Positions 1 to 64,000 of a stretch of 64,000 nt of DNA are shown here, piece after piece. Position 1 is the first letter of the stretch. The number at the start of each line of letters is the position of its first letter. Under the pieces are notes generated by a model that did no database searches, was not told the origin of the DNA, and saw only the letters and a program-made list of their open reading frames with translations. This stretch comes from Psychroflexus aestuariivivens (GTDB lineage: Bacteria > Bacteroidota > Bacteroidia > Flavobacteriales > Flavobacteriaceae). A program made the position numbers and the translations under genes. Location: positions 248,001 through 312,000 of the forward strand of contig NZ_RQVT01000050.1 of assembly GCF_004010055.1 (NCBI RefSeq), written 5' to 3'.

Positions 1-1
1 G

Positions 2-1858
2 GATACTTCTAATATTACTAATATGTTTGGAATGTTTTCTAGTGCAAATGCATTCAATCAAGATATCAGTTCTTGGGACACCTCTAGTGTTACTAGTATG
101 TATGCTATGTTTTTTGATGCTGTTGCATTCAATCAAGACATCGGTAATTGGAATACGGCTAATGTGACTGATATGGGTAGTATGTTTGGTTCTGCTTGGG
201 AATTCGATCAAGACATCAGCAATTGGGACACAGCTAATGTGATTGATTTTGAGGATATGTTTGAAAATGCTCAAAGTTTTAATCAAAATTTATCAAACTG
301 GGATTTTGCAACAAATGATTTAACTGATTTTATAAGTGAGTCTGGTATGAGTAGTTCAAATTATGACCTACTTATCGATAGACTTGTTGAACTAAATATA
401 AATAATGGCACTTTAGGAGCAGAAAATATAGAATACTGTGATGCTTTTTCACGTCAGCAACTTATTAATGCTGGTTGGACCATTACAGATGCTGGCACAG
501 CTGATGGATGTGATTTAAATTATGTTTCTGGTCAAATATTGTATGATGAAATGAATGATGGCTGTGATGCTAGTGATAACAATTTGTCGGGTTATTTGAT
601 CAATGTCAATAATGGAACTGAAGATCTAGGCTTTGCCATAGATGAAAATAGTCAATTTCTTATTCCATTAAATTCAGGAAATTATACCTTAAGTATTTTA
701 AACTTAAATTCTAATTTTACCGCGACACCTTCCAGTCAATCTATCAACTTCTCTGGTCAAAATGAAATTATAGAAAATATAGACTTCTGTATTACCGCTA
801 ACCAGCAATTTGAAGATTTATCTGTAGATATTTTCCCGCTTGAAGATGCAATTCCAGGTTTTGAAACGGATTATCAAATTGTAGTCAGCAATAATGGCAC
901 GCAAACGGTTCCTAATGTTCAAGTTACTTTTGCCTATGATGGAAATTTCCAAAGTTTTATGTCTGCTACTGAAACACCTTCAGGAAATACTACTGATTTA
1001 TTAACTTTCGATTTTACTGATATTGAACCTTTTTCTCAGGAAGTCTTTGAAATCACCTTAATTAATGTTGTGCCGCCAACCTTAAATGGCGGTGAAATCT
1101 TGACCTTTACAGCGCAAGTAACGCCAGATGTAAATGATGAGAATGCTGAAGATAATACAGCTATTTACGATCAAACTGTTGTTAATTCTTATGACCCTAA
1201 TGACAAAATGGTGGTTCAAGGTGAGGAAATTGTAGATGAAGACATCAACCAATATCTCGATTACAGAATTCGTTTTCAAAATTTAGGGACGGCTAATGCG
1301 CTTAACGTCAAGATTACAGATACAATCAGCGATAAGTTAGACTGGACGACTTTTCAGCCGATCAGTTCAAGTCATGATTTCCGAGTAGAAATTGTGGATG
1401 GTGAGCAAATTAATTATTATTTTGATAATATCAATTTACCGTACGAAGATTTAGACGAAGAAGGTAGTAACGGCTATATCACTTACAAAATCAAACCCAA
1501 ATCGAATGTTCAAATCAGTGATGTTATAGAAAATACGGCTTATATCTATTTTGATTTTAATTTACCGATTGTTACCAACACCGCCACAACAACAGTGGTT
1601 GATGAGTTGAGTGTAGAGAATTTTAACCTAGGTGAAATAAATGTCTATCCAAATCCAGTTGAAAATATGCTTCATTTTGATTGGTCTTCACACTTAAATG
1701 TAGAGTCTATAAGTCTTTATGACCTCAATGGAAAACTTATCAAAACTTTTGAAAATCAAAAAGTTTTAGATGTTAGTCAAATTGAAAATGGAATTTATAT
1801 TTTGAAAGTAAAAACGGACAAAGGAAGTTTTCATGAGAAAGTAATCAAAGGAATATAG
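2..1858 (+). CDS. BspA-repeat T9SS-sorted surface protein, 5' end missing
   Basis: The reading frame is open from the window edge, so the start lies outside. The visible N-terminal part has about three BspA-type (DUF285) repeats of roughly 33 residues, each with an FNQDIS-W-T-NVT-M-MF pattern. A middle region carries Ig-like/CARDB-like beta-rich stretches and the NSYDPNDK signature of the DUF7619-type domain. The last ~75 residues, with VYPNPVEN and a YDLNGK motif, form a type A T9SS C-terminal sorting domain. Proteins of this build are secreted across the outer membrane by the type IX system and attached to the cell surface; BspA repeats are often linked to adhesion. The ligand cannot be told. 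A clear terminator follows. Confidence 0.9.
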   Translation, partial: DTSNITNMFGMFSSANAFNQDISSWDTSSVTSMYAMFFDAVAFNQDIGNWNTANVTDMGSMFGSAWEFDQDISNWDTANVIDFEDMFENAQSFNQNLSNWDFATNDLTDFISESGMSSSNYDLLIDRLVELNINNGTLGAENIEYCDAFSRQQLINAGWTITDAGTADGCDLNYVSGQILYDEMNDGCDASDNNLSGYLINVNNGTEDLGFAIDENSQFLIPLNSGNYTLSILNLNSNFTATPSSQSINFSGQNEIIENIDFCITANQQFEDLSVDIFPLEDAIPGFETDYQIVVSNNGTQTVPNVQVTFAYDGNFQSFMSATETPSGNTTDLLTFDFTDIEPFSQEVFEITLINVVPPTLNGGEILTFTAQVTPDVNDENAEDNTAIYDQTVVNSYDPNDKMVVQGEEIVDEDINQYLDYRIRFQNLGTANALNVKITDTISDKLDWTTFQPISSSHDFRVEIVDGEQINYYFDNINLPYEDLDEEGSNGYITYKIKPKSNVQISDVIENTAYIYFDFNLPIVTNTATTTVVDELSVENFNLGEINVYPNPVENMLHFDWSSHLNVESISLYDLNGKLIKTFENQKVLDVSQIENGIYILKVKTDKGSFHEKVIKGI

Positions 1859-1880
1859 AAAATTAATATTAGAAAAAACT

Positions 1881-1915
1881 AAACCCACAAGATTTTGGAA
1901 AACTTGTGGGTTTTT
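1881..1915 (+). terminator. Intrinsic terminator of the BspA-repeat gene
   Basis: An 11-bp perfect stem (AAACCCACAAG / CTTGTGGGTTT) with a short loop is followed by T residues, 22 bases after the stop codon. The symmetrical A/T flanks mean it could also stop the converging blaR1-like gene. Confidence 0.85.
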
Positions 1916-1928
1916 AGAATTTTAATTC

Positions 1929-3689
1929 CTACTCCTTCATCTGAATCTGTATCACGCTAGAGTAAGTTTTAGGATTGTAACCTAGGGCTTTGATTTCGGA
2001 TGGAGATTTGATGACATTGACCGATTCAATTTGATCTGAAGATAAGTTTTTTAATGTCTTTCGATCAATTTCTTTTCCGTTGACAATTAACAGAATATTT
2101 TCATCGCTACTGAAATAGGAAAAACTTTGGTTGTAGTTTTCAAAAGCAGGTTCTGAAGATGAGTTAATATTCCATTCGTTGAGAGAAATCTGTAGTATTT
2201 CTAAATTATTATTGATCCGAATGAAACTTATCTTTTCATTTAAAGAATCTCCATAAAGAGATTTTACTTCATCAAATAAAGACGAAATATCGACATAAAA
2301 TTCACTAAGTAATTTCTCGATGGTCTGTATTTTCAAAGTTTTAGAAGCTTCATCATAGTTCATCTGATCTACTGAAATATAAGTGTCTCTTAATTCGGAT
2401 TTAGCATAAGAATTTCCATTAATAATGATGGTTTCTACATTTTCAAAGTTCTCAAAACTTATACTTTCAGTGTTGAATTCTGTTGTATTTGTATTTGCTG
2501 TCTGTATCCCAATGTCAAATGGTTTTTTTGAATTTTCAGCAAAATCCCTATAAAAATAAATGGGTTGTGTCTCCAAATCTGGAGAACTAACCGAACCGCT
2601 AAAACCGTCGTTGCAATCTACATTCAAAGTTATTGATTTGATGGTTCCGTCTGACTCTAATTTAATATTTGAATAAGTCAAATCAATGTTCAATTCTGAT
2701 TTTAAAAACTTGATGTCTTCTTCCAAATTCGCTTTGGTTGAACTTCCATTATAGGTGCTTTCAATTTTGGTAATTTCAGATTCAGTGCTTACAACTTCAA
2801 TGTTATTTTCCTGAGCTTTCGTTTCTATTTGAAACAACATAAAGAAACCTAATAATAGCGGTGAAATGATAAATAACTTCCAAAAATTTTTGGTTCTGTT
2901 TTCAATTTTGTTCAACATAATAATACGTTTTTTAATAGGTGATTGATGAAATGAATGGCTTAATTGATGTTCTACTTGTTGTTTGGTAATCTGATACAAT
3001 GCCATTTGATAAGCTTTTACTTCATGATTTTCCGTCGCTAAAGCATCGGCTTCAAATTCTGAATTCTGACTCAAACTTTGCTGATAAAACCACGCAAACG
3101 GATTGAACCAAAATAGAGATTTATAAATATTGCCAAAAATAATGTCGTAGGAATGCTTAGAATTCACATGCGCTTCTTCGTGTGCCAAAACGCTTTCTAA
3201 ATCTTTTGCTGAATACATTTTTGGATTGAAAACCACATAATTCAAAAATGAATAAGCACCGATTTTGCTTGTTGTTTGGATGTATTTTATCCCGTTTGAC
3301 TCTGTGAATTCTTGTGCATTTAGCAAAGCTTTCAATTTAAAGAATTTCACTAAAAACTGAATTAAAAACACCGCCACAACACTAAAATAAAGCACTTCCA
3401 AAAGTGAATAATTCAATATGAAATCAATGAAATTTTGTGAAGTAGTAACTTCAACTTCCGAAATTTCTGCTGTATTGGAAAAGGCTGTAGGTGAGAAAAA
3501 TTTTGAACTCTTTACAATTTCAATTTTCGTGAAATAAATCAAAGGCAAAATCAAACTGGCAACAAATCCAGTATTCAAATAAATCCGTTTGAATTTGTGG
3601 TAAGTTTCCTGTTCTAAACACAGTTTATAAATCAACCAAAAGACGGTGAGTAGGAGCGAAGCTTTACCAAGATATATAAAAAGTTCCAT
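1929..3689 (-). CDS. BlaR1/MecR1-type M56 family membrane peptidase
   Basis: This is an M56 antirepressor-type protein: several N-terminal membrane segments surround a cytoplasmic zinc-protease domain with HEEAH at residues 170-174 (the HExxH motif). A further membrane segment at about 272-290 is followed by ~300 residues predicted to be periplasmic. It has no penicillin-binding sensor domain, so the signal it senses is unknown. The C-terminus (QIESVNVIKSPSEIKALGYN, then a short beta-strand end) resembles the plug-like tail common on Bacteroidota M56 proteins. It overlaps the stop codon of the blaI-like gene by one base (TAATG), so the two are co-translated. By family knowledge it should cleave or inactivate the BlaI-like repressor on stimulation; the regulon beyond this pair is not visible. 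Confidence 0.88.
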   Translation of the reverse strand: MELFIYLGKASLLLTVFWLIYKLCLEQETYHKFKRIYLNTGFVASLILPLIYFTKIEIVKSSKFFSPTAFSNTAEISEVEVTTSQNFIDFILNYSLLEVLYFSVVAVFLIQFLVKFFKLKALLNAQEFTESNGIKYIQTTSKIGAYSFLNYVVFNPKMYSAKDLESVLAHEEAHVNSKHSYDIIFGNIYKSLFWFNPFAWFYQQSLSQNSEFEADALATENHEVKAYQMALYQITKQQVEHQLSHSFHQSPIKKRIIMLNKIENRTKNFWKLFIISPLLLGFFMLFQIETKAQENNIEVVSTESEITKIESTYNGSSTKANLEEDIKFLKSELNIDLTYSNIKLESDGTIKSITLNVDCNDGFSGSVSSPDLETQPIYFYRDFAENSKKPFDIGIQTANTNTTEFNTESISFENFENVETIIINGNSYAKSELRDTYISVDQMNYDEASKTLKIQTIEKLLSEFYVDISSLFDEVKSLYGDSLNEKISFIRINNNLEILQISLNEWNINSSSEPAFENYNQSFSYFSSDENILLIVNGKEIDRKTLKNLSSDQIESVNVIKSPSEIKALGYNPKTYSSVIQIQMKE

Positions 3690-4054
3690 TATTTTTGGTG
3701 TTTGATGAGTTCCAGAATATCTTCCAAATCAGTTTGGGAAATTTTATTTTCTTTAGCGAAATACGAAACCATATTTTTATAAGAACCGTCAAAAAATCGC
3801 TGCGAATTTTGTTTTAAAACTTCACCACTGTAAACTTCACGATCTACAATAGCATAATATTGATGCGTTTTGCCAAAGGTTTTGTGCGCCACAAAACCCT
3901 TGTCTTCCAAATTTCTCACAATGGTAGACACGGTGTTGTAGTGTAATTCTTTGTCCAGCTCTGCGACAATGTCTTTGACAAAAGCATGACCGAGTTGCCA
4001 CAACACACTCATTATTTCTTCTTCTTTGGCAGTTAATTTTTCAATCGTTGACAT
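3689..4054 (-). CDS. BlaI/MecI/CopY family transcriptional repressor
   Basis: This 121-residue protein is the usual length for the family. It has an N-terminal winged helix (KLTAKEEEIMSVLWQLG start, then a VSTIVRNLEDKGFV recognition region) and a C-terminal dimerisation helix bundle. Such repressors bind dyad operators as dimers and are removed by proteolysis driven by the partner M56 protein encoded directly downstream. The promoter just upstream contains two tandem AACTAT-type dyads, one touching the -7 box, so self-repression of the operon is likely. Nothing in the neighbourhood (no beta-lactamase) shows that the system concerns beta-lactam resistance; in Bacteroidota such pairs often serve other, mostly unknown, purposes. 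Confidence 0.92.
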   Translation of the reverse strand: MSTIEKLTAKEEEIMSVLWQLGHAFVKDIVAELDKELHYNTVSTIVRNLEDKGFVAHKTFGKTHQYYAIVDREVYSGEVLKQNSQRFFDGSYKNMVSYFAKENKISQTDLEDILELIKHQK

Positions 4055-4070
4055 AAATTCAATTTTGATT

Positions 4071-4116
4071 CAAATGTAAACTATAAAAATAGTTATAAAA
4101 CTATAATTCTAGTTTT
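4071..4116 (-). promoter_or_regulatory. blaI-like promoter with two tandem repressor dyads
   Basis: On the minus strand TACATTTG (4078-4071) matches the Bacteroidota -7 consensus TAnnTTTG. Directly upstream is a perfect dyad, AACTAT-AAAA-ATAGTT (4079-4094), and 20 bp further a second, near-perfect one (AACTAT-N4-CTAGTT, 4099-4114). Occupation by the BlaI-like dimer would block the core promoter. That this is its operator is inferred from position and symmetry. Confidence 0.65.
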
Positions 4117-4132
4117 TAACATTTTTAAACCA

Positions 4133-4160
4133 AAAAATCCTGCCAATGAGCAGGATTTTT
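4133..4160 (-). terminator. Intrinsic terminator of rnr
   Basis: An 11-bp perfect stem, AAAAATCCTGC / GCAGGATTTTT with loop CAATGA, lies 22 bases downstream of the rnr stop codon and upstream of the blaI-like promoter, separating the two leftward units. Confidence 0.85.
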
Positions 4161-4181
4161 CAATTAAATCTATATAAAAAT

Positions 4182-6401
4182 TTAGTCCATCATTTTCACT
4201 TCTTCCACGCTGCCTAACAATTCAAAATCAATGGTGCGTTTTACTAAATCTGCTTTTTTTACTCGGACGTAAACTTCATCGCCCAATTGGTACATTTTTT
4301 TTGTTTTTCGACCAATGATGGCGTAATGTTCTTCGTTGAAATCGTAATGATCGTCAGAAATATCTTTCAGACGAACCATGCCCTCGCATTTGTTGTCTAT
4401 GATTTCTATAAAAATGCCAAAATCTGTAACGCCAGAAATCACGCCTTTGTATTCTTGTTCTTCCTGATCTTGGATATATTTAACTTGCATATATTTTATA
4501 GAATCGCGCTCTGCATTGGTCGCCAGTTTTTCCATTTCACTGGAATGTTTGCATTTATCTTCGTATTCAGCTTCATTGGCGCTTTCTTTTTGATCCAAAT
4601 ACTGCTGAAGTAGTCTGTGTACCATAACATCTGGATAACGTCTTATAGGCGATGTAAAGTGCGAATAATAGTCGAATGCCAAGCCGTAGTGACCAATGTT
4701 TTCTGTAGAATAATATGCTTTACTCATGGTACGAATCGTCAAAGTATCGACAAGATTTTGTTCTTTTTTGCCTTTTACTTTTTCCAATAAATCGTTCAAA
4801 GATTTGGTAACTTCTTTTTTATTTTGAAAATTCAAATTATAACCGAATTTAGAAACCACCGTATTCAAAGCATCTAGACGATCTTCTTGTGGTTCATCGT
4901 GACAACGATACACAAAAGTTTTTTTAGTTTTCTGTTTGCCGATGAATTCTGAAACTTTTCGGTTGGCCAAAAGCATAAATTCTTCAATCATTTTGTTGGC
5001 ATCTTCACTTGTTTTGAAAAATACGCCTTGTGGATTGTTGTTTTCGTCCAAATTGAATTTAACTTCAACTTTATCAAATGAAATAGCACCTTGATTCATG
5101 CGTTCTTTTCGCATCAGTTTAGCCATGGAATCCAATGTGGTCACAGCTTCTACAATATTTTCATCTACCTTATAAGATTTGTTCGTCAAGGATGTTTCTG
5201 CAGGAATTTGCCCATCGCCAGAATCGATAATATATTGGGCTTCTTCGTAAGCAAAACGAGCATCGGAATAGGTTACCGTTCTGCCAAACCACTCGCTTTT
5301 TATTTGACCTTTTGGCGTCATTTCAAAAAGCGCTGAAAAGGTATATTTTTCTTCATTAGGTCGAAGTGAACATGCGCCATTGGAAAGCACTTCTGGCAAC
5401 ATTGGTACCACACGATCTACTAAATAAATAGACGTTGCTCTGTTGAATGCTTCATCATCAAGAATAGTCCCAGGTTTCACATAATGCGACACGTCGGCAA
5501 TATGAATACCAATTTCAAAATTGCCATTATCCATTTTTTTAAAACTCAAGGCATCGTCAAAATCTTTGGCATCGGCCGGATCTATCGTAAAGGTTAGCGT
5601 GTCACGTAAATCGCGACGCTTTTTAATTTCAGAATTATCAATTTTAGTGTCAATTTGATTGGCGTATTCTTCAACTTCGGGTGGAAATTGTTCTGGCAAT
5701 CCGTAACCAGCTAAAATGGCGTGCATTTCGGTTTGGTGTTCACCAGGAATTCCTAAAACTTCAGTAATTTCTCCGATCGGAGAATCGTCTTTTTCTGGCC
5801 ATCTGATCAATCGGACTTTCACCAATAAACCATCTTCAGCATCGTGCATTTTATTGTTTGGTATAAAAATGTCTGTGTACATTTTTGTACCAGCGACAAC
5901 TACAAAACCGAATTTTTCTTTCTTGTGCAACACACCGACAAAATCTGTTTTGTGACGTGTCAAAACTGAGGTAACTTCACCTTCAGATTTCGTTTTTTCT
6001 CGTTTTTTAAATACAAAAACACGAACTTCATCGCCGTCTAAAGCATGGTTTAGATTTTTATTTGAAATGTAAATATCATGTTCCAAATCTTCTACCACAA
6101 CATATGCATCGCCTCTGGACGTCATGTCTAAAGTGCCGGTGTAGAAGTTATCAGTAGCATTGATTTGAAATTTTTTATTGTCAACTTGTTTCAGTTGATC
6201 TTTGGCGGTAAGTTGACCTAATAAACGGATAACTTTGTTTCTCGTTTTGGTATCTTTAATATTTAATTTTTCTGAAATATATTGAAAATCGAAAGCCTGA
6301 TCTGGCTTATTTTTGAAAATATTTAAAATTTTTCTTGATAGACCATCGTCGTTTCCTGGTCTGGCGTGCGTGCTTTTCTTACGCTTATTATTTTTACTCA
6401 T
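4182..6401 (-). CDS. rnr: Ribonuclease R
   Basis: This 739-residue 3'-5' exoribonuclease has the full RNase R order: an N-terminal winged-helix-like region, two cold-shock domains, the RNB catalytic domain with TIDPADAKDFDDA (the aspartates that bind Mg2+), and a C-terminal S1 domain (GVISGVTDFGIFIEI). A lysine-rich N-terminus (MSKNNKRKKS) is typical. The enzyme degrades structured RNA and takes part in RNA quality control. It is a single-gene leftward unit with its own terminator. A weak -7-like box (TACATTTA on the minus strand, plus-strand 6421-6428) lies about 20 bases upstream of the start. It is divergent from the genes to its right, as expected beside a replication origin. Confidence 0.96.
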   Translation of the reverse strand: MSKNNKRKKSTHARPGNDDGLSRKILNIFKNKPDQAFDFQYISEKLNIKDTKTRNKVIRLLGQLTAKDQLKQVDNKKFQINATDNFYTGTLDMTSRGDAYVVVEDLEHDIYISNKNLNHALDGDEVRVFVFKKREKTKSEGEVTSVLTRHKTDFVGVLHKKEKFGFVVVAGTKMYTDIFIPNNKMHDAEDGLLVKVRLIRWPEKDDSPIGEITEVLGIPGEHQTEMHAILAGYGLPEQFPPEVEEYANQIDTKIDNSEIKKRRDLRDTLTFTIDPADAKDFDDALSFKKMDNGNFEIGIHIADVSHYVKPGTILDDEAFNRATSIYLVDRVVPMLPEVLSNGACSLRPNEEKYTFSALFEMTPKGQIKSEWFGRTVTYSDARFAYEEAQYIIDSGDGQIPAETSLTNKSYKVDENIVEAVTTLDSMAKLMRKERMNQGAISFDKVEVKFNLDENNNPQGVFFKTSEDANKMIEEFMLLANRKVSEFIGKQKTKKTFVYRCHDEPQEDRLDALNTVVSKFGYNLNFQNKKEVTKSLNDLLEKVKGKKEQNLVDTLTIRTMSKAYYSTENIGHYGLAFDYYSHFTSPIRRYPDVMVHRLLQQYLDQKESANEAEYEDKCKHSSEMEKLATNAERDSIKYMQVKYIQDQEEQEYKGVISGVTDFGIFIEIIDNKCEGMVRLKDISDDHYDFNEEHYAIIGRKTKKMYQLGDEVYVRVKKADLVKRTIDFELLGSVEEVKMMD

Positions 6402-6588
6402 AAATTATTTAAATCTTGGATAAATGTAACACATTATAAATTGAATTCAACTTCAGTATAATAAATCTTTGTTAAGTCGCTAGTTACAAAGACTTAAAGA
6501 ATAAATAATCTAAACTTTACTTAAATTTATTGTCAATTTATAAAATTATGTTAAAAATTTTTATATTTTTGTTTTATACTTTATTACA

Positions 6589-6756
6589 ATGTCGAAAATC
6601 ACCAAAATATATCTTGTCTTTTTTCTTATCTTTTTGATTGGGACTCTTGGTGTGTACCTTTATCTCAAACTATTATTGAACCAGCAAGTTACTCACGAGA
6701 TTGAAGCTGTGAAAGGTGTCAATTTGGTTTCTACATTATTTTCATCTTCAATTTAA
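6589..6756 (+). CDS. Small single-membrane-span protein, 55 aa
   Basis: A short open frame starts ATG TCG AAA and ends TAA. It encodes two lysines, then a hydrophobic helix of about 20 residues (IYLVFFLIFLIGTLGVYLYL), then a short polar tail. It lies between rnr and the DUF2007 gene, on the strand of the latter and 46 bases before it. The N-terminal basic residues followed by one hydrophobic helix are what a real small membrane protein would show. No family is recognised, and in such AT-rich DNA a chance frame remains possible. Confidence 0.45.
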   Translation: MSKITKIYLVFFLIFLIGTLGVYLYLKLLLNQQVTHEIEAVKGVNLVSTLFSSSI

Positions 6757-6787
6757 ATATTTATAAAAATATCTGTCTAAAAATTCT

Positions 6788-6795
6788 TATTTTTG
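6788..6795 (+). promoter_or_regulatory. Candidate -7 box for the DUF2007 gene
   Basis: TATTTTTG fits TAnnTTTG and ends 7 bases before the ATG at 6803, implying a very short or absent 5' leader. In T-rich DNA a chance match is possible. Confidence 0.35.
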
Positions 6796-6802
6796 AAAGA
6801 AA

Positions 6803-7042
6803 ATGCAAGAATTTATAAAAATCGCAGTGTTTACATTTCAAAATGAATATGCTGTTTTAAGATTGCTTTTGGAACAAGCAAATATTCGTTATTTCTTTCA
6901 AAATGAAACGGTGATTGGCGTCATTCCTTTTTATTCCAATGCCTTAGGTGGAATTTTCCTTAAAGTGCATCCAGACGATCTTGTAGAGGCTAAAAAAATT
7001 CTTGAGGATCACAACTATCAAAATCATCTTAGCATTGTTTAG
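6803..7042 (+). CDS. DUF2007 domain protein
   Basis: This 79-residue protein has the DUF2007 pattern: an N-terminal beta-strand, a helix that reads as moving along a sequence (YAVLRLLLEQANIRYFF), and a C-terminal HPDDLVEAKKILEDH helix. The domain has a ferredoxin-like, PII-resembling fold and is labelled putative signal transducing protein in databases; no reaction is known. It is the last gene before the putative origin region and points into it. Nothing else in the context indicates a job. Confidence 0.8.
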   Translation: MQEFIKIAVFTFQNEYAVLRLLLEQANIRYFFQNETVIGVIPFYSNALGGIFLKVHPDDLVEAKKILEDHNYQNHLSIV

Positions 7043-7139
7043 ATTTTCAGTTTAAATAGTTTTTATCTGACTTCTAATAGTTTTTTATTTCTGATTTTTA
7101 AATCAATTCTTCATTCGTTTCAAATTATTTTTAAAATCA

Positions 7140-7740
7140 GAATTCAGAAATGGTTTTCAAAATAGTTCTCCACAATTAATATTATATTATTTTTCTTTTT
7201 TAATAAATTTTAAATCTAAAACAGCATTAATATATAGCGTGGAAAACTGGATAAGTTTTTCATTTTTTGTTTTGAATTTCAGGAAAAAGATTTTATCCAC
7301 AAGTTATGCGTGTCTATTTTGAATCTAAGTCTTTGAAATTTAAATGTTTTTTAAATCTTATCCACAATCTTACTTTCTTTTATAATTTCAATTCTAATGA
7401 AAACTTTTCTGTTCACACTTGTGGAAAACTGTTTAAAAAGTGCTGATAAGTTTTTTGAAATTTCAGCTAAATAAATTTTGTTTATTTGACTTTTCGTATA
7501 TCTGAATTTTAAACTTTAGAATCAAAATTTAATCTCTATTTTTTACAGTCTATTTATCCACAAAGTTTTGAATTGTTAAGCAATTGGAAATCAAATGTTA
7601 CTTAAAAGTTATCCACAATCGTGTATAAAACTGTTGATTTCATCTAAAGTATTGGTGTCTAACTGATTTAGTTTTTTTATTATAAATATTGACTCAATTA
7701 TATTTTGTTTTTTAAATTTTCATTTTAGAAGTGTGATTAT
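7140..7740. other. Candidate chromosomal replication origin (oriC)
   Basis: The 734-bp gap between the DUF2007 gene and rpiB holds no credible gene. It has four perfect plus-strand DnaA boxes TTATCCACA at 7293-7301, 7358-7366, 7554-7562 and 7609-7617. Near matches are TTCTCCACA (7166-7174), TTATCCAGT (minus, 7246-7254), TTTTCCACA (minus, 7420-7428) and TTATACACG (minus, 7620-7628). The right end (about 7660-7735) is almost pure A/T and could be the unwinding element. Flanking genes diverge (rnr leftward; DUF2007, rpiB and onward rightward). Two parS sites lie 10-13 kb away. dnaA is not adjacent. GC-skew inversion here would confirm it. Confidence 0.75.
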
Positions 7741-7742
7741 CT

Positions 7743-7750
7743 TAACTTTG
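7743..7750 (+). promoter_or_regulatory. -7 box of the rpiB promoter
   Basis: TAACTTTG matches TAnnTTTG exactly, 26 bases before the rpiB ATG, at the right edge of the putative origin. Confidence 0.55.
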
Positions 7751-7776
7751 CATATTCACAACTCAAAACTGAATTT

Positions 7777-8208
7777 ATGAAATTTTCTATAGGAAATGAT
7801 CACGCTGGCACAGATTACAAAAATCTAATTTCTAAATACCTAAAATCTTTGGGTCATTTAGTAATCAATCATGGTACAGATTCTGACGAAAGTGTTGATT
7901 ATCCAGACTTTGTACATCCAGTAGCTAAAGATGTTTCAGACAAATCCGTAGATTTTGGAATTATAATTTGTGGAAGTGGTAATGGGGCAAATATGACCGC
8001 CAACAAACACCAATTTGTACGTTCTGCTTTGTGTTGGAACAAAGAAATAACCACTTTGGCTAGAGAACATAATGATGCAAATATACTGAGTATTCCTTCT
8101 CGTTTTATTTCCGAAGAGGAAGCTTTGGAATTTGTAAAATTATTTATCAATACTGAATTTGAAGGTGGACGTCACCAACGTCGTATCGACAAAATAGCTT
8201 GTCAATAA
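7777..8208 (+). CDS. rpiB: Ribose 5-phosphate isomerase B (RpiB/LacAB family)
   Basis: The 143-residue length is typical. The N-terminal GNDHAGTDYK, the VDYPDF stretch and the GSGNGANMTANKH anion loop are family hallmarks. RpiB interconverts ribose 5-phosphate and ribulose 5-phosphate in the pentose phosphate pathway; in this family a Cys or Ser/Thr acts as base, and the ICGSGNG segment supplies the Cys. It is the first gene right of the putative origin and lies 7 bases before the cation efflux gene, with which it probably forms an operon. Confidence 0.93.
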   Translation: MKFSIGNDHAGTDYKNLISKYLKSLGHLVINHGTDSDESVDYPDFVHPVAKDVSDKSVDFGIIICGSGNGANMTANKHQFVRSALCWNKEITTLAREHNDANILSIPSRFISEEEALEFVKLFINTEFEGGRHQRRIDKIACQ

Positions 8209-8215
8209 TTTAATT

Positions 8216-9112
8216 TTGAGCCATCAACACGCACATCCAAAAAGTCAAAAGAATTTACTGATTTCTATTTTTCTGAATGTAGGAATTACGCTTGCACAAA
8301 TTATTGGAGGTTTAATGAGCGGAAGCTTAGCATTATTATCTGATGCTTTACATAATTTCACCGATGTAGTTTCTCTAGTTATCAGTTATGTTGCTTCTAA
8401 ATTCAGTAGAAAAAATGCCACTTCTGATCGAACTTTTGGCTATAAACGTGCTGAGATAATTGCAGCATTTGTCAATTCTGCGAGTCTTATTATTATTGCT
8501 TTAATCTTAATTAAGGAATCTGTCGAGCGTTTTTTAGATCCACAATCCATAGATTCTACTTTAGTGATTTGGTTATCCATTTTAGCCATTTTAGGCAATG
8601 GTTTTAGTGTTTTTCTTTTGATGAAAGACCGTAAAAACAATATGAATTTGTCTTCAGCCTATTTTCATTTACTGACCGACTTAATGGCTTCGGTTGCTGT
8701 TCTGATCGGTGGAATTTTGATGAAATATTATCAGATTTATTGGTTAGATAGTGTATTGACTTTTGCTATTGCCGTCTACCTCATTATTGTGGGTTACAAA
8801 TTGTTCAGAAACTCCTTTAAAGTGTTGATGCTTTTCACACCAAATGATATAGATATAAACAAAATTGTGGAAACCATAAATGCCATGGAATCTGTGAAAA
8901 ATATGCACCATGTTCATTTGTGGCAACTCAATGAAGAAGAAGTACATTTGGAAGCTGAAATTGACTTTATGAATGATATTTCGCTTTCAGAATTCGATGA
9001 TATTTTATTAGAAATTGAATCTATATTGAAAGATAAATTTGGTATCAATCACATTACTATTCAGCCAGAATATAATAAGTCAGATAATAAAAACATAATT
9101 GTTCAGGATTGA
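8216..9112 (+). CDS. Cation diffusion facilitator (zinc/cobalt efflux, ZitB/CzcD type)
   Basis: The 298-residue protein has six hydrophobic segments and a C-terminal cytoplasmic domain. The metal-site motifs of CDF transporters are present: HNFTD in TM2 (about residues 43-47) and HLLTD in TM5 (about 147-151). It would export Zn2+ or a related divalent cation in exchange for protons. The start is TTG at 8216, 7 bases after rpiB: it gives the His-rich N-terminus (SHQHAH) common in this family, whereas the first in-frame ATG would remove TM1. Its stop overlaps the next gene (TGATGA). Confidence 0.92.
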   Translation: MSHQHAHPKSQKNLLISIFLNVGITLAQIIGGLMSGSLALLSDALHNFTDVVSLVISYVASKFSRKNATSDRTFGYKRAEIIAAFVNSASLIIIALILIKESVERFLDPQSIDSTLVIWLSILAILGNGFSVFLLMKDRKNNMNLSSAYFHLLTDLMASVAVLIGGILMKYYQIYWLDSVLTFAIAVYLIIVGYKLFRNSFKVLMLFTPNDIDINKIVETINAMESVKNMHHVHLWQLNEEEVHLEAEIDFMNDISLSEFDDILLEIESILKDKFGINHITIQPEYNKSDNKNIIVQD

Positions 9113-9555
9113 TGACAACAAGAATAAGAAGTTTTCAGGAACTCTCTACAAGAGAAATTTATGACATTTTGCAACTGCGTTCAGAAGTTTTTGTAGTTGA
9201 ACAAGACTGCGTTTATCAAGATATTGATGGCCACGACGAAGCCGCTTTTCATCTAACTTTTTATGAAGGCAAAGTTTTGGCGGCTTATTCTAGAATTCTG
9301 CCAGCAAATGCATATTTCGATGAATTGAGTATCGGTCGAGTGATTGTAAAATCTAGTTTTCGTAGTCAAAAACTTGGTCATAAATTAATGAAAGAAAGCA
9401 TCGATTTTGCCCAAAAAAAATATCCTAATCAGGATATTGTGATTTCTGCCCAGCAATACTTAATTAAATTCTACGAATCACATGCTTTTAAAATTGAAGG
9501 TGAAGGTTATTTGGAAGATGATATTCCACACATTAAAATGAGATTGAAATACTAA
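9112..9555 (+). CDS. GNAT acetyltransferase, ElaA family
   Basis: The protein has the ElaA layout: LRSEVFVVEQDC near residue 25, YSRILP near 65, the acetyl-CoA loop region IGRVIVKSSFRSQKLGHKLM, and a C-terminal FYESHAFKIEGEGYLEDDIPH. Members are GCN5-related N-acetyltransferases whose substrates are mostly unknown. The ATG at 9112 overlaps the preceding stop (TGATGA), showing translational coupling; a TTG three bases earlier is less likely. It is the last gene of the rpiB cluster. Confidence 0.88.
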   Translation: MTTRIRSFQELSTREIYDILQLRSEVFVVEQDCVYQDIDGHDEAAFHLTFYEGKVLAAYSRILPANAYFDELSIGRVIVKSSFRSQKLGHKLMKESIDFAQKKYPNQDIVISAQQYLIKFYESHAFKIEGEGYLEDDIPHIKMRLKY

Positions 9556-9556
9556 T

Positions 9557-9937
9557 TTAAATTCTCAAATAAGTTTTCAGAGCTTCATAATTTTGGATTT
9601 CTTTCGGAATATTTACTACTCCTGTTCCCCACATTTTTCTATTGAAATTTGAAACATTTTTATCTTCTAAAACCAAAACGTTTTTCTTGTCTTTTACTAA
9701 AATATCCTCACGGTTTTTGAAAACATGATTTTGATTTCTGCTAGAGAAATGCACTTTTTCATCGAGGATACTCAATTCTATAGATTTTAAATCTCTTTTA
9801 ATTTTACCGAGCGAAACCAAGAACATAATTATTGATGTGAGAATCAGGATAATTAGCAAATCTAATTCGAATTCCCAAAAAATCAATGATACAAATCCAT
9901 AACCTATAAGTAATCCGAATACAAAGGCCAACCACAT
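9557..9937 (-). CDS. Small membrane protein of unknown function, possibly 5'-truncated
   Basis: The first ATG gives 126 residues: two hydrophobic segments (about 1-22 and 26-45) and a basic, beta-rich C-terminal domain of ~75 residues resembling a PH-like membrane protein. The frame stays open upstream to a stop at 10034-10036 without any ATG, and the extra residues (INIDDLENFSIPENKHKQIL) look protein-like. The natural start may therefore have been lost when the adjacent 120-bp repeat and toxin-antitoxin segment arrived, or a non-AUG start is used. The layout resembles the protein at 10954-11340. No function can be named. Confidence 0.55.
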   Translation of the reverse strand: MWLAFVFGLLIGYGFVSLIFWEFELDLLIILILTSIIMFLVSLGKIKRDLKSIELSILDEKVHFSSRNQNHVFKNREDILVKDKKNVLVLEDKNVSNFNRKMWGTGVVNIPKEIQNYEALKTYLRI

Positions 9938-10008
9938 TTTTTTCTTATGATTCTTTAAAATTTGCTTGTGTTTGTTTTCAGGAATACTGAAATTTTCTAA
10001 ATCATCAA

Positions 10009-10128
10009 TATTTATATTTTTGAGTATTTCACATCAACATTCAAGCTTTCTTTGATGAGTTCATAACTTTCTGAATCACATTTTACAAATACTCTGCGGC
10101 TTTTGCCATTTTTCAATTTGAATTTTAT
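10009..10128 (-). repeat. 120-bp direct repeat, copy 1
   Basis: It is 118/120 identical to 10951-11070 in the same orientation, the two differences both being C/T. Together the copies bracket 822 bp that hold the HigBA-like module. This copy is the duplicated 3' end of the gene at 10954-11340. Confidence 0.92.
10012..10128 (-). pseudogene. 3' fragment of a duplicated membrane-protein gene
   Basis: In frame it reads IKFKLKNGKSRRVFVKCDSE and continues to the same KYSKI end and stop as the gene at 10954-11340, with two amino-acid changes (I to V, K to E). There is no start and the upstream frame closes within 35 bases, so it is a remnant. Confidence 0.85.
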
Positions 10129-10239
10129 AGGGTTTATGAAATAACACCAAATTGAATACTAACAAGTCTTTAAGGCTTCGGTATTCAGAAGTACGTAAGA
10201 ATAAGCAATTACACTTAGCCATTAGTGAGGTGTCTTTTT

Positions 10240-10524
10240 TTACGCTGACATTGGTTTCACATTGATTTGTCCGCCAATGGCTTTTAATACCTTCATTATT
10301 GTTCCAAATTGTGGTGTTGCTCCGTCGGATAATGCTTTATAAAGGCTTGGTCTGCTCATCCCAGTTTTTTCCGCAATTTTAGTCATTCCGATTGATTTTG
10401 CTATATGTCCGATTGCAACTATTAAATCAGAACTGTCCCCATCTTCGAGAACTGTATTCAGATATTCAGCAATCATTTCTTCGCTGTCCAAATAGTCCGC
10501 AATGTCAAATTTTGTGGTTTCCAT
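10240..10524 (-). CDS. HigA-like addiction module antidote protein
   Basis: This 94-residue protein has the layout of the putative addiction module antidote family: an N-terminal toxin-contacting part (FDIADYLDSEEMIAEYLN) and a C-terminal Xre-type helix-turn-helix (MTKIAEKTGMSRPSLYKALS). It should bind and neutralise the RelE/HigB-type toxin encoded just upstream and repress the shared promoter. One base separates the restored toxin stop from its ATG, so translation is probably coupled. The toxin-first order is typical of HigBA. The toxin frame is interrupted here, so the antitoxin may be the only intact product. Confidence 0.88.
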   Translation of the reverse strand: METTKFDIADYLDSEEMIAEYLNTVLEDGDSSDLIVAIGHIAKSIGMTKIAEKTGMSRPSLYKALSDGATPQFGTIMKVLKAIGGQINVKPMSA

Positions 10525-10525
10525 T

Positions 10526-10827
10526 TCAATCTTTTTTTAATTTATTCCAAATTTTTTTCGCCTTTTCAACATCCTTTTGTTGAGTCGATTTATCTCCACC
10601 AATTAGAAGAATTACAATTTTTTTTCCTTTTCCTTAAAATAAACTCGATAGCCTTTAGCGTAATTAATTCTCATTTCGCTAATTCCGTCTCCTACAGGCT
10701 TACAATCTCCTAAATATTCATCCGCTTCAAGTTTTTGGATTCGAAAAAGTATTTTAGATTTTGCCCGAATGTCTTTCAGCTTTCTAATCCACTTGTCAAA
10801 TTCAGATGTTTTTTCCGTAATTATCAT
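10526..10827 (-). pseudogene. HigB/RelE-type toxin, frameshifted in an A-run
   Basis: The intact first frame gives 71 residues (SEFDKWIRKLKDIRAKSKIL, then CKPVGDGISEMRI, then GYRVYFKEKEKKL) and stops early. In another frame the sequence continues as IVILLIGGDKSTQQKDVEKA and on to KLKKD, then stop, exactly the missing C-terminal half of this toxin family. The break lies in a run of eight A on the coding strand (plus 10618-10625); one more A restores a ~100-residue toxin, the normal family length. Toxins of this family are mRNA interferases acting at the ribosome. Causes could be a real inactivating mutation, a homopolymer read error, or polymerase slippage yielding some full-length product. 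Confidence 0.85.
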
Positions 10828-10834
10828 TTAAAAA

Positions 10835-10852
10835 TGTATCCATAAAGATACA
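10835..10852 (-). promoter_or_regulatory. Probable HigBA operator dyad
   Basis: TGTATC-CATAAA-GATACA is a perfect 6-bp inverted repeat just upstream of the toxin ATG (10827). A -7-like TATCTTTA on the minus strand lies within it. Autoregulation by antitoxin or toxin-antitoxin complex is the usual arrangement. Confidence 0.6.
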
Positions 10853-10950
10853 AATATAATTAATATTTTGATTCTTAAAGGATTTTTTTACTTATTCTAA
10901 AAGTAGACTTAAATTCTGAAAAAAAACAAATTATAATATTGATTATCAAT

Positions 10951-11070
10951 TATTTATATTTTTGAGTATTTCACATCAACATTCAAGCTTTCTTTGATGA
11001 GTTCATAACTTTTTGAATCACATTTTATAAATACTCTGCGGCTTTTGCCATTTTTCAATTTGAATTTTAT
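10951..11070 (-). repeat. 120-bp direct repeat, copy 2
   Basis: This is the parental copy: it forms the intact 3' end and stop of the membrane-protein gene at 10954-11340. See copy 1 at 10009-10128. Confidence 0.92.
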
Positions 11071-11340
11071 TCTTTGATTCCAAGTTTTATTGATATGTAC
11101 AGATTCGATGTCTTCAAACTTTATAGTCTTTCTATAACTTGAAGTTAAAGAATAGTAAATTGAATATGCCAAATAAACAGTACTCCAAAATATTTTCAAA
11201 TAATCATCAAAACCACTTTTAATAACAGAAACTAATGTAGCAGTTCCTAATATAAAAACGATAATAAACAATAATTTTTTAGTCCATGTTTTGTCTGTAA
11301 ATTCTATATAATCGTCATGTATTATGATATTTGTATTCAT
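10954..11340 (-). CDS. Membrane protein of unknown function with PH-like C-terminal domain
   Basis: The 128-residue protein starts with a short soluble stretch (NIIIHDDYIEFTDKTW), has two hydrophobic segments (about 23-43 and 50-68), and ends in a basic beta-rich domain (TIKFEDIESVHINKTW onwards). This build is common among small uncharacterised Bacteroidota proteins. Its last 38 codons are duplicated beyond the toxin-antitoxin segment. It could be in a unit with the gene at 9557-9937 that was later split by the insertion. No function is assigned. Confidence 0.65.
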   Translation of the reverse strand: MNTNIIIHDDYIEFTDKTWTKKLLFIIVFILGTATLVSVIKSGFDDYLKIFWSTVYLAYSIYYSLTSSYRKTIKFEDIESVHINKTWNQRIKFKLKNGKSRRVFIKCDSKSYELIKESLNVDVKYSKI

Positions 11341-11424
11341 TTTTTATTTTCGTTTATCAAAGCATTTAAGCTAAGTTATTTAAATAATTTTATATTTATA
11401 AATCAAACGCAATAAATTTTAATT

Positions 11425-11874
11425 TTAACTGCTGAATTGTCTCAAATGATGGTCAAAATGTTTCCATTGCAAGATTGCCCATTCTTCAGGAGTTAAGTTA
11501 CCAAAAAAAGAATGTGGATGTGTTGTACATTCTTTAGGACCTTTTTTATAAAATTGTTTTACAAGTTCTATTGTTTTCAATTTTTCTTTTTCAAAATCTT
11601 TAAAATCTGTAAAAGTATACTCTTTTACGGTTGGTAAATTTTTAGCCATTGGCTTTTCATCAAAAAACTTCTTTTTCATATATTTTCCAATAATTCTACC
11701 AATAAAAATTCGTTTAGGGAAATTCAATCCCAAAGCAGTTTCCAGAGCTGTGTTCAAATGTGCTAACATTTGCGCTATATTCATTTTTCCCCATTTTCTA
11801 TCAGCATCTGGTTTCAGATCATTTAATCGATTCAAAATTCCTTCAAAATCTTTTTGATTGTATAAACTTTTCAT
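11425..11874 (-). CDS. DUF1569 (DinB-superfamily-like) protein
   Basis: The 149-residue protein has the DUF1569 pattern: MNIAQMLAHLNTALE near residue 50, a HPFFG-like segment (THPHSFFGNLTPEEWAIL) and the C-terminal WKHFDHHLRQF. These histidines are placed as in the metal-binding four-helix DinB fold. DinB-like enzymes include thiol-dependent transferases, but members of this subgroup have no established substrate. It stands alone between the accessory patch and the protease gene. Confidence 0.8.
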   Translation of the reverse strand: MKSLYNQKDFEGILNRLNDLKPDADRKWGKMNIAQMLAHLNTALETALGLNFPKRIFIGRIIGKYMKKKFFDEKPMAKNLPTVKEYTFTDFKDFEKEKLKTIELVKQFYKKGPKECTTHPHSFFGNLTPEEWAILQWKHFDHHLRQFSS

Positions 11875-11928
11875 ATTTTGAAATTATTAGCCTGAAATTG
11901 AAATTTTTTCAACTGATTTGAAACTGAA

Positions 11929-13554
11929 CTAAATTTTCAAAATACTGTTATATTGATCTTTATCTGTCAGAATTTTTATTGCGGTCTGAATATTTTGACC
12001 CTTTTCAGTATAATATTGATATACCCGATCGTCATATCCATATCGTCGAATTATGGCTTCAGTAAGCATTTTTTGAATAGTTTCAGTCTCGTTTTCAATG
12101 GCTTTTTCCTTTTCTTTTTGAAGTTCTTTTTCTAGATCTGCTACGGATTTAGAAATATTTTGCCAAGTGTTGTTTTCAGTTTTAGCTTTGTTTTTTAAAA
12201 CATCTAAAGCCTTGTCAGTTTCAGTTTCATAAATGAAATTCTCTTTTTTCAAAAACTTTTGAAAGTCTTTTATCAAGTTACTTTCGAAAGTGAAATCATC
12301 GATTTTAAGATCTTTATTTTCGTAGTAAAACTTATTAGCAAAATCAAAAATCATATCTTTTTGTTGAAGCGCTTTCACTACATCACTTTCTTTTTCAACT
12401 TCAATTTCAATATCTGGTTTTACACCGCCACCATCGTAAACACTTCTGCCACTTCTTGTTTTGAATTCTGTGTATTCACTTTCGTCTTTTCTAACCGATT
12501 CTCCATCTTTGTAATCTAGCGCTTGTATACATCTGCCACTTGGCGTATAATATCTAGAAATAGTAATTTTAGCTTGCGTGCCGTAGTTCAATTTTTTTGG
12601 GCGTTGTACCAGACCTTTTCCGAAACTTCGGCTGCCAATCACCACGCCACGGTCTAAATCCTGAATACTACCAGATACAATTTCACTTGCAGAAGCACTT
12701 TTTTCGTTGATCAATACTGCCACAGGAATTTCAGTATCTATAGCCTTATTTCGAGTTGGATAGGTTTTATTGTATTTTTCAATAACAGACTTTGTGTACG
12801 TAATTGTTGTTCCTTTTTCAATGAAAATATTACTTACATTCACGGCTTCTGAAAGCAAACCACCAGGATTATTTCTTAAATCTAAAATCACACGTTCAGC
12901 TCCCTTTTCTTTCAATTCTTGAAAAGCATCGATAACTTCTGCTGAAGCGCTTCTAGTAAATTGTGACAATACGATATAAGCAGTTTTGTTTTCTAAAAGT
13001 TCATAATATGGTACTGCTTTTATCTTCACAACGCCTCTTTTCAGAGTAGTTTGTTGTTTATTGCCATTTCTAAAAAATTCCAATTGAACTTCGGAATTTG
13101 GTGCACCTTTTAGTAATTCTCCGGCGTCTTCATTATAATTTTCAACTGAAATATTACCGATTTTAGTGATTTTATCTCCGATTTTCAATCCAGCTTTGTC
13201 AGCAGGCGAATCTTTTATAATATTTATAATTAAAATATCTTCTGCCTCAGTTTGAATATCAGCTCCAATACCTGTATAATTCCCAGAATTCTGAATTCTA
13301 GCATTCTGGATTTCCTGCTCATTCCAGTAAACCGTGTACGGATCTAAATCTTTCAACATGGCTTCAATCGCAGTGTCCATCAATTCTGAAGGACTGACTT
13401 CGTCCACATAATTCATATTGACTTCTTTGTACAAATTGGTGAAAATTTCAATTTGTTTTGCAATTTCAAAAAAGTCGTTTTTATAAGTTGTAAACCCAAA
13501 AGTTATACTGGCAACAACTATTGTCAATAAGGCTATTTTTAATTTCTGAATCAT
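11929..13554 (-). CDS. S41 family C-terminal processing peptidase (CtpA type)
   Basis: This 541-residue protein has an N-terminal signal/anchor helix (MIQKLKIALLTIVVASITFG), a PDZ domain (NYTGIGADI through DKAGLKIGDKI), and the tail-specific protease core with the catalytic serine in EKSASASEI and the lysine in FGKGLVQ. A C-terminal helical region follows. It acts in the periplasm, trimming or degrading proteins from their C-termini. It begins one base after the rnpA stop, so the two are one leftward unit; the link is probably only transcriptional. Confidence 0.93.
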   Translation of the reverse strand: MIQKLKIALLTIVVASITFGFTTYKNDFFEIAKQIEIFTNLYKEVNMNYVDEVSPSELMDTAIEAMLKDLDPYTVYWNEQEIQNARIQNSGNYTGIGADIQTEAEDILIINIIKDSPADKAGLKIGDKITKIGNISVENYNEDAGELLKGAPNSEVQLEFFRNGNKQQTTLKRGVVKIKAVPYYELLENKTAYIVLSQFTRSASAEVIDAFQELKEKGAERVILDLRNNPGGLLSEAVNVSNIFIEKGTTITYTKSVIEKYNKTYPTRNKAIDTEIPVAVLINEKSASASEIVSGSIQDLDRGVVIGSRSFGKGLVQRPKKLNYGTQAKITISRYYTPSGRCIQALDYKDGESVRKDESEYTEFKTRSGRSVYDGGGVKPDIEIEVEKESDVVKALQQKDMIFDFANKFYYENKDLKIDDFTFESNLIKDFQKFLKKENFIYETETDKALDVLKNKAKTENNTWQNISKSVADLEKELQKEKEKAIENETETIQKMLTEAIIRRYGYDDRVYQYYTEKGQNIQTAIKILTDKDQYNSILKI

Positions 13555-13555
13555 T

Positions 13556-13915
13556 TTATTCTATATTTTGAAGCAAATGTGCTACTTGTTCGTGAATTGT
13601 TTCTGAAGGCAAATGTTTTCGACCAATAAATATAATCATTATTGCAAACCTTGAATCTGTTCTGTTATAAATTTTATGTTTGTTCAGTCTGTAGGCTTCT
13701 CTAAGTTGCCTTTTGATTCTTATGCGATCCACAGCAGATTTAAAATTTCTCTTTGAAACACTTACTCCAACTGAATTCAGTTCTGTTTCTATTTTTTGAA
13801 AACGAATTAGAATTGGATACTTTTTCAAACTTTGTCCACTTTCAAAAAGACTTTGAATTAATTTTCTGGATTTCAGTTTTTCTGAAGAATTGAACGTTAA
13901 ATTTTGACTAGACAT
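13556..13915 (-). CDS. rnpA: Ribonuclease P protein component
   Basis: This 119-residue basic protein has the RnpA signature: KLKSRKLIQSLFESG near the start and the RNR-like helix region VSKRNFKSAVDRIRIKRQLR. It joins the RNase P RNA to mature tRNA 5' ends. In many bacteria rnpA lies beside rpmH and dnaA; here it precedes the S41 protease and neither partner is present, though it is still within 7 kb of the putative origin. Confidence 0.95.
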   Translation of the reverse strand: MSSQNLTFNSSEKLKSRKLIQSLFESGQSLKKYPILIRFQKIETELNSVGVSVSKRNFKSAVDRIRIKRQLREAYRLNKHKIYNRTDSRFAIMIIFIGRKHLPSETIHEQVAHLLQNIE

Positions 13916-13988
13916 GATTTGCTTTAAAACAACAAAGTAATATCCGAATATCGAATATTACTTTGTAAGTGAAATATGTATGCGAATA

Positions 13989-15170
13989 TTATTTTAGAGC
14001 TTCTATTCCCGGCAAGCTTTTTCCTTCTAACATTTCTAGCATGGCACCACCACCAGTAGATACATAACTTACTTTTTTATCAAAACCGAATTGTTTTGCT
14101 GCTGAAACGCTGTCTCCACCTCCTACTAACGAAAATGCTCCCTTTTCCGTAGCTTCTGCAATAGCTTCTGCTAATGCAATTGTACCTTTAGAAAATGTTT
14201 CCATCTCGAAAACACCTAAAGGACCATTCCAAAGAATTATTTTAGATTTTTTGATGACTTCTGCAAAATTTTCTCTTGATTTTGGACCAGCATCTAGACC
14301 CATCCAACCATCAGAAATTGCCGTGATGTCTTCAACTTTAGTTTCGGCATCATTATCGAATTTTTGTGTTGAAATTGTATCTACAGGTAAATGAACTTGA
14401 ACGTTTTGTGTTTTTGCTTTTTCTAAAATTTCCAGAGCCAAATCTTGCTTATCATCTTCAACTAAAGATTCTCCGATCTTTCCGCCTTTGGCTTTTATAA
14501 AAGTGAATGCCATACCGCCCCCAATAATCAAATGATCAATTTTTGGTAAGATATTTTCAATTACGGTGATTTTTGAAGAAACCTTCGCACCACCAATAAC
14601 CGCAGTAACTGGTTTTTCTTCGGAATGAAGTACTTTATCCAAACTTTCTATTTCCTTTTGAAGTAACAAACCAACTGCTTTATCTTCAAAATATTTGGCA
14701 ACTATTGTTGTAGAAGCGTGAGCTCTGTGTGCTGTTCCAAATGCATCATTGATGTAAATGTCACCCAATTTAGAGAGTTTTTCAGCAAATTCTTCATCAC
14801 CTTTTTTCTCTTCATCATGAAATCTCAGATTTTCTAACAATAAAACTTCACCAGGTTTTAGATTTTTTACCGCTTCTTCTGCAACTTTACCAATACAATC
14901 TTCTGCAAATTTTACTTTTACGCCGATTACATCAGAGACATCAGCAACAATATGACGCAACGAATATTTATCTTCTTTACCTTCAGGGCGACCCAAATGC
15001 GACATTAGTACTACGCTTCCACCTTCTTCAAGTACTTCTATGATTGTTGGTTTAGCGCCAATAATTCTACTTCGGTCTCCAACTTTTAACTCTTTATCTA
15101 GTGGCACATTGAAATCAACTCTGATCAGTGTTTTTTTGTTTTTAAAATTAAAATCTTTGATTGTTTTCAT
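13989..15170 (-). CDS. pgk: Phosphoglycerate kinase
   Basis: Residues DFNFKNKKTLIRVDFNVPLD at the start, GRPEGK, the hinge and the C-terminal nucleotide loop GGGDSVSAAKQFG identify Pgk, the glycolytic enzyme moving phosphate between 1,3-bisphosphoglycerate and ADP. The start at 15170 (MKTIKDFNF, 393 residues) fits the family length. An ATG 30 bases upstream is rejected because the -7 box TAAATTTG (minus, 15205-15198) overlaps it, so transcription should begin downstream of it. It is divergent from holB. Confidence 0.96.
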   Translation of the reverse strand: MKTIKDFNFKNKKTLIRVDFNVPLDKELKVGDRSRIIGAKPTIIEVLEEGGSVVLMSHLGRPEGKEDKYSLRHIVADVSDVIGVKVKFAEDCIGKVAEEAVKNLKPGEVLLLENLRFHDEEKKGDEEFAEKLSKLGDIYINDAFGTAHRAHASTTIVAKYFEDKAVGLLLQKEIESLDKVLHSEEKPVTAVIGGAKVSSKITVIENILPKIDHLIIGGGMAFTFIKAKGGKIGESLVEDDKQDLALEILEKAKTQNVQVHLPVDTISTQKFDNDAETKVEDITAISDGWMGLDAGPKSRENFAEVIKKSKIILWNGPLGVFEMETFSKGTIALAEAIAEATEKGAFSLVGGGDSVSAAKQFGFDKKVSYVSTGGGAMLEMLEGKSLPGIEALK

Positions 15171-15197
15171 ATCAATTGAATTTTGTTTTTTCGTTTT

Positions 15198-15205
15198 CAA
15201 ATTTA
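15198..15205 (-). promoter_or_regulatory. -7 box of the pgk promoter
   Basis: TAAATTTG on the minus strand matches TAnnTTTG, 27 bases before the chosen pgk ATG. It decides between the two possible pgk starts. Confidence 0.5.
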
Positions 15206-15250
15206 GTCAAATAATTTTCAAATCATGCTAAGCTTTGTTATTTTAGCCAG

Positions 15251-16390
15251 ATGCATTTCGATGATATTCTAGGATTAAAACATATCAAAAACCATTTGAT
15301 TTCCAGTATAGAAAACAGACGTGTAGCTCATGCTCAATTGTTTGTAGGTCAATCTGGTTCTGGTACTTTGCCGATGGCTATTGCCTTTGCAAGAGCTTTA
15401 ATTTCTGATTCTTTGCCAGAAACCAAGCAAAAATATCTTCACCATAGTTTTGACCAGTTAACGCATCCTGATTTGCATTTTGTATATCCTATAAATAAAA
15501 CTCCAGATTCGCCTAAAAAACCTGTTTCTAAAGATTTTGTAAAAGATTTCCGCAAGTTTGTGGTTCAGAATACTTACCAAAGTTTATATGATTGGTATCA
15601 ATTTATCGGAATTGAAAAAAAGCAAGGCAATATCAACGTCGATGAAGCTACCGATATTGTAAAATCCTTGTCTTTAAAGTCTTATGAAGGTGGCGCTAAA
15701 GTCATGATTATTTGGTGTGCTGATAAGATGAATACTGCTTCTTCAAATAAATTACTTAAACTTATTGAGGAGCCACCAACCAATACTTTTTTTATTCTGA
15801 TTACAGAACATCCTTCCGATATTCTGCAGACTATAAAATCGCGTTGTCAGATTTTGGACTTTCCTCCACTTGGTGAAGCTGATATCATTGAAGGTCTTTT
15901 GGATAAATTTGATATTTCTGAAGCTGAAGCCACAAAATTTGCTCAACAATCTGATGCCAGTTTTACCAAAGCACTTCATATTGCTGAACACAATTCGGAT
16001 GATGAACATTTTGAAAAGTGGTTCATAACTTGGGTCAGATCAGCTTTTCGTGCTAAGGGTAATAAACATGTTGTGTTAGAATTATTGAATTGGTCGGACA
16101 CTTTGTCAAATGAAACTAGAGAAACCCAGAAGCGATTTTTACACTATTGTATAAATTTTTTTAGACAGGCTTTGTTGAAAAATTATAAAGCTAATTCTCT
16201 TGTGTTTCTTGAAACCTACGATTCAGGTTTCAAATTTGATGCTTTTAGTCAATTCATACATGGCGCCAATATCAGTAAGATATTTTCTGCTTTAGAAACC
16301 GCCATTTTTCATATTGAAAGAAACGGGAACGCTAAGATAATTTTTTCAGATTTGTCCTTTGAATTGACCAGACTTTTGCACAAAAAATAA
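15251..16390 (+). CDS. holB: DNA polymerase III subunit delta'
   Basis: The 379-residue protein begins FDDILGLKHIKNHLISSI and carries AAA+ clamp-loader features: sensor-like KLIEEPPTNTFFIL and an SRCQ arginine-finger motif (IKSRCQIL). The P-loop equivalent GQSGSGTLPMA lacks the usual lysine, as expected of delta', which does not hydrolyse ATP. The zinc-binding cysteines of the E. coli protein are absent. It helps load the sliding clamp during replication. It stands alone, divergent from pgk and convergent with the OmpH-like gene, with no clear terminator in between. Confidence 0.9.
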   Translation: MHFDDILGLKHIKNHLISSIENRRVAHAQLFVGQSGSGTLPMAIAFARALISDSLPETKQKYLHHSFDQLTHPDLHFVYPINKTPDSPKKPVSKDFVKDFRKFVVQNTYQSLYDWYQFIGIEKKQGNINVDEATDIVKSLSLKSYEGGAKVMIIWCADKMNTASSNKLLKLIEEPPTNTFFILITEHPSDILQTIKSRCQILDFPPLGEADIIEGLLDKFDISEAEATKFAQQSDASFTKALHIAEHNSDDEHFEKWFITWVRSAFRAKGNKHVVLELLNWSDTLSNETRETQKRFLHYCINFFRQALLKNYKANSLVFLETYDSGFKFDAFSQFIHGANISKIFSALETAIFHIERNGNAKIIFSDLSFELTRLLHKK

Positions 16391-16440
16391 GCCGACTCAT
16401 TAGAATCGACTCAATTTTATTAGAATATATTTTAATTTGA

Positions 16441-16986
16441 CTATTCTTCTGAATTAGTACTTTCTTTTTCTTCAGAATCACTTTCATGTCCCTTGTTTAA
16501 TTCCTCAAGAATATCATCAGTGATATCAAGACCTTCTTTGGCGTACATGATATTGGCAGATTCATTTGAACCGAAAATATATGTGTAACCATTTTCTTTA
16601 CCGTAATCTTCAACAAAATCGCGAACTTCTTTGATCAGTGAATCAATGGCTTGGTCGCTTTCTTGTCTTAAAGCCTGGCTTTGCTGTTGCTGTTGCTGCT
16701 GTAACATTTGTTGTTTCTGCATCAAACGGTTTTGTTCTCTTTCTAGTTCTGCCTTAGACATTGAACCTTCATTTTTTTGAAATTCCTGAACTTCTTTTTG
16801 AAATTCCATCACATTAGCATCAAGCTCATCGGACATTTTTTTACTTTTTTCCTCATATTTTGCTTCCGTGGATTCCATTTTGTAATAATCTTGAATTAGA
16901 ACAGTATTATCCACATAAGCGGTTTTTTGTTGTTGACAAGACATCAGTGAAGCGACGACAGCTAATGATAAAATAATTTTTTTCAT
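16441..16986 (-). CDS. OmpH/Skp-like periplasmic lipoprotein
   Basis: The 181-residue protein has a lipoprotein signal (AVVASLMSC, Cys near 17), a long charged coiled coil with a Gln-rich run (about 85-100) and the Skp-type end GYTYIFGSNESANIMYA, followed by an acidic tail. Skp/OmpH proteins are periplasmic chaperones for outer membrane proteins. The lipid anchor and acidic tail differ from classic Skp but are seen in Bacteroidota homologues. A perfect -7 box precedes it. Confidence 0.88.
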   Translation of the reverse strand: MKKIILSLAVVASLMSCQQQKTAYVDNTVLIQDYYKMESTEAKYEEKSKKMSDELDANVMEFQKEVQEFQKNEGSMSKAELEREQNRLMQKQQMLQQQQQQQSQALRQESDQAIDSLIKEVRDFVEDYGKENGYTYIFGSNESANIMYAKEGLDITDDILEELNKGHESDSEEKESTNSEE

Positions 16987-17002
16987 AAGTTTAAATTTTA
17001 AG

Positions 17003-17010
17003 CAAATGTA
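17003..17010 (-). promoter_or_regulatory. -7 box of the OmpH-like gene
   Basis: TACATTTG on the minus strand matches TAnnTTTG exactly, 16 bases before the ATG. Confidence 0.5.
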
Positions 17011-17181
17011 TAAAAGTTAATCAATTAGCACAGTCTTTCTATTAATTGATTTAGCTTATTGAATTTAGAATAATTATAATATTATCAAATATTATTTGTA
17101 CTATTTATTTCAGTTTTGAGGTACTTTTTTCGATAAAGCAATAAACTTTACCTTATTTTGCTAAAACTACATTAGAAGCGC

Positions 17182-18006
17182 TTATTTAACCTTAAAGACA
17201 AAAATATTTGATGAATATGATTGTGTATGTAAAGCTTTTAAGTTAGAAACTAATCCATGCCAAATTCCTTTCAATTTGGATTGTCCTTTGTATGTTTCTG
17301 AAACCATTGAAATATAAAACGCATCAAAAGGCATTGGTTTTATTTGTTTCAATTCTAAATTATTCTCATTAGCCACTTGAATCATTCCTTCTATTGAAAA
17401 ATGCCATACATGCCGAGGAACATCCCATGCAGCCCAGTGTTCTTCATAGTATTCAGCATCGTAAGATTTATGATTCGGAACTGCTATACAAATTAATCCA
17501 TTCGGATTTAAATACTCTTTTAAATTTTGAATTACCTCATTGTAATTTTCTACATGTTCTAAAACATGAAATAGTGTAATAACGTCAACTTTACTTTTTA
17601 TTTTTTCTAAGGACTGATATGTACTTCTATTTTTTTTCCTTGCAATTTCATAAGCTTGACTGGTTGGTTCAAAACCAATCGCTTTTATTTTCTTTGATTT
17701 CAGGAAATCTACAAAATCACCAGTTCCACAACCATAATCTAAAACACTATTTATCTCAGGTTTGTGTTTTTTTATGAGTTTGTACTTTTTTGAAAACATT
17801 ATTTGTTTTACAAAACTGTAAACAATTTCAGTTACCGTCTTATTTTTATTTGTATGTGAAATATAGTCATCAAACTCGTAGTACTTATCTAAATTTTCTG
17901 GTTTAGGTTGAGTTCTGTAAATACCATCTTTATATTTTACAAGATGAAATATCTCACCTGTATTTGCAAAATCTACTATTTTCAGTTTTTCTAGTTTCAT
18001 TCTCAT
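17182..18006 (-). CDS. Class I SAM-dependent methyltransferase
   Basis: The 274-residue protein has motif I VLDYGCGTGDFVDFL near residue 90, an acidic motif II (AIGFEP), and the FHVLEHVENY and NPNGLICIAVPN motifs of the Methyltransf_23/UbiG-like class. The substrate is unknown. Its ATG follows the mnmG stop after exactly 16 bp, the whole of which is a parS palindrome. A second Met two codons on is an alternative start. It probably reads through from mnmG. Confidence 0.88.
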   Translation of the reverse strand: MRMKLEKLKIVDFANTGEIFHLVKYKDGIYRTQPKPENLDKYYEFDDYISHTNKNKTVTEIVYSFVKQIMFSKKYKLIKKHKPEINSVLDYGCGTGDFVDFLKSKKIKAIGFEPTSQAYEIARKKNRSTYQSLEKIKSKVDVITLFHVLEHVENYNEVIQNLKEYLNPNGLICIAVPNHKSYDAEYYEEHWAAWDVPRHVWHFSIEGMIQVANENNLELKQIKPMPFDAFYISMVSETYKGQSKLKGIWHGLVSNLKALHTQSYSSNIFVFKVK

Positions 18007-18022
18007 TGTTCCACGTGGAACA
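18007..18022. promoter_or_regulatory. parS site (ParB-binding), copy 1
   Basis: TGTTCCACGTGGAACA is a perfect 16-bp palindrome that differs from the Bacillus parS consensus TGTTTCACGTGAAACA only at one symmetrical pair. It fills exactly the gap between the mnmG stop (18023) and the methyltransferase ATG (18006). ParB binds such sites to segregate origins; parS sites typically cluster near oriC. The parA/parB genes are outside the window. Confidence 0.85.
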
Positions 18023-19893
18023 TTATCTGCCCATATGAACTAAAAGCACTGAAACATCACTTGGATTTACACCACTTACACGTGAGGCTTGCGAGACAGT
18101 TCTAGGTTGTATTTTATTTAATTTTTCTCTAGCTTCAAATGACATTGATTTCAATTGACTATAATCAAAATTGCTAGGTATTCTAACATTTTCTAATCTA
18201 TTAAGTTTGTCTGCATTTTGTTTTTCTTTTTCAATATAACCAGCATATTTAACTTGAACTTCTACTTGTTCTAAGACTTCATTGTCAAGCTTGTTTTTCT
18301 TCACATATTCATCCACAGATTTTAATTTTGCATATCTGTCATCTCAATGTTTGGTCTAGCAAATATTTTAAAAAGCTTTCCTTGTTGATTTACATTTGCA
18401 GATTTTTTAGAATCTAAAATTGGATTAATTTCATCTGTTGTTACACTTTGGTTTTTAAAGAATTCTACAAAGTCATTTGATTTTTTTTGCTTTTCTTCCA
18501 TTTTCTTTAAGCGTTCATCTGAAGCCAAACCTATTTCATGAGATTTACCAGTTAATCTAAAATCGGCATTATCTTGTCTCAATAAAGTTCTATACTCAGC
18601 TCTTGAAGTAAACATTCTATATGGTTCTTCTGTTCCTTTTGTAATCAAATCGTCTATTAAAACGCCAATATAAGCTTCACTTCTTGACAGAATGAATTCA
18701 TCGTTTTCTTGAACTTTCAAAGCTGCATTTATTCCTGCCATTAATCCTTGAGATGCGGCTTCTTCATATCCTGTTGTTCCATTGATTTGACCAGCAAAAT
18801 ATAATCCTTCAACCAACTTTGTTTCCAAAGTATGTTTAAGTTGTGTTGGTGGAAAATAATCGTATTCGATGGCATAACCTGGTCTGAAAAATTTTACATT
18901 CTCGAATCCGGAAACACTTTTTAATGCTTTGTATTGAACGTCTTCAGGTAATGAAGTTGAGAATCCATTGACATAATACTCGACTGTTGTCCAGCCTTCT
19001 GGTTCTACAAACATTTGGTGCCTGCTTTTGTCTGCAAATCTGTGAATTTTATCCTCAATACTTGGGCAATATCTTGGCCCAGCACTTTGAATTGCACCAT
19101 TAAACATTGGCGATCTATCAAAACCTTCTTTCAGAATTTCATGAACTTCAGGAGACGTATAAGCCATCCAACAAGATCTTTGTTTTTGAAGTGGTTTTGT
19201 TTCATCAGAAAAAGAAAATTTCCAAGGATTTTCATCACCAGGTTGCTCTTCCATTTTCGAAAAGTCTAATGAACGTCCATCGACTCTTGGAGGTGTTCCA
19301 GTTTTCATTCTGCCAGCTTCAAATCCTAAATTGATTAATTCTGCTGTAATTCCCGTAGAAGCCCGTTCTCCTGCTCTACCACCACCAAAATTCTTATCTC
19401 CTATATGAATTAATCCATTCAAAAATGTTCCGTTGGTTAACACAACTGTTCTTGCCTTTATCTCTAAACCAAGCGAAGTCCTGACACCTTCTATTTTATT
19501 ATTTTTGACTATAATACCAGATACCATTTCTTGGTAAAAATCCAAGTTTTCAGTTTGCTCCAAACGATCACGCCAATGTTGAGAAAACATCATGCGATCA
19601 CTTTGAACTCTTGGACTCCACATCGCAGGTCCTTTCGATTTGTTAAGCATTTTGAATTGTATTGCACTTGTGTCAGAAACTAATCCACTATAACCGCCTA
19701 ATGCATCAATTTCTCGCAGAATCTGACCTTTAGCAATTCCTCCCATCGCCGGATTGCATGACATTTGTGCAATATTTTGTAGGTTCATGGTAATCAAAAG
19801 TGTCTTTTGACCCATATTTGCTGATGCCGCAGCGGCTTCACTACCGGCATGCCCGGCACCAACTACTATTACATCATAAGTATTTGTAAACAT
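18023..19893 (-). CDS. mnmG: tRNA uridine-5-carboxymethylaminomethyl enzyme MnmG, frameshifted
   Basis: MnmG (GidA) works with MnmE to modify wobble uridine 34 of some tRNAs. Present are the FAD-binding [12 protein letters not shown] near residue 11, [17 protein letters not shown], and the catalytic-Cys segment [11 protein letters not shown]. The first frame stops after 523 residues (end 18322). The remaining domain ([20 protein letters not shown], ending MGR) continues in another frame to 18023; together they give the normal ~620 residues. One extra A in the AAAA just before the first stop (coding strand ATGCAAAATTAA) would join them. Either a read error or a real mutation. It starts 5 bases after the ybeY stop. 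Confidence 0.92.
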
Positions 19894-19898
19894 AAATC

Positions 19899-20330
19899 TC
19901 AGTTTTGTTCCACGTGGAACAATTTAATTTTTTCGTTTTCTTTTGCTCTCATCAATTGGCGTTCGTTTTCTGTTTTGTCTTTGTAACCGCAACAATGCAA
20001 AACGCCATGTACCATAACGCGTTGTAATTCTTGTTCGAATCCTACTTCATAAGTTTTTGCATTTTCAGCAACGCGTTCTGTGCTGATATAAATTTCAGCT
20101 GAAATTTTTTGATCTTCAGAATAGTCAAATGTGATAATATCTGTCAAAGTATCATGGTTCAAAAAATCCCTATTAATCTCCAAAAGATATTCATCTGTAC
20201 AAAAGATATAAGTTAAGCTTTCTAGCTCAAAATTTTCACTTTCTATAACTTCTTGCAAAGCTTTTTTGTAATTAGATTCGTTGTTAAAGCTGAAATCATT
20301 TGTGCTATAAAAATCAATTGTTTTCTCCAT
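19899..20330 (-). CDS. ybeY: Endoribonuclease YbeY (rRNA maturation factor)
   Basis: The 143-residue protein carries the UPF0054 metal motif as [11 protein letters not shown]: the first two histidines are present and the usual third (GYDH) is replaced by Asp. YbeY is a zinc-dependent RNase involved in 16S rRNA 3'-end maturation and ribosome quality control. The start overlaps the DUF4175 gene by 17 bp. The last codons (LFHVEQN) are encoded by a parS palindrome, so this C-terminus is dictated partly by the DNA site. Confidence 0.92.
19906..19921. promoter_or_regulatory. parS site (ParB-binding), copy 2
   Basis: An identical TGTTCCACGTGGAACA palindrome lies inside the final codons of ybeY, 12 bases before the mnmG ATG. 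Together with copy 1 it brackets mnmG at a spacing of 1.9 kb. Confidence 0.85.
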
Positions 20331-23300
20331 TAAAATACTTTTTTATCAATTGTTTGTATTCTGGTTGCAAAGGTAATTGTTGTCTGTTTAAAATTTCAGT
20401 CGTGTTAAAGTATTCTTTAGCTTTTTCTTCCCAATCTTTTTGGTTAGGAATAAATTCTTTCCGATTTGTTTCTGCTTGTCGTTTGCTATCTTGACCTTGA
20501 CGATTGGCAGCTTCTTCAAGTTTCAAAAGTTGATGCTTGACATTTTCCATTTGTTTCAAAACTTCACTACTGAAACCTTTCATCAATAATTCTTGTTCTA
20601 ATTTATCCAGACTTTTATTTAGATTTCGACTATCTGCATCTAAACCGAGACGCTTAATTTCATTTTCAAGCTGATTCCTAAGTTCTTGTTGCTTTTTGTA
20701 AATTTCATAGATTTCTCCACTCATTTGTTCAGAATCTCCCATTTTCGAACCTTCTTCACCATCTTTTCCGCTATTTCCATCTCCACCATTGCTTCCTGAA
20801 TTGCCGTTTTCTCCTTTAGAGCTTTCGCCATTTTCACCTTGTTTTCCACTTTCACCTTCAGAAGATTTCCCACTTTGTCCGCCGCTTTGGTTTCCACCAG
20901 ATTTCTCACCTTCGCCGGGTTTTTCTCCTTTACCTTTTTTACCTTGACCTTGCATTTGTTTTTGCAATTCTTCATGAGATTTTATAATGTCAGAAAGTTG
21001 GTCGCCAGGTTTATCACCACTTTTACCCTTTCCGCTTTTCCCTTTACCAGAACCTGAGGCACTCATTTGCATCTGCATTTGATCTAGTGCACCGTCTAAC
21101 ATGTTGGCCAGCTCATTTGCATACATCATCGTGTATTGCTGATTGCTTGTTCCTAACCTGACTTCGTTTTCAGCAAGTCTTTCTAAGGTTTTTTCTATAT
21201 TGAAATTAATATCTGAGATTCTATTATTTACAGATTCAGTAATCATTGGAGTACGCATTGCTAAAGCATACAAACTATCATCAACATGCTTGAAATTTTC
21301 TCGCAATTCAGCTTGTCGGCGCAATTTGTTAGCATAAGACGGGTTGCTGTTTGAAATACCTTCAAATTCATTCATTAATTCCTCTTGTTGAATAGAAAAT
21401 GTAATTAGATTTTCAAGAATTTGCCTTAGCATTTCTGCATCTTCAGCAGTTTGTTCCATACCTCCTGCCATCATAGATTGTTGCATTTTTTGCGACATTT
21501 CTTTCATTTTTTTTGCCGCATTTTGCTGCTTATTTTGGGCATCAGACTTGCTATTCTGTTGCTCTTTTTCAGAGTTTTCCTCTTCTTCAGAATCTTCTAG
21601 TTTTTCTTTGGCTTCAGATTGTGATTCTTCAACCTCCTTTTCTAAATCTTCATCTTTACCAATTTCCATTGGCGATTCTAGTTCTTGATTTTTCTTTTCT
21701 AAATTTTCTAGTTCTTCTTTTAGCTCTTGAAATTCTTTATTTAGTTCATCTTGCTTTTCAGAATTATTCTCTTCAGCTTTAGATAAATCGTCTTGTTTTT
21801 TAGAAAGTTTATCTAATTGCTGAGCTAATTTTTCTGTCTTTTTTTCAACATAATATCTTTTAGTAAGTTCTAATAATTGCTCTAGATTTTTTTCTTGTTT
21901 CTCACTTTCATTTTCATATTCATCTAGCTTTTCATTTAATTCTTCTTGGTCTATTTTTTCTCTTAATTTGTCTAACTCGTCAAGAAGTTCTTTGTTTTTG
22001 TCTAGTTGTTCTTGGTTTTTTTCTAAGCGTTCCTCTAGTTGTTCTTTCTCTTTATCTTCAGATTTTTCATCTAAATTTTTGAGATCCTCTTTCAGTTGCT
22101 TATTGTAGTCTTTCATTATTTGCATTTGCTGTTTTTGTCTTTTGACAAACTTTTCCAGCTTCTGTTTTTCACTGTAGTTTAATTTTGAATTTTGCTTTTG
22201 CAAATTTTTCAAATCTTTAAACTCCTTTTTATCTTCTTTTTTCTTTTTGAGTTCTTCTGAAAGTTTTTCAATTGACTTTTTTTGTCTATCCAAATTTTCT
22301 GCGTCTTCTTCTATTTCAGTTTTTTTACGAAAATTAAAGATTTCAGATTTAGAAGATTTGCGACCGTTAAATTGATCATTATCATAAACTTGAAAATAAT
22401 ATTCATAAGCTTGCCCAGGTTCAAAATTCAAATCATTATTTGGAAATGCATAGGTAAATTCAGAATAATTGCTATTAGAAACAGGCAGTTGCACACGTTG
22501 AATAGAATCTCTGTTATTAATCGGGTAATACACTAATTTTAAGCGTGTTAAGCCGTAATCATCAGTCAATTTGCCGTAAAAATATTGTTGATCTAAATCA
22601 ATGCTATCTTGTTTTTTTGAGAGTTTAATTTTTGGGTATTCATCTTTTATGACTTTGATATTGTAATTTAAATTTTCATAATTTTCAAAATGTGAATTTG
22701 AGGTTGAGACTTGATAATTCAAAGTTTTGCGACTTAAAAAGTCAAAACTGAATTGTGAACCTTCAGATTTGAAAAATTGGGTTGTGTCTTTAGATTGAAA
22801 TTTAATTTTTTCAGTAGAATTTGCCTTTACTTCCCAAGTAATTTTGGTCCCTTCTGGAACAACTGCGTTTCCAGTGCCAGAGATACTTTTGTCCTTTTGT
22901 CGTGTATATTTTGGGAATTCCAAATTCATTTTGAAATCTTCTATGATGGGAATTTCCAAAGCAGAAAGGTTGAAATTTTTCGATTTCACTTCGTTTGCAG
23001 TAAGGTGAAATGTTTGGTTTCCTACTACATTTTTAAATTCATATACAAATTCATTTCCAGAAGTTGATTTCAAAAAATAGGCTTCGTCTCCAATGTGAAT
23101 TTTAGCCTCTTCTGGAACAATATCACCGATTGTTGACACCTTCAGTTGAAATGATTGTCCTTCTTCAGCATTCAAATTTTTATTCAGAATCACAAATTTG
23201 AAAGGTGCTGGAGGTTCGTAGAAATTTTTGTAATTCACGACACGTTCGTAACTAGAAGAAAAAGATTCGCCTTGTCCAGAAATCCAAATAGCTAAAATGA

Positions 23301-23784
23301 TCAATACTGGAATAATCGCAAATTTGGCGTATTTCAGGTTTTGTTTAAAATCGATGGCGAGTTGAAACGGTACAGGTTTCAATTCTTTAGATTTTTGTTC
23401 TATACTGGCAATAATCAAGTCATTATCTTGGTCTTCTTGTTTAAGTTGAAGAATATTTGTCAATTTATCGCTTACCTCTTGAAAATGCTTACCGATGATT
23501 TGCGATGCTTTATTATAATCGATGCCTTTTGAAATTCTGGTTAGTTTCAGAATAGGAATCAGAATTAGCCTGTAAAACAATAAAACTTCAAAAGTGATGG
23601 CTAGGTAAAATAAAATAAGGCGTCCAGTTGAATTCAACCAGAGAAAATATTCCAATGCTAGAATAGCCAGAAACGCTAATATGCCAACTGCAAAAAAGAT
23701 GATTAATCCTTTAATTAATGCATTGACATAAAATCTGCGTATAAATTGTTCTAACTTTTCTTGTATTATTTTAAATTGTTGCAT
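20314..23784 (-). CDS. DUF4175 family large membrane/coiled-coil protein
   Basis: This 1156-residue protein is of the DUF4175 type. Two hydrophobic helices lie near residues 23-45 and 54-75 and a third near 153-170. A beta-rich periplasmic-like part follows (170-480). Then come some 300 residues of highly charged coiled coil (about 480-790, Glu/Lys/Gln-rich), a Met/Gln-rich segment, and a Gly/Ser/Lys-rich low-complexity stretch (about 935-1040). Members are widespread in Bacteroidota but unexplained; they may be cell-envelope scaffolds. Being translationally overlapped with ybeY and followed by mnmG points to a shared operon only. Confidence 0.85.
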   Translation of the reverse strand: MQQFKIIQEKLEQFIRRFYVNALIKGLIIFFAVGILAFLAILALEYFLWLNSTGRLILFYLAITFEVLLFYRLILIPILKLTRISKGIDYNKASQIIGKHFQEVSDKLTNILQLKQEDQDNDLIIASIEQKSKELKPVPFQLAIDFKQNLKYAKFAIIPVLIILAIWISGQGESFSSSYERVVNYKNFYEPPAPFKFVILNKNLNAEEGQSFQLKVSTIGDIVPEEAKIHIGDEAYFLKSTSGNEFVYEFKNVVGNQTFHLTANEVKSKNFNLSALEIPIIEDFKMNLEFPKYTRQKDKSISGTGNAVVPEGTKITWEVKANSTEKIKFQSKDTTQFFKSEGSQFSFDFLSRKTLNYQVSTSNSHFENYENLNYNIKVIKDEYPKIKLSKKQDSIDLDQQYFYGKLTDDYGLTRLKLVYYPINNRDSIQRVQLPVSNSNYSEFTYAFPNNDLNFEPGQAYEYYFQVYDNDQFNGRKSSKSEIFNFRKKTEIEEDAENLDRQKKSIEKLSEELKKKKEDKKEFKDLKNLQKQNSKLNYSEKQKLEKFVKRQKQQMQIMKDYNKQLKEDLKNLDEKSEDKEKEQLEERLEKNQEQLDKNKELLDELDKLREKIDQEELNEKLDEYENESEKQEKNLEQLLELTKRYYVEKKTEKLAQQLDKLSKKQDDLSKAEENNSEKQDELNKEFQELKEELENLEKKNQELESPMEIGKDEDLEKEVEESQSEAKEKLEDSEEEENSEKEQQNSKSDAQNKQQNAAKKMKEMSQKMQQSMMAGGMEQTAEDAEMLRQILENLITFSIQQEELMNEFEGISNSNPSYANKLRRQAELRENFKHVDDSLYALAMRTPMITESVNNRISDINFNIEKTLERLAENEVRLGTSNQQYTMMYANELANMLDGALDQMQMQMSASGSGKGKSGKGKSGDKPGDQLSDIIKSHEELQKQMQGQGKKGKGEKPGEGEKSGGNQSGGQSGKSSEGESGKQGENGESSKGENGNSGSNGGDGNSGKDGEEGSKMGDSEQMSGEIYEIYKKQQELRNQLENEIKRLGLDADSRNLNKSLDKLEQELLMKGFSSEVLKQMENVKHQLLKLEEAANRQGQDSKRQAETNRKEFIPNQKDWEEKAKEYFNTTEILNRQQLPLQPEYKQLIKKYFNGENN

Positions 23785-23980
23785 GCTTATTGATGAATCT
23801 GTTTTTAGGCTTTGCTAAGGTATTAATTCACAGATAATTTTAGGATTTGTAATGAATTTTTAACAGTGCTTAGAGACTTTGATATAATTTTTACCAACAG
23901 CTTAGAATTCAAATGTTGTTTAAATTTTACTCATAAATTTTGGAAATTTTTATTCCAAAGAATTTAATTCAACACAATAT

Positions 23981-25123
23981 TTAAGCCAAAGCTTGTTCTA
24001 AGTCTTTTAATAAATCTTCTTCATCTTCAATCCCGACACTCAATCTAATTAAAGAATCAACCACGCCTAATTTTTCACGTTCGGATTTTGGAATGCTGGC
24101 ATGAGTCATTGTTGCTGGATGACCGGCCAAAGACTCTACACCGCCTAAAGATTCTGCCAAGGTAAATATTTTCAATTTTTCAACAAATCTGATGGCATTT
24201 TGCTTAGAATTCCCTTTTGTTGTGAAGGAAACCATTCCTCCAAAGTCTTTCATTTGCCGTTTAGCAATTTCATGATTTGGATGGTCTTCCAATCCAGGCC
24301 AATACAAATTTTCTACTTTAGGATGTGATTTCAGAAATTCAGCAACGGCACGTCCATTTTCAGAATGTCTTTGCATTCTAAGATGTAAAGTTTTAATACC
24401 TCGCAAAACTAAAAAACAATCCATCGGACCAGGAATTCCACCGCTTGCTTTTTGTATAAAATATAACTGCTCAGCCAATTTTTCATCATTTACAACTAAA
24501 GAACCCAGTACCAAATCACTGTGACCGCCAAGATATTTTGTAGCGCTATGCATCACAATATCAGCGCCTAAATCTAGCGGTTTTTGTAAATATGCTGTTG
24601 CAAAAGTATTGTCTACCGCCAAAAGAATTTTGTGTTTTTTTGCCACTTCTGACAAAGCTGAAATATCAGTAATATTCATCAAAGGATTAGATGGTGTTTC
24701 TGCCCAAATCAACTTAGTCTTTGGATTTATATATTTTTCAATAGCTTCGGAATCTTGCATCCCAACAAAATGAAATTTAATACCAAAACCCTTAAAAATA
24801 CTATTGAATAATCTATAAGTTCCGCCGTATAAATCGCTTGTAGAAACAACTTCATCACCCGGTTTTAGCATTTTCAAAACAGCATCAATCGCAGCTAAAC
24901 CAGAACCGAAAGCTAAACCATGTTTGCCATTTTCAATAGAAGCCAAGGCTTGCTCTAAACCTGAACGCGTTGGATTTCCACTTCTTGAATATTCAAAACC
25001 TTTGTGCTGACCTGGCGAGGTTTGACTGTAAGTTGATGTTTGGTAAATGGGTTGCATTACTGAGCCGTAAGCTGGATCTGTATTTTCTTGACCGCCGTGT
25101 ATTGTTTTAGTATTGAATTTCAT
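23981..25123 (-). CDS. Cystathionine gamma-synthase/lyase family PLP enzyme
   Basis: The Cys/Met-metabolism PLP fold is clear: YSRSGNPTR, a cofactor-binding GSGLAAIDAVL, the ASP-like DNTFATAYLQKPLDLGAD and the Schiff-base lysine in HSATKYLGGHSD. The enzyme makes or splits cystathionine in methionine/cysteine metabolism; synthase and lyase cannot be separated safely by eye. The start at 25123 (MKFNTKTIHGG, 380 residues) matches the family. An ATG 18 bases earlier is rejected because a -7 box TAAATTTG (25146-25139) nearly touches it. It stands alone. Confidence 0.9.
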   Translation of the reverse strand: MKFNTKTIHGGQENTDPAYGSVMQPIYQTSTYSQTSPGQHKGFEYSRSGNPTRSGLEQALASIENGKHGLAFGSGLAAIDAVLKMLKPGDEVVSTSDLYGGTYRLFNSIFKGFGIKFHFVGMQDSEAIEKYINPKTKLIWAETPSNPLMNITDISALSEVAKKHKILLAVDNTFATAYLQKPLDLGADIVMHSATKYLGGHSDLVLGSLVVNDEKLAEQLYFIQKASGGIPGPMDCFLVLRGIKTLHLRMQRHSENGRAVAEFLKSHPKVENLYWPGLEDHPNHEIAKRQMKDFGGMVSFTTKGNSKQNAIRFVEKLKIFTLAESLGGVESLAGHPATMTHASIPKSEREKLGVVDSLIRLSVGIEDEEDLLKDLEQALA

Positions 25124-25138
25124 AGAAACGCTTTTACA

Positions 25139-25146
25139 CAAATTTA
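25139..25146 (-). promoter_or_regulatory. -7 box of the cystathionine synthase-family gene
   Basis: TAAATTTG on the minus strand matches TAnnTTTG, 15 bases upstream of the ATG at 25123; it supports that start. Confidence 0.5.
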
Positions 25147-25257
25147 AGCTAGAATAGACTAAATAAAGTTATGAAATTTAGTTTAGTCAATTATTAACAA
25201 AATGCTGGTATTTTCAAAAGCAAAATTTAAATTGCAACTATATTTTAATTTGAAACC

Positions 25258-26160
25258 ATGAGAGACACTTTCTATAAATATATTGAAAACCTGCAAGACG
25301 AAATCACTGAAAAACTTGAAGCTGTAGATGGTAAAGTGAAATTCCAACAAGATATTTGGAAAAGAAAAGAAGGCGGTGGCGGTCGTACCAGAGTGATTGA
25401 AAATGGTGATGTTTTCGAAAAAGGAGGCGTGAATATATCTGCTGTACATGGTCATTTGCCAGAAGCCATGCAAAATTATTTCAACGTTAGGGATTGCGAT
25501 TTTTTTGCTTGTGGATTGAGTTTGGTTTTACACCCTAAAAACCCAATGGTTCCTACTGTTCATGCTAATTTCAGATATTTTGAAATGTACGATCAGCAGA
25601 ATAATATTGTAGATCAGTGGTTTGGTGGTGGTCAAGATTTAACACCGTATTATTTATTTGAAGAAGATGCCATTCATTTCCATAAAGTTTCTAAAAATGC
25701 CTGTGATAAACATGGCGATAATTTATACGAAACTTATAAAGAAAAATGCGACGACTACTTCTGGAATTCACATCGAGATGAAGCCAGAGGAATTGGCGGT
25801 TTATTTTTTGATTATTTGAAACCTACTGAAAATAAATCTCTACAAAATATTTATGATTTTGTCACTGAAGTTGCCAATCAGTTTTTGGAAGCTTATGTTC
25901 CAATTGTGGAAAAACGGAAAAACTTGTCTTACCACCAAAAGCAACGAGACTGGCAAGAAATACGACGTGGCCGTTACGTTGAATTTAATTTAGTTCACGA
26001 CAAAGGCACACTTTTCGGTTTGAAAACCAATGGCAGAATAGAAAGTATTTTGATGAGTTTGCCGCCATATGTTCAGTGGCAATATAATCACCATCCAGAG
26101 CCAAATTCTGATGAAGCCAAACTTTTAGAAGTTTTAAAATCCCCAAAAAATTGGGTTTAA
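25258..26160 (+). CDS. hemF: Oxygen-dependent coproporphyrinogen III oxidase
   Basis: The 300-residue length and the motifs KEGGGGRTRVIENG, VHANFRYFEMY, WFGGGQDLTPYY and QEIRRGRYVEFNLVHDKG identify HemF. It oxidatively decarboxylates coproporphyrinogen III to protoporphyrinogen IX in heme synthesis using O2, implying aerobic life. It is a single gene with its own terminator. Confidence 0.97.
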   Translation: MRDTFYKYIENLQDEITEKLEAVDGKVKFQQDIWKRKEGGGGRTRVIENGDVFEKGGVNISAVHGHLPEAMQNYFNVRDCDFFACGLSLVLHPKNPMVPTVHANFRYFEMYDQQNNIVDQWFGGGQDLTPYYLFEEDAIHFHKVSKNACDKHGDNLYETYKEKCDDYFWNSHRDEARGIGGLFFDYLKPTENKSLQNIYDFVTEVANQFLEAYVPIVEKRKNLSYHQKQRDWQEIRRGRYVEFNLVHDKGTLFGLKTNGRIESILMSLPPYVQWQYNHHPEPNSDEAKLLEVLKSPKNWV

Positions 26161-26187
26161 TTTTTAGTTGAAAATCCCAAAAAATAG

Positions 26188-26220
26188 AGCCTTCATTTTT
26201 TGAATTATGAAGGCTTTTTT
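26188..26220 (+). terminator. Intrinsic terminator of hemF
   Basis: A 9-bp stem AGCCTTCAT / ATGAAGGCT is followed by TTTTTT, 27 bases after the hemF stop. It lies in the 76-bp gap to convergent asnA and may serve both. Confidence 0.85.
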
Positions 26221-26236
26221 AAAGACCTTTTTTAAT

Positions 26237-27253
26237 TTAAAGCAAATGAATGCCTTGTTCAGCTAGTGTTTTGCGCATAGTTTCTGGCCAAATACTGACT
26301 TGAACCTCTCCTATGTGATGCTTTTTCAGCATAAACATACAAAGTCTGGATTGACCAATACCGCCGCCGATGCTTTGGGGCAATTCATCTTTCAAAAGCA
26401 TTTGATGAAAAGGGAATTTCAGACGGTCAGTTTTTTCCTGTAATTTGCATTGATGCATTAATGATTCAGCATTGACTCGGATGCCCATTGAAGAGATTTC
26501 AAAAGCTTTTTCTAGTTTAGGATGCCAAACTAAAATATCACCGTTGAGTCCTTTCATCCCAGTTTCACTGGTTGAACTCCAATCGTCGTAATCTGGTGCT
26601 CGGTCGTCATGAATTTTATCATCGCCCAACTTACCGCCAATTCCGATAATAAATACTGCGCCGTGAGTTTTGGTGATTCGATCTTCCCTTTCTTTTTGGG
26701 TCAAATCTGGATAAAGTTGGCGTAATTCCTCGCTATGAATAAATGTAATATTTTTCGGTAAAGTTGATTTTAAATCTGGAAATTGTATTTCTACTAGTTT
26801 TTCAACTTCGGTTATAGCTTCATAAATTTTCTGTACAGTAGTTTTCAAAGTTTGAAGATTTCTATGTTCTGGTAAGATGTGTTTTTCCCAATCCCATTGG
26901 TCAACATAAAGTGAATGAATTGGAGAAAGGATTTCGTCGGTTCTTAAAGCACGCATATCTGTCCAAATACCTTGTCCTACTGGAATATCATATTTGCCAA
27001 GGATTTGGCGTTTCCATTTGGCTAAAGATTGTACCACTTCGCCAGATTCTTCCCCCATAGATTTTATGGGAAATTTTACTGGACGCTCAACGCCACATAA
27101 ATCATCGTTGATTCCTGTGTGTTTTTGAACAATTATCGGAGCAGAAATTTTCGATAAATGTAGCTTTTCTGCCAAGGCTTTTGAAAATTCATCTTTGACT
27201 AATTGGATGGCTTTTTCTTTAACTAAAAATGAGGTTTGAGTTTGTGTAATCAT
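26237..27253 (-). CDS. asnA: Aspartate--ammonia ligase (asparagine synthetase A)
   Basis: The 338-residue protein has AsnA features: KHTGINDDLCGVERPVKF, DMRALRTDE, FIIGIGGKLGDDKIHDDRAP, and the class II synthetase-like motif 3 GGGIGQSRLCMFML. It makes asparagine from aspartate, ammonia and ATP in the cytoplasm. Expression appears to be controlled by the 311-bp leader: two successive Asn-rich leader peptides, each followed by an intrinsic terminator with an alternative antiterminator pairing. The ATG lies 38 bases past the second terminator. It converges with hemF. Confidence 0.97.
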   Translation of the reverse strand: MITQTQTSFLVKEKAIQLVKDEFSKALAEKLHLSKISAPIIVQKHTGINDDLCGVERPVKFPIKSMGEESGEVVQSLAKWKRQILGKYDIPVGQGIWTDMRALRTDEILSPIHSLYVDQWDWEKHILPEHRNLQTLKTTVQKIYEAITEVEKLVEIQFPDLKSTLPKNITFIHSEELRQLYPDLTQKEREDRITKTHGAVFIIGIGGKLGDDKIHDDRAPDYDDWSSTSETGMKGLNGDILVWHPKLEKAFEISSMGIRVNAESLMHQCKLQEKTDRLKFPFHQMLLKDELPQSIGGGIGQSRLCMFMLKKHHIGEVQVSIWPETMRKTLAEQGIHLL

Positions 27254-27290
27254 GACTTTTGTTTTTAAATTATTATTTGTTTTGAGGTAT

Positions 27291-27320
27291 AAAAAAAGCC
27301 CGTTTTACTAAAAACGAGCT
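27291..27320 (-). terminator. asnA attenuator terminator 2
   Basis: On the minus strand AGCTCGTTTT-TAGT-AAAACGGGCT forms a 10-bp stem (one G-T pair) followed by six T, 37 bases before asnA. Its 5' arm GCTCGTTT (27319-27312) can instead pair with AAACGAGC (27348-27341) at the stop codon of leader peptide 2, a perfect 8-bp antiterminator. Confidence 0.88.
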
Positions 27321-27347
27321 GGAAAATTTTGACAATATTTGCTCGTT

Positions 27348-27398
27348 TCACGGTGGTGAATTACTGAAGTTTACATTATAATTGATTGCGTTTCTCAT
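27348..27398 (-). CDS. Asn-rich leader peptide 2 of asnA (16 aa)
   Basis: The frame ATG...TGA encodes MRNAINYNVNFSNSPP: five of 16 residues are Asn, at positions 3, 6, 8, 10 and 13. The stop codon abuts the antiterminator segment AAACGAGC. If ribosomes stall at Asn codons when charged Asn-tRNA is scarce, that segment is free to pair with the terminator arm and transcription continues; if they reach the stop they mask it and terminator 2 forms. Mechanism inferred by analogy to trp/his leaders. Confidence 0.72.
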   Translation of the reverse strand: MRNAINYNVNFSNSPP

Positions 27399-27409
27399 TT
27401 TTTTTCAAC

Positions 27410-27440
27410 AAAAAAAGCCTTTCCACATCGGAAAGGCTTT
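27410..27440 (-). terminator. asnA attenuator terminator 1
   Basis: On the minus strand AAAGCCTTTCC-GATGT-GGAAAGGCTTT is a perfect 11-bp stem continuing into a T7 run. The 5' arm (AGCCTTTCCG) can alternatively pair with CGGATAGGCT (27479-27470) at the end of leader peptide 1, nine of ten bases. It also sits where a plain terminator of the M13 peptidase gene would, so it may do both jobs. Confidence 0.85.
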
Positions 27441-27464
27441 TAATAAATTTATACTTTATTTAAA

Positions 27465-27533
27465 TCAATAGCCTATCCGCAATTCAAAATTTGAATTGTT
27501 ATTATTGCTATTATTTAAATTGATTTGTATCAT
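27465..27533 (-). CDS. Asn-rich leader peptide 1 of asnA (22 aa)
   Basis: The frame starts ATG ATA CAA ATC and ends TAT TGA. It encodes MIQINLNNSNNNN, then SNFELRIGY: eight Asn among 22 residues, clustered at positions 5-15. The last codons (CGG ATA GGC TAT) form the antiterminator segment for terminator 1, 30-40 bases downstream. Eight Asn codons in so short a frame directly upstream of the Asn biosynthetic gene are hard to explain by AT-richness alone, though AAT and AAC are favoured in AT-rich DNA. Confidence 0.75.
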   Translation of the reverse strand: MIQINLNNSNNNNSNFELRIGY

Positions 27534-27541
27534 AACTTAAG

Positions 27542-27572
27542 TAAAGTTAATTTAATTTTTGGAACTACCAAA
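27542..27572 (-). promoter_or_regulatory. Candidate asnA leader promoter
   Basis: On the minus strand TTTG (27572-27569) and TAACTTTA (27549-27542, one mismatch to TAnnTTTG) are separated by 19 bp, the usual Bacteroidota -33/-7 spacing. The -33 element overlaps the last codons of the M13 peptidase gene. Transcription would start only a few bases before leader peptide 1, leaving almost no 5' leader. Confidence 0.5.
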
Positions 27573-29628
27573 TTCTCACACGATCTTCTGGAGCAATGTA
27601 AAGCTCATCGCTTTCTTTCACATCGAAAGCATCATAAAATGCATCTACATTTTGTAACGGCACATAAGCTCTGTACATTCCTGGAGAATGTGGATCTGTT
27701 TTGATTTTTGTTTCCAAAGCTTCGTCTCTCATTTTGGTTCTCCAAACAGTTGCCCATGACATAAAAAATCTTTGCTCAGGTGTGAAACCATCAATTTTAC
27801 CTGGCTTGCCAGTTTTTTCCAAGTGCATTTGTAAACCATCGTAAGCGCCTAAAACACCACCTAAATCACCAATATTTTCTCCTAAAGTGAATTTTCCATT
27901 GATGTAAACGCTATCTAGAACTTCAATACTACTGTAGAGTTCAGCTAACTTTTCACCCCTTTCAGTAAATTTTTCTAAATCTTCGTCTGTCCACCAATTT
28001 TTCAAGTTACCGTTTGCATCAAATCTAGCACCACTATCATCAAATGCGTGAGATATTTCGTGACCGATAACGGCACCAATTCCACCATAATTAACAGCAT
28101 CATCTGCTTCATAGTCATAAAACGGAGGTTGTAAAATAGCCGCAGGAAAAACAATTTCGTTATACAAAGGATTGAAATACGCATTGACAGTTTGTGGTGA
28201 CATACCCCACTTAGTTTTGTCAACAGGTTTGCCTATTTTGCTTAAATTATCTCTATAATTCCATTCAGAAACAGCCAACATATTTTCGTAAAAAGTGTTT
28301 TCAGGATTTACTTCCAATTCACTGTAATCCTCAAATTCATCAGGATAGCCGATTTTTACAGTAAATTTATCTAGCTTTTCTATGGCTTGTACTTTAGTGT
28401 CTTCAGTCATCCAATCTAAGTTGTTAATTCTATTTTTAAAAGCCAGAATCACATTGTCTACCATTTTTTCTGCTTTTTCTTTGGCTTCTGGTGGAAATTT
28501 TTGGTCAACATAAAGTTTTCCAACCGCTTCACCAATTGTCCCGTTGACTACAGAAAGCGCTCGTTCATCAAGTGGTCTTTGTGCTTTTGCACCACTCAAA
28601 GTCTTACTGTAGAACTCCCAGTTTCTGGTTGCTAATTCCGTAGAAAGTTGACTTGCAGCATCATTGATAGTTGCCCATTGCATCAAAGTTTTTAAATCTT
28701 CAATATCACTTTCCATCATTATTTGATCAAGTGCTTTCATGTATTTCGGTTCCATAACCAAAACTGTATCAGGTTGTTTTTCAATCCCCAATCGGGTTAT
28801 GAAATCCTGCCAATCTATAGAAGATACAACAGTTCCTAGATCTTTGACCGCATATCTATTGTTGAAATTTCTAAAATCCCTTCTAGCAACTTTGTCTAAT
28901 CTTGGTTCAGCTAATTTGGTTTCATAAGCCAAAATAGTTTCTGCTTTTTTATTTGCTTCTTCTTGAGAAATACCGAAATAAGGCAACATTTTTGCTATAT
29001 GTAACTTATACTTTTCTCGTATTTCCTTAGAATTCTCATCATCCTCAAGATAATAATCACGATCTGGTAAGCCTAAACTTCCATTCCCGATGTAAGCAAC
29101 ATTCATATTACTATCATCTGGGTCAGAATAGACAGACAAACCAAAAAATGGTGCAGAAACAGTAGAAGGATGTTCAGCTAGTAAATTCTGAATATCTTTT
29201 ACGTTTTTAACAGCATCAATTTTTTCTAAAGTTGGCATGATTGGTTTCACACCAGCTTCATCTCTAGACACAGTATCCATGATAGAATTGAACACCTGAA
29301 TGGCTTTGCCTTGGTCCGATTTTGCATCATATTTACCAGAAGATTCTGCTTTTTTCAAAATTTCTAAAACATCATTATCTGTATTTTTTCTTAAAATTTG
29401 AAATCCACCCCAAGACGTTCTATCGTCAGGAATTTCAGCAGTTTTCATCCAATTGCCATTCACATAACTATAAAAATCGTCTTGTGGCTGCACCGTTGTA
29501 TCCATATATTTAACCTGAATACCGTGGGTTTTTTCCTCCTTTGTTTCCTTGCTTTTATCATTACTTTGACAAGAAAACAGTAAAGTTGCTGCTGTCATTG
29601 ACATCAGCGATAGTTTAAGCTTTTTCAT
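27565..29628 (-). CDS. M13 family metallopeptidase (PepO/neprilysin-like) lipoprotein
   Basis: The 687-residue protein has a lipoprotein signal (MTAATLLFSC, Cys 20) and both M13 zinc motifs: VIGHEISHAFDDSGARFD and ENIGDLGG. The C-terminal AFYDAFDVKESDELYI region is typical. It should cleave short peptides at the periplasmic or outer face. Length and domain order are complete. The only terminator downstream is the hairpin that belongs to the asnA leader. Confidence 0.95.
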   Translation of the reverse strand: MKKLKLSLMSMTAATLLFSCQSNDKSKETKEEKTHGIQVKYMDTTVQPQDDFYSYVNGNWMKTAEIPDDRTSWGGFQILRKNTDNDVLEILKKAESSGKYDAKSDQGKAIQVFNSIMDTVSRDEAGVKPIMPTLEKIDAVKNVKDIQNLLAEHPSTVSAPFFGLSVYSDPDDSNMNVAYIGNGSLGLPDRDYYLEDDENSKEIREKYKLHIAKMLPYFGISQEEANKKAETILAYETKLAEPRLDKVARRDFRNFNNRYAVKDLGTVVSSIDWQDFITRLGIEKQPDTVLVMEPKYMKALDQIMMESDIEDLKTLMQWATINDAASQLSTELATRNWEFYSKTLSGAKAQRPLDERALSVVNGTIGEAVGKLYVDQKFPPEAKEKAEKMVDNVILAFKNRINNLDWMTEDTKVQAIEKLDKFTVKIGYPDEFEDYSELEVNPENTFYENMLAVSEWNYRDNLSKIGKPVDKTKWGMSPQTVNAYFNPLYNEIVFPAAILQPPFYDYEADDAVNYGGIGAVIGHEISHAFDDSGARFDANGNLKNWWTDEDLEKFTERGEKLAELYSSIEVLDSVYINGKFTLGENIGDLGGVLGAYDGLQMHLEKTGKPGKIDGFTPEQRFFMSWATVWRTKMRDEALETKIKTDPHSPGMYRAYVPLQNVDAFYDAFDVKESDELYIAPEDRVRIW

Positions 29629-29690
29629 ACTTATTTTTATTTGAAATATTTTGATAAAAATACGCTTTTTTATTAAATTAATAATGAATT

Positions 29691-30185
29691 TCAGTTTTGT
29701 TGATTTTTCATGAAATTTTGATCGTGCTCAGATTTCGATTCGTTTAGATTTTTCACCAATTCGTTAGGAACGACAATGGATAAAACATAATGTTGAATTT
29801 TCCACTGCCCATCTTTCAAAACCAAAACGCCAGAACCACGACAAATCCCCATATGGTCAGAATTGAGCAATTCATCAAACCAAGCAAAATTCTGAGCAGA
29901 ACTTATATAAACATGACGCTCTACAGGTGAAAATGTCCACGCTTTTCCTTTGTTGAAATATGGTTTTGAAAAAGATTTAAATTCTTCAAAAGACCAATTT
30001 TCAGACGCATCTGTGCCTATGAAATGAGAATCTTCGGTCATCAACCCAAAATAATTTTCAAAATTAGCTTCAGAAGCAGCTTCATGCCAAGCGTCGATGA
30101 CTTGGTTAATTTGTGAATTCTCTTCCTGTGCTTGACTTGCACTTGCAAAGCCAAGAATCAATAAAATCTGAAAAAATAACTTCAT
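29691..30185 (-). CDS. Secreted NTF2/SnoaL-like protein
   Basis: The 164-residue protein has a cleavable signal peptide (LILGFASASQAQ) and a cone-shaped NTF2-like domain: INQVIDAWHEAASEANFENY, DSHFIGTDASENW, a W-rich strand, and the DGQWKIQHYVLS end. Such SnoaL-like domains bind or isomerise small molecules; the role here is unknown. It precedes the M13 peptidase on the same strand by 62 bases and may be co-transcribed. Confidence 0.82.
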   Translation of the reverse strand: MKLFFQILLILGFASASQAQEENSQINQVIDAWHEAASEANFENYFGLMTEDSHFIGTDASENWSFEEFKSFSKPYFNKGKAWTFSPVERHVYISSAQNFAWFDELLNSDHMGICRGSGVLVLKDGQWKIQHYVLSIVVPNELVKNLNESKSEHDQNFMKNQQN

Positions 30186-30282
30186 ATTTTAAATTTTAAA
30201 CAATTTCAATTAGGTGTTTCATTTAAACTTTTACCAATTCAATAATAGAATTAATATCTGTTTTTTGTGAAACGAATTTAAG

Positions 30283-30290
30283 TAAATTTG
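30283..30290 (+). promoter_or_regulatory. -7 box of glnS
   Basis: TAAATTTG matches TAnnTTTG, 17 bases before the glnS ATG; a TTTTTTG run 15-20 bases upstream may act as -33. Confidence 0.5.
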
Positions 30291-30307
30291 TAAACTAAAT
30301 TTCAATT

Positions 30308-31978
30308 ATGTCAACAGAGAAAAAACCTTTGAATTTTATAGAGCAAATCATCGAAGAAGATCTGAAAAACGATTATAAAATCAGCGATTTAAAGTTTCGT
30401 TTTCCTCCAGAACCCAATGGTTTTCTTCACATAGGACACGCCTCTTCAATTTGTCTCAATTTCGGTTTAGGTGAAAAATACAAAGCGCCAGTAAACCTGA
30501 GATTCGACGATACCAACCCGATTAAAGAGGAAACTGTTTATGTAGACTCTATTAAAAAAGATGTGGCTTGGCTTGGTTTCAAATGGGCTGAAGAATGTTA
30601 TGCTTCAGATTATTTTGAACAGTTATACAATTGGTCGGTAGATTTGATTAAAACTGGCGATGCTTATGTTGACAGCCAGACCTCTGAAGCCATTGCTGAA
30701 CAAAAAGGTACGCCAACAAAACCTGGCACTGCCAGTCCATATAGATCGCGCTCTGTTGAAGAGAATTTATCGCTTTTTGAAGACATGAAAAATGGAGATA
30801 CTGCTGAAAAAGCTCACGTTTTACGAGCTAAAATCGACATGTCTTCACCAAATATGATTATGCGTGATCCTGTAATGTATCGTTGTTTACACAAAGCGCA
30901 TCACCGCACAGGAAACGATTGGAAAATTTACCCAATGTACGATTGGGCACATGGTGAATCTGATTTTATAGAATCGATTTCTCATTCATTTTGTACTTTG
31001 GAGTTTTTGCCTCATCGTGAATTGTATAATTGGTTTGTAGAGCGTGTTGGCAAACCCGAAGATTTGAAACCAAAACAACGTGAATTTGCACGTAGAAATC
31101 TGAGTCATACTGTAGTGAGTAAAAGAAAACTTGCCCAACTCGTAGAAAAAAATATCGTGTCGTCATGGGACGATCCTAGAATGCCAACCATTTCTGGATT
31201 GCGTCGTCGTGGATACACGCCGGAATCTATAAGAAATTTTGCCGATAGTATTGGAATTGGCAAACGTGAAAATATGATAGACGTGGCGCATTTGGAATTT
31301 TGTGTTAGAGACGATCTGAATAAAAAAGCGCCACGTGTAATGGGCGTTTTAGATCCTCTAAAACTCGTTATTACCAATTATCCAGAAGACCAAACTGAAT
31401 GGTTAGAAGCAGAAAATAATCCTGAAGATGAATCTGCTGGTTCAAGAGAAATGCCGTTTTCCAAAGAACTTTACATCGAAAAAGAAGATTTCAGAGAAGA
31501 AGCCAATCGTAAGTTTTTCCGATTGAAACTTGGTAAAGAGGTCCGTTTGAAAAACGCCTACATCATCAAAGCTGAAGATGTGGTGAAAGATGAAGATGGA
31601 AATATTCTAGAAGTTCACTGCACTTACGATCCTGAAAGTAAAAGCGGAAGCGGCACAGAAGCTTCTAAACGAAAAGTGAAAGGCACATTGCATTGGGTTT
31701 CTATTCCTGAAGCAGTAGAAGCTGAAGTTAGATTGTACGATCGTTTGTTTAGCGTAGAAGATCCAACCGCAGACAAAGACAAAGATTTCATCGATTTTAT
31801 CAATCCTGAATCTTTAGAAGTTACCAAAGCTTATGTAGAACCAAGTTTGAAAAGCGCAAAACCAGAAGACAAAGTTCAGTTTCAGCGCATTGGTTATTTT
31901 TGTGTAGATCAAGATTCTACTTCAGACCACTTGGTTTTCAACAGAACTGTGACATTACGCGACAATTGGAAAAAGTAA
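30308..31978 (+). CDS. glnS: Glutamine--tRNA ligase
   Basis: The 556-residue class I synthetase has the HIGH motif in PPEPNGFLHIGHASS (about residues 36-50), the KMSKS-like VVSKRKL, and the two C-terminal anticodon-binding beta barrels. It charges tRNA-Gln directly, so this organism need not rely on transamidation for Gln-tRNA. Single-gene unit with a perfect -7 box and a downstream hairpin. Confidence 0.97.
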   Translation: MSTEKKPLNFIEQIIEEDLKNDYKISDLKFRFPPEPNGFLHIGHASSICLNFGLGEKYKAPVNLRFDDTNPIKEETVYVDSIKKDVAWLGFKWAEECYASDYFEQLYNWSVDLIKTGDAYVDSQTSEAIAEQKGTPTKPGTASPYRSRSVEENLSLFEDMKNGDTAEKAHVLRAKIDMSSPNMIMRDPVMYRCLHKAHHRTGNDWKIYPMYDWAHGESDFIESISHSFCTLEFLPHRELYNWFVERVGKPEDLKPKQREFARRNLSHTVVSKRKLAQLVEKNIVSSWDDPRMPTISGLRRRGYTPESIRNFADSIGIGKRENMIDVAHLEFCVRDDLNKKAPRVMGVLDPLKLVITNYPEDQTEWLEAENNPEDESAGSREMPFSKELYIEKEDFREEANRKFFRLKLGKEVRLKNAYIIKAEDVVKDEDGNILEVHCTYDPESKSGSGTEASKRKVKGTLHWVSIPEAVEAEVRLYDRLFSVEDPTADKDKDFIDFINPESLEVTKAYVEPSLKSAKPEDKVQFQRIGYFCVDQDSTSDHLVFNRTVTLRDNWKK

Positions 31979-32010
31979 TTTTTTCAAATAAATTCTAATT
32001 TCAATATTTT

Positions 32011-32053
32011 GTGGAAATTGCATTTTTAGTCTTTCTGAAAATGCAATTTTCAC
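32011..32053 (+). terminator. Hairpin downstream of glnS
   Basis: A long stem, GTG-AAATTGCATTTT pairing with AAAATGCAATTT-CAC, lies 32 bases after the glnS stop. Its T-tract is interrupted, so it is a probable rather than a textbook terminator. Confidence 0.6.
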
Positions 32054-32124
32054 ATTTATTTAGAATGTATTGAAAACTTATTTTTTCTCAAAAATGTTTT
32101 CTTTGACAAGCTAATTTGCTTTTT

Positions 32125-33027
32125 ATGCTCAAAATCGCTTTTCATCCCATCTACAAACATCCTTTGCCAGAAGGACATCGTTTTCCGATGGAAAAATATG
32201 ACTTACTTCCAAAACAATTGTTATACGAAGGTACTTGTGTGGAAGATAATTTTTTCCAGCCACAAATTCCTGAAGATGAATTTATTCTGAAAGCGCATGA
32301 CAAATCTTACGTTGAAGCACTTTACAATTTAAAAATTGAACCAAGGGTTGCCAGAAAAATAGGCTTTCCACTTTCCGAGGAATTGGTGGAACGGGAACGA
32401 ATTATTGCCGATGGCACTTTGAAAGCCTGCGATTTTGCTTTAGAATATGGCATTGCTATGAATATTGCAGGCGGAACACATCACGCCTACTCCAATCGAG
32501 GCGAAGCTTTTTGCATGCTTAATGACCAAGCGATTGGTGCACATTATGTGTTGTCCAAAAGAGGATTCAACAAAATTCTAATTGTAGATTTAGATGTTCA
32601 TCAGGGCAATGGTACGGCCGAAATTTTTCAAAACGATGATCGTGTGTTTACATTTTCTATGCATGGCAAAAGTAATTACCCATTCAAAAAGGAAATTTCA
32701 GATTTGGACATTCCACTTCCAGATTCTTGTAAAGACGATGAATTTCTTTCTGAATTGGAACAAAATTTACCGAAACTAATTGATAAAGTGAAACCAGATT
32801 TTATTTTCTACTTATCTGGTGTAGACATTTTAGAAACGGATAAATTAGGAAAATTAGCATGCACGGTAAAAGGCTGCAAACAAAGAGATGAGTTTGTATT
32901 TGAAACATGCCAGAAACATCAAATTCCTGTAGAAGTAAGCATGGGAGGCGGTTATTCAAAAGACATCAAAACCATTATAGATGCTCATGCCAATACTTAT
33001 AGAGTTGCACAATATATGTTTTTCTGA
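32125..33027 (+). CDS. Histone deacetylase-like amidohydrolase
   Basis: The 300-residue protein carries the arginase/HDAC-fold motifs: NIAGGTHHAYSNRGEAFC with the paired histidines, zinc ligands in VDLDVHQGNGT and in SGVDILETDKLG, and the GGGY with the transition-state Tyr near 278. Bacterial members deacetylate acetylated amines, polyamines or acetoin-related substrates; the actual substrate here is unknown. The ATG at 32125 is chosen over a TTG three codons earlier, since family members begin LKIAFHPIY. Confidence 0.9.
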   Translation: MLKIAFHPIYKHPLPEGHRFPMEKYDLLPKQLLYEGTCVEDNFFQPQIPEDEFILKAHDKSYVEALYNLKIEPRVARKIGFPLSEELVERERIIADGTLKACDFALEYGIAMNIAGGTHHAYSNRGEAFCMLNDQAIGAHYVLSKRGFNKILIVDLDVHQGNGTAEIFQNDDRVFTFSMHGKSNYPFKKEISDLDIPLPDSCKDDEFLSELEQNLPKLIDKVKPDFIFYLSGVDILETDKLGKLACTVKGCKQRDEFVFETCQKHQIPVEVSMGGGYSKDIKTIIDAHANTYRVAQYMFF

Positions 33028-33028
33028 A

Positions 33029-33496
33029 TTAGCGTTTCCAACTTACACCCTTCAGCATTAAAGCTGTTCTTAAAACATCTTTTTGACTCACAATACCAAT
33101 AATAATTCCATCTTCAACTACTGGAAATCGGCGGCGTTTTGAACTCAAAAACGAATTGGCAGCATCAAATAAATTGACATCAGGAGAAATTACTTCAACA
33201 TTTTTCGACATGTATTTAGAGACGCTTGTATCTTCCATTGGCATGTTATAATATCGACTTTCTGAGATATGTTTAATGCAATCGCCTTCAGAAATAATAC
33301 CGATGACTTGTTTTTGCCTGTTAACCACTGGCCCACCAGAAACACGATATTTAATGAGTGCATCCACAACTTCCAAGATATTTTGATCTTCGGTGAATAA
33401 AATCATATTTTTTGACATACAATCTCTGACCGTTATTTTCTCTGCTTTTACGTTTGCTTCACCAACATGCTTGCCTTGAAAACTTTTAATACCCAT
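33029..33496 (-). CDS. CBS-domain protein (tandem CBS pair)
   Basis: The 155 residues are almost entirely a CBS pair: VRDCMSKNMILFTEDQNILE (about 23-42) and VSKYMSKNVEVISPDVNLFD (about 90-110), each followed by the RxPVV and GIIS/GIVSQKD pattern. CBS pairs bind adenine nucleotides and regulate attached or partner proteins. No partner domain is present. It ends two bases from the convergent HDAC-like gene. Confidence 0.9.
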   Translation of the reverse strand: MGIKSFQGKHVGEANVKAEKITVRDCMSKNMILFTEDQNILEVVDALIKYRVSGGPVVNRQKQVIGIISEGDCIKHISESRYYNMPMEDTSVSKYMSKNVEVISPDVNLFDAANSFLSSKRRRFPVVEDGIIIGIVSQKDVLRTALMLKGVSWKR

Positions 33497-33690
33497 AATG
33501 TTTTAATTTGACATTAAAGTAATAAAAATATTCAACATAAATCAACATTTTGTTAATGAAATTACATTTATCATATTTTAAAAACGAATAGTTTATAAAG
33601 TCATGAAATTTTATTTCAAGTGAAATATAACATTATAAGAATTTGTCACACTTTTAAGCTTAGTTTTCAGGATTCAGAAGTATGAACAAT

Positions 33691-33698
33691 TAAATTTG
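33691..33698 (+). promoter_or_regulatory. -7 box of the ABC exporter gene
   Basis: TAAATTTG matches TAnnTTTG, 20 bases before the ATG at 33719. The rest of the 220-bp gap from 33497 shows nothing clear. Confidence 0.5.
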
Positions 33699-33718
33699 CA
33701 CAAAATTTTACTCTAAGC

Positions 33719-35500
33719 ATGGCCAAGCGAAAAAAAAATGATTCAGATTTACCTAAAACAAAGCTTACCAAAAGCAACCTTAAAAAGTCCCTGAGACTAT
33801 TTAAATACATTGGTCCACACAAGTGGAAATTAATTTTAGGTATGTTTTTTCTTGGTTTAACTGGTGTTACAGCCTTGTTATTTCCAAAACTCATGGGCGA
33901 TTTGATTCAAACTGCAGATTTTTCTACAGAAGATATCAACAGAATGGGATTGTTGCTTTTGGCATTGTTTACCGCCCAAGCCATTTTTTCTTTTTTCAGA
34001 GTTGTACTTTTTGTTAATGTAACAGAAAATATGCTGGAAGCCATTAGAAATGATACTTACAACAACTTGATTAAAATGCCGATGCAGTTTTTTTCATCTC
34101 GGCGTGTTAATGAATTGAACAGTAGAGTTGCAGCAGATATTACGCAAATCCAAGATACATTTACCACTGGAATTGCAGAATTTTTAAGACAAATTATAAT
34201 CGTTTTTGGTGGCATTACCGCCTTATTTTTTACTTCAGTGAAATTATCTTTGTTGATGATTGCTACCATTCCAGTTTTTGCGATTGTGGCTGTATTTTTT
34301 GGGAGATACATCAAAAAATTATCCAAACAAGCGCAAGACCAAGTGGCAGAATCCAATACGATTGTCGGAGAAAGCTTACAAGGAATTGCTAATGTGAAAG
34401 CTTTTACTAACGAAATTTTTGAAATACTGAGGTATAATTCTGCTGTTGAAAAAATTAAAAAAATCGCTATTAAAGGCGGTTTGGCTCGTGGTGCGTTTTC
34501 ATCTTTTATCATTTTTTGCATTTTTGGAGCTATCGTGCTTTTGGTTTGGTACGCCGTTAAGTTGCAAAATGTTGGTGAACTTACTCAAGCAGAATTAATT
34601 ACATTCATTTTGTACACCATTTTTGTAGGGGCTTCCATTGGTGGTTTACCGATTCAATATGCGCAAATTCAAAAAGCAATTGGTGCCACCGAACGTGTTT
34701 TCGATTTGATCGATGAAACGCCCGAAGATGTACAAACCAAAAGCAATCAAAATCAACTTCAAGGAAACCTTGAGTTTAAAAACCTAGAATTCTCCTATCC
34801 ATCTCGACCAGAATCGAAAGTTTTGAAACAAATCAGTCTGAAAGCCAATCAAGGCGAAACCTTAGCTATTGTTGGTCCAAGTGGTGCTGGAAAGTCTACC
34901 ATGGCTGCTTTAATTCTAAGATTTTACGATCCGCAAAAAGGCCAAATAAAGTTTGATGGCATACCGGCTTCAGAATTTAGTTTGCATGAATTGAGAAATC
35001 AGATGGCAATCGTTCCGCAAGATATTTTGCTTTTTGGTGGAACAATTAAAGAAAATATAGCTTACGGAAATCCAGATGCTTCGGAAGATGAAATTTTTGA
35101 AGCCGCAAAAAAAGCCAACGCACACGATTTCATTATGTCTTTTCCCGAAGCTTACGATACAATGGTTGGTGAGCGTGGTGTTCAACTTTCAGGCGGGCAA
35201 AGACAACGCGTTGCTATTGCCAGAGCTGTACTCAAAAATCCTGTAATTTTAATATTAGATGAAGCCACGAGTTCTTTGGATTCTGAATCTGAAAAACTGG
35301 TGCAAGATGCTTTGGATAAACTTATGAAAAACCGCACTTCATTTGTCATAGCACATCGCTTATCTACAATTAAAAATGCAGATCAAATTTTAGTTTTAGA
35401 ACATGGTGAAATTTTAGAAACCGGAACGCATCAGGATTTGGTTCAAAAAGAAGGTGGCTTATATCAAAAGCTAATTCAACTTCAGATGGAAATGGGTTAG
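33719..35500 (+). CDS. ABC exporter, fused permease/ATPase (MsbA/LmrA type)
   Basis: The 593-residue half-transporter has six membrane helices (about 35-310) and a C-terminal ATPase with Walker A GPSGAGKST, Q-loop, signature LSGGQRQR, Walker B ILILDEATSSLD and the H-loop AHRLST. As a homodimer it would export lipids, peptides or drugs from the inner membrane; the substrate is not readable. The basic N-terminus (MAKRKKN) is usual for Bacteroidota members. No partner gene is nearby. Confidence 0.94.
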   Translation: MAKRKKNDSDLPKTKLTKSNLKKSLRLFKYIGPHKWKLILGMFFLGLTGVTALLFPKLMGDLIQTADFSTEDINRMGLLLLALFTAQAIFSFFRVVLFVNVTENMLEAIRNDTYNNLIKMPMQFFSSRRVNELNSRVAADITQIQDTFTTGIAEFLRQIIIVFGGITALFFTSVKLSLLMIATIPVFAIVAVFFGRYIKKLSKQAQDQVAESNTIVGESLQGIANVKAFTNEIFEILRYNSAVEKIKKIAIKGGLARGAFSSFIIFCIFGAIVLLVWYAVKLQNVGELTQAELITFILYTIFVGASIGGLPIQYAQIQKAIGATERVFDLIDETPEDVQTKSNQNQLQGNLEFKNLEFSYPSRPESKVLKQISLKANQGETLAIVGPSGAGKSTMAALILRFYDPQKGQIKFDGIPASEFSLHELRNQMAIVPQDILLFGGTIKENIAYGNPDASEDEIFEAAKKANAHDFIMSFPEAYDTMVGERGVQLSGGQRQRVAIARAVLKNPVILILDEATSSLDSESEKLVQDALDKLMKNRTSFVIAHRLSTIKNADQILVLEHGEILETGTHQDLVQKEGGLYQKLIQLQMEMG

Positions 35501-35629
35501 GATAATTTAAGCATCAAATTTTATTGAATAGTGAAGTGTTCAAAATATTTTCAGTTAAAAGTGAAAAGATATGGATAATGCCTCGTTTTGATTTAATAAT
35601 TTAGTAGATTAAATTTTAACCTAAACTTT

Positions 35630-36865
35630 ATGACAACATCAACTACTTCATTTCCAAAAGATAAAATGAAAATCGTTCTTTTAGAAAGCATCAGCCAATC
35701 AGCTATAAATGCTTTTAAGGATGCAGGTTATACGCAAATCGAAGAATATTCTGGTGCGCTTTCTGGAGAAAAGCTAGAACGCGTTTTGAAGGATGCAAAA
35801 GTAGTTTGTATAAGATCTAAAACTCAACTGACAAAAGAAGTTATTGATAAAGCAAAAAAGCTAGTGGCAATTGGTTGTTTTTGTATTGGCACAAATCAAG
35901 TAGATCTTGAAGCAGCGAATAAAGCTGGTGTTTGTGTGTTTAATGCGCCATTCAGTAACACAAGATCTGTGGCAGAATTGGTTATAGCTTCTGCAATAAT
36001 GTTGATAAGAAAAATTCCTGACAAGAACAAAGCAGCTCACGCCGGTGAATGGGAGAAAGATTCTACAAATGCTCATGAAATTCGTGGCAAACGCTTGGGA
36101 ATAGTAGGTTATGGACATATTGGCTCTCAGGTTTCCATATTAGCAGAAGCTATTGGCTTGCGTGTTTTTTATTATGACACAGAAAACAAACTTCCACTTG
36201 GAAATGCTGAAGAAGTAAGCAGTCTCAAGGCTTTGATAGAAAGTTGTGACATCATTTCAATTCATGTTCCTGGCACAAAACAAACTAAAAATTTATTTGA
36301 TAAAGAAGTCTTGGGTTGGTTTCAAAATGAACAAATACTGATCAATATGAGTCGTGGAGATGTCATCGATATTGACAATTTAAAACGAACTTTAGAGGAA
36401 AAAAGAATTAGTGGTGCAGCATTGGATGTTTTTCCTGAAGAACCTAAAAGCAAAGCTGAAAAATTCACTTCACCATTACAAAATCTTTCTAATGTAATTT
36501 TAACGCCACATATTGGTGGTTCTACGGAAGAAGCCCAATGGAATATAGGTTTGGATGTTTCTGCAAAATTGATAAAATATATTGAAAATGGTGCCAGCAT
36601 TGGTAGCCATTCTATACCAGAATTATCCTTGCCTAAGATGGAAGAAACGCATAGAATTTTACATATTCATAAAAACGTTTCAGGTGTACTTTCCGAGATT
36701 AATTCTAAAATCTCAAAATTAAACGTCAATATTTTAGGTCAATATTTAAGCACAAATTTTGAAGTAGGATATGTAGTGTTGGATATTTCCAAAAATGACT
36801 CATTAGATGCTTTAAAGGAATTGAAAAGTATACAACACACTATAAAAGCTAGAATTTTGTATTGA
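35630..36865 (+). CDS. serA: D-3-phosphoglycerate dehydrogenase
   Basis: The 411-residue protein shows the E. coli-type SerA layout: a catalytic domain (AIGCFCIGTNQVDL), a Rossmann fold (GIVGYGHIGSQV), the catalytic Arg in NMSRGDVID and His in LTPHIGGSTEEAQ, and a C-terminal ACT domain (HKNVSGVLSEINSKI) for serine feedback. It starts serine synthesis from 3-phosphoglycerate. The rest of the pathway is not in the window. A shorter start at Met13 (KIVLLES) is possible. Confidence 0.95.
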   Translation: MTTSTTSFPKDKMKIVLLESISQSAINAFKDAGYTQIEEYSGALSGEKLERVLKDAKVVCIRSKTQLTKEVIDKAKKLVAIGCFCIGTNQVDLEAANKAGVCVFNAPFSNTRSVAELVIASAIMLIRKIPDKNKAAHAGEWEKDSTNAHEIRGKRLGIVGYGHIGSQVSILAEAIGLRVFYYDTENKLPLGNAEEVSSLKALIESCDIISIHVPGTKQTKNLFDKEVLGWFQNEQILINMSRGDVIDIDNLKRTLEEKRISGAALDVFPEEPKSKAEKFTSPLQNLSNVILTPHIGGSTEEAQWNIGLDVSAKLIKYIENGASIGSHSIPELSLPKMEETHRILHIHKNVSGVLSEINSKISKLNVNILGQYLSTNFEVGYVVLDISKNDSLDALKELKSIQHTIKARILY

Positions 36866-36954
36866 TTCATATATATTTTTGAAATCAGGTTCATATAGAT
36901 TTGGTTTTTAGATGAAAACATAAATGTTTATTCTGAAAATGTAGTCACAAAATT

Positions 36955-37596
36955 TTATCTAGTTTTCAGCCAACCAGTAATACTCAAGCGGTCTCCAAAT
37001 ATTACTGGTTTCACTTCGTGTTCCAAAATTTGACTTTCAAAAATCACCAAACGACCTGGAATAGGATTGATGACAATTTCAGCATTATCTTTTGGGTAAA
37101 TCACCAATTCACCACCATTTTTCAATGACCAATTATCGTCGTTGAGGTAACAGACCATAGATAATTTTCTACGATCATCATTTTGAAAAGTATCCAGATG
37201 TTTTTTATAAAATTTGCCTTTAGGGTACACAGCGTAATGAAATTCTCTATGTAAAATTCCTAAGAAACAAGTTCGATTCAGGTATTCTATAAATTGATTA
37301 ATATATTGGAAGAATTTAATCTCAGTATCATCAGCATTTTTTTCATCAATCCAGCGTATAAAATCACCGCGAATCTCTTCTATGATTGCTTCGTTGACCC
37401 GGTTACCAATTGCCGCTTTTTTCAAATCCTCATTTTGATATTTAAAATTCAGTTTTTCTCTTAATTCTAAAATCAAACTTGAAGGGAAAAAGTGGTCAAC
37501 TATACTGAATTTTTGAGATACCAAATCACTGATAATCTGCTCGTATAATGGGTTTTCCGTAGTAGGAATAGCATCGGTTAATAAGTTTGCGCTCAT
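36955..37596 (-). CDS. 2-oxoglutarate/Fe(II)-dependent oxygenase (prolyl-4-hydroxylase-like)
   Basis: The 213-residue protein has the double-stranded beta-helix core with the iron ligands HxD in FYKKHLDTF (about 133-135) and a distal His in QILEHEV, followed by RLSITGW whose Arg binds 2-oxoglutarate. Related proteins hydroxylate prolyl residues or other substrates; the target is unknown. Single gene. Confidence 0.9.
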   Translation of the reverse strand: MSANLLTDAIPTTENPLYEQIISDLVSQKFSIVDHFFPSSLILELREKLNFKYQNEDLKKAAIGNRVNEAIIEEIRGDFIRWIDEKNADDTEIKFFQYINQFIEYLNRTCFLGILHREFHYAVYPKGKFYKKHLDTFQNDDRRKLSMVCYLNDDNWSLKNGGELVIYPKDNAEIVINPIPGRLVIFESQILEHEVKPVIFGDRLSITGWLKTR

Positions 37597-37679
37597 TAAT
37601 TATTTCAAATAATTGTGCTGCAAAATTACACCAAAAAAGATTTACTTATTCTCGATTAAAACAAATTTTGAAATTCAAA

Positions 37680-38249
37680 TTATAATCGATTTCTTGTTTG
37701 AATAGAATCTTCTTGTTGAATAAAAACCTCGTTAATTTGAATGTTGAAATTATTAAAATCAAGTTTTAATTTGGTGCCCAATTCTTTAAGTTGATCAGGA
37801 TTTGGTTTATTGCGCTTTGCATTTTCTTCCAATAATCTGGCATGCGTATAAAGTGTTCTAATTCTGGCTTGCAACGCATTAGTGTTTATTTTTTTTGGTA
37901 CGGTTTGTTGCAAAGAGTCAGTAACTTTCAGAATCGTTTCAGAATTATTAACCAAATCTTGTAAACTGTAATTGTCCATACGTTCTATTTCAGAATTTAG
38001 GGCAATGTAACTCATCCATTCTCGTGTCACTTCTTCAGAGGCTTTGCTTAAAGAAGTGACAGAAATTGTATCAGTTTGCAATGTTTCTTCCAGATTCTTT
38101 GATTGTTCACTCTGACCAGTATTTTCTTGGTTATAATTTTCAGAAGAATCGCTTTTGCAGGCTAAAATAGTAAATATTAACAGGCCTGAAAAGAATAGTT
38201 TTTGTATAAAATTTAAAGCGTAATTGTGCATAGTTTCTAAAAAACTCAT
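37680..38249 (-). CDS. Helical lipoprotein of unknown function
   Basis: The 189-residue protein has a signal with lipobox (IFTILACKS) and then about 155 residues of charged alpha-helix without recognisable domains. Flavobacterial homologues are often labelled viral A-type inclusion protein, a name with no functional meaning. A start at the seventh codon (MHNYALNF, 38231) is equally possible and gives a tidier signal peptide. It lies 30 bases after glyS on the same strand and is probably co-transcribed. Confidence 0.7.
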   Translation of the reverse strand: MSFLETMHNYALNFIQKLFFSGLLIFTILACKSDSSENYNQENTGQSEQSKNLEETLQTDTISVTSLSKASEEVTREWMSYIALNSEIERMDNYSLQDLVNNSETILKVTDSLQQTVPKKINTNALQARIRTLYTHARLLEENAKRNKPNPDQLKELGTKLKLDFNNFNIQINEVFIQQEDSIQTRNRL

Positions 38250-38278
38250 GATATTAATTAAAAAATACGATTAAAAAA

Positions 38279-39817
38279 TCAAATGTCCAGCCAATGTCTA
38301 AAATCAATTTCTTTTTGAATAATTGATTTCAATTCAGTGATTTTCACACGTTTTTGCTCCATCGTATCTCGACGTCTTATAGTTACACTATGGTCTTCTT
38401 TAGTATCGTGGTCTACTGTAATACAAAATGGAGTTCCAGCTGCGTCTTGTCTACGGTATCGTCTACCGACAGCGTCTTTTTCATCATAAATAACATTGAA
38501 ATCCCATTTCAAGTCATCCATAATTTCTTGAGCGATTTCTGGTAAACCGTCTCTTTTCAACAATGGGAAAATAGCGGCTTTAACTGGCGCTAGAATCGAT
38601 GGAATTTTCAAAACTGTTCTAGAGCTGCCGTCTTCCAAAGTTTCTTCTTTCAAGGCGCTAGAAAAGACAGCCAGGAACATTCTATCCAAACCAATAGAAG
38701 TTTCTATAACGTAAGGTACGTAGCTTTTTTCCATTTCAGGATCATAAAACTGAAGTTTTTTGCCCGATAAGTTTTCATGTGCTTTCAAGTCAAAATCTGT
38801 TCTGGAATGTATGCCTTCTAATTCCTTGAAACCAAAAGGAAAATTGAACTCAATATCTGTGGCAGCATTGGCATAATGCGCCATTTTTTCGTGATCGTGA
38901 AAACGATAATTTTCTTCGCCCAAGCCTAATGATTGATGCCATTTTGTTCGCACTTCTTTCCAGTGTTCAAACCATTTTAGTTCGTCTCCTGGTCTAACAA
39001 AATATTGCATTTCCATTTGCTCGAATTCGCGTTGGCGGAAAATAAACTGTCGAGCTACGATTTCATTTCTGAAAGCTTTTCCAATTTGGGCGATGCCAAA
39101 TGGAATTTTCATCCGACCAGTTTTTTGAACATTAGCAAAATTCACAAAAATACCTTGTGCGGTTTCAGGCCTTAGGTATAAATCTGAAGCAGAATCTGCA
39201 GAAGCGCCAAGCTTAGTTCCAAACATTAAGTTGAATTGCTTTACATTTGTCCAGTCTCTGGATCCACTTACTGGACATGCAATTTCTAACTCTTCAATTA
39301 AAGCTTTGACATCGTCTAAATCTTCTTCTGTAAGAGATTTTGCTAGGCGTCCCAAGATTTCTTTAGACTGAGCTCTGTATTTCACCACACGAGGATGAGT
39401 GCTAACAAATTCAGCTTCATCAAATTTATCTCCAAAGCGTTTTTTTGCTTTAGCAATTTCTTTTTGTGCTTTTTGCTCTATTTTTTCAACATAATCTTCA
39501 ACCAAAACATCGGCGCGATATCGTTTTTTAGAATCCTTATTATCTATCATTGGATCGTTGAATGCATCCACATGTCCAGATGCTTTCCAAGTTTTTGGAT
39601 GCATCAAAATTGCGGCGTCTAGACCAACAATTTCTTCGTGCATTTGCACCATGCTCCGCCACCAATAGTTTTTGATGTTATTTTTCAGTTCTACACCATT
39701 CTGACCGTAATCATAAACGGCACTCAGACCGTCATAAATTTCACTGGAAGAAAAAATATACCCGTACTCTTTTGCGTGGGCTATTACTTGTTTGAATTTG
39801 TCTTGTTCTTTTGCCAT
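38279..39817 (-). CDS. glyS: Glycine--tRNA ligase (dimeric type)
   Basis: The 512-residue class II synthetase is the single-chain homodimeric form: SSEIYDGLSAVYDYGQNG at the start, FNLMFGT, motif 2 region GIAQIGKAFRNEI with RQREFEQMEMQYF, motif 3 SIGLDRMFLAVF, and a C-terminal anticodon-binding domain. It charges tRNA-Gly. In the 141-bp upstream gap no leader peptide or T-box was seen. Confidence 0.96.
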   Translation of the reverse strand: MAKEQDKFKQVIAHAKEYGYIFSSSEIYDGLSAVYDYGQNGVELKNNIKNYWWRSMVQMHEEIVGLDAAILMHPKTWKASGHVDAFNDPMIDNKDSKKRYRADVLVEDYVEKIEQKAQKEIAKAKKRFGDKFDEAEFVSTHPRVVKYRAQSKEILGRLAKSLTEEDLDDVKALIEELEIACPVSGSRDWTNVKQFNLMFGTKLGASADSASDLYLRPETAQGIFVNFANVQKTGRMKIPFGIAQIGKAFRNEIVARQFIFRQREFEQMEMQYFVRPGDELKWFEHWKEVRTKWHQSLGLGEENYRFHDHEKMAHYANAATDIEFNFPFGFKELEGIHSRTDFDLKAHENLSGKKLQFYDPEMEKSYVPYVIETSIGLDRMFLAVFSSALKEETLEDGSSRTVLKIPSILAPVKAAIFPLLKRDGLPEIAQEIMDDLKWDFNVIYDEKDAVGRRYRRQDAAGTPFCITVDHDTKEDHSVTIRRRDTMEQKRVKITELKSIIQKEIDFRHWLDI

Positions 39818-39958
39818 TCAGCAAAAATAAAAAAACCATGTTTATAAGCTTCATTAGTTTAAAAATTATTAAGACACTTACCTCTAAATATTATTTCAAA
39901 TAATGGTCGTTTGAAAGAAAATATTTTTTAAATTTACAATAACCAATCTTTAGAAAAC

Positions 39959-40639
39959 ATGATCCAGGATTTCAAAAATCTCTTGTTTCCTAGACTTTGT
40001 GCATGTTGTGACGAAAATTTGATGAAGTTTGAAGACGTAATTTGCACATTTTGTAGAAACGAATTACCGCTTTGTCAAAATTATTTTGACGGTGATCACG
40101 AATTGCATAAAATTTTATACGGGCGTGTCAGGCTTCATCAAGCAGCAAGTTTGTTTTATTTTGAAAAGAAAAACAATGTTCAACAGCTGATCCATGATTT
40201 GAAGTACAGAAAAAATCGTGCTATAAGTGCTTTTCTTGGCCAATGGATTGGAGAAATACTCTTTCAGGCAGGTTGGCAAAATCAAATAGATATTGTAATT
40301 CCTGTCCCTTTGCATAAAAGGCGACTTCGTACACGCGGTTTCAATCAAGTGGAAGGTTTTGGTAAAGCCATTGCTGCAAAACTTTCTGCAAAATACGAAG
40401 ACAAAGTTTTACTCAGAAAATCTACAACCAAAACACAAGTTTTCAAAAGTAGATTTGCAAGAACAGATGTGGTACAAGGAAATTTCTATTCCAAAAATAT
40501 TGAAAGCCTTAATCATAAACATATCTTGTTAGTTGATGATTTAGCAACTACTGGTTCTACTTTAGAAGCTTGCTGGATGGCTTTAAATTCCGCTAAAAAT
40601 ATTAAACTGAATATTGCAACCATGGCAATAAGCAAGTGA
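39959..40639 (+). CDS. ComF family phosphoribosyltransferase-like protein
   Basis: The 226-residue protein has an N-terminal zinc-finger-like cluster (LCACCDENL ... CTFCRNELPLC), the double-arginine segment KRRLRTRGFNQ, and the PRPP-binding loop ILLVDDLATTGSTL. ComF proteins are linked to DNA uptake in some bacteria; in others the role is unproven. Its end overlaps an alternative upstream start of the next gene. Confidence 0.9.
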   Translation: MIQDFKNLLFPRLCACCDENLMKFEDVICTFCRNELPLCQNYFDGDHELHKILYGRVRLHQAASLFYFEKKNNVQQLIHDLKYRKNRAISAFLGQWIGEILFQAGWQNQIDIVIPVPLHKRRLRTRGFNQVEGFGKAIAAKLSAKYEDKVLLRKSTTKTQVFKSRFARTDVVQGNFYSKNIESLNHKHILLVDDLATTGSTLEACWMALNSAKNIKLNIATMAISK

Positions 40640-40686
40640 CAGGTTATTTATTTTATTGTTTCTTTGCATTCAAAACACGATTTAAA

Positions 40687-42300
40687 ATGAAATCTGGATT
40701 TTTATTAAGACTGTTCTTGTATACAATTTTGGTTAGTTCGGTATTTGCTTGCGCGAAACGTGGCAGACCAGACGGCGGTCCCAAAGATTTAGAACCGCCA
40801 AAATTTGTTAATTCTGACCCAGAAAATTACAGCATAAATTTTGAGCAAGAAGAAATTACCATAAATTTCAATGAATTCATTAAATTGCAGGATGCACAAC
40901 AACAAATTTTCTTTTCTCCTCCAATAGAACCTCGACCGGAAATTTCCCCTATGGGTTTGCCAAGTAAAAACATAAATATTAAAATTCCTATAGATTCTTT
41001 GGCCGATAATACAACTTACACAATAAATTTTGGCAAAAGTATAGAAGACAATACCGAGGGCAACCAACTGCCTTATTTCAAATACGTTTTTTCCACTGGT
41101 GATTACGTAGATTCCTTGAATGTTGAAGGCAATATTTTTGATGCTTACAACCGTCAACCTGACGAAAATATGTCCGTATTGCTATACAAAATGGATTCAA
41201 CTTATACAGATTCTATAGTTTATAAAGAAAAGCCGTTTTACGTTGGTTTTGTAAGAGATTCCACGACTTTATTTAATGTGGAAAACATCAAAGCTGGAAC
41301 TTATAAAATGATTGCGCTTTCAGACAAAAACAACAACTACAAATACGATCCTAAACAAGATAAAATTGGTTTTGTTGAGCAGCCTGTTGAAGTTCCTTCC
41401 AACAAATTATTCGATATTTTGGTGTTTGAAGAAATCCTAGATTTTGAAGCTAATCGTCCCAAACAAATTTCGAGACTTCACTTTGAATTCGGTTACGAAG
41501 GGCTTTTGGAAGATTACGACATAGAATTGCTTTCTGAAGCACCAGAGGATTTCAAATTTAAATACTTCAAAGATAGAGATAAAGACACGATTCATTATTG
41601 GTACAAGCCGTATTTGGAGAATGACAGCTTACTTTTCGCATTCAGAAATAAGGATAAAATCGACACCGTAGAAATTCGTCCAAAAATGATTGAAGAGGAT
41701 TCGCTACGGATTTCTGAAGTGAAACCAAAACGCAATCTTTTTGTTGAAAATTTCAAGGTTGAAGCCAATACACCAATTTTAAATTTCAATAAAGAAATGA
41801 TACAATTGATGGACAAAGATTCAACCCTTATGGATTTTGAAGTGAATTTAGATACTTTGAAAAATCAGTTGGTATTTCAATTTGAAAAAGAAGAATCCCA
41901 AACCTACAATTTAGAATTTTTTCCAGGTGCAGTAATCGATTTTTTTAATACTGAAAACGATACATTAAAGTTTTCACCTAAAACCAAAGCCTATTCAGAT
42001 TTTGGAAATTATATAATCAAAATCACTAATATTGAAGAATTTCCTGTGATTGTAGAATTAGTGAACGAACAAAATGAAGCGATTGCCTCTGTTTATGAAA
42101 CCGAAAAAAGCAGTTTTGAATTTAAACACATCAAGCCAGGTGATTATTTTATTCGGTTAATTTACGATCAGAATAAAAACGGAAAATGGGACACTGGAGA
42201 TTTCCTGAAAGGCATCAAACCAGAACCTGTTTTATACGAAGCCAAACCGATTACAGTACGTGCCAATTGGGATGAACAATTGACAATTACTCTATTTTAA
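40687..42300 (+). CDS. Ig-like-domain lipoprotein of Bacteroidota
   Basis: About 537 residues: a lipoprotein signal (TILVSSVFACAKRGRPDGG, Cys about 20), then an SwmB/Big_5-like domain (EPPKFVNSDPENYSINF, then EEITINFNEFIKL), beta-rich repeats, and a C-terminal carboxypeptidase-regulatory-like strand set (YDQNKNGKWDTGDF). This family is common in Bacteroidota; function unknown. The ATG at 40687 is preferred over a GTG at 40636 because it gives a normal signal peptide. Its last 14 bases overlap the convergent nitrilase gene. Confidence 0.82.
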   Translation: MKSGFLLRLFLYTILVSSVFACAKRGRPDGGPKDLEPPKFVNSDPENYSINFEQEEITINFNEFIKLQDAQQQIFFSPPIEPRPEISPMGLPSKNINIKIPIDSLADNTTYTINFGKSIEDNTEGNQLPYFKYVFSTGDYVDSLNVEGNIFDAYNRQPDENMSVLLYKMDSTYTDSIVYKEKPFYVGFVRDSTTLFNVENIKAGTYKMIALSDKNNNYKYDPKQDKIGFVEQPVEVPSNKLFDILVFEEILDFEANRPKQISRLHFEFGYEGLLEDYDIELLSEAPEDFKFKYFKDRDKDTIHYWYKPYLENDSLLFAFRNKDKIDTVEIRPKMIEEDSLRISEVKPKRNLFVENFKVEANTPILNFNKEMIQLMDKDSTLMDFEVNLDTLKNQLVFQFEKEESQTYNLEFFPGAVIDFFNTENDTLKFSPKTKAYSDFGNYIIKITNIEEFPVIVELVNEQNEAIASVYETEKSSFEFKHIKPGDYFIRLIYDQNKNGKWDTGDFLKGIKPEPVLYEAKPITVRANWDEQLTITLF

Positions 42301-43063
42301 ATTGATCCCGATCTTTCAAAAACCCAAACTTTTCTCTGGATTTTTGTAACTTAGGATAATCTAAAGTTAAAGTTTCCACAGCTTCTTCTTCAGGCGGATG
42401 TTGGCTGATTTTTTCACCTAAAAAATCATAAACTGCTGAATGTCCAACATAAGGGAAATCTTTTCCATCTTTGCCAATTCTATTGACGCCTATAGTATAA
42501 CTCATGTTTTCAATAGCGCGTGCTTTCAGCAAAATATCCCAAGCTCTAACACGTTTTTCTGGCCAATTGGCAACATAAATTAATAAATCGTAATCTTCTA
42601 AATTTCTAGACCAAGCTGGAAAACGTAAGTCATAGCAAATCATAGGACAGATTTTCCAACCTTTGTAGTTTATGGTTATTTTTTCTTTTCCAGAGGTGTA
42701 AATTCTTTCTTCTTTGGCAAGTGAAAACAAGTGTTTTTTATCATAAACATCATATTTCCCATCAGGTTTCACGAAAAGTAGACGATTAAAAAAATGTTGA
42801 TCAACTTTTGCCATAATGCTACCTGTTATTGCTGTTTGATAATTTTTAGCAATTTTTTTCATCCATTCAAAAGTCGGTTGAGGAGATTCAGCAATTTCTT
42901 CTGCATTCATGGAAAAACCTGTAGTAAACATTTCTGGCAAGACAATGAGATCGGTGTTTTTACCGTACTTTTCAATTAGTTTTTCAAATTTATTGCGGTT
43001 ATCTTGAGGCGATTCCCAAAATAATTCAGTTTGAAAATAAGTAACTTTAAGTGTGTCTGACAT
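42287..43063 (-). CDS. Nitrilase-superfamily amidohydrolase (omega-amidase/YafV-like)
   Basis: The 258-residue protein has the Glu-Lys-Cys triad: LPEMFTTGFS (Glu near 44), YDKKHLFSLAKEE (Lys near 110) and PMICYDLRFP (Cys near 143). The pattern and length match YafV/omega-amidase, which hydrolyses 2-oxoglutaramate-type omega-amides in metabolite repair. It starts three bases after the ChaN-like gene's stop, so the two form an operon. Confidence 0.9.
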   Translation of the reverse strand: MSDTLKVTYFQTELFWESPQDNRNKFEKLIEKYGKNTDLIVLPEMFTTGFSMNAEEIAESPQPTFEWMKKIAKNYQTAITGSIMAKVDQHFFNRLLFVKPDGKYDVYDKKHLFSLAKEERIYTSGKEKITINYKGWKICPMICYDLRFPAWSRNLEDYDLLIYVANWPEKRVRAWDILLKARAIENMSYTIGVNRIGKDGKDFPYVGHSAVYDFLGEKISQHPPEEEAVETLTLDYPKLQKSREKFGFLKDRDQFKIE

Positions 43064-43065
43064 AA

Positions 43066-43935
43066 TTAGTAGGTTTTAGTCATGTTTTCATCAACTACTA
43101 TGATGAAATTTCCTAGATTTTGATTTTCTTCATTTAGGATTTCAACTTCTTTTTGTTCTGCAGCCGCAATCGTTAGAATCTTGATTTTTGGACTGTATTG
43201 TTTTAAATACCAATAAATTCCTTCAAAAATATTGGAATGATAACTGCCATTGAAATGCACAAAAACTTCATTTGGCGAATAATTTTTCAGTATAAAATGT
43301 GCCATCGTCGCATCTTTTAAAGCCTGAGCTTTGACGATGTCGTCTCCACCATGTCCATTCATCATTTCCAACATATTTTGGTAAGATTCCAGCTTAATAT
43401 TAAACGGAATTGGCAAAGGTGCCACCCATTTTTTTTCTTCAGAAGTCAAAGAGTCTAAAGCTTTAAAACCTCCGTTTTTATATACTTTTGAAGCAAAAGG
43501 ACGTGGTACATTAGTAGCAATAAAGTCTATTTCATTTGTTTTTGCAAAATCCACTAATGGTTTATAATCGGTATTATAATTCTGCCATGCTCTGGATTTT
43601 TCTTTGAATTCTTTTTCTGAAATGCTATCGTTTAAATAAAGATTCAGCACCTGTTGCGAGTCGGCTTCAAACATTTCTGCGCCCAAAGTTAGATTGACTT
43701 GTTGTGATTTTAATTCTTCAGTAATTTCAAGTTGTAACCAATGAATAATGGGATTATTATGAAATTCGCCAAATAAAACCACATCGGTTTGACTTAAGCT
43801 GTCTACCATTTTTTCATATGAAATCGGTGTTCCAGATTGGTCAAAAAGTTGATATGATTTTTTGTGCTGCGCCACTAATTTCGCAGAAGAAATTAAAATC
43901 AAAAACACTAAACCAAGTTTGAATTTTTTTACCAT
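43066..43935 (-). CDS. ChaN-like exported protein (haem-regulated uptake type)
   Basis: The 289-residue protein has a cleavable signal (LVFLILISSAKLVAQ) and the PF04187 pattern: DVVLFGEFHNNPIIHWLQLE, GAEMFEADSQQVLN, YKPLVDFAKTNEIDFIATNV, and VHFNGSYHSNIFEGIYWYL. ChaN homologues bind haem and may act in iron acquisition. It is co-transcribed with the nitrilase; the functional link is unclear. Confidence 0.87.
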   Translation of the reverse strand: MVKKFKLGLVFLILISSAKLVAQHKKSYQLFDQSGTPISYEKMVDSLSQTDVVLFGEFHNNPIIHWLQLEITEELKSQQVNLTLGAEMFEADSQQVLNLYLNDSISEKEFKEKSRAWQNYNTDYKPLVDFAKTNEIDFIATNVPRPFASKVYKNGGFKALDSLTSEEKKWVAPLPIPFNIKLESYQNMLEMMNGHGGDDIVKAQALKDATMAHFILKNYSPNEVFVHFNGSYHSNIFEGIYWYLKQYSPKIKILTIAAAEQKEVEILNEENQNLGNFIIVVDENMTKTY

Positions 43936-44014
43936 GATTATTTTCTTTAAAGTTAAGAAGAATTCAAATGAAATTAAATACTTTGTTTTTTGATTTAAAA
44001 AATACTACCAAAAA

Positions 44015-44038
44015 AAAACAGCCGCTGACGGCTGTTTT
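44015..44038 (-). terminator. Intrinsic terminator of the fabH-accB-accC operon
   Basis: On the minus strand AAAACAGCCG-TCAG-CGGCTGTTTT is a 10-bp perfect stem continuing into a T-run of eight, 26 bases after the accC stop. Confidence 0.92.
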
Positions 44039-44063
44039 TAAAATAATTTTTAAAAAATATGAC

Positions 44064-45416
44064 TTAGTCTTCTTCTATTTCTTCCAACACGAAAGTTTCC
44101 ATAAACTTTGTAGTGTAATTTCCAGAAATATAATCAGGGTGATCCATCAATTGTGCATGAAATGGTATAGTCGTTTTGACTCCTTCTACAACAAATTCAC
44201 TTAGAGCACGTCTCATTTTACTAATTGCTTCATCTCTGGTTCTCGCAGTTGTAATCAACTTTGCAATCATAGAATCGTAGTTAGGTGGAATCACGTAGCC
44301 GCTGTAAACATGCGTGTCTACTCTCACACCGTGACCGCCAGGCAAATGCAGGGTTTCGATTTTACCAGGAGAAGGTCTAAATTTATTAAAAGGATCTTCA
44401 GCATTGATTCTACATTCTATAGAATGAAGTTTTGGGTAATAATTTTTCCCAGAAATCGGCACACCTGCTGCAACAAGGATTTGCTCACGAATTAAATCAT
44501 GGTCAATCACCTCGTCTGTAATTGGATGCTCTACCTGAATTCTGGTATTCATTTCCATAAAATAAAAATTTCTGTGCTTATCTACAAGAAATTCAATAGT
44601 TCCAGCGCCTTCATACTGAATAAATTCAGCAGCTTTTACAGCTGCATTTCCCATTTTCTCACGAAGTTCATCCGTCATAAAAGGTGATGGCGTTTCTTCA
44701 GTAAGTTTTTGGTGTCTACGCTGAATAGAACAATCGCGTTCAGATAAATGACAAGCTTTCCCGGTCTGATCTCCAACGATTTGGATTTCGATATGTCGAG
44801 GCTCTTCAATGAGTTTTTCCATGTACATGTCATCATTTCCAAAACCGGCTTTGGCTTCTTGTCTGGCAGATTCCCAAGCGTGTTCAAGATCTTCTTCTTT
44901 CCAAACTGCTCGCATTCCTTTACCTCCACCACCTGCAGTCGCTTTCAGCATGACTGGATAACCAGTTTTTTTGGCGGTTTTCTTACAATCTTGAAAGTCT
45001 TTCAAAATTCCTTCTGAACCAGGAACACAAGGAACGCCTGCAGCTTTCATTGTAGCTTTAGCGCTGGCTTTGTCTCCCATTTTACCTATCATATCGGGAC
45101 TTGCACCGATGAATTTGATATCGTGTTCTTCGCAAATTTTTGAAAAAGCTGCATTTTCAGATAAAAAACCATATCCTGGATGAATGGCGTCAGCATTTGT
45201 AATTTCTGCTGCAGAAATGATATTTGGTATTTTTAGATACGAATCACTACTTTGTGGTGGACCGATGCAAACCGCTTCGTCTGCAAATCTAACATGAAGG
45301 CTTTCTTTGTCGGCGGTAGAATATACAGCCACAGTTTTGATGCCCATTTCTTTGCAAGTGCGGATAATTCGCAATGCGATTTCTCCACGATTGGCTATGA
45401 GAATTTTTTTAAACAT
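44064..45416 (-). CDS. accC: Acetyl-CoA carboxylase, biotin carboxylase subunit
   Basis: The 450-residue ATP-grasp enzyme begins [20 protein letters not shown] and has the glycine loop [13 protein letters not shown], the [19 protein letters not shown] segment, and the active-site [16 protein letters not shown]. It carboxylates biotin on AccB, the first half-reaction of malonyl-CoA formation. It is last in the fabH-accB-accC operon and is followed by a strong terminator. The carboxyltransferase genes are elsewhere. Confidence 0.97.
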
Positions 45417-45469
45417 AGAGTTTGTGTTTTGATTTAACCTCTTGAAATGTGTCAGTTAAAAAAATGAAT

Positions 45470-45976
45470 TTATGAAGGATCGACCAAGAAAAGAGGCTGA
45501 TCAAATTCTACTGGTGACGAATCATCAACTAAAGCTTTCACAATTTTACCTGAAACTTCACTTTCAATTTCATTGAAAAGTTTCATAGCTTCAATTGTAC
45601 AAAGTATATCACCTTCTTTCACTTCACTGCCAACTTCCACAAATGGTTTTTTGTCTGGAGATGGTTTTCTGTAAAATGTACCAATTATAGGTGATTTTAC
45701 AGTCACATACTTACTGTCATCATCCTCTGAAGCAGATTTAGCGTCACCTTGTGGAGCAGTACTTTGTTGTTCTGCGGGTTGTTGCTGTTGTTGAACCGGC
45801 ATCTGTTGCATTTGCTGTTGTGGCATTGCCATTGGCATTTGCTGAATCACAGATTTTAGGTCATCGTCATTGCCAGTTTTGATAGTGATTTTAACATCAT
45901 CCATCTCAAGTTTAACCTCACTGGCACCAGATTTGGCGACAAATTTGATCAAATTTTGAATTTCTTTTAAATCCAT
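45470..45976 (-). CDS. accB: Acetyl-CoA carboxylase, biotin carboxyl carrier protein
   Basis: The 168-residue protein has an N-terminal domain ([20 protein letters not shown]), a Met/Gln/Pro-rich flexible linker (about 45-80) and the biotinyl domain with [11 protein letters not shown], where the Lys is biotinylated (Leu replaces the usual second Met). It carries CO2 between AccC and the carboxyltransferase. It lies between fabH and accC. Confidence 0.96.
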
Positions 45977-45993
45977 AGTTCTAAGTTTTGTGG

Positions 45994-46989
45994 TTATGAA
46001 TTATACGCCCATTTGAGATACACGGAACCCCATGAAAAACCTCCGCCAAATGCAGCAAATATAATATTATCCCCTTTTTTTAATTGTTTTTCGTAATCGC
46101 TTAATAATAAAGGCAGCGTTGCAGAAGTAGTATTTCCATAACGCTGTATATTCATCAATACTTTATTTTCATCTAAATTCATTCTTTTGTAAGTGGCGTC
46201 AATGATACGCTTATTGGCTTGATGTGCGACTAACCAATCTACATCTTTGGCAGTCAAATTGTTTTTGGTCATGATTCGTTCACTTACATCAGCCATATTT
46301 GAAACGGCAAACTTAAAAACAGTTTTACCATCCTGAAATACATAGTGCTGTTTGTTTTTCACGGTTTCTTCCGAAGCAGGTAAAATAGAGCCACCAGCAT
46401 CTATTTTCAGAAATTGCCTTCCGATACCATCTGTTTTCAAGATTTCGTCTTGAAGTCCATAACCATCTTGATTGGGTTGAAACAAAACGGCGCCACCACC
46501 ATCACCAAAAATAATACATGTAGAGCGGTCTTCATAATCTATAATAGAAGACATTTTATCTGCACCAACTAAAAGAACATTTTTGTATTTTTTAGATTCT
46601 ATATAACTAGAAGCAACCGACATACCATATAAAAAGCTGGAACACGCTGTTTGCAAATCGAATGAAAATGCGTTGACCGCACCTATTTCTGTTGCTAGAT
46701 AAGCAGCTGATGAAGCTACAGGCATATCTGGAGTTGCAGTTGCAAAAATCACTAAATCTATCTCAGAAGCTTTGGTGTCAGTTTTGCTAAAAAGATTTTC
46801 GCAAGCCTTAATACCTAAAAAAGAGGAGCCTTTGCCTGGGTTTTTCAAGATTCTTCTTTCCTTGATTCCTGTTCTTGCTGTAATCCACTCGTCATTAGTA
46901 TCTACCATGTCTTCCAACATTTTGTTAGTTAGAACATCTTCTGGAACATAGGCACCAACGGCAGTGATGGCTGCTTTAACATCACTCAT
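45994..46989 (-). CDS. fabH: Beta-ketoacyl-ACP synthase III
   Basis: The 331-residue thiolase-fold enzyme has the Cys-His-Asn triad: [12 protein letters not shown] (Cys near 117), [11 protein letters not shown] and [11 protein letters not shown]. It starts fatty-acid elongation by condensing an acyl-CoA with malonyl-ACP. It is first in the operon with accB and accC, so initiation and malonyl-CoA supply are co-controlled. The rpmF/plsX genes often found upstream are absent. Confidence 0.96.
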
Positions 46990-47193
46990 AAATTTTATTT
47001 ATTTTCAATTTTAAAGTTTTTCATCTTTAAAAATTATAACCAATCATTATGCAAATTAAGTTGTTTTTTATTCGTGAGCAAAAAACTTACACAACATTTA
47101 CTTAACTATTAATTTATCTTATTGAACGCAACTTACATTTGAATTCTTCTTTTCAAAGATAAGGTATTGGTTTTTAGTATATTAAATTTAGAT

Positions 47194-47235
47194 AACAAAA
47201 GTTGTTACAAAGATTAATTTGCAACAACTTTTGTT
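47194..47235. repeat. Long inverted repeat between fabH and the aldehyde dehydrogenase gene
   Basis: AACAAAAGTTGTT (47194-47206) and AACAACTTTTGTT (47223-47235) form a 13-bp perfect stem with a 16-base loop. It lies 23 bases past the dehydrogenase stop and could terminate that leftward gene, but no proper T-tract follows. An operator or processed RNA end is possible. Confidence 0.6.
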
Positions 47236-47257
47236 GTTTATTTAGAATTCAATAAAA

Positions 47258-48811
47258 TTATAAATCGAACTTAATACCTTGCGCTAGTGGCAATTCTTTG
47301 GTATAATTAATTGTGTTGGTTTGTCTTCTCATGTAGACTTTCCAAGCATCAGAACCTGATTCTCTACCGCCACCGGTTTCTTTTTCACCACCGAATGCGC
47401 CACCGATTTCAGCTCCTGAAGTTCCGATGTTAACATTAGCAATACCACAATCTGAACCTTCTACAGACAAGAATTTTTCAGCTTCTCTTAGATTATTTGT
47501 CATAATTGCTGAAGATAAACCTTGAACAACACCGTTTTGCAATTCTAATGCATTGTCCACTTCACCTGAATATTTCATAATATATAAAACTGGCGCAAAT
47601 GTTTCATGCTGAACAATGTCGAAGTGATTTTCAGCTTCTGCAATGGCTGGTTTTACGTAGCAACCGCTTTCGTAACCTTCACCTTCTAGAACGCCACCTT
47701 CAACAAGAATTTTTCCACCTTCTTTTTCCACTTGTTCTAAAGCTTTTTGGTAATTTTTTACCGCATCTTTATCGATTAATGGACCAACGTGATTCTTTTC
47801 ATCCAAAGGATTTCCAATTCTGATTTGTTTGTAGGCATCTACAATCGCATTTTTGACTTTATCGTAAACCGATTGGTGGATAATCAATCGTCTGGTTGAA
47901 GTACATCTTTGGCCACAAGTTCCCACAGCACCAAATACCGCACCGATGACAGTGTTTTTGATATCGGCATCTGGAGTAACGATAATTGCATTATTTCCAC
48001 CTAATTCAAGTAAAGATTTTCCTAATCTTTTGGCTACAGCTTGGGCAACAATTTTCCCCATTCTGATAGAACCAGTAGCTGAAACTAATGGAACGCGCTT
48101 ATCGTTTGTCATGTATTCACCAACTTTATAATCTCCAGTGATAAGTGAAGAAATTCCTGCTGGCACATCGTTTTTTTCAAAAACTCTGGCTGCAATCTTC
48201 TGGCAAGCGACAGATGTTAAAGGTGTTTTTTCTGAACCCTTCCAAATACAAGCATCGCCACAAACCCAAGCTAATGCTGTGTTCCAAGACCAAACGGCAA
48301 CAGGAAAGTTGAATGCAGAAATAATTCCAACCACACCAAGTGGATGCCATTGCTCGTACATTCTGTGTCCTGGACGTTCGCTGTGCATGGTTAAGCCATG
48401 AAGTTGTCTGGATAAACCAACGGCAAAATCGCAGATGTCAATCATTTCCTGAACTTCACCTAAACCTTCTTGGTAAGATTTTCCCATTTCATAAGACACC
48501 AATTTTCCTAGTGGCGCTTTCAATCTTCTCAATTCATCATTGAATTGACGAACAACTTCACCTCTAGCAGGAGCTGGCCAAGTGCGCCATTCTTTGAAAC
48601 TTTTGTGTGCCGTAGTCACTACTTTTTCGTAATCTTCTTCTGTTGTCGCTTGAACTTTTCCTATAGAAGCGCCGTCGACAGGAGAAAAAGACTCGATCAT
48701 TTCACCGTTGGCAAAGAAATCTGAACCTACAGATGTTCCTTTGTTTTCGGCTTCAATTCCTAATTCTTTTAAAGCATCGTCGATGCCGTATTTTTTTGAA
48801 ATATCACTCAT
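47258..48811 (-). CDS. Aldehyde dehydrogenase, ALDH7/AmaB-like (piperideine-6-carboxylate type)
   Basis: The 517-residue enzyme has the cofactor and catalytic residues: ISAFNFPVAVWSWNTALA, LLELGGNNAIIVTPDADI with the general-base Glu, and GTCGQRCTSTRRLI with the nucleophilic Cys. The EIGGAFGGEKETGGGRESGS and the overall pattern place it in the ALDH7 group, which oxidises alpha-aminoadipic semialdehyde in lysine degradation. It lies 61 bases after the 3-hydroxyanthranilate dioxygenase gene, so a role in a tryptophan-derived semialdehyde step cannot be excluded. Confidence 0.88.
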   Translation of the reverse strand: MSDISKKYGIDDALKELGIEAENKGTSVGSDFFANGEMIESFSPVDGASIGKVQATTEEDYEKVVTTAHKSFKEWRTWPAPARGEVVRQFNDELRRLKAPLGKLVSYEMGKSYQEGLGEVQEMIDICDFAVGLSRQLHGLTMHSERPGHRMYEQWHPLGVVGIISAFNFPVAVWSWNTALAWVCGDACIWKGSEKTPLTSVACQKIAARVFEKNDVPAGISSLITGDYKVGEYMTNDKRVPLVSATGSIRMGKIVAQAVAKRLGKSLLELGGNNAIIVTPDADIKNTVIGAVFGAVGTCGQRCTSTRRLIIHQSVYDKVKNAIVDAYKQIRIGNPLDEKNHVGPLIDKDAVKNYQKALEQVEKEGGKILVEGGVLEGEGYESGCYVKPAIAEAENHFDIVQHETFAPVLYIMKYSGEVDNALELQNGVVQGLSSAIMTNNLREAEKFLSVEGSDCGIANVNIGTSGAEIGGAFGGEKETGGGRESGSDAWKVYMRRQTNTINYTKELPLAQGIKFDL

Positions 48812-48872
48812 TATCTCGAAATTTTTATCGATTTATTAAATTTTAGATGCGAAAGTAACAATTTTTTATTGT

Positions 48873-49415
48873 TTATTCATTATCAGCGACAAAACGCTCG
48901 TCAACTGGCATGACAGTTCCGCAATTGTCGCAAGTTCTGAGAGATTTGTCGCTGTAGAAATTTTTGAAATGTTTTAGAAAATCTTTTTCAATATCATTCA
49001 GAGAGAAATAAACTTCATGAAGTTTGTGATTGCAATTGTCGCAAAACCAAAGCAAACCGTCTTTGACATCCAGATGATTTCTTTTGCGTTCAATCACCAA
49101 ACCGATGGAATTTTCGAATCTTACTGGAGAATGTGGCACTTTAGCAGGATGCAAATACATGTCGCCTGGACCGAGTTCCATGGTTTTCTTTTCACCGTTT
49201 TCCTGAATGTGAACTTGGATTTGACCTTCGAGTTGGTAAAAAAGTTCTTCGGTTTCGTTGTAGTGATAATCTTTTCTAGCGTTTGGTCCGCCAACGATCA
49301 TCACGATATAATCGCCCGATTCTTTGTATAAATTTTTATTTCCAACTGGCGGTTTCAGCAAATCGCGATTGTCTTTGATCCACTGGTCTAAATTGAAAGG
49401 TTTTTGGGTTGCCAT
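48873..49415 (-). CDS. 3-hydroxyanthranilate 3,4-dioxygenase
   Basis: The 180-residue cupin has the catalytic iron ligands in DYHYNETEELFYQLEG and LHPAKVPHSPVRF, plus the C-terminal rubredoxin-like site with two CxxC pairs (CDNCNHK and CDNCGTV) seen in bacterial NbaC/HAAO enzymes. It opens the ring of 3-hydroxyanthranilate to make the quinolinate precursor, in kynurenine breakdown or NAD synthesis. Other kynurenine genes are not in the window. Confidence 0.94.
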   Translation of the reverse strand: MATQKPFNLDQWIKDNRDLLKPPVGNKNLYKESGDYIVMIVGGPNARKDYHYNETEELFYQLEGQIQVHIQENGEKKTMELGPGDMYLHPAKVPHSPVRFENSIGLVIERKRNHLDVKDGLLWFCDNCNHKLHEVYFSLNDIEKDFLKHFKNFYSDKSLRTCDNCGTVMPVDERFVADNE

Positions 49416-49519
49416 AATTTTTGATTTTGATGTTATAAAAATACAAATATTATTCAGCCCAAAAGGGTTCTGAAGTAAAAGCTTTTTGATTGCTTTAGAT
49501 GTGAATTTAATTTTTAAAC

Positions 49520-50458
49520 CTATTTGACAATAAGTTTTTGCGTGAAAGTTGCGCCGTTTTCAGTTTTGACTTTTACCAAGTAAATTCCTGAATTCAGATT
49601 GCTGATATTTACTTTACGTGTGTTTTTGAGTTGGTGTTGTGCTACTGATTTTCCTTCTAAATTGAAAATTTCCAGATTCAAATTATTTTGGTTGGGCGAT
49701 TTGATAAATAACTTGTTTTTCGCTGGATTTGGATAGACATAAATGTTCAATGAATTTTCAAAACTTGTTGAATTTAGCATAGACAAAACACAAAAACTAT
49801 CGAAGGCAGTTTCATCATTTTCAAAAGTTGGAATTCCATCTTTTTCAGAACAAACTAAATGTTTTCGAAATGCATAATTGAGATAACCTAAACTAGAGCC
49901 GACACCTTCTATAAAAACTAAATCTTGTGAAATAATTTCATCACCAACTTCAATGTCTTCAGAATAATCAAAAACAATATGTTTTAAATTGTTTTGATAA
50001 TAAACATTTGTCACAGTCGTGGTTTGTGTGCCTTCTGCAGTTAGAAAATCGAAGTCATCACCAACTTCTAAATTCATATCTATCACTAAAATTTCCTCGT
50101 CCTCACTGAATTGTGGTTGAAGTAACCAAACTTTTCCTGTACCTGTATCTTCTCTAAGGTAATAGAATTCAGGAGCGACAATGATAAATTCATTTGAATC
50201 TTCGTCAACATATCCACCATCAAAAACTCTGTAAGTTTCGCCAGTTGTGGTATTAGTGTAAAGTTCATCACTCAAGATAAAAATAATATCACCAACAAGT
50301 TGAGGCGGATCGTCACCAAATTGATTAATATAATAATTCCAATAGGTTTCATTATTTCCAAAAATAGACTCGTAATTATTGGTGTTTTGGGCATTTGAAT
50401 TTGCATTGAGAAAAATACAAATGAATATTAAAAATAATTTGAGTAATTGGTTTTTCAT
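49520..50458 (-). CDS. T9SS type A sorting-domain protein
   Basis: About 312 residues: a cleavable signal (FLIFICIFLNANSNAQ), an acidic beta-rich domain without recognised family (about 25-235), and a C-terminal T9SS sorting domain with VYPNPAKNKLF, LEIFNLEGKSV and LNSGIYLVKVKT. It should be secreted by the type IX system and either released or attached to the surface. The ATG at 50458 is preferred to a TTG two codons earlier. Divergent from the DUF5687 gene across a 172-bp gap. Confidence 0.85.
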   Translation of the reverse strand: MKNQLLKLFLIFICIFLNANSNAQNTNNYESIFGNNETYWNYYINQFGDDPPQLVGDIIFILSDELYTNTTTGETYRVFDGGYVDEDSNEFIIVAPEFYYLREDTGTGKVWLLQPQFSEDEEILVIDMNLEVGDDFDFLTAEGTQTTTVTNVYYQNNLKHIVFDYSEDIEVGDEIISQDLVFIEGVGSSLGYLNYAFRKHLVCSEKDGIPTFENDETAFDSFCVLSMLNSTSFENSLNIYVYPNPAKNKLFIKSPNQNNLNLEIFNLEGKSVAQHQLKNTRKVNISNLNSGIYLVKVKTENGATFTQKLIVK

Positions 50459-50630
50459 AGACAATGTTTTAACGCGAAGTTGTTAAACATATCCAAAATA
50501 AAGGGTTTTTAAGTATAAAACCTAAAGACACGTTCACTTTAACAGATTCATTGTCTGTCAGTTTGATATTTTTCAACTTAATTTGTAACAATTTCATAAA
50601 AATGAAAACTAATCTTCAAAACTAGCGTCT

Positions 50631-52106
50631 ATGACCATCAGAAATTTTATCCAGCTTGAGTGGAAACAGTTTTCTCGCTCCTCGTATTTTCAGAAAGGCT
50701 TGTTTATCAAAATATTGATGATTATGGGAGCGCTCTATTTTGGTGGCATTGCTGTCTTTTTAGGAATAGGTGTTTTCTTTTTGGTTAAAAAAGCTATTCC
50801 TGAAATTGATCCTTTCGAGACAATCAATAATTATTTGATTTATTGGGTGTTGTTAGATTTGGTAATTCGTTATTTTATGCAGCAATTGCCAGTGATGAAC
50901 ATCAAACCGATGATGATTATTCCTGTAAAAAAACAAAAGGTAATTCGTTTCTTGTTGCTGAAAACCAGTACGTCTTTTTTCAATATTTTGCCAATTTTGG
51001 TCTTTTTGCCACTTTCTGTGGTTTTGCTAATTCAAGGTTATTCGCCAATCAATACAATTTTGTGGTTTATTGGACTGTTATGTATAAGTTTCAGCATTAA
51101 TTTTTTGAATTTTCTCATCAATAAAACCAAATCTTATTTCTTTGGTCTAGCAATTCTTGTATTAGTAGGATTCGCTCTGCGTTATTTTGGCGTTTTCGAT
51201 GTTACTGAATATAGCGGCGCTGCGTTTTTTGCGCTTTATAATCAACCGTATTTTGTCCTCATTCCTTTGTTAATCATGCTGGTTTTGTTCCAAAGAAACT
51301 TCAATTTGCTAAAACGAAATTTTTACATCGACGGTGCAGTAAAAAACAAAACAGAAACGGTCAAAAATTACAATCTTGAATTTCTAAATCGTTTTGGCAC
51401 TTTGTCAGTATTTTTGAAAAACGATATCAAAATGATTATCAGAAATGCGCGTCCAAAGCAAGTTCTACTCATGTCGGTAATGTTTTTATTTTATGGTTTG
51501 ATTTTTTACACGCAAGATATTTATAGAGAAATGCCAGCCATCTTGGCGTTCGCTTCAATGTTTGTTACCGGTGGATTTTTAATCACTTTTGGGCAAATGG
51601 TACCAGCTTGGGATAGTGAATATTACAAACTGATGATGAGTCAGAATATTTCCTACCGTCAATATTTGGAATCTAAATGGTTGCTAATGGTGGTCGGTTG
51701 CGTGGTTTCTTTTATTTTGAGCACGCCCTACATTTATTTCGGATGGGATATTTACGCCATGATAGCAGCTGGTGCGGCGTTCAATATTGGTCTGAATTCC
51801 TTTATTACGCTTTATGGTGGCGCGTTGAATCGCGTTCCCGTAGAACTGAACCAAAAAGCCAAAGCCTTTAGCAATACGCAAGGTTTCAATGTTACTCAAC
51901 TTTTAATCAGTTTACCGAAAATTTTTGGCCCGATGATTATTTTTTATGTGCCGTATAAAATTTTCAATTTTGATGTTGGGATTATTTGTTTGGCTGTCAG
52001 TGGTGTATTAGGTCTGATTTTCAAAAATTTCTTTTTATCCAAAGTTGAAAACATTTACCAAAAAGGAAAATATAAAACAATCGCTGCTTTTGCAGAAAAA
52101 AAATAA
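50631..52106 (+). CDS. DUF5687 family ABC transporter permease-like protein
   Basis: The 491-residue protein has about twelve hydrophobic segments and begins NFIQLEWKQFSRSSYFQ, typical of the DUF5687 family. It is followed after 9 bases by an ABC ATPase, so the two probably form one transporter, as in other Bacteroidota. The cargo is unknown; no lipoprotein partner is encoded next to them. Confidence 0.85.
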   Translation: MTIRNFIQLEWKQFSRSSYFQKGLFIKILMIMGALYFGGIAVFLGIGVFFLVKKAIPEIDPFETINNYLIYWVLLDLVIRYFMQQLPVMNIKPMMIIPVKKQKVIRFLLLKTSTSFFNILPILVFLPLSVVLLIQGYSPINTILWFIGLLCISFSINFLNFLINKTKSYFFGLAILVLVGFALRYFGVFDVTEYSGAAFFALYNQPYFVLIPLLIMLVLFQRNFNLLKRNFYIDGAVKNKTETVKNYNLEFLNRFGTLSVFLKNDIKMIIRNARPKQVLLMSVMFLFYGLIFYTQDIYREMPAILAFASMFVTGGFLITFGQMVPAWDSEYYKLMMSQNISYRQYLESKWLLMVVGCVVSFILSTPYIYFGWDIYAMIAAGAAFNIGLNSFITLYGGALNRVPVELNQKAKAFSNTQGFNVTQLLISLPKIFGPMIIFYVPYKIFNFDVGIICLAVSGVLGLIFKNFFLSKVENIYQKGKYKTIAAFAEKK

Positions 52107-52115
52107 AATTTATCT

Positions 52116-52820
52116 ATGGAACCAATCATCGATGTTGAGAATTTATCGAAAACATATAACCAAAATACAGTTTTAGAAATTTCAGAATTGCAAATTCCAA
52201 AAGGTCAAAGTTTTGGTTTGGTCGGAAACAATGGTGCTGGAAAAACTACCTTTTTTAGTTTGCTGTTGGATTTGATTCAGCCAAGTAGCGGTCACATCAA
52301 AAACAAGAATATTGTTGTCAGTGAAAGTGAAGATTGGAAACCTTTCACCTCGGCATTTATCGACGAAAGTTTTCTGATTGGTTACCTTACCGCAGAAGAA
52401 TATTTCTACTTTATCGGTGATTTAAGAAACACTTCCAAAACAGAAGTTGATGCACTTTTGGCAGAATTTGAAGATTTTTTCCATGGTGAAATCTTGAATC
52501 AGAAAAAGTATTTGCGTGATTTGTCCAAAGGAAACCAAAAGAAAGTCGGTATTGTGGCAGCTTTAATCGGCAATCCAGAAATCATCATTTTAGATGAACC
52601 TTTTGCCAATTTGGATCCCACGACACAAATTCGATTGAAGAGCATCATCAAAGAGTTGTCTGCCAAAAAACACGTTACCATTTTGGTTTCTAGTCACGAC
52701 CTTTTGCACGTTACTGAAGTTTGCGAGCGCATCGTGGTTTTGGACAAAGGCGAAGTTGTAAATGATATCAAAACCAGTGAAGCCACGCTGAAAGAATTGG
52801 AATCTTATTTTAACAGGTAG
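52116..52820 (+). CDS. ABC transporter ATP-binding protein
   Basis: The 234-residue stand-alone ATPase has Walker A VGNNGAGKTTFF, signature LSKGNQKKVG, Walker B IIILDEPFANLD and the H-loop SSHDLLHV. It belongs with the DUF5687 permease directly upstream. The signature departs from LSGGQ as in the CcmA/NatA-like multidrug/ABC-2 group. Confidence 0.93.
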   Translation: MEPIIDVENLSKTYNQNTVLEISELQIPKGQSFGLVGNNGAGKTTFFSLLLDLIQPSSGHIKNKNIVVSESEDWKPFTSAFIDESFLIGYLTAEEYFYFIGDLRNTSKTEVDALLAEFEDFFHGEILNQKKYLRDLSKGNQKKVGIVAALIGNPEIIILDEPFANLDPTTQIRLKSIIKELSAKKHVTILVSSHDLLHVTEVCERIVVLDKGEVVNDIKTSEATLKELESYFNR

Positions 52821-52886
52821 TTGTACCACACACTGAAAAAATTCTGCAATTGAATTAAATTCATTAGTTTTATAAAAATATTCGAA

Positions 52887-53102
52887 ATGGAAACGATACA
52901 GGTTGATATACTTAATCCAAAGGCAAAGAAGTTATTGAGAAATTTAGCTGATTTGAATTTGATAAAGATTAATAAAACTAAAAATAAATCTGACTTTTCT
53001 GCACTACTTCAAAAACTTAGAACTAGATCAACTGATGAAATTTCTTTGGACGAAATAACAAAAGAAGTTGAGCAAGTGAGAAGTTCACGATATGAGAAGT
53101 AA
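52887..53102 (+). CDS. Type II antitoxin of a PIN toxin system
   Basis: This 71-residue protein (TIQVDILNPKAKKLLRNLAD, then an SLDEITKEVEQVR end) matches the short antitoxins paired with COG1569-type PIN toxins. It overlaps the toxin gene by 11 bases. It should bind the toxin and repress the operon. The DNA-binding region is not recognisable by eye. Confidence 0.82.
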   Translation: METIQVDILNPKAKKLLRNLADLNLIKINKTKNKSDFSALLQKLRTRSTDEISLDEITKEVEQVRSSRYEK

Positions 53103-53502
53103 AAAAATAATCCTAGATACGAACCTTTGGATTAGTTTTCTCATTTCAAAAAAATTTAATTCAATCGACAATCAGATTGAAAACAATAAGATTACATTAA
53201 TTTTTTCGGACGAATTGATAGAGGAATTTGTTGATGTAGTTAATCGCCCCAAATTCGAGAAATATTTTTCAAAAAACGATATTGAGAAAATACTTACCTA
53301 TTTTGACCAGTATGGAAAACTGATTAAAGTTAAATCTGATATCAAAATTTGTCGTGACGAAAAAGATAATTTTCTACTCAATCTCTCAATTGACTCAAAA
53401 GCTGATTACTTAATTACAGGAGACAATGATTTGCTCGTTTTAGAGAAAATAGAGCGAACTAGAATTATAAACTTTAATGACTTCTTAGAACAGATCCGAT
53501 AA
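53092..53502 (+). CDS. PIN-domain toxin (putative RNase, COG1569 type)
   Basis: The 136-residue protein has the PIN-domain acidic residues: ILDTNLWISFL (Asp 8), DELIEEFVDVVNRPKFEKY (Glu), CRDEKDNFLLNLS (Asp) and YLITGDNDLL (Asp). These coordinate Mg2+ in small RNases. Partner antitoxin lies directly upstream. The pair sits in an accessory patch bordered by related spacer repeats. Confidence 0.9.
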   Translation: MRSKKIILDTNLWISFLISKKFNSIDNQIENNKITLIFSDELIEEFVDVVNRPKFEKYFSKNDIEKILTYFDQYGKLIKVKSDIKICRDEKDNFLLNLSIDSKADYLITGDNDLLVLEKIERTRIINFNDFLEQIR

Positions 53503-53640
53503 ACGTAAGTTGTACAACACTATGTATCTCTAATTGCAGAGTCCGTGACTAATATCAGGATTTGCTGGAAGTAAAATCTAAAAATAATCACTAATTTTCA
53601 CGCTACTTGCGATATGCTAAACCTTTATACGAACAAATTT
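53503..53640 (+). repeat. Cassette-like spacer repeat, copy A
   Basis: This follows the PIN toxin stop: it begins ACGTAAGTTGTACAACAC and ends with 53580-53623, which is about three-quarters identical by eye to 55049-55092 (shared AAAAATAAT, CTAATTTTC, CGC and ATATGCTAAA). It separates two unrelated accessory genes and holds no credible start. Confidence 0.55.
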
Positions 53641-53657
53641 TAAAAACAACCTATCTA

Positions 53658-54962
53658 ATGAAATTTATAATTTCAATATCCATATTTTTTTTAACCTCCC
53701 TTAGCTATTCTCAAAATAAACAAACTATAGAATGGCTAAATAATAATTCTATTCTTATTGAAGACGCTAAGCCAAACTCTGAACTAATTGATTTTGGACA
53801 AAATACTCCCGTCAAATTTGCCAATGCCAAAATTTATGGTTTTGGAGAAGCTTCTCATAATACAAAAGAATTTTTTGACTTAAAGGCAAAATTTTTTAAA
53901 CACTTGGTCAAAACCCAAGGTGTCAGAGTTTTCATAATGGAAGAATCATATCAAGCTGAATTCGGAATTAATGAATGGATAGGCGGTGGAAAAGGAGACA
54001 TTAAAACAATAGCTGAGAATTTTAATATTGGATTTTGGCGTTGTAAAGAAGTTGTAGACTTATTACAATGGATGAGAAATTTCAACTTAGATAAACCAAA
54101 AGAAAAGCAGATTCGCTTTTATGGAATGGATATTCAAAATGGGGAAAACCTTAATAAAGAAATACGAAAATTAATTACTGAGAATAAAATTGATATTGAC
54201 GAATCACTCTTGACTACTGTAGATAGTTGCTCAAATAAAACAATAAACTATAATAAACCTGACGATTGGTGGCAACTTCAGATTCCAAAATTAACTGAAT
54301 TAAAACAGCAATTGCTGATTTCAAAAGACGAAAATGGAGAGCTTAAATCTTTAATAAGAAGTTTAGATTATTTAATAAGTTATACTGAGTATGCGTCGTA
54401 CGTTAAAGATGAATATCCAAAAAGCATTAAATTTAGAGATTTGAAAATGTTTGAAAACGTCAAATGGATTGTGGAAAATCTATCGACAAACGGAAAAGCT
54501 TTTATCTGGGCTCATAACGAGCACATTAATAAAAAAGAAATGTATTATACTGGAAGCGATATAATCAATTTAGGTCGTCACTTAAAAGACTACTACCAGG
54601 AAGATTACTATAGTGTAGGTTTTGATTTTGCAACAGGAAATATTAATGGTTATGTCGTAGATGATAAAAATGGAAATCACTGGAAAACTTACCATATAGA
54701 AAGACCATTTAGAAAAACTTATGCCAAAACGTTAAATGCGGCTAACAAGGAAATTTACTTTATTGATTTAGATAAAGCAATTAAAAATGAACCTACACAA
54801 TTCTTCAGCAAGAAAAACAAATATCTACTTATAGGTGGAGGCGGTTATCAACCTAAACCTTTACATAAGATAAAGATTTCAAAAATATATTCAGAATCTT
54901 ATGATGGTTTAATCTTTGTAAAAAAAATATCAACTCCTGATTATAAATTAGGCGAACTATAA
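53658..54962 (+). CDS. Erythromycin-esterase-family exported protein
   Basis: The 434-residue protein has a cleavable signal (FIISISIFFLTSLSYSQ) and the EreA/B-like pattern: YGFGEASHNTKEFFDLKAKF with the His and Glu, VFIMEESYQAEFGINEW, YGMDIQNG and WAHNEHI. Known members hydrolyse macrolide lactones, but many distant homologues, like this exported one, have no proven substrate. The ATG at 53658 gives a proper signal peptide; a start 51 bases upstream lies inside the spacer repeat. Confidence 0.87.
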   Translation: MKFIISISIFFLTSLSYSQNKQTIEWLNNNSILIEDAKPNSELIDFGQNTPVKFANAKIYGFGEASHNTKEFFDLKAKFFKHLVKTQGVRVFIMEESYQAEFGINEWIGGGKGDIKTIAENFNIGFWRCKEVVDLLQWMRNFNLDKPKEKQIRFYGMDIQNGENLNKEIRKLITENKIDIDESLLTTVDSCSNKTINYNKPDDWWQLQIPKLTELKQQLLISKDENGELKSLIRSLDYLISYTEYASYVKDEYPKSIKFRDLKMFENVKWIVENLSTNGKAFIWAHNEHINKKEMYYTGSDIINLGRHLKDYYQEDYYSVGFDFATGNINGYVVDDKNGNHWKTYHIERPFRKTYAKTLNAANKEIYFIDLDKAIKNEPTQFFSKKNKYLLIGGGGYQPKPLHKIKISKIYSESYDGLIFVKKISTPDYKLGEL

Positions 54963-55110
54963 AACGTTGTACAATATCGCAAATCGTTCATCGTGGATTA
55001 CGGCTGAAATCAGAGTTCAGAGATTTTTTGAATTAAAATCATAAATTGAAAAATAATTGCTAATTTTCCCGCAACATTTCAATATGCTAAATCGTTTTTT
55101 TATCTAGCCA
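54960..55110 (+). repeat. Cassette-like spacer repeat, copy B
   Basis: It begins AAAACGTTGTACAATATCGC directly at the esterase-like gene's stop and ends with the AAAAATAAT ... ATATGCTAAA block (55049-55092) shared with copy A. The arrangement, one spacer after each accessory gene, resembles gene-cassette arrays. No classic integron attC core pair was found. Confidence 0.55.
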
Positions 55111-55133
55111 AACAGCGCTTCACCAATCTAAAT

Positions 55134-55706
55134 ATGAAACAAAATCAATTTGAGGGTTTAAAATTAGAAATCCAACTGAAAGCCAAAAATGGCATCGATT
55201 TTATCTTTGCAGCAAGTCTTATTTGGTTTGGCATTTACTTGATTTGGACATTGGATTATGGTTCTTACCAGAAAAGTATTTTTACATTTATCATTGGCGG
55301 AATTTTATTGCCACTGGCTTTTGCATTTTCAAAATTGTTCAAAACCAATTGGAAAATTAAAGATAATCCGCTTCAACCATTAGGGATTTGGCTGAATTTT
55401 GCCCAGTTGATTTACTTTCCTTTTTTGGTATTTATTTTGATAAAATATCCAGATTATTTTATCATGGCTTACGCTGTGATTACTGGAGCTCACCTTTTTC
55501 CTTACGCTTGGTTTTACGACGAAATCGGCTATGCCATATTTGCAGTGAGTATATCTGTCGGTTCAATGCTAATTTCACTCAATGTTTTGCCTGATCAAAT
55601 GTTTTACATCCCGATTTTTATTGCTTTAAACTTATTCTTACTTGGTCTTTGGATATTTTTGAATTACAAGAAATTGAAAAACAAAAAAATAACATCACCG
55701 AGGTAA
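55134..55706 (+). CDS. DUF7010-like multi-span membrane protein
   Basis: The 190-residue protein has about six hydrophobic helices and short loops, with LQPLGIWLNFAQLIYFPFL and AHLFPYAWFYDEIGYAIFA as marked features, consistent with the DUF7010 family. No enzymatic motif is visible. It follows spacer copy B and belongs to the accessory patch. Confidence 0.65.
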   Translation: MKQNQFEGLKLEIQLKAKNGIDFIFAASLIWFGIYLIWTLDYGSYQKSIFTFIIGGILLPLAFAFSKLFKTNWKIKDNPLQPLGIWLNFAQLIYFPFLVFILIKYPDYFIMAYAVITGAHLFPYAWFYDEIGYAIFAVSISVGSMLISLNVLPDQMFYIPIFIALNLFLLGLWIFLNYKKLKNKKITSPR

Positions 55707-55810
55707 AATTCAGTTTCAACTCGTCTGAAGCTGAGTTTTAAAAGCAAATTTTCAAACCACAAAACCCTTTGTAACATACTTAACTTTAATATTAACAATC
55801 AAATTACACC

Positions 55811-56431
55811 ATGAGAATTATTAAAATTGCCCTTTTAGGAGTTATTCTTACAACTTTTGCAAATTGTGCCTCCGGCTACAAAATGATTGAACCAAAATCT
55901 ATTGATTATGTATCAGTCAATGAAATTGACCAAGTAAAATTAGAATACAAATACGATTTGCTCGATAAAAAGTACGCCAAAAAAGAAACTAAAAACGATG
56001 TTAAACTAATCGCCATCAAGGTCACAAATAATTCTGATAGAGACTTGAAATTTGGAGCAGATTTAAAATTGACTTATGAAAATGGGTCAGAGATTTTTAT
56101 CATGGATAATGAAAAAGTATTTGAAATATTAAAACAAAGTCCGACGTCTTATTTATGGTATTTGCTGCTCACACCGATTAATATTTATACCTATGAAACA
56201 AATTCAGATGGGGTTCAGGAAACATCAAGTACTATTCCTGTAGGATTGATTTTAGGACCTGGAATAGCTGGAGGAAATATGATTTATGCCAATTCATCAA
56301 ATAAAAAATTCAACTCAGAATTAACAGACTATGACATAAATGGAAGAGTTATTAAAAAAGGAGAAACCAGATATGGTTTAATAGGAATTAGATCAGACAG
56401 CTATGATTCATTAAAACTGAAAATTCAATAA
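55811..56431 (+). CDS. Lipoprotein of unknown function
   Basis: The 206-residue protein has a lipobox signal (VILTTFANCAS, Cys near 19), a beta-rich domain of roughly 100 residues (KLIAIKVTNNSDRDLKFGAD resembles an Ig-like/DUF4352-type strand), and a Gly-rich segment (GLILGPGIAGGNM) suggestive of a short membrane-active loop. No family is recognised. It has its own strong terminator. Confidence 0.7.
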   Translation: MRIIKIALLGVILTTFANCASGYKMIEPKSIDYVSVNEIDQVKLEYKYDLLDKKYAKKETKNDVKLIAIKVTNNSDRDLKFGADLKLTYENGSEIFIMDNEKVFEILKQSPTSYLWYLLLTPINIYTYETNSDGVQETSSTIPVGLILGPGIAGGNMIYANSSNKKFNSELTDYDINGRVIKKGETRYGLIGIRSDSYDSLKLKIQ

Positions 56432-56459
56432 ACAGTTTTTTAATTTTTCAACAATACTT

Positions 56460-56498
56460 ATCATGGTTTTTGAAATCAATTCAAAAACCATGATTTTT
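56460..56498 (+). terminator. Intrinsic terminator of the 55.8-kb lipoprotein gene
   Basis: A 15-bp perfect stem (ATCATGGTTTTTGAA / TTCAAAAACCATGAT) with a 5-base loop runs into TTTTT. The remainder of the gap to 56722 has no credible gene or clear promoter. Confidence 0.92.
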
Positions 56499-56722
56499 AT
56501 TTACAAAAATCAACCAAAAAAGCGCTGGTTTTCAGCAAAATATTTTAGAAAGTTCACCTTCATTCACTTTAAAACTAAACTCAACAACTCAACAAAACCA
56601 ATTTGCTTTACAAGTTTTTCAAAAAAAATTAGTCAAGGCTTTATTTTCTTATAAAGAAACGTAATTTTGACCGCTATCATACTAAAAGTTGTAAATTTTA
56701 GTTATTTAATAACTAACACCTC

Positions 56723-59287
56723 ATGAATTTGATGAAGAACAACACTACTGCGATCGTATATGTTGGTTTGGCACTTCTGGTCTTGGCTACAATAGCGTCT
56801 TGTTCTCGTAAGAAAGACAAATGGCTGAATCGGAATTTCCATGCGATGGGCACGTATTACAATATTTTGTACAACGGCAATTTAGCACTGGAAGACGGTA
56901 AACACGATGTTGTCAATAATTACAAAGAAGATTATTGGGCGGTCTTGCCAATAGAACGTATGAATATTAAGGAAATTCAGGAAAAAAATCCCAACAAATC
57001 CGAAAATTCTAATTTTGAACGTGCCGAAGAAAAAGCCACCAAAGCCATTCAAAAACATTCTATGTTTATGGGCGGAAAAGAATATAATCCGCAAATCGAC
57101 GAAGCTTTTCTTTTGTTAGGAAAATCTAGGTATTACGACCAAAGATTTATTCCTTCCAAAGATGCATTTGGATTTATTCTGAATCATTACCCTAAAAGTT
57201 CGACCATCAATGAGGCCAAAATTTGGATGGAAAAAGTGAATATGCGTTTGGAATATTATGACATGGCGATTGATAATTTGAATGCAATTTTGAACGGACC
57301 GGCATTAGAAGATTATGAAACTTACGAAGCCGCATCGACACTAGCCCAAGCCTACTTATTCGAAAATCAAAAAGAAAATGCGATTCAGCCGCTGGATACA
57401 GCCATAAAATACGCTCCAAATCATGAAACCGAAGGCCGGTTGAATTATATCCGTGGTCAAATTTATGCGCTTCTAAACAATAAAGATAGCGCTGAGGTGA
57501 GTTTCGAACGTGTTATAGAATTGAACAGGAAATCACCAAGAACCTACATGATTCATGCAAAATTAGAGAAATTGCGTTTGAAAGGTTTTGAAGAGATTCC
57601 TTTGGATACGACCCAAATGTTTTTCAATGAAATGGCAGAAAATCGTGAGAACAGGCCATATTTAGACTTCATATTTTACGACAATGCTATTTTCAAACTT
57701 CAAAATGATTCTGTAGACCACGCCATCAAATATTTCAACAAATCATTACGAGAAGAACCACAAGACGAATATTTGAGAGCGCAAAATCATTATAATTTAG
57801 GAGAAATTTATTTCGATCGCGCCTCATACGAAACGGCTGGAAAATATTATGATTCTACAATTACTCATCTTACCGCTGGCACTCGTGAGCGTCGAGATGT
57901 AAAACGCAAAAGAGATAATCTACAAGACGTCATCAAGTTTGAAAGAATAGCCGATAAAAACGATAGCATCATTAATTTAATCAATGCTTCTGAAGAAGAG
58001 CGGCTCAAAATTTTTGAAGATTATATAGAAGAATTAAAAATTGAGCAACAAAGTGTTTTCGCTGACGACAAAGCACCAACGCTCAACAATCCCATGTTTG
58101 GTAGACAACAAAGCCAAGTTGGTAGCAGTCGACAAAGCTCTGAAGACAATTTTTACTTTTATGATGTCACGCAAAAGAAACGTGGCGAATCTTCATTTAG
58201 AAAGGAATGGGGTGACATAGAATTGACAGACAACTGGCGAACCGATGCTGAATCCAAGTCTCTAAGTTCTGACGACGAAGAAGAAGACATTCCTGAAGAA
58301 GAAAAATTTAAAGACCCGAAATTCGATCCCGAAACTTACATCGCCAAAATTCCAACTGAACAGAAAGTGATAGACAGTATTTCAGATGAACGAAATTTCG
58401 CTTATTATCAACTCGGATTGATTTACAAAGAAAAATTTAGGGAATACGATCTTGCTATTGACAAACTTGAAAATCTCCTTGAAAGTGATCCTGAAGAGCG
58501 TTTAGTTTTGCCTTCAAAATATTATTTGTATAAGATTTATCAAGAAATTGAAAATGAAGCAAAAGCAAATTACTGGAAGAATAATATTCTAGAAGAACAC
58601 CCAGATTCCAGATATGCCAGTATTTTGAGAAATCCCGAAGCTTATTTGAAAGATGAGAATAATCCGCAGAATATTTATACACAACTTTATAAAAAATTCA
58701 AAGCTGGACATTATGAAGAGGTTATTCAGAAAACAGAGGAATATGCCGATTTGTTTTTAGGAACAGCCATTGTGCCAAAATTTGAACTTTTAAAAGCTAG
58801 AGCCAGAGCTAAAACTCAGGGACTTGAAGCTTACAAGGAAAGTTTGAATTATGTGGCTTTAACTTTCCCGCAGTCTAAAGAAGGCAAGTATGCTCAAAAA
58901 CTATTTGACGATTTAGAGAAAGATTTTAAGCAACCAGAATTCAATTTTGAAGAACAGCCTGACGAAAAATATATGTTGGTTTATAGTTTTGACACCGACA
59001 CTTATTCAGAAGAAGAAATCGAAGCCTTTACAGAAAAGTTGAATGAAGGCGTGGCGGAAGAACAAGCTTTGGAACTGGAAGTTTCCAAGGATTATTACAA
59101 CAACTCCAAAACTTTAGTTACCGTGCGGGGCCTTACTAGTAAGCTTGGTGCAGAAGGATTGGCAGAGAAATGGATAAATAATGAATTTTTGGAAAATGAA
59201 TTCAATTATTTTGTAATTTCACGCAGTAATTATAAAATTGCACAGGTTTACAAAAACCTAGATGAATACCTCAATAAATTGAATTGA
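56723..59287 (+). CDS. sprE: T9SS/gliding motility lipoprotein SprE (PorW)
   Basis: The 854-residue protein has a lipobox (LVLATIASC, Cys about 27), the SprE-type start KKDKWLNRNFHAMGTYYNIL, and many TPR repeats (for example FNKSLREEPQDEYLRAQNHY, LGEIYFDRASYETAGKYY). An acidic linker follows near 510-540. SprE/PorW is a periplasmic-side component required for type IX secretion and gliding in Flavobacterium/Porphyromonas, fitting the two T9SS cargo proteins in this window. It is followed two bases later by bactofilin and then the ATP synthase genes. Confidence 0.9.
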   Translation: MNLMKNNTTAIVYVGLALLVLATIASCSRKKDKWLNRNFHAMGTYYNILYNGNLALEDGKHDVVNNYKEDYWAVLPIERMNIKEIQEKNPNKSENSNFERAEEKATKAIQKHSMFMGGKEYNPQIDEAFLLLGKSRYYDQRFIPSKDAFGFILNHYPKSSTINEAKIWMEKVNMRLEYYDMAIDNLNAILNGPALEDYETYEAASTLAQAYLFENQKENAIQPLDTAIKYAPNHETEGRLNYIRGQIYALLNNKDSAEVSFERVIELNRKSPRTYMIHAKLEKLRLKGFEEIPLDTTQMFFNEMAENRENRPYLDFIFYDNAIFKLQNDSVDHAIKYFNKSLREEPQDEYLRAQNHYNLGEIYFDRASYETAGKYYDSTITHLTAGTRERRDVKRKRDNLQDVIKFERIADKNDSIINLINASEEERLKIFEDYIEELKIEQQSVFADDKAPTLNNPMFGRQQSQVGSSRQSSEDNFYFYDVTQKKRGESSFRKEWGDIELTDNWRTDAESKSLSSDDEEEDIPEEEKFKDPKFDPETYIAKIPTEQKVIDSISDERNFAYYQLGLIYKEKFREYDLAIDKLENLLESDPEERLVLPSKYYLYKIYQEIENEAKANYWKNNILEEHPDSRYASILRNPEAYLKDENNPQNIYTQLYKKFKAGHYEEVIQKTEEYADLFLGTAIVPKFELLKARARAKTQGLEAYKESLNYVALTFPQSKEGKYAQKLFDDLEKDFKQPEFNFEEQPDEKYMLVYSFDTDTYSEEEIEAFTEKLNEGVAEEQALELEVSKDYYNNSKTLVTVRGLTSKLGAEGLAEKWINNEFLENEFNYFVISRSNYKIAQVYKNLDEYLNKLN

Positions 59288-59288
59288 T

Positions 59289-59711
59289 ATGTTTTCAGAT
59301 AAAAACAAAGACAAAGGCACAGCTTCAGACCTGACAAAGGAGCAAAATAAAATAGCTCAAGGCACGGTTTTTAAAGGAACGATAGAATCGCAAGGCAGTT
59401 TCAGAATAGAGGGCAAAGTGATCGGAAACATCACTACACCTGGTAAAATTGTCGTTGGCAAAACCGGCTACATTGAAGGCGAAATAGATTGTGCCAACGC
59501 AGATTTTGAAGGACAATTTACTGGCGAACTCAAAGTGAAATCTCTTCTAACGCTTCGTTCGACTGCCAAAATTGAAGGCGATGTGTTTACTGATAAACTT
59601 TCTATAGAACCTGGTGCTGTATTCAACGCCACTTGTAGTATGAAAGGTGCCGTTAAATCTCTAAACGACGATGCCCACAAATCCAAAAAACAAAAAGGAC
59701 AATCAGCCTAA
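59289..59711 (+). CDS. Bactofilin (polymer-forming cytoskeletal protein)
   Basis: The 140-residue protein has a disordered N-terminus, then a right-handed beta-helix of bactofilin repeats (QGTVFKGTIESQGSFRIEGK, then VIGNITTPGKIVVGKTGYIE and onward), and a Lys-rich tail. Bactofilins polymerise without nucleotides and shape or position the cell envelope. It starts one base after the sprE stop, and its tail overlaps atpZ by 41 bases, so translation is coupled across all three. Confidence 0.93.
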   Translation: MFSDKNKDKGTASDLTKEQNKIAQGTVFKGTIESQGSFRIEGKVIGNITTPGKIVVGKTGYIEGEIDCANADFEGQFTGELKVKSLLTLRSTAKIEGDVFTDKLSIEPGAVFNATCSMKGAVKSLNDDAHKSKKQKGQSA

Positions 59712-59901
59712 TGCATGGCTTTACTTTACTGCTATAGGTTTTCAGATGGCAATTGTCATCGGCGGAGCAGTTTGGCTTGGAATTTGGCTAGATGAAAATT
59801 TCACAGAAAACTCGAGAGTTTTTACAATTGTTTTATCTTTAGTAGGAATTTTTATAGCACTGGCACAAGTTATTATCGGATTAAAAAACTTTAACGAATA
59901 A
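59671..59901 (+). CDS. AtpZ/AtpI-like ATP synthase accessory protein
   Basis: This 76-residue protein has two membrane helices (LYFTAIGFQMAIVIGGAVWL and VFTIVLSLVGIFIALAQVII) and the AtpZ/AtpI pattern; members aid c-ring assembly or Mg2+ supply for ATP synthase. It starts inside the last codons of bactofilin and precedes a DUF6168 gene by 5 bases. Confidence 0.87.
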   Translation: MPTNPKNKKDNQPNAWLYFTAIGFQMAIVIGGAVWLGIWLDENFTENSRVFTIVLSLVGIFIALAQVIIGLKNFNE

Positions 59902-59906
59902 AATAA

Positions 59907-60296
59907 ATGCAAAAATTATTACTAAATGCTTGTAAAAAAACCTTGCTATTTGCTGTCATTGTAGTTCTTTTACATTTCATTCTGGATTATTTTTTTCAAA
60001 TTCTGAGTTATTACTCCATTATTTCAATCTACGCATTTCATATTATAGCTGCCTTAGCTGTGCTTGCGATAATTCATTTGGTCTATGAGAAATCTAAAGA
60101 TCATACAGGATTTGCGTTTATGGGAACTAGTTTACTTAAAATGTTGGCTGCTGTTTTGTTTTTACTTCCTGGATTTTTATCAGAAGACAAGCCAAATTTT
60201 ATAAATATCATGAATTTTTTCGTTCCCTACTTCATTTTTTTAGTTTTTGAAACTTTGATTGTAGTTAAATTAATCAATAGGAAATACGACCACTGA
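59907..60296 (+). CDS. DUF6168 small membrane protein
   Basis: The 129-residue protein has four hydrophobic helices with AAVLFLLPGFL and FVPYFIFLVFETLIVVKLIN, consistent with DUF6168. It occupies the place of the AtpI/AtpQ-type accessory gene before atpB. An ATP synthase assembly role is inferred only from position. Confidence 0.75.
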   Translation: MQKLLLNACKKTLLFAVIVVLLHFILDYFFQILSYYSIISIYAFHIIAALAVLAIIHLVYEKSKDHTGFAFMGTSLLKMLAAVLFLLPGFLSEDKPNFINIMNFFVPYFIFLVFETLIVVKLINRKYDH

Positions 60297-60391
60297 TTGA
60301 ATTATTTGCAATTTTAAGCCATTATTCGAAAGCTAAATTATTAGAAAAATATTTTTTCTCAATATTCATTTAAAATTAAAAAGTAAAAACT

Positions 60392-60399
60392 TACATTTG
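60392..60399 (+). promoter_or_regulatory. -7 box of the main atp promoter
   Basis: TACATTTG matches TAnnTTTG, 39 bases before the atpB ATG, so the core atp genes probably have their own promoter in addition to read-through from sprE. Confidence 0.5.
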
Positions 60400-60438
60400 C
60401 ACGAAATTTTGAATTGATACTTTTTAAGTCAAATATTT

Positions 60439-61527
60439 ATGGCAACACACAAATCTTTTAAGATTACAGTGGCTTTGATGCTAGTTTTCTTTTTGAGTCC
60501 AATCTTAGGTATCGCAGATAACAAAACTGAAGATACTACCGAAGAAAGCTTCAATCCTACGGAAATGATCATGCATCACATTAGTGATTCTCACGGATGG
60601 CATTTCTTTGGTGAAGGAGAAGATTCTTTTACTATTCCGTTGCCTGTAATATTATGGACAGATGATGGCATCACGACATTTATGTCAAGTGCATTTCATC
60701 ATGATGTCGAAGGTGAACATATTGTAGAAAGAAACGGACAAAAATTCGTAAATTATCATGAGAAAATTTACCTTTTGAACGAAGGTGAAGATGAATTGAA
60801 GTTTGACGAAGAAACTCACGCTGCACTTAACGCAGACCGTCCATTTGATTTGTCGATTACAAAAAACGTTGCATCAATGTTGTTGACGGTTTTGGTGATG
60901 TTTATTTTCTTTTTAGGGTTGGCAAAGCATTATAGAAAATCAAAATTTGCCCCAAAAGGCTTCAAGAATATTTTGGAAACTTTAGTGATCTTTGTTAGAG
61001 ATGAAATCGCTAAACCACAAATCGGTGAAAAGAAATACATGAAATTCATGCCATTTCTATTGACGGTATTTTTCTTTATTTGGATTACAAACTTATTGGG
61101 ATTGTTGCCAGGTGCGGCAAACGTAACTGGAAATATTTCAGTCACAGTAGCTTTAGGTTTATTTACATTGGCCTTAATTTTAGTAAATGGTAACAGAGAT
61201 TATTGGCAGCACGTATTTTGGATGCCAGGCATTCCAACTTTTGTAAAACCAATTTTGGCTATTGTAGAAATCTTAGGTGTATTCATCAAACCAATCGCAC
61301 TTATGATTCGTTTGTTTGCCAACATCACTGCGGGTCATATTATTATACTGAGTTTAATTGGATTGATATTTATTTTAGAAAATGCTGGAGTTGCTGCCAT
61401 TTCTGTTCCTTTCGCATTATTTATCACAGTTTTAGAATTATTAGTTGCATTTTTGCAAGCCTTTATATTTACCATGCTGTCGGCCCTATTTATAGGAATG
61501 GCGGTACAAGAACATGAACATCATTAA
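60439..61527 (+). CDS. atpB: F0F1 ATP synthase subunit a
   Basis: The 362-residue protein is longer than the E. coli form because of an N-terminal signal-like helix (ALMLVFFLSPILGIAD) and an extra ~120-residue exported domain, as usual in Bacteroidota. The core has the essential Arg in PIALMIRLFANITAGH and the C-terminal LLVAFLQAFIFTMLSALFIG helix. It forms the proton half-channels against the c-ring. Confidence 0.96.
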   Translation: MATHKSFKITVALMLVFFLSPILGIADNKTEDTTEESFNPTEMIMHHISDSHGWHFFGEGEDSFTIPLPVILWTDDGITTFMSSAFHHDVEGEHIVERNGQKFVNYHEKIYLLNEGEDELKFDEETHAALNADRPFDLSITKNVASMLLTVLVMFIFFLGLAKHYRKSKFAPKGFKNILETLVIFVRDEIAKPQIGEKKYMKFMPFLLTVFFFIWITNLLGLLPGAANVTGNISVTVALGLFTLALILVNGNRDYWQHVFWMPGIPTFVKPILAIVEILGVFIKPIALMIRLFANITAGHIIILSLIGLIFILENAGVAAISVPFALFITVLELLVAFLQAFIFTMLSALFIGMAVQEHEHH

Positions 61528-61540
61528 TCTTTAATTTTAA

Positions 61541-61777
<237 letters not shown>

Positions 61778-61784
61778 AATGAAC

Positions 61785-61826
61785 AAAACCCTCATAGCCA
61801 ACGGTTGGTTGGGTGAGGGTTTTTTT
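61785..61826 (+). terminator. Intrinsic terminator between atpE and atpF
   Basis: AAAACCCTCA pairs with TGAGGGTTTT, with an inner CCAAC / GTTGG stem, followed by seven T. It lies inside the atp operon, so it must be partly read through or bypassed by another promoter. Confidence 0.88.
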
Positions 61827-61858
61827 AAAATTATTGAATTAAAAAACACATTTGATAT

Positions 61859-62353
61859 ATGGATTTAATTACGCCGGAATACGGATTATTTGTTTGGCAA
61901 GTAGTTGTACTCATCATATTGATTTTCATTCTAACAAAATTTGCATGGAAACCAGTGATGAAAGCTGTTGCAGCTCGTGAAGATTCAATTAATGATGCTT
62001 TAGCTTCTGCAGAAAAGGCCAAAGAAGAAATGGCTAATTTGAAAGCTGACAATGAAAAAATGTTGCAACAAGCCAGAGCAGAACGCGACGAAATGTTGAA
62101 AGAAGCTCAGCAAATCAAGAAGAATATTATTGCAGAAGCAACAGATGATGCCAACAAAAAATCTGAAGCAATTTTAGAAAAAGCAAAAGTTACTATCGAA
62201 AGTGAGAAAAAGCAAGCTTTAGCTGAAATTAAATCTCAAGTAGCAGAAATATCAGTTCAAATTGCAGAAACAGTTGTTAAAAAGCAATTGGACAATAAAG
62301 ACGAGCAAATGAAATTGGTCGACAAAATGCTTGACGACGTAAAACTTAACTAA
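61859..62353 (+). CDS. atpF: F0F1 ATP synthase subunit b
   Basis: The 164-residue protein has an N-terminal membrane helix (FVWQVVVLIILIFILTKFAW) and a long Ala/Glu/Lys-rich coiled-coil stalk (DALASAEKAKEEMANLKADN). It links the a/c motor to F1. It is followed by atpH after 11 bases. Confidence 0.96.
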   Translation: MDLITPEYGLFVWQVVVLIILIFILTKFAWKPVMKAVAAREDSINDALASAEKAKEEMANLKADNEKMLQQARAERDEMLKEAQQIKKNIIAEATDDANKKSEAILEKAKVTIESEKKQALAEIKSQVAEISVQIAETVVKKQLDNKDEQMKLVDKMLDDVKLN

Positions 62354-62364
62354 GATTACGTAAA

Positions 62365-62892
62365 ATGGGAAGACGCGCAGCAAAAAGATATGCCAAAGCA
62401 ACACTAGAATTGGCGATAGAGGCAAAAACAGATAAAGCACTTTACGAAGACTTTATCAGTATTGATGCCACAATTCAAAACAACAAATCGCTAAAATTGA
62501 TGTTGGCTAGTCCTTTGATAGAACTGGCTAAGAAAAATGCAGTTTTAAAAGAAGTTTTTAAACATTCTAACGATTTGGCACACAAGTTATTCGACGCATT
62601 GGCTGCAAATAACAGAATCCAAATATTACAAATGGTTTGCGAAGAATTTGTCAACCAATATAAAGCCCTGAACAACATTCAAAGCGCACAGGTTGTTACG
62701 GCAATTCCGATGAACAAGGAAATTGAAACTAAAGTTCAAAATAAAATTAAAGAAATTACAGGTTACACAGCAACATTAGAAAACCAAGTCGATGAAAAGA
62801 TTCTTGGTGGTTTCATTTTAAAACTAAATGACCTCCAATTTGATGCAAGTGTTTCCAGAAGTTTGTCTAACTTTAAAAGACAATTATTATAA
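62365..62892 (+). CDS. atpH: F0F1 ATP synthase subunit delta
   Basis: The 175-residue protein matches OSCP/delta: the AAKRYAKATLELAIEA start, LMLASPLIELAKKNAVLKEV, and the C-terminal VDEKILGGFILKLNDLQFDAS. It ties the b stalk to the top of F1. It lies 40 bases before atpA. Confidence 0.96.
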   Translation: MGRRAAKRYAKATLELAIEAKTDKALYEDFISIDATIQNNKSLKLMLASPLIELAKKNAVLKEVFKHSNDLAHKLFDALAANNRIQILQMVCEEFVNQYKALNNIQSAQVVTAIPMNKEIETKVQNKIKEITGYTATLENQVDEKILGGFILKLNDLQFDASVSRSLSNFKRQLL

Positions 62893-62932
62893 TTTTAAAC
62901 GGTATTCATTTACCATTTAACGCAAATAAATT

Positions 62933-64000
62933 ATGGCTGAAGTAAACTCTGCTGAAGTTTCAGCAATCTTGAAAAAACAAATCTCTGGTTTCGAATCAGA
63001 AACATCTTTAGATGAAGTAGGAACAGTCCTTAGAGTTGGTGATGGTATTGCCAACGTTTACGGCTTGACCAACGCTCAATTAGGAGAACTTGTCGAATTT
63101 GAAGGTGGTCTAAATGGCATGGTTCTAAACCTTGAAGAAGACACTGTCGGTGTTGTACTTTTAGGGAAATCTAACAATATTAACGAAGGTGATTCTGTAA
63201 AGCGAACCAAAAAGATTTCATCGATTCAAGTTGGTGAAGGAATCGTTGGTCGTGTAGTCAATACTTTAGGTGAAACAATTGACGGTAAAGGTGAGATTCA
63301 AGGTGAAACTTTCCAAATGCCTATTGAAAGAAAAGCACCAGGAGTTATCTATAGAGAACCGGTTGCAGAACCACTTCAAACTGGAATTAAGTCTATTGAT
63401 GCCATGGTTCCTGTTGGTCGTGGACAAAGAGAATTAGTGATTGGTGACAGACAGACTGGAAAAACTTCTGTTTGTATCGACACCATTTTGAATCAAAAAG
63501 AGTTTTACGATAGAGGAGAGCCAGTTTTCTGTATTTATGTTGCCATTGGTCAAAAAGCATCAACTGTTGCTGGTATCGCTAATTTGCTAGAAGAAAAAGG
63601 TGCTTTAGCTTACACAACTATTGTTGCCGCAAACGCATCAGATCCTGCTGCAATGCAAGTTTATGCACCGTTAGCCGGAGCTGCAATTGGTGAATATTTT
63701 AGAGATACTGGTCGCCCAGCATTAATCATATATGATGATTTATCTAAACAAGCGGTAGCTTACCGTGAGGTTTCCTTATTATTAAGAAGACCTCCAGGTC
63801 GTGAAGCTTATCCTGGTGATGTATTTTATTTGCACTCTAGATTATTAGAGCGTTCAGCAAAAATTATCAATGATGATAATATTGCAAAACAAATGAACGA
63901 TTTACCAGAATCTTTAAAAGATAAAGTAAAAGGTGGTGGTTCACTTACCGCTTTACCAATTATTGAAACTCAAGCTGGTGACGTTTCAGCATATATTCCA
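62933..64000 (+). CDS. atpA: F0F1 ATP synthase subunit alpha, 3' end missing
   Basis: The frame opens at ATG 62933 and runs off the window after 356 codons. Visible are the crown domain start ([20 protein letters not shown]-type segment), Walker [27 protein letters not shown], and [16 protein letters not shown] with the Walker B region. Alpha holds the non-catalytic nucleotide sites of F1. Subunits gamma, beta and epsilon are not in the window. Confidence 0.96.

Follow-up and report, generated by a model that had tools for sequence, protein, structure and literature searches.

Organization of the asnA leader

The window, a stretch of 64,000 nucleotides from Psychroflexus aestuariivivens, carries on its minus strand an asnA gene, identified by a match of its product to TIGR00669 with 420.8 bits (cut-off 292.8, E 4e-126). 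It is preceded by a leader (27254-27572, minus strand) with two Asn-rich leader peptides, each provided with an intrinsic terminator and with a region 2 able to pair with the 5' arm of this terminator. In the following we call these two units gate 1 and gate 2. The features of the locus are:

27565-29628, minus strand: PepO-like peptidase gene, the upstream neighbour (top NCBIfam match, under its cut-off)
27569..27572, minus strand: -33-like TTTG, 19 nt upstream of TAACTTTA, within the 3' end of the peptidase gene
27542..27549, minus strand: -7-like box TAACTTTA, 5/6 fixed positions, 8 nt before the ATG of peptide 1
27465..27533, minus strand: leader peptide 1 (MIQINLNNSNNNNSNFELRIGY, then stop), 22 aa, 8 Asn, putative sensor of gate 1
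27507..27520, minus strand: gate 1 region 1 (Asn codons), with 27458-27472 as partner in the protector 1:2
27480..27498, minus strand: hairpin P1 of gate 1, spanning the final Asn codons (27491-27498 paired with 27480-27487)
27470..27479, minus strand: gate 1 region 2, CGGATAGGCT, antiterminator partner of region 3
27413..27441, minus strand: gate 1 terminator, 13 pairs, then a T-run; region 3 27429-27438, region 4 27416-27425
27348..27398, minus strand: leader peptide 2 (MRNAINYNVNFSNSPP, then stop), 16 aa, 5 Asn, putative sensor of gate 2
27348..27359, minus strand: Ser-Pro-Pro-stop, the C-terminus of peptide 2, bordering region 2
27341..27348, minus strand: gate 2 region 2, AAACGAGC, antiterminator partner of region 3
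27297..27320, minus strand: gate 2 terminator, 10 pairs, then a T-run; region 3 27312-27319, region 4 27298-27305
26237..27253, minus strand: asnA, aspartate--ammonia ligase, 338 aa, TIGR00669, the putatively regulated gene

The original prediction had described two frames with 8 Asn in 22 and 5 Asn in 16 residues, an intrinsic terminator with a T-run behind each of them, and a segment at each stop codon that could pair with the 5' arm of the next terminator. All three elements were confirmed, with the stems now counted as 13 and 10 pairs. In gate 1, CGGATAGGCT (27470-27479) pairs with AGCCTTTCCG (27429-27438) at 9 of 10 positions, and in gate 2, AAACGAGC (27341-27348) pairs with GCTCGTTT (27312-27319) at 8 of 8. 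The antiterminator duplex of gate 1 is weaker (-14.1) than the terminator (-16.4); the duplex of gate 2 (-13.0, loop cost uncounted) has no clear advantage over its terminator (-11.2), which lies 43 nt from asnA. The five Asn residues of peptide 2 are scattered and fewer than in most other gate 2 peptides. At the gathering score, Rfam gave no match in the window, T-box and the Phe, Thr, and Leu leaders included; in 11 loci compared with Rfam, sequences near the gates resembled the Phe, Thr, and Leu leaders below threshold, and no T-box appeared at E values up to 1.

Conservation and covariation of the Asn gates

To the asnA loci of 80 genome contigs we added those of genomes sampled from the genus, family, class, and order, in which asnA is sparse (2/27, 23/299, 23/395, and 8/395 genomes, respectively). 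After removal of four duplicates (L108, L109, L110, L123), three loci with too short an upstream sequence (L076, L103, L104), and one cut by a contig (L115), 120 leaders were counted; the later addition of L159-L163 raised the set to 125, and since many loci are from Hymenobacter the leaders of both sets are not all independent. The detector looked for at least four Asn codons in 12, followed 8-130 nt on by a terminator, and ignored antiterminator pairing. It was positive in 58 of the 120 leaders and found two gates in 17, and the Asn codons used were AAT (450) and AAC (143). In dinucleotide shuffles of the same leaders one gate appeared in 5/2400 and two in none, the reverse complements gave 0/120, and other genes of the same loci 2/496. 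Judged by eye, the matches before other genes at L025 and L091 seemed to be due to chance in adjoining sequence. Among the 53 ORFs of at least 120 aa in the window, only asnA was positive, and it was so twice. AT-bias, which the original prediction had weighed as a source of coincidental Asn codons, was ruled out as cause by the shuffles, the reverse complements, and the neighbouring genes.

In the extended set, at least one Asn gate was present in 61 of 125 leaders and two in 19. The Asn runs expected in homologous leaders are therefore found, and the tandem arrangement does recur, but as the minority form among gated leaders (19/61). The gated Hymenobacter loci have gate 1 only, and three loci (L092, L093, L120) have gate 2 only. 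By the detector, 64 of the 125 leaders contain no Asn gate, among them all 13 Sphingobacterium loci and the asnA genes starting with MSYLIKP. One genome (G429) has two asnA copies (L114, L128), both without an Asn gate by the detector. When all 20 residues were scanned in the same way, Asn came out on top (58 leaders, 17 double), followed by Ile (56, 13) and Leu (32, 3). Ile was rejected as the sensed residue, because, except in L046, the Ile stretches of these leaders all overlapped Asn stretches of a different frame (55/56).

Covariation was analyzed by pairing the zone from the last Asn codon up to the terminator with region 3 of the same leader or with region 3 of other leaders. After removal of near-duplicates, 28 of 55 gate-1 and 18 of 21 gate-2 sequences entered the permutation tests; five gates (L025, L036, L038, L059, L078) that the automatic rule had assigned to gate 2 were moved to gate 1 by eye. 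The own pairing was the stronger one, at -13.63 kcal/mol compared to -10.63 kcal/mol for swapped partners in gate 1 (28 leaders), and -11.67 compared to -8.71 kcal/mol in gate 2 (18 leaders). For either gate these values were reached by none of 20000 permutations, and as relatedness improves the swapped pairs, the test is conservative in that respect. In comparison with shuffled zones, z was below -1 in 28/28 gate 1s (mean -3.80) and in 15/18 gate 2s (mean -2.48), with L083 (z -0.2), L087 (0.9), and L120 (-0.9) not better than shuffled; the gate 2 of the window is none of these three. The gate-1 terminator showed compensatory, two-sided changes in 8 of 11 pairs. Alignments A1 and A2 were chosen subsets (28/58 gate 1, 20/23 gate 2), and RNAalifold recovered from the gate-1 alignment the terminator alone and neither P1 nor the 1:2 pairing. 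The covarying pairings proposed as a check on the original prediction were thus observed for 2:3 in both gates and for the 3:4 stem of gate 1, and the original prediction withstood the sequence part of its own refuting condition. Covariance models built from the leaders, which make this attenuator family searchable, scored 74.7 bits (gate 1) and 65.3 bits (gate 2) at the window's locus, itself part of the training sets; the next matches in the same genome had 36.4 bits for the gate-1 model and 36.7 bits, at gate 1 itself, for the gate-2 model.

These data bear on the trivial explanation that terminator 1 is the plain end of the peptidase gene and that the Asn-rich frames arose by drift in AT-rich DNA. 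Terminator 1 lies about 125 nt beyond the peptidase stop codon and could serve the peptidase gene too. The rarity of gates in the shuffles, reverse complements, and other genes, the covariation of region 2 with region 3, and the recurrence of the cassette before asnA, asnB, and gatC (see below) leave almost no room for this explanation, which at the level of sequence is already refuted.

Two unlike gates and their possible action

The original prediction spoke of tandem attenuators. Both gates stand, but they are not copies of one design. The 3' end of region 2 precedes the stop codon in 55 of 58 gate 1s; of the 23 gate 2s, 16 have the start of region 2 no more than 5 nt from the stop codon. 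The final Asn codons of gate 1 are covered by P1, and many leaders have an outer stem that ties earlier codons to region 2. Compared to synonymous recodings, the P1 segment had z < -1.5 in 21 of 28 leaders (mean -2.30); taken by itself, this segment is weak at the window's locus (z -1.2). There, the peptide-1 region folds into a strong 1:2 hairpin (MFE -16.5, z -3.87, 0/200 shuffles), which was matched by 1 of 1000 synonymous recodings, and some of the 28 leaders have P1 only. Judged by its sequence, gate 1 has the full set of parts of a trp/his-type attenuator: the codon run, mutually exclusive 2:3 and 3:4 pairings, and a 1:2 protector.

Gate 2 shares with this type the codon run and the 2:3 and 3:4 pairings and has no clear 1:2 protector in the analyzed sequences. 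Recoding of the segment corresponding to P1 gave a mean z of -0.29, with values below -1.5 in 3 of 21 cases. Pro-Pro codons as RNA partner of region 2 were rejected, because synonymous recoding gave a mean z of 0.06 over the set, with 2 of 23 below -1.5. The window's gate 2 is one of these two (z -2.0) and has a 5-bp hairpin that reaches the start of region 2, through which the Ser-Pro codons may have a small pairing role at this locus. What sets gate 2 apart is a Pro residue within six codons of the last Asn, present in 19 of 23 gate 2s (14 with Pro-Pro) compared to 7 of 58 gate 1s (none with Pro-Pro), or in 16 of 18 (13 with Pro-Pro) compared to 2 of 28 without near-duplicates. All four Pro codons are in use (CCA 13, CCT 12, CCC 9, CCG 4). 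Pro is absent from four of the 23 gate-2 peptides (L092, L093, L120, L159), and in five leaders (L017, L073, L083, L087, L160) the frame continues beyond Pro-Pro and lacks a stop codon in the 35 nt after the last Asn codon. In three of these (L083, L087, L073), peptide 2 extends over Pro-Pro-Pro-Gly-Gly and across the terminator in the direction of asnA. As translation is slow at Pro-Pro and at Pro-stop, we propose that ribosomes are delayed on region 2 by the Pro end. If true, it would offer a handle on slow termination as a timer, for which a simple mutational test is possible.

In the 19 tandem leaders, the mean similarity score was 70.1 for the two gates of one leader; it was 95.4 between gate 1s and 81.8 between gate 2s, with exceptions in 3 of 19 leaders either way. 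As gate 1s are nearer to other gate 1s than to the adjoining gate 2, the pair does not resemble a recent duplication. The same scores argue against the view that one gate alone is active and the other a relic, decaying or redundant, that persists by descent, since both gates look old and separately maintained. Both are, moreover, kept in the 19 tandem leaders, which come from several orders, and the pairing covaries within gate 2 as it does within gate 1. In favour of a relic, the Hymenobacter loci with gate 1 only and the three loci with gate 2 only indicate that one gate can suffice, and gate 2 of the window is comparatively poor in Asn. On balance we regard a relic gate as unlikely. In several Hymenobacter leaders (L008, L013, L019, L024, L025, and others), a small hairpin following an A-run was seen by eye in the place of gate 2, between gate 1 and asnA, e.g., CTCCC..GGGAG followed by GGTGG.

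The spacing between the last Asn codon and region 2, measured end to start, is 9-16 nt in gate 2 (median 14, n = 23) and has a median of 12 nt in gate 1, with 38 of 58 leaders at 11-13 nt and extremes of 0 and 18 nt (n = 58, near-duplicates included). A stalled ribosome covers about such a stretch downstream of its A site. A reported value is 12-15 nt downstream from the P site (PMC3641672). As the spacing approximates the ribosome footprint, region 2 would be roughly free as long as a ribosome is stalled on the final Asn codon and would become covered when this ribosome advances.

We therefore read the asnA leader as two Asn-tRNA-sensing, ribosome-mediated transcription attenuators in series and put the probability of this reading at roughly 0.88; the mechanism named in the original prediction gains support from the recurrence of Asn gates and from the covariation of the 2:3 and 3:4 pairings. 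RNA polymerase would start just before peptide 1 and would have to clear terminator 1 and then terminator 2. With plentiful Asn-tRNA, the ribosome would reach the stop codon and cover region 2, so that 3:4 forms and transcription terminates. With scarce Asn-tRNA, it would stall on an Asn codon, with region 2 beginning about at its edge, and the 2:3 pairing would form in place of the terminator. In gate 1 without a ribosome, region 1 would hold region 2 and the default state of the gate would be closed. In gate 2 the place of the protector is taken by a small hairpin at most, and its Pro end, often Pro-Pro-stop or Pro-Pro-Gly, might hold the finished ribosome over region 2 until termination. 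A double gate might sharpen the response to asparagine. A double attenuator with unlike gates for the same signal raises the question of what the second gate gains: the response could become steeper, leakage could drop, or the two gates could fail in opposite ways.

With respect to the start of transcription, the TTTG at 27569-27572 matches what we take to be the -33 element of Bacteroidota promoters. The gap between the gate-1 stem and the ATG of peptide 2 is 14 nt and leaves no room for a promoter in between. The box TAACTTTA, which like the hairpin over peptide 1 was no part of the original prediction, agrees with the Bacteroidota -7 consensus TAnnTTTG (PMC9723704) at 5 of 6 fixed positions, a match reached by 45% of mononucleotide shuffles, and taken alone the box at this locus is suggestive only. 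A full 6/6 box occurs in 10 of 51 gate-1 upstream sequences compared to 2.9% of mononucleotide shuffles; nine of these ten boxes sit 7-25 nt before the gate-1 ATG, and none was found after terminator 2 (0/23). This promoter test omitted 7 gate-1 and 8 gate-2 sequences for which the script found no in-frame ATG. Just past region 2 of gate 1, an ATTG (27466-27469) that recurs in relatives beyond the need of pairing, as judged by eye, might be a polymerase pause site.

A different possibility is that the leader acts mainly at the level of translation or via Rho, through access to the asnA start or Rho sites, with the hairpins being secondary. Translational coupling is possible in those relatives whose gate-2 frames extend near the asnA start (L083, L087, L073). 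In the window, however, the gate-2 terminator stops short of asnA, T-runs follow both stems, and covariation backs both 2:3 and 3:4, which makes such a mode of action improbable as the main one compared to transcription attenuation.

Attenuation is textbook knowledge for Proteobacteria. In Bacteroidota, where most mRNAs have no Shine-Dalgarno sequence, it has received little study. Known attenuators (trp, his, thr, ilv) combine a leader peptide rich in codons for the product, exclusive 2:3 and 3:4 pairings, and an intrinsic terminator. The asnA leader resembles them in these three respects, to which gate 1 adds the 1:2 pairing. It differs from them in the asparagine signal, in having two unlike serial gates for one signal, in its occurrence in Bacteroidota, and in a gate 2 with mostly a Pro end and without a clear 1:2 protector. 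A leader with two short ORFs, each of which acts in an attenuation-like manner, is also described for Salmonella mgtCBR, where mgtM senses ATP and mgtP proline and where the stems are unlike intrinsic terminators according to the authors (PMC3641672). As described there, mgtCBR answers two signals, whereas both peptides of the asnA leader are Asn-rich, so that it is not of the mgtCBR type. Within the family of the window organism, clues to leader-peptide attenuation before amino acid biosynthesis operons were reported for Flavobacterium psychrophilum, with structured 5' elements of pheA and hisG among others; the word asparagine is absent from the main text of that paper, and its attenuation section contains no asnA, gat, or tandem case (PMC9723704). 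The long 5' UTRs of Bacteroides thetaiotaomicron contain sORFs reminiscent of attenuation leader peptides, but the example given precedes a gene for a hypothetical protein, unlike the asnA leader, and asparagine, asnA, and asnB do not occur in the main text (PMC7366714).

Asn gates before other genes

The original prediction had keyed the attenuator to the product of asnA. The Asn signal held, but the tie to asnA did not, as Asn gates also precede one asnB and gatC-gatA operons. The gate-1 covariance model matched in 47 of 299 family genomes at 53 places: 6 asnA genes, 28 gatC operons, 16 branched-chain leaders, and 3 plain terminators (L201, L202, L217). The gatC-gatA genes stand for the tRNA-dependent route to Asn. 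A single Asn gate before this operon was assigned in 28 of the 299 genomes, 25 being seen and three inferred because of a large ORF nearby. In 24 of the 25 gatC leaders the peptide has an in-frame ATG, which was not found in L182, and 7-10 Asn, typically as MxxNNNNNNNFNNPNx. The swap test within these 25 leaders, whose sequences are close to one another, was not significant (277/5000).

In two genomes in which the operon was read through (L221:649-5656 and L222:662-5660), it encodes GatC (a weak match below cut-offs), GatA (438.5 bits with a cut-off of 481.1, the best match by far), and a GatB::AspRS fusion of 1110-1112 aa, both halves of which scored above cut-off. The product of this operon (leaders L172-L200 and L220) is a candidate covalent transamidosome. 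An AsnRS model matched a large ORF in 27 of the 28 gatC-leader genomes; in 26 of them this ORF has about 1115-1123 aa and lies about 3.4 kb downstream of the gatC leader, where we take it to be the same fusion, and in G196 it has 809 aa and lies on another contig. Such an ORF was absent from all nine asnA genomes searched. A full AsnRS above cut-off was present in 36 of these 37 genomes; the remaining one, G296 (76% complete), had the fusion match alone. There was no overlap between the 28 gatC-leader genomes and the 23 asnA-positive genomes of the family, and asnB-type matches occurred in 9 of the 28. In 25 loci (among L172-L200 and L220), codons 29-55 of gatC encode an Asn-rich linker with 4-11 Asn per 27 residues, so the first gene of the operon itself demands Asn-tRNA. 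Before asnB-type genes of relatives, the detector found a gate at 1 of 30 loci (L148), and asnB was therefore rejected as a general alternative host.

Bacteroidetes were described as one of the clades with AsnRS, GlnRS, and GatCAB and without Asn synthetase, a set that fits the gat operon found here; a second AspRS was confined to Deinococcus-Thermus among the surveyed genomes (PMC4206432). The passages of this paper relevant here do not deal with regulation, and the word fusion is absent from its main text. Searches of titles and abstract beginnings, with most subscription journals outside their scope, retrieved no paper on an Asn attenuator or on a GatB::AspRS fusion. Within the searched literature, asparagine as the signal, a tandem of unlike gates for one signal, and the use before a gat operon appear to be new, while the working principles of each gate are established.

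We tentatively suggest, at somewhat less than even odds, that Bacteroidota possess a movable Asn-tRNA switch that sits on the AsnA, AsnB, or GatC-GatA-GatB::AspRS route, and that a Pro-Pro pause, before stop or Gly, replaces the protector in gate 2, so that without a translation start gate 1 would be closed and gate 2 open. If the tRNA-route operon does carry such a switch, one movable element would serve whichever route supplies Asn, and the gat case would close a loop, with the leader reading the charged tRNA made by the enzyme under its control. With stricter filters and E values up to 1e-8, the gate-1 model matched in 4 of 385 class genomes, all at known asnA loci, suggesting that outside the family the cassette is either rare or too diverged for this model.

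A similar terminator/antiterminator cassette with Ile/Val-rich peptides lies before ilvD and ilvE (L203-L219). By NCBIfam, these branched-chain leaders precede 10 ilvD and 5 ilvE genes, and L205 is cut by the contig end. The cassette thus seems to be a general attenuator module with exchangeable codons. One ilvD leader (L214) encodes six Asn beside five Ile.
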